A stretch of DNA of 19,272 nt from Candidatus Eiseniibacteriota bacterium (GTDB lineage Bacteria > Arandabacterota > Arandabacteria > JAGLYR01): contig JAGLYR010000164.1 in the NCBI GenBank assembly GCA_023132135.1, forward strand, positions 1 to 19,272, written 5' to 3'. Below are positions 1 to 19,272 of this stretch, in pieces. Under the pieces are notes generated by a model, which saw only the letters and a program-made list of their open reading frames with translations, searched no databases and was not told the DNA's origin. Each line of letters starts with the position of its first letter. Position 1 is the first letter of the stretch. Position numbers and translations under genes: made by a program.

Positions 1-51
1 GTCCAGACACATCCTGCGTCCCTCGTAGCAGGGATTCCTGAATAATCCAGG

Positions 52-1572
52 CTATTCGGGTTGCTGCGGGTGCTTTCTCATCATGACCTGGGGTTGGTAA
101 TCTTCCAACACGGGGAAGCTTCCCAGGTGGGTGGAAATGGCGGCGTGGAGGAAGGAGTCGACCCACCAGAAGATGTCCTGCTTGCGGATGGATTGGCGGA
201 GCCTGCGCATCCGCAGGCGTCTCTCGGCCGGAGTCATCCGGAAAGCCTGGTAGATCGCATTGGCCACACCCTCGATGTCGTAGGGATTAACCAGTATGGC
301 GCCTCGCTGGAGCTGGGCCGCCGCGCCGGCAAACTCGCTGAGGATGAGGACACAATTCTCTTCCAGACTGCAGGCGCAGTATTCCTTGGCAACCAGGTTC
401 ATCCCGTCCTTCAGGGGAGTGACTAACCCGATTTCCGCGGTCCGGTAGTGCGCCAGGAGCTCGGTCCGGTCCAGGGTGCGGAAGATGTAGTGGATGGGAA
501 TCCAGCCTGCCTGGGTGAACTCCCCGTTGATCTGGCTCACCGTCTGCTCAATCTCGGTTCTCAGCAGCTGGTACTCCGGGATGTTCTCACGGCTGGGCAC
601 GACCACCTGGACCAGGGATACGTTCTGCTTCAGGTCCGGATATCGCGCCAGCGCCGTCCCGAATGCCTCCAACCGGAGGGGGATGCCCTTGGAGTAGTCG
701 AGGCGGTCGACCCCCAGGATAATCTGGCGATGGGGAAGACCTTCGTGGATGTGCCAGGCGGCGTCGGCCACTTCTGCCGACCGCGCCGTTAGCTCGTAGG
801 CTTTGTAGTCGATCCCGATAGGGAAGACCCCGGCGCGGATCTCGCGCCCGCCCGCCTTGATCAACAGAACCCGCCCCCGCCCCTCGGTTTCTACGTCTTT
901 GATCAGGGCCCGGATGCATTGAATGAAATTGCGGCGATCCCTGGATGTCTGGAAGCCGATCATGTCGTAGTCCAGCATTGCTCTCAGCAGCTGGAAGCGC
1001 CAGGGCATTTTCACGAAGAGATCCAGGGGGGGAAAGGGAATGTGAAGAAAGAAGCCGATGTTCTGGTTGAAGCCCAGCTCGCGAAGTCCCGGAGCCACCA
1101 GCATGAGGTGGTAGTCATGAATCCAGAGGTAGTCCCCCGGTTCAGTGTTCTCGGCAATAGTCTCGACGAACTTGCGATTGACCTGGCAGTAGGTTCTCCA
1201 GTACCCGGGATCGAAGTTGCACCGCGACTGCAGGTCGTGAAACAGGGGCCATACAATCTCGTTGGAGAATCCGTAGTAGAAACCGTCGATCTCGTCTTCT
1301 GTAAGGGCGACGGGGCGTAGCCTGTACCCCACGTCTCTGGATGCAGCGTCCAGCGCCTCGCTCAAGTCGAGCTCGCCCGGAGTTCCCGGCCAGCCGATCC
1401 ACAACCCGCCCCGGTTTCGAAGCACCGGAGCCATGGCAGTCACCAGGCCGCCGCGCCCGGGCTCGATTTCCCAATCGCCCTCCGGATTCCGGGTCAGGAC
1501 AATAGGGAGGCGGTTGGAGACCACCACCAGTCGCTTGAAACTCTGACGGTTATCCTGCGATGCCAGTGACAC
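52..1572 (-). CDS. otsA: Alpha,alpha-trehalose-phosphate synthase (UDP-forming), OtsA
   Basis: This 506-residue cytoplasmic GT20 enzyme joins glucose from UDP-glucose to glucose-6-phosphate, giving trehalose-6-phosphate for OtsB. The N-terminal SNRLP and GRGGLVTA segments (about residues 19-46) match the sugar-phosphate/donor loop. WIHDYHL (D153) and FLHIPFP (H177) match E. coli OtsA D130 and H154. VDRLDYSKG supplies R290 and K295, and PLKDGMNLVAKEY supplies D389 and E397; these have the same spacing as E. coli R262/K267 and D361/E369. All key residues seem present, so the enzyme should be active. Length is near the family norm of about 470, with a short extra tail. The start is GTG at 1572, inside the last codons of otsB (23-base overlap), which implies translational coupling. 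The ribosome site is weak. It is the last gene of the trehalose operon. Confidence 0.96.
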   Translation of the reverse strand: MSLASQDNRQSFKRLVVVSNRLPIVLTRNPEGDWEIEPGRGGLVTAMAPVLRNRGGLWIGWPGTPGELDLSEALDAASRDVGYRLRPVALTEDEIDGFYYGFSNEIVWPLFHDLQSRCNFDPGYWRTYCQVNRKFVETIAENTEPGDYLWIHDYHLMLVAPGLRELGFNQNIGFFLHIPFPPLDLFVKMPWRFQLLRAMLDYDMIGFQTSRDRRNFIQCIRALIKDVETEGRGRVLLIKAGGREIRAGVFPIGIDYKAYELTARSAEVADAAWHIHEGLPHRQIILGVDRLDYSKGIPLRLEAFGTALARYPDLKQNVSLVQVVVPSRENIPEYQLLRTEIEQTVSQINGEFTQAGWIPIHYIFRTLDRTELLAHYRTAEIGLVTPLKDGMNLVAKEYCACSLEENCVLILSEFAGAAAQLQRGAILVNPYDIEGVANAIYQAFRMTPAERRLRMRRLRQSIRKQDIFWWVDSFLHAAISTHLGSFPVLEDYQPQVMMRKHPQQPE

Positions 1573-2353
1573 GGATCCACTCTCTGAGGAATTCCAAGAC
1601 CGCCCCGCAGTCGGACAGCCATCCCCGGGCCAGGGTGGGTACGCCCGGTTGCCCGACCTTTATCCCAAAACCCCGCTGCCGAATTGCCCGGAAAGCATCC
1701 TCGTCGGTTTCGTCATCACCAACGTAGACACAGAAGGCATCCGGCACCTGCGCGTACAGAAGCTCGCGCAAGATTGTCCCTTTGTCAATCCCCATCGTGC
1801 GTAGCTCGACACCACCGTTGAAGCGACGGCACTCCATCCCGTGTGCGGCGGCATCCGCATTCCACAATCTGCAGAAGTCGTTCTCGACCTGTTCCGCCCT
1901 CTCTATGGAAAGCGCCCGGGTGTGAACAGCGACGCTGGCGACTTTCCGTTCGACCCGTTCGCCAAGGCCCAAATGGGAAATCTCCCTGGTCGCCCGGTCG
2001 AGGATTTTCTCCTGTTCCGGCCGGGGAGACTTGTGACGATGAACCTTGCCTGCGCTCAGCGTTTCCCACCCGTGGCTTCCGACGATCATGATCCCCACAT
2101 CGCCCATAAGCTCCAGCAGCTCCGTAACAGGGCGGCCCGAAACGATGGCCAGCGACGTGTCCGGCGATTCCCGGATGGCCGACAGGCATCCGGTGATTCC
2201 CTGCAGGGGAAAGGCTTTCATTCGATTTTCATGGAAGGGCGCGAGTGTCCCGTCGTAGTCAAGCGCCAGGTACCTGGCGCGCGCATTGGAGAGATGTTTC
2301 CAGAACCCGGGGATTCCCTGGATTGGGATTGCTTCGCCGTCCGCCTCCGTCAT
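1550..2353 (-). CDS. otsB: Trehalose-6-phosphate phosphatase, OtsB
   Basis: This 267-residue HAD-superfamily phosphatase removes phosphate from trehalose-6-phosphate, completing the OtsAB pathway in the cytoplasm. HAD motif I is LALDYDGTLAPF, with nucleophile D32 and general acid D34. Motif II is SGRP (S72), the motif III lysine lies in GIDKGT (K191), and motif IV is GDDETDEDAF (D213/D214). A cap domain lies between about residues 105 and 180, including the RFNGGVELR segment typical of T6P phosphatases. Length is normal for the family. The ATG at 2353 overlaps the stop of the upstream treT gene in an ATGA arrangement, and its own 3' end overlaps otsA by 23 bases. The otsB-before-otsA order and these overlaps point to one transcript. 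Confidence 0.96.
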   Translation of the reverse strand: MTEADGEAIPIQGIPGFWKHLSNARARYLALDYDGTLAPFHENRMKAFPLQGITGCLSAIRESPDTSLAIVSGRPVTELLELMGDVGIMIVGSHGWETLSAGKVHRHKSPRPEQEKILDRATREISHLGLGERVERKVASVAVHTRALSIERAEQVENDFCRLWNADAAAHGMECRRFNGGVELRTMGIDKGTILRELLYAQVPDAFCVYVGDDETDEDAFRAIRQRGFGIKVGQPGVPTLARGWLSDCGAVLEFLREWIRVTGIAG

Positions 2354-3588
2354 CCCAACTCAATCCTCTCGTCCGAGCCGTGGGTCAGGGCGACCATGAG
2401 GGTCAGGTATTCCCGCAGGTGACGCGTGAGCAGGAAGCTCTCCCGAACCAGGTCCTTCGCCTTGCGGCCCATCTCCTCCAACCGGTCCCGGTGGTGGAGG
2501 AGGTAGCGGATCCGGAGGGCAGCGCCTTCGGGAGTTCCGACGAGAAACCCGGTGTGATGGTTGATAACCTGTAGCCGGATTCCACCCACGTCGCCGCCGA
2601 TGACGGGTTTGCCCTTCCACATTGCCTCGGTGACAACAAGACCAAATCCTTCCTTGATGGATTTCTGGAGAACAAGGTCCGCGGCCCGCTGGAGCGCGTT
2701 GATGATCCGGTGCGCGTCGGGGGGGAGATCCAGGATGTGGATATCCGGATCGTCCTTGGCGGCGGTCCGGACCTCCTGGAGAACGGCCGTCCCCTCCGGG
2801 TCGTCTGCGGCTCCGCCCCCTGCCAGCACCAACTGCAGGGGCACGAAGTTCTTGGCCAGACGGTAGGCGCGGATAACACCGATGGGATCCTTGAAGCGGT
2901 CGAAGCGGGATACCTGGAGAATCAGCGGTCTCTTCTCATCCAGCCCAAAGCGACCATAGACCGCCTGGACCTCATCCTCGTCCAGTTCCATGTTCTTGGT
3001 GCTGAGTGGATCGATACTGGGGGGAATGATGTACTGGGGGTGTGGGAGTGCTTGGGCGAAGTCGGGGAGGGAGAAGATGCTGGCGTCGTAAGCCTCCACG
3101 AACTTGCGCAAATACTTCCACGTCGGTCTGTAGGGACGGCTCACGTCGATATGGCACCGCCAGATCCACTTGCCCTTCCTTTGAGAGCAGAGGTTCAGAA
3201 GCGGGGCCGGTTGCGGATCGTGAATGAAAACGAAGTCCGCTTCCTCCAGGACAGGGCCAAGCCTTTCGGCCGTTCGGGCGTTTGCCTCCTCGTAGGCCCG
3301 GATGTGCGCTTCCGGGATCTCGACGGGACTCCCCTGGAGCGAGTTGTGGAAAGCCTTGGTGCACTTATAGAAGTCCTCTTCGCCTTCCACCACCTCCCAG
3401 CGCACGTCCATCCCCAGCTCCTTCTGGAGGGGAATGAACCGGTCCAGGATTTCCGCTACACCCCCGCCCGATCGGGTGGAGTTCACGTGCAGGATCTTCA
3501 ACCCGCGAAGACCCTCACTCAGCTGGCGAAGCTGGCGGATCACGCGCTCACCTACAACGGGTTCGTACAGTTCGAGAGATGTGCTCAT
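2350..3588 (-). CDS. treT: Trehalose synthase, glycosyltransferring (TreT-type GT4)
   Basis: This 412-residue GT-B glycosyltransferase of family GT4 is probably TreT, which makes trehalose in one step from an NDP-glucose and free glucose (and can work in reverse). The N-terminal half begins KILHVNSTRSGGGVAEIL (about residues 31-48), the TreT/trehalose-phosphorylase signature. IHDPQPAPLL (about 122-131) and WRCHIDVSRP (about 143-152) follow. The donor domain shows SRFDRFKDP (R228, K233) and the EX7E motif in KEGFGLVVTEAMWKGKPVIGG (E313, E321). The start chosen is ATG at 3588: it has AGGAG just upstream and forms an ATGA overlap with the preceding gene. An in-frame extension to 3726 only translates the end of that gene. 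GT4 donor specificity cannot be read from sequence, so a trehalose phosphorylase-like role is the main alternative. Confidence 0.9.
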   Translation of the reverse strand: MSTSLELYEPVVGERVIRQLRQLSEGLRGLKILHVNSTRSGGGVAEILDRFIPLQKELGMDVRWEVVEGEEDFYKCTKAFHNSLQGSPVEIPEAHIRAYEEANARTAERLGPVLEEADFVFIHDPQPAPLLNLCSQRKGKWIWRCHIDVSRPYRPTWKYLRKFVEAYDASIFSLPDFAQALPHPQYIIPPSIDPLSTKNMELDEDEVQAVYGRFGLDEKRPLILQVSRFDRFKDPIGVIRAYRLAKNFVPLQLVLAGGGAADDPEGTAVLQEVRTAAKDDPDIHILDLPPDAHRIINALQRAADLVLQKSIKEGFGLVVTEAMWKGKPVIGGDVGGIRLQVINHHTGFLVGTPEGAALRIRYLLHHRDRLEEMGRKAKDLVRESFLLTRHLREYLTLMVALTHGSDERIELG

Positions 3589-4250
3589 GTCCTGCTCCTG
3601 ACGCCGGAGAAGTGATCCCGGAATACCCTGGTCAGGCTGCCCCGCAGTTCCGCAAGATTCGAGAAATAGGGATCCAGTGCTCCGATCTCGTCGATCAGTG
3701 TCTTGTACTGGTCCCCGAACCCCCACAGCCAGGCCCGGAAATCATCCAGGTTGTATTTGGTGCGACGCCGGGCATCGATGAAGTGATAGAAGATGCTCCC
3801 GGCGGACATCTCTGGAATAATGTCGGTGAACTCGCCGGGCTCGCGCACGTGCGTGTTCAGGTCGAAGATGACGATCTGGGACCGGAGGAAATGAAACTGC
3901 TGGTCCGCGCGGGACCAGGGAACCAGTTCGCCCTCATCGAGCCTTTCCTCGACAACGTCGATGACTTCCTGGCGCAGTGACTCCATATCTGCAGAATCCA
4001 GGGGATCAATCACGCCGAGGCGCTCGGCCAGGCGGTGGTCGTGCAACCCATGCCGCGCCCAGGAAGCGAAGTCGTTGGCGAACTCGGGTTCATCAAAGCT
4101 GGGACGCAGCATGTCGCCCCAGAAATGATAGTAGATGCATGCGGGATGCGCCGTGGCGATATTGTCCCTCAGCTCCCGCAGGGTCTGCGCCCGTTTCCCT
4201 GTGGCGATGGCCAGCAGGGCGCATCCTCTTACTGAAAAAGGCTCAGGCAT
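3585..4250 (-). CDS. Uncharacterised two-repeat protein heading the trehalose operon (DUF5752-like)
   Basis: This 221-residue soluble protein has no signal peptide, membrane segment or catalytic motif I can name. From memory it resembles the DUF5752 family, which occurs next to treT genes; I could not verify this. It is an internal duplication. Residues about 5-100 and 119-213 share the pattern (A/G)x(I)(Y/F)YHF, then an acidic DxF(A/R)xW, then a hydrophobic (I/L)DP followed by LR; the YHF-to-DP spacing is 40 and 37 residues. The start is ATG at 4250, with GGAG six bases upstream. A longer in-frame reading to a TTG at 4307 has no ribosome site and runs through a repeat sequence. Its stop overlaps the treT start (ATGA), so it is probably co-translated with TreT. 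A regulatory or scaffolding role is a guess from context. Confidence 0.85.
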   Translation of the reverse strand: MPEPFSVRGCALLAIATGKRAQTLRELRDNIATAHPACIYYHFWGDMLRPSFDEPEFANDFASWARHGLHDHRLAERLGVIDPLDSADMESLRQEVIDVVEERLDEGELVPWSRADQQFHFLRSQIVIFDLNTHVREPGEFTDIIPEMSAGSIFYHFIDARRRTKYNLDDFRAWLWGFGDQYKTLIDEIGALDPYFSNLAELRGSLTRVFRDHFSGVRSRT

Positions 4251-4268
4251 TGGATACTCCAGAAAATC

Positions 4269-4292
4269 AGTCCCTAGTCCGTAGTCCAAGGA
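4269..4292 (-). repeat. TAGGGAC-type heptamer repeat, inverted copy
   Basis: On the minus strand this 24-base block matches 6335-6358 with one mismatch. Its core is repeated GGACTAG heptamers (GGACTAC GGACTAG GGACT). It lies in the untranslated leader of the operon-heading gene, 19 bases upstream of its ATG. Confidence 0.75.
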
Positions 4293-4310
4293 GAAGAACG
4301 TCATCAACTG

Positions 4311-4340
4311 TAGCTACCACAAGAAGCGTCTTTGCTTCAA
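4311..4340 (-). promoter_or_regulatory. Candidate sigma70-type promoter for the trehalose operon
   Basis: Reading the minus strand, TTGAAG (4340-4335) lies 18 bases before TAGCTA (4316-4311), which is preceded by TG one base upstream as in an extended -10. It would place transcription start about 50 bases before the ATG at 4250. The match to consensus is partial, so this is only a candidate. Its -35 overlaps the left arm of the inverted repeat at 4335-4364. Confidence 0.3.
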
Positions 4341-4364
4341 GTCTTTCGGACCTGGAACTTGAAG
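4335..4364. promoter_or_regulatory. 8-bp inverted repeat, candidate operator between divergent genes
   Basis: CTTCAAGT (4335-4342) and ACTTGAAG (4357-4364) are perfect inverted copies separated by 14 bases, so the half-site centres are 22 bases apart, about two helical turns. The repeat overlaps the candidate -35 of the trehalose operon and directly abuts the candidate -35 (TTGACG) of the peptidase gene. This is the geometry expected of a dimeric repressor site controlling both directions. No regulator gene lies in the window. Confidence 0.4.
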
Positions 4365-4393
4365 TTGACGTTGTGTCTATCGGCTGATAGTGT
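4365..4393 (+). promoter_or_regulatory. Candidate promoter for the M28 peptidase gene
   Basis: TTGACG (4365-4370) is separated by 17 bases from TAGTGT (4388-4393). The -35 is a five-of-six match; the -10 is weak. It lies about 58 bases before the ATG at 4452, leaving room for a short leader with the AGGAG ribosome site at about 4441-4445. Confidence 0.35.
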
Positions 4394-4451
4394 CATTGCG
4401 TTGAGCCTTCCTTCGTAGATCTTTGTGCATAACTCAGGTCAGGAGTGATCC

Positions 4452-6203
4452 ATGCGAAAGGGAACGACCGTTTGCGCTCTGGTGATTCTCGTCGCCGGCC
4501 TGTTTCCGGGCCTGAGTGGCGGAACCCGGGCTCGCGTCCCGCAGCCCGTCGAGAGCGCGCTGACGAACCTGCGAATGCCGGGCTCTCCCCGGCTCGAAAG
4601 GGCACAGTGGGCGGCGAGTCAAGTGGACTCAGGAGTTATTCGAGGCCACCTTCGTGAACTCTCGACCTACCCCGATGGGACCCTGAAGACGCGCCAGTAT
4701 CTCCGGGACGAGACGACGGACGAGGCCCTGGCCTACATTGAGGGGGAACTCAATGCCTGCCTGACGGCTCCGGGTGACACCGTGTGGCGGCAGCCCTTCA
4801 CGGTCGCGTGGAGTGAGGGAGACCAGGTCCACCAGAAGGAAATCTACAACTGCATCGGTCTTCACAAGGGCTCGGCCGGCGGGAGCTACTACCTTCTCTG
4901 TGGTCACTACGACAGCATCGCCAAGCGTACCGAGGGATGGGACTGGAAGATGGATCCGGCTCCGGGAGCCGATGATAATGGCACCGGAATTGCCTGTGTG
5001 CTGGAGACGGCCAGGGTTCTGGGGGCGCTCACCTTCGACTTTGACCTCCGGTTCGTGGCTTTTACGGGCGAGGAGTACGGGCTCCTGGGAAGCAAGTTCT
5101 ATGTCGAACAGGCCGTGGCTGGCGGCGACACCATACTGGGAGTTCTCAACATCGACATGGTCGGCTACGATGTCGAAAGCCGGATGGCCCCGGTTATCCT
5201 GGCAAACGATCGTTCGGAGTGGATCGCCGACTGGTTGCTGGAGATGGCGGATTCCCTCGATCTTGAGATCAACCCGGCAAAGGTCCCTATCCCTGGACAC
5301 ATGGTTCTCCGGAGCGACCACGGGTACTTTCAACTGGAGGGGTATCCCGCCGTCTCCTGCTGGGAAACGGTGGGGGGGGATTCCAGCGAGTTCAATCCGA
5401 ATTACCACACGGTGGAAGATGTGGTGACCCACGTGTCGGTTGCCATGGTTACCGAGGTCGGCCGGATGTTCGCAGGTTCCGTGGCTCTCCTCGCCCAGCC
5501 GGAAGCGGTCCCGGAGTTCGAGGTTCCCACCAACGGTGTGATTGTCCGCCCCAACACCATTCGAGTGGGGGACTCGGTGTCCGTCCAGGCTGTTGTCCGG
5601 AACCTGGGTCCGGACACAGGCGGTCCGGTTTCCTTCACAGCGGTGCTGCTGGAGGGCCCTGCAGGAGGACCGGTGCACGAGGTCCGGACTCGGGTGATCA
5701 ACCTGGACCTCAGGGTCGGCGAGTGGGAATACGCGACCATCTCGTGGGTTCCCGGCGCAGGATCCGTGGGAGAGCGGGAAGTACGGATGCGGGTGGTTCC
5801 CGAATCACCGGATCTGGACACCGATTCGGGGAACAACGAGGGATCCCGTCAGATCCTTGTCCAGGCGACGGAGGCGATGGCGCCGGTCGTCTTTGATGTG
5901 TACGTCTATCCCAATCCCGTCCGGGATCTTGGCAATCTCACTTTCCACTACCAGCTGTCGCGGGGCGCGGACGTCGAGATCAACGTGTATACTCTGGAAG
6001 GGCAGGAGATCGCTTCCTTCTCAGCGGCCTATGACCGCTGGGCCGGGGCCCAGGGCACCGTGGCGGGCTCCAACGACGTGCCGTGGAACTCGTTCGACGG
6101 CCGGCCCGCGAGCCTCGCGCCGGGGTTGTATCTCTACTGCGTTGAGATTCGGGACGGAGTGTCGGAAGAGCCCACCTTCGGCAAATTCGCTATCATCCGC
6201 TAG
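4452..6203 (+). CDS. Secreted M28-family zinc aminopeptidase with CARDB-like and C-terminal sorting-type domains
   Basis: This 583-residue exported metallopeptidase probably removes N-terminal residues from peptides outside the cytoplasm. Residues 1-24 form a signal peptide (MRKG, then a hydrophobic core ending about GLSGG). The M28 domain spans about 55-350 with all expected co-catalytic zinc residues: H152 and D154 in GHYDS, bridging D174 in GADDNGTG, E207/E208 in FTGEEYG, D235 in NIDMVGYD, and H319 in YHTVED. A CARDB/Ig-like domain (about 355-470, with VVRNLGPDTGG) follows. A FlgD-like or type IX-like C-terminal domain comes last (about 480-583, with YVYPNPVRDLGNLTFHY and LAPGLYLYCVEI). 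AGGAG lies about six bases before ATG 4452, supporting the start. It diverges from the trehalose operon and is followed by a strong terminator, so it is probably monocistronic. Substrate specificity cannot be told. Confidence 0.93.
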   Translation: MRKGTTVCALVILVAGLFPGLSGGTRARVPQPVESALTNLRMPGSPRLERAQWAASQVDSGVIRGHLRELSTYPDGTLKTRQYLRDETTDEALAYIEGELNACLTAPGDTVWRQPFTVAWSEGDQVHQKEIYNCIGLHKGSAGGSYYLLCGHYDSIAKRTEGWDWKMDPAPGADDNGTGIACVLETARVLGALTFDFDLRFVAFTGEEYGLLGSKFYVEQAVAGGDTILGVLNIDMVGYDVESRMAPVILANDRSEWIADWLLEMADSLDLEINPAKVPIPGHMVLRSDHGYFQLEGYPAVSCWETVGGDSSEFNPNYHTVEDVVTHVSVAMVTEVGRMFAGSVALLAQPEAVPEFEVPTNGVIVRPNTIRVGDSVSVQAVVRNLGPDTGGPVSFTAVLLEGPAGGPVHEVRTRVINLDLRVGEWEYATISWVPGAGSVGEREVRMRVVPESPDLDTDSGNNEGSRQILVQATEAMAPVVFDVYVYPNPVRDLGNLTFHYQLSRGADVEINVYTLEGQEIASFSAAYDRWAGAQGTVAGSNDVPWNSFDGRPASLAPGLYLYCVEIRDGVSEEPTFGKFAIIR

Positions 6204-6239
6204 CCTGGTGAGTGCGAGAGTGCGGGACAGGGCGAGGGC

Positions 6240-6268
6240 GTGACGAGGTGACGGTGTGACAGGGTGAC
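6240..6268. repeat. Tandem GTGACNNN repeat, four copies
   Basis: GTGAC occurs four times at exact 8-base spacing, with variable triplets GAG, GGT and AGG between copies. The block lies 36 bases after the M28 stop codon and just before the terminator hairpin. A GAGTGCG direct pair lies immediately upstream (about 6209-6223). I see no coding capacity here. Confidence 0.7.
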
Positions 6269-6274
6269 CCGTAG

Positions 6275-6300
6275 GGGCGACCCGGCGGGTCGCCCTTTTT
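6275..6300 (+). terminator. Rho-independent terminator after the M28 gene
   Basis: GGGCGACCC (6275-6283), a GGC loop and GGGTCGCCC (6287-6295) form a perfect 9-bp GC-rich stem followed by five T residues. It lies 72 bases beyond the M28 stop and would separate that gene from the MFS gene. The sequence also looks like a dispersed hairpin repeat known from many environmental genomes, so its terminator role may be secondary. Confidence 0.8.
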
Positions 6301-6325
6301 CCCCTCCAGAGGCTTCGCCCCCCCA

Positions 6326-6393
6326 ATGCCCTTTTCCTTGGACTAGGGACTAGGGACTCTGAACTAGGGACTGTCTCTGATGCCCTTCTCCTT
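6326..6393. repeat. TAGGGAC heptamer cluster bracketed by 14-bp direct repeats
   Basis: ATGCCCTTTTCCTT (6326-6339) and ATGCCCTTCTCCTT (6380-6393) are direct repeats with one mismatch. Between them lie imperfect GGACTAG heptamers (6340-6370): two full units plus a partial one, then a diverged unit and another GGACT. Part of the cluster (6335-6358) recurs inverted at 4269-4292. Together with the tandem GTGAC block and the terminator, it fills the 209-base gap between the M28 and MFS genes. I could not pick a convincing promoter for the MFS gene here. Confidence 0.65.
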
Positions 6394-6412
6394 TCTTCAG
6401 GTCTGAGGCATT

Positions 6413-7585
6413 ATGAAAACAGGGATCCCGGCAAGGGTCTTCAGGATCAGCCTGGCGGCCTTTATCACAGACTTCTCGCTCTATCTCGTCTGGACGGCGA
6501 TTCCCTTCAAGGCAGTCGGTCTGGGCGCTTCGCCGGCTGTCCTTGGCCTGATGCCGGCTGTTGCCTCGTCCACGTATGTCCTGACAACGGCTTTCGCCGG
6601 ACGCCTCTCCGATCGGGTATCGAGGCTGCTGCTGGCGCGGCTGGGATGTCTGCTGTACGTGGCCGGTTGCCTCCTCGTGATGCAGGCGCGGACCATCGGC
6701 GAGATCCTGCCGTTTCTTCCGCTCATCGGATTGGGGATGGGGTTCTTCTGGCCTCCCATCCAGGCGGCGGTGGCCGACGAGGGGAAGCTGAAGTTCCTCG
6801 AGAGGAACATCGGGCTTTTCAATATCATGTGGAGCTCGGGCAAGGCACTTGGTTTCCTCCTGGCCGGGGTGCTGTATGCCATGTTCGGCCCCGGTCCCAT
6901 CTTCATTCTCGCCTCTGCCGTCATGCTGGGGATGGTGGCGCTGATCCCGGGCACACGGCGAGCGGAGGTGGAGGAAGAAGACAGCGGCGGTTACGAGAGA
7001 GTTTCCCCGCGGGACCTGCTGGCCTTCATGCGGATGGCCTGGGTGGCCAACGCGGTCGCCTTCGGGGTGGGCCACACCATGAACACCCAGTACCCGAAGC
7101 TCATGGTGGAGATTGGCCTGGATTCCCGCAGCTTCGGAATATACCTCGCTGCCATCTTTGTGGTGCAGACAGCGGTTTTTGTCCTGCTGCGTTCGTATCG
7201 GGGCTGGCGATTCCGGAGACTGCCTGCCTACGCCGTTCACTTTGCGATGGGACTGGCGGTGGTCCTCGTTTCCTTTGCGAAGCCGTTTCCGCTGATTCTC
7301 CTGTCGGCCATTCCACTGGGTCTTGGTCTCGGTCTTGCCTACCATGCCAGTATCACCTACAGTCTTGCCGGCCATGGGGGGAGGGGCAGGCGAGCCGGTA
7401 TTCATGAGTCCCTGTTGGGCGCGGGGAATCTGCTGATTCCATTCATCGGCGGACTCCTGGCCAGCGGGGTGGGCGATCTGCGGGTGCCGTACTGGTTCTG
7501 CGGAGTGGTGATTGCGGGGAGCCTCATCGCGCAGGAAGTGATATGGCGAAAAACCAGATCGCAGGGCAGCTCCGGGAAGTGTTAG
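6413..7585 (+). CDS. MFS-family inner-membrane transporter
   Basis: This 390-residue protein has the major facilitator layout: about twelve hydrophobic segments in two halves joined by a charged loop (about residues 178-200, RRAEVEEEDSGGYERVS). After the second helix, GRLSDRVSRLLLARLG (about 63-78) is a recognisable motif A (GxLxDRxxRR-like). A related basic turn, GRGRRAGIHESLLGAGN, lies in the second half (about 322-340), followed by a glycine-rich helix. Proton-coupled transport or efflux of a small solute is expected from the family, but the substrate cannot be read. The ATG at 6413 has AGG/GAGG sequences 8-15 bases upstream. It stands alone on the plus strand after a terminator and meets the RND operon tail to tail, with only 13 bases between stop codons and no hairpin visible there. 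Confidence 0.88.
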   Translation: MKTGIPARVFRISLAAFITDFSLYLVWTAIPFKAVGLGASPAVLGLMPAVASSTYVLTTAFAGRLSDRVSRLLLARLGCLLYVAGCLLVMQARTIGEILPFLPLIGLGMGFFWPPIQAAVADEGKLKFLERNIGLFNIMWSSGKALGFLLAGVLYAMFGPGPIFILASAVMLGMVALIPGTRRAEVEEEDSGGYERVSPRDLLAFMRMAWVANAVAFGVGHTMNTQYPKLMVEIGLDSRSFGIYLAAIFVVQTAVFVLLRSYRGWRFRRLPAYAVHFAMGLAVVLVSFAKPFPLILLSAIPLGLGLGLAYHASITYSLAGHGGRGRRAGIHESLLGAGNLLIPFIGGLLASGVGDLRVPYWFCGVVIAGSLIAQEVIWRKTRSQGSSGKC

Positions 7586-7598
7586 AAAACCTGAGGCC

Positions 7599-10500
7599 TT
7601 ACCGGTGATCTGGCACGTCCGGCGCCGAAGACTGCACCCGCCACGGCAGCCCTTGCCGGCCCATTCCCCATGCCAGGGTAAGCCGGACCCGCGCCACGGC
7701 CTTTTCCGAGAGTACGTAGAAGGTAGGAAGCACAATCAGGGTGAGGATGGTGCTGGCCGCCAGGCCGCCCATCACGGCCCTGGCCAGTGGGAAGTAATAC
7801 CCGCCGGCAACAGACGTGGTCCCAAGGGCCAGGGGAAGAAGACCCAGGATCGTCGTGGAGGCGGTCATCATGATGGGCCGGAAACGCTGGCGGCATCCTT
7901 CCATGATTGCTTCGGGCCGTCTCAGGCCCAGCCGTCTCAGGTTGTTGACGTGATCGATGAGGACAATGCCGTTGTTGACCACGATCCCGATCAGGATCAC
8001 GATCCCGATCATGGCCATGACGTTCAGGGGCGTTGAGGTGGCCATCAGGGTCCAGATCACACCCAGTGCCGCAAACGGAATGCAGAGCATGATGACCAGG
8101 GGATGAAGAAACGATTCAAACAGGGCCGCCATCACAAAGTACACGCAGCAGAGAGCGATGAGGACATTCACTCCCATTTCGTTCTGCTTCTCCTGGGCTT
8201 CCCGGAGTTCCCGTCCGAAAGACCAGCTGTATCCGGAGGGCATCTCCAGGGACTTCATGAGCTGGGCCGCCTTGTCCCGGACTTCGGAGAAATTTTCCCC
8301 CTCGTAGCTTCCGCTCACGGTCATCGCGGTCTTTCGCTGCTCCCGCCGGATTGACTGGGGTCCTTTCCCGATTTCGAAATCGGCCACCTGTCCCAGAAGA
8401 ACCGGGCGGCCCTCCTGGTAGCTCACGGGCAGACGCGCCAGGCTCTCGATGTTTCTCCGGTCCGAAGGCTCCAGGACGATCCCCATGTCGATTTCCCGAT
8501 CCCTGCTCTGGAACTTCCTGAGGGGAATGCCCCGGAAGGTCAGAGCCAGGATCTGGGCAAGGCTACGGGAGTCGAAGCCAAAACGCCCTGCCTGACTCCG
8601 GTCGAGAACAATCCGGATTTCGTCCTTCCCGCGCTGAGCGTCGGTCCGGACGTCCTCCAGGTCGGGAATCAGGGCCAGCCGCCGTTGCGCCTCGCCGGCA
8701 ATGTCCTCGAGAAGGTCGCTGTCCTCCCCGAAAACCGTCACCGAGAGCTTCTCCGCTCCGCGGCCGACATCCTCGTCGCCGCGGAAACGATAGTCAACAC
8801 CCGCAAGAACGGGGAGATTCTCGCGCAAGTACTTCCGGAGATCCCGGATCTCGTTGTCCGTGCGGGTTTCGTCCTCGGGGAAATACAGGCTGAAGTCCGC
8901 GCGGTTGTCCTGGTAGAAGGTGTAAACCCACTTGACCCGGAGAGAGTCCTGTTTCGCCAACAGGAACTCCTCCACTTCGTCCACGTACTCGACCACGCGG
9001 TAGCGGTTGGTATTGTCCAGGAAATCGAGGGTGAGATACACATTATTTCGCTTGATGCCTTCGTCGGCCCCGACGTCGGGCTTGAACTTGGTGATCAGCA
9101 TGACCCCGATTGTGACGGCAACAGCGATGGGCACAAATATGAGACCCGTGCGAAGCGGATGTCGCAGCGCGGTCCATCTGAGGATTCTCAGGTAACGCTC
9201 CCGCGCCCTGGCGAGAATCCCGAACTCCTTCGGTCCCCCGTTCACGCGAGTGCGGGAGGCCAGCAACGGAACCAGGGTCAGGCAGACGAGGAGGGAAAAA
9301 ACGAGCGTGACCGAGATCGTGACGCCCACTTCTCCGAGGAAAACGTTCACATCGGTTCCCTTGGACAGAACGACCGGAGCAAAGACGATCACCGACGTCA
9401 GGGTGGAAGCAGTTACCGCCATTGCGACTTCCCGCGTGCCGGCCCTGGCGGCCTCCCGCGAGTCGCTCCCATCCTCCTGCCGCTGGTAGATGGATTCGAG
9501 GACGACGATGGCGTTGTCCACCAGCATTCCGACGGCCAGCATCAGCCCGCACATGGTCAGCACGTTCAACGATCGGTTGGTCAGGTACAGGAACACACTG
9601 GTGGAGATGACGCACAGGGGAATGGCGGCCGAAGCGATCAGGGTCGTGCGGAGCCTGCGGAGGAAAAACAGGAGAACGCACACGGCCAGGAGGGAGCCCA
9701 CCAGTCCCGACTGGAGCAGGCCCTTGAGGGACCCCTTGATCTCCTCCCCCTGATCGAAGAAAAGGACCACGTCGATGCCATGGAGGGCCGGGTCCTGCCC
9801 GATCTCCTCCAGCACCTTGCGCACCCGCCTCGAGACCTCGACGATGTTGGCCCCCGAGGCTTTCTGGATCTCAAAGGCAATGGCGGACTCGCCGTTCAGG
9901 CGCCGGTAGTACGGAGGTTCCGATTCCCCAAAGACAATCTCGGCCACGTCCTTGAGCCGGATCCCGGCGGGGGTGACCTGGAGGTTCTCGATATCCTCCA
10001 TGGACCGGAACTGCCCGAGCGTGCGAACGCTGAGGCGCTGTTTGCCGTTGTGGACCCGGCCCAGGGAGAGGTCCACGTTGTTTGCGTTGAGGACCTGGAA
10101 GAGACGCTCGACGTTCACCGAGTACTCGACGATCTTGTCCAGGAAAAGGTAGATGGTTATGTCCTTGGGCGAGATCCCGTCCACCTGCAGCCGGCCGACG
10201 CCTTCGACCCGGCGAAGCGGATTCATGATTCTCCGCTCCAGGAGATCGTAGGAGCCCGCTAGGTCGCGTCCCGGCGCGGAGATCCGGCCTACCATGATGG
10301 GAATGTCGTTGGAGTCGAAGGTGAAGATGAAGTAGTCCTCCAGGTCCTGCGGAAGGAGAGGACGGACCTGCTCCATCCTCTCCTTCACTTCCAGGCGGAG
10401 GATGTCTACCGAGTGTCCGTACTCGAAGACCACTCCCACGAACGCGCCGTCCTGGTCGGATTCGGAGAAAATCTCTTTCACGTTGCCCAGGGTGGCCATG

Positions 10501-10709
10501 ATCTCTTCAACAGGCCGGGTGATGTCCTTCTCCACCTGGCTCGGAACGGCGTTGGGGTACGGCGCGTACACGCCGATGAAGGGAAATTCCATCTTGGGGA
10601 GGAAATCCAGCTTGAGCCGCATCATGCTCACGGCGCCAATAACCACGATCGCCATCGTGACGACAAAAACCGTTACCGGCCGGGACAGAGCATGATCGGA
10701 GAGCTTCAC
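7599..10709 (-). CDS. RND-superfamily efflux permease, second subunit
   Basis: This is a roughly 1036-residue inner-membrane RND transporter of the hydrophobe/amphiphile or MdtB/C-like type. It is a proton-driven pump that would act with the adaptor encoded at the head of the operon. The N-terminus has the usual first helix (LSDHALSRPVTVFVVTM) and large periplasmic porter loops. TM4 contains GMLVDNAIVVLE with the proton-relay aspartate D398. The C-terminal half ends in the paired helices around IGIVVNNGIVLIDHVNNLRR and PLALGT. The start chosen is GTG at 10709, with GAGG six bases upstream overlapping the stop of the first permease; the gap between genes is seven bases. An ATG at 10742 is possible but would run 26 bases into that gene and lacks a better ribosome site. 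Length is typical and no frameshift is seen. Substrate is unknown. Confidence 0.92.
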   Translation of the reverse strand: MKLSDHALSRPVTVFVVTMAIVVIGAVSMMRLKLDFLPKMEFPFIGVYAPYPNAVPSQVEKDITRPVEEIMATLGNVKEIFSESDQDGAFVGVVFEYGHSVDILRLEVKERMEQVRPLLPQDLEDYFIFTFDSNDIPIMVGRISAPGRDLAGSYDLLERRIMNPLRRVEGVGRLQVDGISPKDITIYLFLDKIVEYSVNVERLFQVLNANNVDLSLGRVHNGKQRLSVRTLGQFRSMEDIENLQVTPAGIRLKDVAEIVFGESEPPYYRRLNGESAIAFEIQKASGANIVEVSRRVRKVLEEIGQDPALHGIDVVLFFDQGEEIKGSLKGLLQSGLVGSLLAVCVLLFFLRRLRTTLIASAAIPLCVISTSVFLYLTNRSLNVLTMCGLMLAVGMLVDNAIVVLESIYQRQEDGSDSREAARAGTREVAMAVTASTLTSVIVFAPVVLSKGTDVNVFLGEVGVTISVTLVFSLLVCLTLVPLLASRTRVNGGPKEFGILARARERYLRILRWTALRHPLRTGLIFVPIAVAVTIGVMLITKFKPDVGADEGIKRNNVYLTLDFLDNTNRYRVVEYVDEVEEFLLAKQDSLRVKWVYTFYQDNRADFSLYFPEDETRTDNEIRDLRKYLRENLPVLAGVDYRFRGDEDVGRGAEKLSVTVFGEDSDLLEDIAGEAQRRLALIPDLEDVRTDAQRGKDEIRIVLDRSQAGRFGFDSRSLAQILALTFRGIPLRKFQSRDREIDMGIVLEPSDRRNIESLARLPVSYQEGRPVLLGQVADFEIGKGPQSIRREQRKTAMTVSGSYEGENFSEVRDKAAQLMKSLEMPSGYSWSFGRELREAQEKQNEMGVNVLIALCCVYFVMAALFESFLHPLVIMLCIPFAALGVIWTLMATSTPLNVMAMIGIVILIGIVVNNGIVLIDHVNNLRRLGLRRPEAIMEGCRQRFRPIMMTASTTILGLLPLALGTTSVAGGYYFPLARAVMGGLAASTILTLIVLPTFYVLSEKAVARVRLTLAWGMGRQGLPWRVQSSAPDVPDHR

Positions 10710-10716
10710 GGCAGCC

Positions 10717-13700
10717 TCACGGTTTCCGGTCGACGGTCGCATAGACCACGGGGATCACGATCAGTGTCAGCAGAGTCGCGATGGTGAGTCCGCCGATGAC
10801 GGCGATTGCCATGGGGGCGCGGATTTCAGCGCCCTCACCCAATCCGAGGGCCATGGGTAGAAGGGCCAGCACGGTGGTCAGAGTCGTCATCATGATGGGC
10901 CGGAGCCGGGCGCGGGCTCCTTCCATGATCGCCTGGATTTTCTCCAGTCCTGCCCGCCGTCTCTGGTTGATGAAATCCACAAGAACGATCGCGTTATTGA
11001 CCACAATGCCGGTCAGCATCACACCGCCGATCAGAACGACAATACTGATGGACGTGCCTGTCAGCGCCAGGGCGAAGACGACACCCACCATCCCCAGCGG
11101 CACGGTAAGGAGGATGACGAGGGGATGGAGGAACGACTCGAACTGGCTGGCCATGACCAGGTAGACCATGAAAACGGCGAGGCACACGGCCAGGGCCAGG
11201 CTCCGGAATGAGGTCTGTACCTCTTCATTCTGCCCCGCGAGGGTCGCGACCATCGTGGGCGGGGGAGGGTTCGCGGCCAGGAGGGCTTCGATGTCCTCGG
11301 ACGCGCCTCCCAGGTCCCGATCCTCCAGGTTGGCTCGAATGACGGCCGCGCGCTGCTGCCCGATATGCGTGATTTCCGAAGGGCCCCGGCCGAGATCCAC
11401 GTCGGCCACGGAGGAGAGGGGAATGGGAATTCCGTCGACCTGGGCCACGATGAGGTTCTCCACCTGGTCCACGTTGATGGTGGCGGCGTCGGCCGTACGG
11501 ACCAGGATATCCAGCTGCCGGTCGCGCTCCTTGAGACGCGTTGCCACTTCGCCCCGGATCTTGTTCCGGAGGGTCCGGGAAACCGTTTCCAGATCCAGGT
11601 CCAGGGCGGCCATGCGGTCGCGTCGGAAGCTGACCTGGACCTCGGGGCTTCCGTCTTCCAGCGTGCTCTGAACGTCCCGAAGCCCCGGAACCCCGGCCAT
11701 CCGCGCGGCCAGGCGGGATGTGTAGCGCTGCAGCTCTGCGAGATCGTAGCCATAGATGTGGACTTCTATGGGGGTCCGGAAGCTGAAGTAGCTGGGCCGG
11801 TGGAAGTTGTACCGGATCTCGGGCCGCCGGTCGAGGGTCCTCCGGATGGACTCGATGACGGCCGCCTCCTGGCGACGGTTTCCCGGGCTCCGGATCGAAA
11901 TGTTCAGTTGGGCCACGTTTTCGCGCCGCTCGTTGCGGGCGCTGCCCAGCTCGGGGCTCTCACCGACGGTGGCGAAGAAGAGGTCGATTCGGTCGTCTCC
12001 GCGCAGGCTGTACTCGAGCTCCCGGGTTTTCTGTTCCGTCACAGCCAGAGGCGTGCCGGGGGGAAACTCAAGATCGAAAGCGAATTGCCCCTGGGTGAAG
12101 GGGGGCACCAGCTCAATTCCCAGAGTCGGAATCATGACCACCGCCAGGGCCGCAAGCGCCAGGGCCATGGCCAGGGCGCGTCCGCGGTGGCGCAGGGCTC
12201 CCTCGAGAAGCCGTGGGTATGCCGCGGCCAGCCGGTCCCATCCCCGATCGAAAAGGTGGTGAACCGGCCGCAGAACAAAATCGAGACCGCGAGTGAGACA
12301 GGCCCACAGGAAACGTACGAGCCGAAGGAGCCCGCCGGGAAGGAGCACGACCCAAACCCTGAACAACCACCGCAGGGGGAAGGAGATTACCCTGAGCACA
12401 TGCGTGAGCACGCGCGTGATCCGCCTGGGCGGCCGGCGGTTTTCCTCCGGGCCTTTCCGCGACGGATCGGGCGCGCCGGGATTGGCCTGGGGCAATGGAG
12501 TGTCCGGCTCGTCCGTCTTTGCACGGATGCGCCGCGCCCCGGCGGATGCGAGAACCGGGATCAGGGTGAGTGCTGCGATGAGAGACACAATCAGCGAAGC
12601 GGCCACGGTGAGCGCCTGGTCCCGGAAGATCTGTCCGGCCACACCCTCGACGAAGATGATGGGGAGGAAAACAGCCACTGTGGTCAGGGTCGATGCCGTC
12701 ACAGCCCGTGACACCTCGCTCGCGCCGAGCATTGTGGAGTCCCAGGCGGATCGGCCTTGCGAGCGGTGCCGGTTGATGGCCTCCAGGACCACGATCGCAT
12801 TGTCCACGAGCATCCCGACACCCAGGGCGAGTCCCCCCATGGACATGATGTTCAGCGTCACGTGGAGCTGCTGCATCACGAAGAAGGTTGCGATCACGGA
12901 GATCGGGATGACGAGCGCAATGATCCCCGTGCTCCTTCGCTCCTTGAGGAAGAGAAAGATGATGAATGTGGCAAGGAGTCCGCCGATCAGGGCGTTGGAT
13001 CGGACTTCCCCGATGGATCGTTCGACGAATGTGGACTGGTCAAACAGGACCCGGGTCTCCACGTCCTTCGGAAGCGTGTCGCCCAGGCGCCGCAGCCGCT
13101 GCTTCACAGCCCGGGCCACATGGACGATGTTGGCGTTTCCCTCTTTGTAGACGGCCAGCTCCACCGATTCCTTCCCGCGGACACTGGAGACCACTTCCCG
13201 TTCCTTGTGGCCCCGCGTGATGGAGGCGACATCCTGCAGCCGGACGATGCGTCCCTCTTCTTCATAGAGAACCGTCTGGGAGATCTGGTCCAGGTTTTCG
13301 AACTCGTTCACGGTCCGCACGAGGTATTCCGCATCCCGGTCCCGGAGCCGCCCGCCGGCCGAGTTCACGTTCTGGCTGTCGAGAAAGCGGGATACCGCGG
13401 AGATGGGAATTCCCATGGCGGCCAGTTTCCCCTCGTCCACCTCCACATGGATCTCTTCTTCCAGGCCGCCCCGAACCCGGACCGACGCCACGCCCTCCAG
13501 GGATTCGAGATCCTTCTTGAGGACCCGGTCCGCCAGGTAGCGGAGCGTGACCAGATCCCGGTCCCCATAGAGCCCCAGGCGAAGGATAGGATCGAGAGAC
13601 GGATCGTACCGGAGGAGGACGGGACTCTTGGCGTCGTCGGGGAGGGTGACGAGGTCAATTTTCTCTCGCACGTCCAGGGACGCGTAGTCCATGTGTGTCT

Positions 13701-13992
13701 TCCATGCGAACTCCAGGACAATTTCCGAAACGCCGGGCCGGGATGTGGACCGCAGGCTGCGGAGGCCCTGGACAACAGAAACAGCTTCCTCCAGAGACTC
13801 CGTGATGAGTTTCTCCACCTCCGCGGGGGCAGCGTCGGGGTATTCGGTCTGGATCGTGAGGGTGGGATAGGAGATGTCGGGCAGGAGATTGAGGGGCAAC
13901 CTCGACAGGGCGACCAGCCCGAACAGGACGGCCGCGAGAGTGATCATCGTGACCGTGACAGGCCGGCGCATTGAACCTTCAACAATCTTCAT
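10717..13992 (-). CDS. RND-superfamily efflux permease, first subunit, with enlarged central linker
   Basis: This is a 1091-residue inner-membrane RND pump. It opens with the standard MRRPVTVTMITLAAVLFG helix and NLLPDISYPTLTI. TM4 has GMLVDNAIVVLEA with proton-relay aspartate D397. The C-terminal half has LVMASQFESFLHPLVILLT and MLTGIVVNNAIVLVDFINQRRR. It differs from the second permease in having about 125 residues between TM6 and TM7 (about 485-610). This stretch holds a proline-rich charged part (DEPDTPLPQANPGAPDPSRKG) and then an extra hydrophobic/basic stretch (LRWLFRVWVVLLPGGLLRLV). Its ATG is one base after the adaptor stop, so translation is probably coupled. Co-occurrence with a second, different permease suggests a heteromeric pump like MdtBC. 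Metal export (HME type) is less likely, but substrate cannot be assigned. Confidence 0.92.
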   Translation of the reverse strand: MKIVEGSMRRPVTVTMITLAAVLFGLVALSRLPLNLLPDISYPTLTIQTEYPDAAPAEVEKLITESLEEAVSVVQGLRSLRSTSRPGVSEIVLEFAWKTHMDYASLDVREKIDLVTLPDDAKSPVLLRYDPSLDPILRLGLYGDRDLVTLRYLADRVLKKDLESLEGVASVRVRGGLEEEIHVEVDEGKLAAMGIPISAVSRFLDSQNVNSAGGRLRDRDAEYLVRTVNEFENLDQISQTVLYEEEGRIVRLQDVASITRGHKEREVVSSVRGKESVELAVYKEGNANIVHVARAVKQRLRRLGDTLPKDVETRVLFDQSTFVERSIGEVRSNALIGGLLATFIIFLFLKERRSTGIIALVIPISVIATFFVMQQLHVTLNIMSMGGLALGVGMLVDNAIVVLEAINRHRSQGRSAWDSTMLGASEVSRAVTASTLTTVAVFLPIIFVEGVAGQIFRDQALTVAASLIVSLIAALTLIPVLASAGARRIRAKTDEPDTPLPQANPGAPDPSRKGPEENRRPPRRITRVLTHVLRVISFPLRWLFRVWVVLLPGGLLRLVRFLWACLTRGLDFVLRPVHHLFDRGWDRLAAAYPRLLEGALRHRGRALAMALALAALAVVMIPTLGIELVPPFTQGQFAFDLEFPPGTPLAVTEQKTRELEYSLRGDDRIDLFFATVGESPELGSARNERRENVAQLNISIRSPGNRRQEAAVIESIRRTLDRRPEIRYNFHRPSYFSFRTPIEVHIYGYDLAELQRYTSRLAARMAGVPGLRDVQSTLEDGSPEVQVSFRRDRMAALDLDLETVSRTLRNKIRGEVATRLKERDRQLDILVRTADAATINVDQVENLIVAQVDGIPIPLSSVADVDLGRGPSEITHIGQQRAAVIRANLEDRDLGGASEDIEALLAANPPPPTMVATLAGQNEEVQTSFRSLALAVCLAVFMVYLVMASQFESFLHPLVILLTVPLGMVGVVFALALTGTSISIVVLIGGVMLTGIVVNNAIVLVDFINQRRRAGLEKIQAIMEGARARLRPIMMTTLTTVLALLPMALGLGEGAEIRAPMAIAVIGGLTIATLLTLIVIPVVYATVDRKP

Positions 13993-13993
13993 G

Positions 13994-15259
13994 CTACTCG
14001 GTTTCCATTTCGGTGGTGACCGTGACGCTGTCTTCGGTGATCTCTCGGAACTTCGACCCCGTCTTGAGCCCGCCCTGGCCCACGGTGACGATCCTGTCGC
14101 CCTCCTCCAGGCCGCTCATGATCTCGATCACGGTTCCATCCGCGTAGCCGGTGGAGACCGGAACCTTGACCACGGTATCTTCCTCGGCCTTGAAGACGTA
14201 GGTCTCGCCGCCCTCGGGAACCAGCGACCGTTTGGGAATGACGAGGGCGCCCGGGTGTACGTCCGTCCGGATCTTCACGCGGACAAACGACCCGGGCCGG
14301 AGGTCGGAGGTTTGCCCCGCGACCTGGCAGGTTGTCTTCACTGTTCCGGTTCGCGGGTCCACCATCGGGGAAACCCGGAGAACCTCGCCGGGGAACGTAC
14401 GATCGGGATCTGCGTCGGGTCTTACCACGACTTCCTGCTTCGGGGAAATCCGCCGGGCCTCTTTCTCCGGCAGGTGGATCCGGGCAAGGAGGGGATCGGG
14501 ATCCACAATGGAGAAGATCCGGGTTCCCGCAGACACTGTCTGACCCTGGTTGGTGAACCGTTGGGTGATCCTTCCCGAGAAAGGCGCCACGATCCGGGTG
14601 TAGTCCATCTGCAACTGGACTGAAAGCCGTTGGGCTTCGGCTTCCTCGTAGCGGAACTGCGCGTCGTTGAACTGCTTCTCGCTGGCGAGGTCTTGCTCGT
14701 GGAGAGAGGCGACCCGATCCAGATCCAGACGGAAAGCCCGGACCCGGGCCTCTGTTTCCTTGAGGGCAACACGTTGAACTTCTCCGTCCAGGACGGCCAG
14801 GATCTGCCCCTCGCGGACCCAGTCTCCCTCCTCGGCCTCGATGCTCCGGATCTCGCCGGCGATCTTGGCCAGGATGTCGGCCTGGCTTTCTGCCTCGAGA
14901 GTCGCCGTGGCGCTCAGGTAGAGGGGAACGTCCTGCCTGCCGGCAATTGCGAGCCGGACGGGTACCGGTTCCTCCTCCTCCTCGTTCTTGTCCTTTTTTC
15001 CCCCGAAGATGCGGGCGAAGAGCCCCTTCTTCGATTCCTTCCGGGTGGCGGCCGAACTGTCGGCGGGGGATCCGTCGCCCGCAGCCAGGCTGTCGGCGCC
15101 CGATTCCGTTGCTGCCGAGTTCTCGGCTCCAGCTTGAGCCGAGCGGTCGCCGCAGGCTCCCAGAAGGAATGGGAGCGCCAGCATCATCAGAAGACACAGA
15201 ACCGCGACTGCAGGTTTGAGAATCCTGGTGGCTGGCTGGACATCTTGTCCGTCAGTCAT
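13994..15259 (-). CDS. RND efflux membrane-fusion lipoprotein (periplasmic adaptor)
   Basis: This 421-residue adaptor of the HlyD/AcrA-type family bridges the RND permeases and an outer-membrane channel. A signal sequence (about 12-35) ends in the lipobox LGAC, with C36 the probable lipidated residue. A low-complexity linker follows (about 37-97): alanine/serine/aspartate-rich, then KKDKNEEEEEP. The folded part has a first barrel-sandwich half (about 118-160, EGDWVREGQILAVLD), a coiled-coil hairpin (about 160-217), a second half (IVAPFSGRITQRFTNQGQTV, about 223-242), a beta-barrel (about 255-335) and a membrane-proximal domain to the end. The start at 15259 has a near-perfect AGGAGG eight bases upstream. 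An in-frame extension to 15499 has no export signal and crosses the divergent promoter region, so I reject it. It is the first gene of the efflux operon. Confidence 0.92.
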   Translation of the reverse strand: MTDGQDVQPATRILKPAVAVLCLLMMLALPFLLGACGDRSAQAGAENSAATESGADSLAAGDGSPADSSAATRKESKKGLFARIFGGKKDKNEEEEEPVPVRLAIAGRQDVPLYLSATATLEAESQADILAKIAGEIRSIEAEEGDWVREGQILAVLDGEVQRVALKETEARVRAFRLDLDRVASLHEQDLASEKQFNDAQFRYEEAEAQRLSVQLQMDYTRIVAPFSGRITQRFTNQGQTVSAGTRIFSIVDPDPLLARIHLPEKEARRISPKQEVVVRPDADPDRTFPGEVLRVSPMVDPRTGTVKTTCQVAGQTSDLRPGSFVRVKIRTDVHPGALVIPKRSLVPEGGETYVFKAEEDTVVKVPVSTGYADGTVIEIMSGLEEGDRIVTVGQGGLKTGSKFREITEDSVTVTTEMETE

Positions 15260-15322
15260 TCGATGGGCCTCCTGAGTGAGCTTCGAGTCTCCTGGTAGGT
15301 GTGCTCCACGGATAGGCTTCAC

Positions 15323-15349
15323 CTTATATGTACGCTCCAGAGGGAGCAA
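15323..15349 (-). promoter_or_regulatory. Candidate promoter for the RND efflux operon
   Basis: On the minus strand, TTGCTC (15349-15344) is followed 15 bases later by TATAAG (15328-15323), about 65 bases before the ATG at 15259. The spacing is short for sigma70. A small inverted repeat (GCTCC/GGAGC, about 15334-15347) sits between the two boxes and could be an operator. Confidence 0.35.
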
Positions 15350-15401
15350 GTGTTTCATAGATTCTGAAGGGGGGGCTCGGGTGGCAGCCCCTGGCGTTTT
15401 G

Positions 15402-15410
15402 TGGTACAAT
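15402..15410 (+). promoter_or_regulatory. Extended -10 promoter for the C25 protease gene
   Basis: TGGTACAAT is a good extended -10 element (TGnTAnAAT), with -10 box TACAAT at 15405-15410. There is no good -35 at the usual distance, which is common for extended -10 promoters. It predicts a 5' leader of about 75 bases before the ATG at 15494. Confidence 0.45.
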
Positions 15411-15445
15411 AGACCCGAATGTGCCGCATGGACGTTGCGATATCG

Positions 15446-15464
15446 GAATCCCCGGCAGGGATTC
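15446..15464 (+). promoter_or_regulatory. Hairpin in the leader of the C25 protease gene
   Basis: GAATCCC (15446-15452) and GGGATTC (15458-15464) are perfect inverted copies around a CGGCA loop. If transcription starts near 15417, this hairpin lies in the mRNA leader about 15 bases before the AAGGAG ribosome site (about 15480-15485). It could stabilise the message or be a protein-binding palindrome; it does not have a terminator T-run. Confidence 0.4.
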
Positions 15465-15493
15465 AGAATAACCCGGGCCAAGGAGAATCCACA

Positions 15494-18400
15494 ATGCAAA
15501 AGGGCTATCTGCTGCTTCTGATGTGTACGGTTTCATTGCTGGTCGTGACCGGTGCGGGGTCCGCCCGCTGCGAATCCCTGGACCACGTTCTCACTTTCAA
15601 CATCGGGGACCTGGTTCTGTCGAGCTATGAGGGCTACGACAAAATCTACCTGGAGGGGGAGGATCTGACCTTCACTCCGGGCCGGCCGGAGCTCCCCGTC
15701 CACCTCTTCCATCTGGCCCTTCCGGGGCGGGCCATCGTTGAATCGGTAACTCTGGAAGAGGCCGACTGGACCGCCCTGCCAGGGACGTTCCGCGTGGCTC
15801 CCGTCCAACAACCTTTCATCCTCTCTTCGGATCTGCTGGGAATTCCCATGCCCGAGAGGGTGGATCCCGATCCGGCGGTCTACGACTCGGACGGGTGGTA
15901 TCCCGCCCAGGCCGTGAAACCGGCGGGCGACGGATTTATGGCCGGTGTTCACCTGGCGGCGCTGCGATTCTATCCGGTCCGGTACGCGCCCCTCTCGGGG
16001 ACCCTGGAGTTCTGCGAGCGTGCCGTGCTCCGGGTCCACTACAGTCTCTCGGGTTCGGGAGAGTTCCGCACGGCGACGCTTCTGGATCGTCAGGCGGTCC
16101 GGGGTCGTGCGATCGAGCTGGCGGCCAATGTCGACGCAGCGGACCAGATGGAAATCAAGGTGCTTCGGCCCTACCTCCCGGTCAAAGATGAGGAGGCCTA
16201 CGACTACCTTCTTGTCACGGCCGAGGAATTCGCTGCGGCTTTCCAGTCCCTCGTTCACTGGAAGACCCGGAAGGGTGTGAGGGTCAAGGTTGTGACGATG
16301 GAAGAAATCAACGTCGATTACGCGGGCATAGAGCCGGAGCAGGCCCGGGTGCGACAGTGCATCATCGACGCGTACGCAAACTGGGGGATCACGTGGGTGC
16401 TTCTGGGTGCGGACACGGATTGGGTGCCGTCCCGGACTACGTGGGCCATGAATGCCGGCATGGGACCGTTTAACAACACCATCCACGCAGACCTTTACTA
16501 TGCGGACCTGGACGGGGACTGGAACGCCAATGGCGAGGAACCCTACGGCGAGGTGGAAGACAACGTGGACCTCTACTCCGATGTCTACGTCGGACGCCTG
16601 CCGGTGCGGACGGCTATCCAGGCCGAGCGAGCGGCGAACAAGATCCTCACCTATGTGAAGAGTCCGCCCATGGATTACCAGACGGACATGTTGATGACGG
16701 GAGAGGTTCTATGGAACGATCCGTACACGGATTCGGGCGTCGGTCTGAACTGGATTGACGAAACCTGTGTCCCTCCCCGGTTCGATCCCGTCCAGAAGCT
16801 TTACGAATCTCTGGGGAATGAGTCGAAGACCGCGGTCATGAATGCTCTGAACCAGGGTAAGAACTTCTGGATCCACGACGGGCACGGCAACAGCAATTTG
16901 CTCTCCGTAGGCTACGGTGTTCTCTACACGACGGACATGCCCGATCTCGACACCGAACCGCGGTGGAGCATCGCGCATTCCATTGCGTGTCTTCCGGCTG
17001 CCTTCCAGACGGAAACATCGATTGCGGAGAAGTTCGTGCGGGTGCCCGGCGGCGGGATTGCCTTTGTCGGAAACAACAACTTCGGCTGGGGCAGTCCCGG
17101 AAACCCCAAGTTCGGGTACTCGGACCGGATGCAGCACAAGTTCTTCGACATCCTTTTCAACGACGGGGTGTACCGGCTGGGTGAAATCCTCGCTCTTGTG
17201 AAGGCGGAGTACGTGCCCCAGTCGCAGGGCGAGAACGTGTACCGGTGGCACCAGTATGAGATTACGCTCCTGGGCGAGCCCGAGTTCAGTGTGTGGACGC
17301 GGACGCCGGCCGTCCTGGATGTTGACCATGCGGATTCGCATCCCCTGGGGGACGGACCTTTCACGGTCACGGTCACGGAGGCCGGAGCGCCCCTCGAGGG
17401 CGCGCAGATCTGTGTGACGGATGACGCCGGAGTGTACGAACTCGCTTCCACCGGTCCTACCGGACAGGCCACCTTCATCGTGAACCCCGCTGCGCCCGGA
17501 TCGTTGTGGGTGACTGTAACCGCGCCGGATTTCCTGCCCTACGAAGGCGGCGCTGAGATTCTGCCCTCGGGACCCTACGCGGTGATCGAGAGCTTTGTCC
17601 TGGACGATTCAGAGAGGGGCAACGGGAATGGGCTCCTCAATAGCGGGGAGTCTGTGGATCTGGTCCTCACACTGTGCAACCCGGGAACGGAGACGGCGCT
17701 TTCGGTCTTCGGGCATCTCACCACCGGCGATCCGCTGGTCGAGATCACCGACGGCGCCGACGCGTTCGGCGACATCGGGTCCGGTCAAAGCGCGACATGT
17801 GAGGGGGAGTACGCCTTCGAGGTGGATCCCGGGGCCGGGTTCGGTCACGTCTGCCTGTTTGCCTTTGAGATCACGTCGGCCTCTGGTGGCCCGTGGCCGG
17901 GCGTCCTGGCCATTCCTGTCTCGGCTCCCGTCATCCGTGTCGCCTCCCTTGCGGTGGATGATGTGGTGGGGGGGGACGGCGATTTCAGGATCGAGCCGGG
18001 CGAATCCTTCGACCTTTTCAGTACGTTGCGGAATCTGGGGACGGATGTGGCTGCCGGAGCGGCTGTGGAGGCCTGGACGCCGAGTCCGCACGTGGAGTTC
18101 GGTGAGTCGACGTTTGTCCTGGGCGATGTACCGGCGGGAGAAAACCGGACGGCCGAGTTCTCGGCCACGGTAGCGCCCGGCTGCCCGGACCCTCATTTCC
18201 CGATGATCCACTTCCAGGTGACAACGACGAATGGGTACGCCTTCCAGGACAGTTCTCTCTTCGTGGTGGGGACCACCGGATTCGACGATGACATGGAGGG
18301 AGGAGATGCCAACTGGAGCCACGGCGGGACCAACGACCACTGGCACCTGACCTCGGACCGGACCCACTCCGGCGCTTCGGCCTGGTACTGTGGGCGGCCG

Positions 18401-19084
18401 GACACCGGCGCGTACGTGCCGGATATGAGTGCGCAGTTAGCCACGGCGTACGTGACCCTGGCGCCGGAACCCCGCGTGTCCATGTGGCTGTGGCACGACT
18501 TGCCGACCTATGGCAGCGACGGGCTCTATGTGATCGTCCATCAAGGGGCACTCTACGATACTCTTGATTTCATTGCGTCGGGGGGAGCCCTGGGGCTTCT
18601 CAACATCGGGAATGACTGGCTGGAGTTCACCTACGATCTGGGCTACTTCGGGTACCAGGCGGAGGACGAAGTGCAGCTGATGCTGTCCTTCTTCAGCGAC
18701 GGCAACGCGACGGTGGCCGAGGGGTTCTATGTGGATGACGTGGTGGTCACCGGTACCCTGCCCTCCGGGTTCACCGGTGTGTGGGGCGGGGATCACGACA
18801 CTGTGGTGAGCACGGGTGTGACGGGGAACCGGCCGAACCCCTTCAATCCCCGGACGGACATCCTCTTCCGGTTGGCCGTTGCCGGGCCTGTGGAACTTGC
18901 GATCTACGATATCTCGGGGCGGCGGGTTGCGACTCTGGTTCAACGAGCGATGGAACCCGGATGCCACTCTGCGGCATGGGATGGCACGGATTCCAATGGC
19001 GCACCCGTGGCCAGCGGTGTGTATTTTGCGCGACTCATCGCGCACGATCACGACAGCGCGCGGAAGATTGTATTGCTAAAATAG
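15494..19084 (+). CDS. Secreted gingipain-like cysteine protease (peptidase C25) with C-terminal sorting-type domain
   Basis: This 1196-residue exported protease has a signal peptide (residues 1 to about 23, MQKGYLLLLM to GAGSA) and a C25-type N-terminal prodomain (about 26-225). The catalytic region spans about 226-600. HDGHGN supplies H464 and SIACLPAAF supplies C499; their 35-residue spacing is close to the 33 in RgpB (H211/C244). YYADLDGDW and DVYVGRLPVRT are further C25 landmarks. Next come an Ig-like C25 C-terminal domain (about 604-700), two CARDB-like modules (about 705-810 and 812-920, each with GxxxxGES and NxGT), and a MAM/immune-inhibitor-A-like domain (about 925-1085). A FlgD-like sorting domain comes last (about 1107-1196: NRPNPFNPRTDILFRL, YDISGRRVATL, VASGVYFARL). 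AAGGAG upstream of ATG 15494 fixes the start; the extension to 15419 lacks an export signal. The stop codon lies in the left end of a small repeat element. Cleavage specificity is not readable. Confidence 0.93.
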   Translation: MQKGYLLLLMCTVSLLVVTGAGSARCESLDHVLTFNIGDLVLSSYEGYDKIYLEGEDLTFTPGRPELPVHLFHLALPGRAIVESVTLEEADWTALPGTFRVAPVQQPFILSSDLLGIPMPERVDPDPAVYDSDGWYPAQAVKPAGDGFMAGVHLAALRFYPVRYAPLSGTLEFCERAVLRVHYSLSGSGEFRTATLLDRQAVRGRAIELAANVDAADQMEIKVLRPYLPVKDEEAYDYLLVTAEEFAAAFQSLVHWKTRKGVRVKVVTMEEINVDYAGIEPEQARVRQCIIDAYANWGITWVLLGADTDWVPSRTTWAMNAGMGPFNNTIHADLYYADLDGDWNANGEEPYGEVEDNVDLYSDVYVGRLPVRTAIQAERAANKILTYVKSPPMDYQTDMLMTGEVLWNDPYTDSGVGLNWIDETCVPPRFDPVQKLYESLGNESKTAVMNALNQGKNFWIHDGHGNSNLLSVGYGVLYTTDMPDLDTEPRWSIAHSIACLPAAFQTETSIAEKFVRVPGGGIAFVGNNNFGWGSPGNPKFGYSDRMQHKFFDILFNDGVYRLGEILALVKAEYVPQSQGENVYRWHQYEITLLGEPEFSVWTRTPAVLDVDHADSHPLGDGPFTVTVTEAGAPLEGAQICVTDDAGVYELASTGPTGQATFIVNPAAPGSLWVTVTAPDFLPYEGGAEILPSGPYAVIESFVLDDSERGNGNGLLNSGESVDLVLTLCNPGTETALSVFGHLTTGDPLVEITDGADAFGDIGSGQSATCEGEYAFEVDPGAGFGHVCLFAFEITSASGGPWPGVLAIPVSAPVIRVASLAVDDVVGGDGDFRIEPGESFDLFSTLRNLGTDVAAGAAVEAWTPSPHVEFGESTFVLGDVPAGENRTAEFSATVAPGCPDPHFPMIHFQVTTTNGYAFQDSSLFVVGTTGFDDDMEGGDANWSHGGTNDHWHLTSDRTHSGASAWYCGRPDTGAYVPDMSAQLATAYVTLAPEPRVSMWLWHDLPTYGSDGLYVIVHQGALYDTLDFIASGGALGLLNIGNDWLEFTYDLGYFGYQAEDEVQLMLSFFSDGNATVAEGFYVDDVVVTGTLPSGFTGVWGGDHDTVVSTGVTGNRPNPFNPRTDILFRLAVAGPVELAIYDISGRRVATLVQRAMEPGCHSAAWDGTDSNGAPVASGVYFARLIAHDHDSARKIVLLK

Positions 19085-19263
19085 CCTGCGTTTCTCATCA
19101 GTTTTCGGCTGCGGTACCGGTGCATGGGCTGCGAGATCCCTTTTCCCTCGTTGTTTCCTCAGCGTAGCGTAAAGCTACGCTTCCGGGAGCGACTCAGTCC
19201 AAAGGCACCTCTCGCCACATGCCCCGGCCCCTCGCGACTAAAACTGATGAGAAACGCAGGCTA
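19082..19263. mobile_element. 182-bp inverted-repeat element (MITE-like), no coding capacity
   Basis: Perfect 24-bp inverted repeats end this element: TAGCCTGCGTTTCTCATCAG plus four T residues at 19082-19105, and the reverse complement at 19240-19263. About 134 bases separate them, with no open reading frame of note and a perfect 8-bp hairpin inside (19161-19181). Both ends begin with TA, consistent with a TA target duplication as in IS630/Tc1-mariner-type elements; this is an inference. The left TA plus G forms the stop codon TAG of the C25 gene. A long stem-loop acting as a bidirectional terminator, or a decayed repeat, are the alternatives. The window ends nine bases beyond it. Confidence 0.6.
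19161..19181. repeat. Perfect hairpin inside the inverted-repeat element
   Basis: AGCGTAGC (19161-19168), a GTAAA loop and GCTACGCT (19174-19181) form a perfect 8-bp stem. There is no T-run after it, so it is not a classical terminator on either strand. Confidence 0.6.
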
Positions 19264-19272
19264 AATGGGACT

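Follow-up and report, generated by a model that had tools for sequence, protein, structure and literature searches.

A palindromic mini-element with IS1380-type ends at the stop codon of a C25 protease gene in a Candidatus Eiseniibacteriota genome

RESULTS

The element at the end of the protease gene

We analyzed a stretch of 19 272 nt (the window), which is the complete contig C73 of a Candidatus Eiseniibacteriota genome. Its forward strand carries a gingipain-type C25 protease gene with a C-terminal FlgD-like/T9SS tail (15494–19084), which ends with the stop codon TAG (19082–19084). The protein matches the Peptidase_C25 profile, and the FlgD_ig/T9SS-type tail could be aligned up to profile position 70 of 72. 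Because this tail reaches almost to the end of its profile, the protein is not truncated by the element that follows. The first-pass annotation had proposed that the left TAG of this element is the in-frame stop of the gene and that the insertion left the protein unaltered; both hold, since the reading frame ends at 19084 and the protein is complete to its C-terminal tail.

The stop codon opens the left arm of the element (19082–19105, forward strand), which consists of the target dinucleotide TA followed by the terminal inverted repeat GCCTGCGTTTCTCATCAG. The interior (19106–19239) is non-coding and forms an imperfect palindrome with an inner stem (19161–19168 and 19174–19181), and the right arm (19240–19263, reverse strand) is an inverted copy of the left arm with TA at its end. 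An inverted-repeat search returned two arms of 24 nt each, 100% complementary and separated by 134 nt, as had been described beforehand. The 24-mer was found nowhere else in the window (0 expected from 200 shuffles). We observed that the entire 182 nt folds into a single long imperfect hairpin (z −9.4 as DNA and −10.7 as RNA). With only 134 nt of non-coding interior, the element carries no IS1380 DDE transposase, and a search of it with Rfam covariance models gave no match up to E = 1.

The contig stops 9 bases beyond the element, so that its right-hand neighbour gene is not visible. These 9 bases, AATGGGACT (19264–19272), are the beginning of a repeat module (reverse strand CTGAGCTGGTCAGAGCATNGTCCCNTT), which is found next to some ten further copies and also at places where the full end motif is missing. 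As the right half of the junction is this shared module, the ancestral empty site AAATAA-ATGGG suggested earlier cannot be read by joining the flanks. The module abuts many right ends of the element besides that in the window (L003 after 1682, L079 13017–13043, L103 5439–5465 and others), and the spacers between genes here resemble patchworks in which several repeats of this kind meet at varying positions.

Copies in this and other genomes

The element is a dispersed repeat. BLAST returned 53 matches to it in the 3.4-Mb genome, and its 20-nt end TAGCCTGCRTTTCTCAYCAG occurs 229 times with at most three mismatches, compared to 0 occurrences of a reversed-pattern control. Nine full-length copies of 181–182 bp could be aligned with ~95% identity per column, and the same 20-nt end fronts several kinds of interior. 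Being short, non-coding, flanked by terminal inverted repeats and present in many copies, the element has the features of a MITE. It is no single copy conserved in all relatives, as it was absent from all 59 other genomes compared, none of which belongs to the same genus or family. Among these 59 genomes the end motif (at most two mismatches) was found once in each of two class-mates and of three unrelated genomes, and seven times in the unrelated genome G042. Exact matches to the end motif occur in at least 114 stretches of GTDB genomes, where we estimate about 2 by chance; many of them are paired ends with 50–400 bp in between, and the matches listed include Gamma- and Deltaproteobacteria, Acidobacteria, Myxococcales, Planctomycetes, Nitrospira, Verrucomicrobia and other groups.

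Two side observations concern related copies. G042 contains paired elements of a similar kind, whose ends have the variant sequence TARCCCGCATTTCTCACGAG (C133:43705–43887, C71:5054–5315 and C119:137445–137627). In the genome under study, several near-identical left ends are broken off after 32–77 bases and joined to unrelated repeats, several of them on stop codons (L036 12827, L095 on the minus strand 11082 from its end, L104 9662, L065 and L101); these are either real mosaics or assembly joins.

The ends adjoin IS1380 transposase genes

A single strong IS1380 transposase gene is present in the genome (NF033539, 390.6 bits at a cut-off of 180; PF13701, 517 bits). Approximately 230 bp after its stop codon lies the end motif in inverted orientation, with 1 mismatch in 17 and followed by CTAA. 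A transposase gene with the same ends, as the first-pass annotation had anticipated, was thus found with one of its ends; a search for the left end revealed no intact one, and hence no complete autonomous partner in this genome. In this region (L258, G000:C139, 1790–4626) a two-ORF element lies directly upstream of the gene, at the expected left-end site; we take it to be IS3-like from our reading of its ORFs.

When the IS1380 protein of this genome was used as a query against motif-bearing genomes, a match was obtained in only 13 of 39. Two loci carry a complete IS1380 element with one large ORF: that in L232 (1273–3008, 1736 bp) has CTAG on both sides and ends diverged at 2–3 of 17 positions, and that in L233 (1347–3010, 1664 bp) has 16 of 17 positions at either end, with CTAG on the left and CTGA on the right. 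At four further loci (L234, L245, L252 and L253) single ends with a CTAG or TTAG flank adjoin partial IS1380 genes. Since the same ends adjoin IS1380 genes in the genome under study, in L232 and L233 and at the single-end loci, we judged them to be of IS1380 type, and the 20-nt motif is a terminal inverted repeat of the IS1380 family. The ends are common to autonomous elements, with one end at the IS1380 of this genome and complete elements in two other genomes, and a previously nameless repeat end that crosses phyla is now tied to IS1380 transposases. On C112 two ends enclose a span of 3 kb; it was also considered as a composite transposon and rejected, as the ORFs in it do not resemble transposases.

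Borders and target site

For 147 ends from other genomes we tabulated the four positions outside CCYGC and found C in 78% at −4, T in 93% at −3, A in 95% at −2 and G in 91% at −1. The borders follow the pattern N-TA before GCC on the left and TA-N after GGC on the right, mostly as CTAG, and most border pairs are CTAG/CTAG. Further pairs in other genomes, TTAG/TTAG (L156 and L184) and CTAA/CTAA (L167 and L174), fit a 4-bp duplication. In the genome under study G is nearly fixed at −1 and position −4 is variable, TTAG borders occur without a matching CTAA, and the window copy has the borders ATAG and CTAA, which fit a duplication of TA. Taken together, the borders suggest that the duplication covers at least the central TA, with 2 bp (TA) and 4 bp (CTAG) both in play. 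The proposals of a TA-centred insertion and of a dispersed, TA-bordered mini-transposon therefore stand, given the copy numbers above and TA at most ends, and copies without TA at both borders are not the pattern seen. A change from TAA to TAG had also been proposed for the protease gene; the stop was indeed retained, but the ancestral stop could have been either TAA or TAG.

Arms of the hairpin

Of the nine full-length copies, only that in the window has identical arms (24 of 24 positions); the arms of the remaining eight agree at 20–22 of 24. A C-to-T change is present on both arms of the window copy, and only there were the arms made identical. This looks like arm-to-arm copying, presumably by quasi-palindrome correction. 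Because such copying can make arms identical, their perfection is no sign of a recent insertion, contrary to what had been assumed. Across the copies we found five stem pairs changed on both sides, a number reached in 0 of 500 shuffles; they could stem from selection that maintains pairing or from copying of one arm onto the other. Neither the T-tract that follows the GC-rich stem of an intrinsic terminator nor a terminator-like site was found at the element, and the suggested terminator thus received no support.

Placement relative to genes

Genes were called with a home-made hexamer model in 101 contig stretches (1.04 Mb, 786 genes), covering ~31% of the genome and mostly picked because they carry ends. 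Among 127 elements, 43 begin on an in-frame stop codon, 74 are intergenic and 10 lie in predicted genes, while unoccupied CTAG sites of the same contigs are found at 94 stop codons, 200 intergenic and 128 coding positions. The split between stop codons and intergenic sites is similar (43:74 compared to 94:200, odds 1.24, p = 0.36), and the elements avoid coding sequence (odds 5.1, p = 5e-8). As the split equals that of unoccupied CTAG and coding sequence is avoided, most of the stop association follows from target choice and loss of harmful insertions, and elements sit on stop codons chiefly because targets are available there. That the element donates the stop codon is thus correct insofar as its TAG stands at the stop, but a special donation need not be assumed; such an appearance may be mere target availability. 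CTAG is depleted in the sampled contigs (483 observed, 1261 expected), and a simple rule emerges: this rare TA-centred site, where it lies beyond coding sequence, is often a TAG stop, at which insertion would be harmless.

TAG was the most frequent stop codon, used by 407 of 756 predicted genes (G000 contigs L035–L114 and L258–L277 and the window; 60% GC); TGA is usually the dominant stop in genomes of 60% GC. The 43 of 756 genes with an element at the stop are an overestimate for the whole genome, as the contigs were picked for ends. Ends at stop codons are mostly solo, with a partner within 420 bp in 6 of 26, and the gene after a stop-codon element is convergent in 10 of 26 cases, compared to 141 of 685 for all genes.

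The totals conceal one class of sites. In this genome G or A precedes TAG in 18 of 43 copies at stop codons, compared to 2 of 93 intergenic copies. Counted per strand-specific site, G/A-TAG is occupied at 18 of 245 stops and at 2 of 1099 intergenic sites (Fisher p = 4e-12), and C-TAG at 22 of 116 stops and 36 of 525 intergenic sites (p = 2e-4). A wholly target-driven association therefore describes the totals and fails at G/A-TAG. Other genomes show no such excess (base before TAG at stops: C 24, T 3, G 2 and A 1). The G/A-TAG copies are no more diverged than the remaining ones, for which reason drift of the last codon in old copies was rejected; capture of the stop codon by later read-through was discarded as well, since it would leave a C in front of TAG. 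Judged by our own reading of the C-termini, the host genes of these copies look intact. A clear partner end was found in none of the six G-TAG copies that have room for one. The window copy belongs to the A-TAG cases, yet it is of full length.

DISCUSSION

Our findings very probably reflect a MITE, a non-autonomous palindrome with IS1380-type ends whose insertion at YTAR/CTAG sites keeps stop codons. Judging from its ends, it is probably mobilized in trans by an IS1380 transposase, which would act on the inverted repeats and insert the element at YTAR-type sites, above all CTAG, with duplication of at least the central TA. If the target is the TAG (or TAA) stop of a gene, the junction would read an in-frame TAG, so that translation would still end there and the protein would be unchanged. 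We infer that insertion at stop codons is neutral; insertions within genes would be lost, and those at stops and between genes would persist. Several observations fit this reading less well: the IS1380 gene of this genome without a recognizable left end, the mixed border evidence on the size of the duplication, the mostly solo ends at stop codons, the over-occupied G/A-TAG stops and the IS1380 match in only 13 of 39 motif-bearing genomes.

Movement by a RAYT (Y1) transposase as a REPIN or REP sequence is highly improbable. Like REP/REPIN sequences, the element is short, palindromic, numerous and mostly extragenic, and there is one Y1_Tnp match in the genome; however, no end motif adjoins this Y1 gene (6 mismatches at best), whereas IS1380 transposases are adjoined by the same ends and both borders show TA/CTAG. 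We also regard it as unlikely that the element is a functional hairpin of RNA or DNA at the 3' end of genes, a REP/BIME-like terminator or mRNA stabilizer under selection beside stop codons. The very stable fold, the stem pairs changed on both sides, the per-site excess of stop-adjacent ends, G/A-TAG stops included, and the convergent neighbours would all suit such a role. Against it, most copies at stop codons have no right-hand partner end and cannot form the full hairpin, intergenic elements make up over half of the total, several of the both-side changes are seen in a single copy only and can be explained by copying between arms, and the T-tract or terminator-like site is absent.

The excess at G/A-TAG stops, a real puzzle if confirmed on a closed genome, could point to a further process in this lineage that seeks stop codons and acts alongside ordinary transposition. 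An IS1380-type end would then have become the standard 3' end of some genes beyond ordinary CTAG insertion, with selection or a process of its own putting TAG plus inverted repeat, often minus the other half, on native TAG stops, whichever base comes before. The occupancy of these sites and the similar age of their copies speak for this idea, which we nevertheless consider quite doubtful: no mechanism for it is known, other genomes show nothing of the kind, and the excess was counted with home-made gene calls in a sample of contigs largely picked for ends.

A literature search found no paper on IS1380 MITEs at stop codons or on this repeat family, and the letters GCATTTCTCACCAG were found in none of the papers searched. 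Known systems share some of its features. MITEPsy1 of Pseudomonas syringae is, in the excerpted account, likewise a mini-element with inverted repeats (18 nt), which inserts after CTAG or YTAA with target duplication; it has other ends, is thought to originate from ISPsy2 and not from an IS1380 element, and location at stop codons is not among the features described in that excerpt (PMC3189936). ISPsp10 of the IS5 family duplicates TA at TAA and has a stop codon in common with its target, but in that case it is the transposase gene that receives its stop from the target, whereas the junction in the window keeps that of the host gene (PMC4133298). The element also resembles the IS1380 family (ISEcp1 and ISPme1), as the terminal repeats are common to the IS1380 elements of this genome, L232 and L233; the window element differs in being palindromic, 182 bp long and without a transposase. 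ISPme1 and ISEcp1 are reported to move adjacent DNA through misread ends (PMC9330008), and such misreading may explain the varied right halves of the copies.
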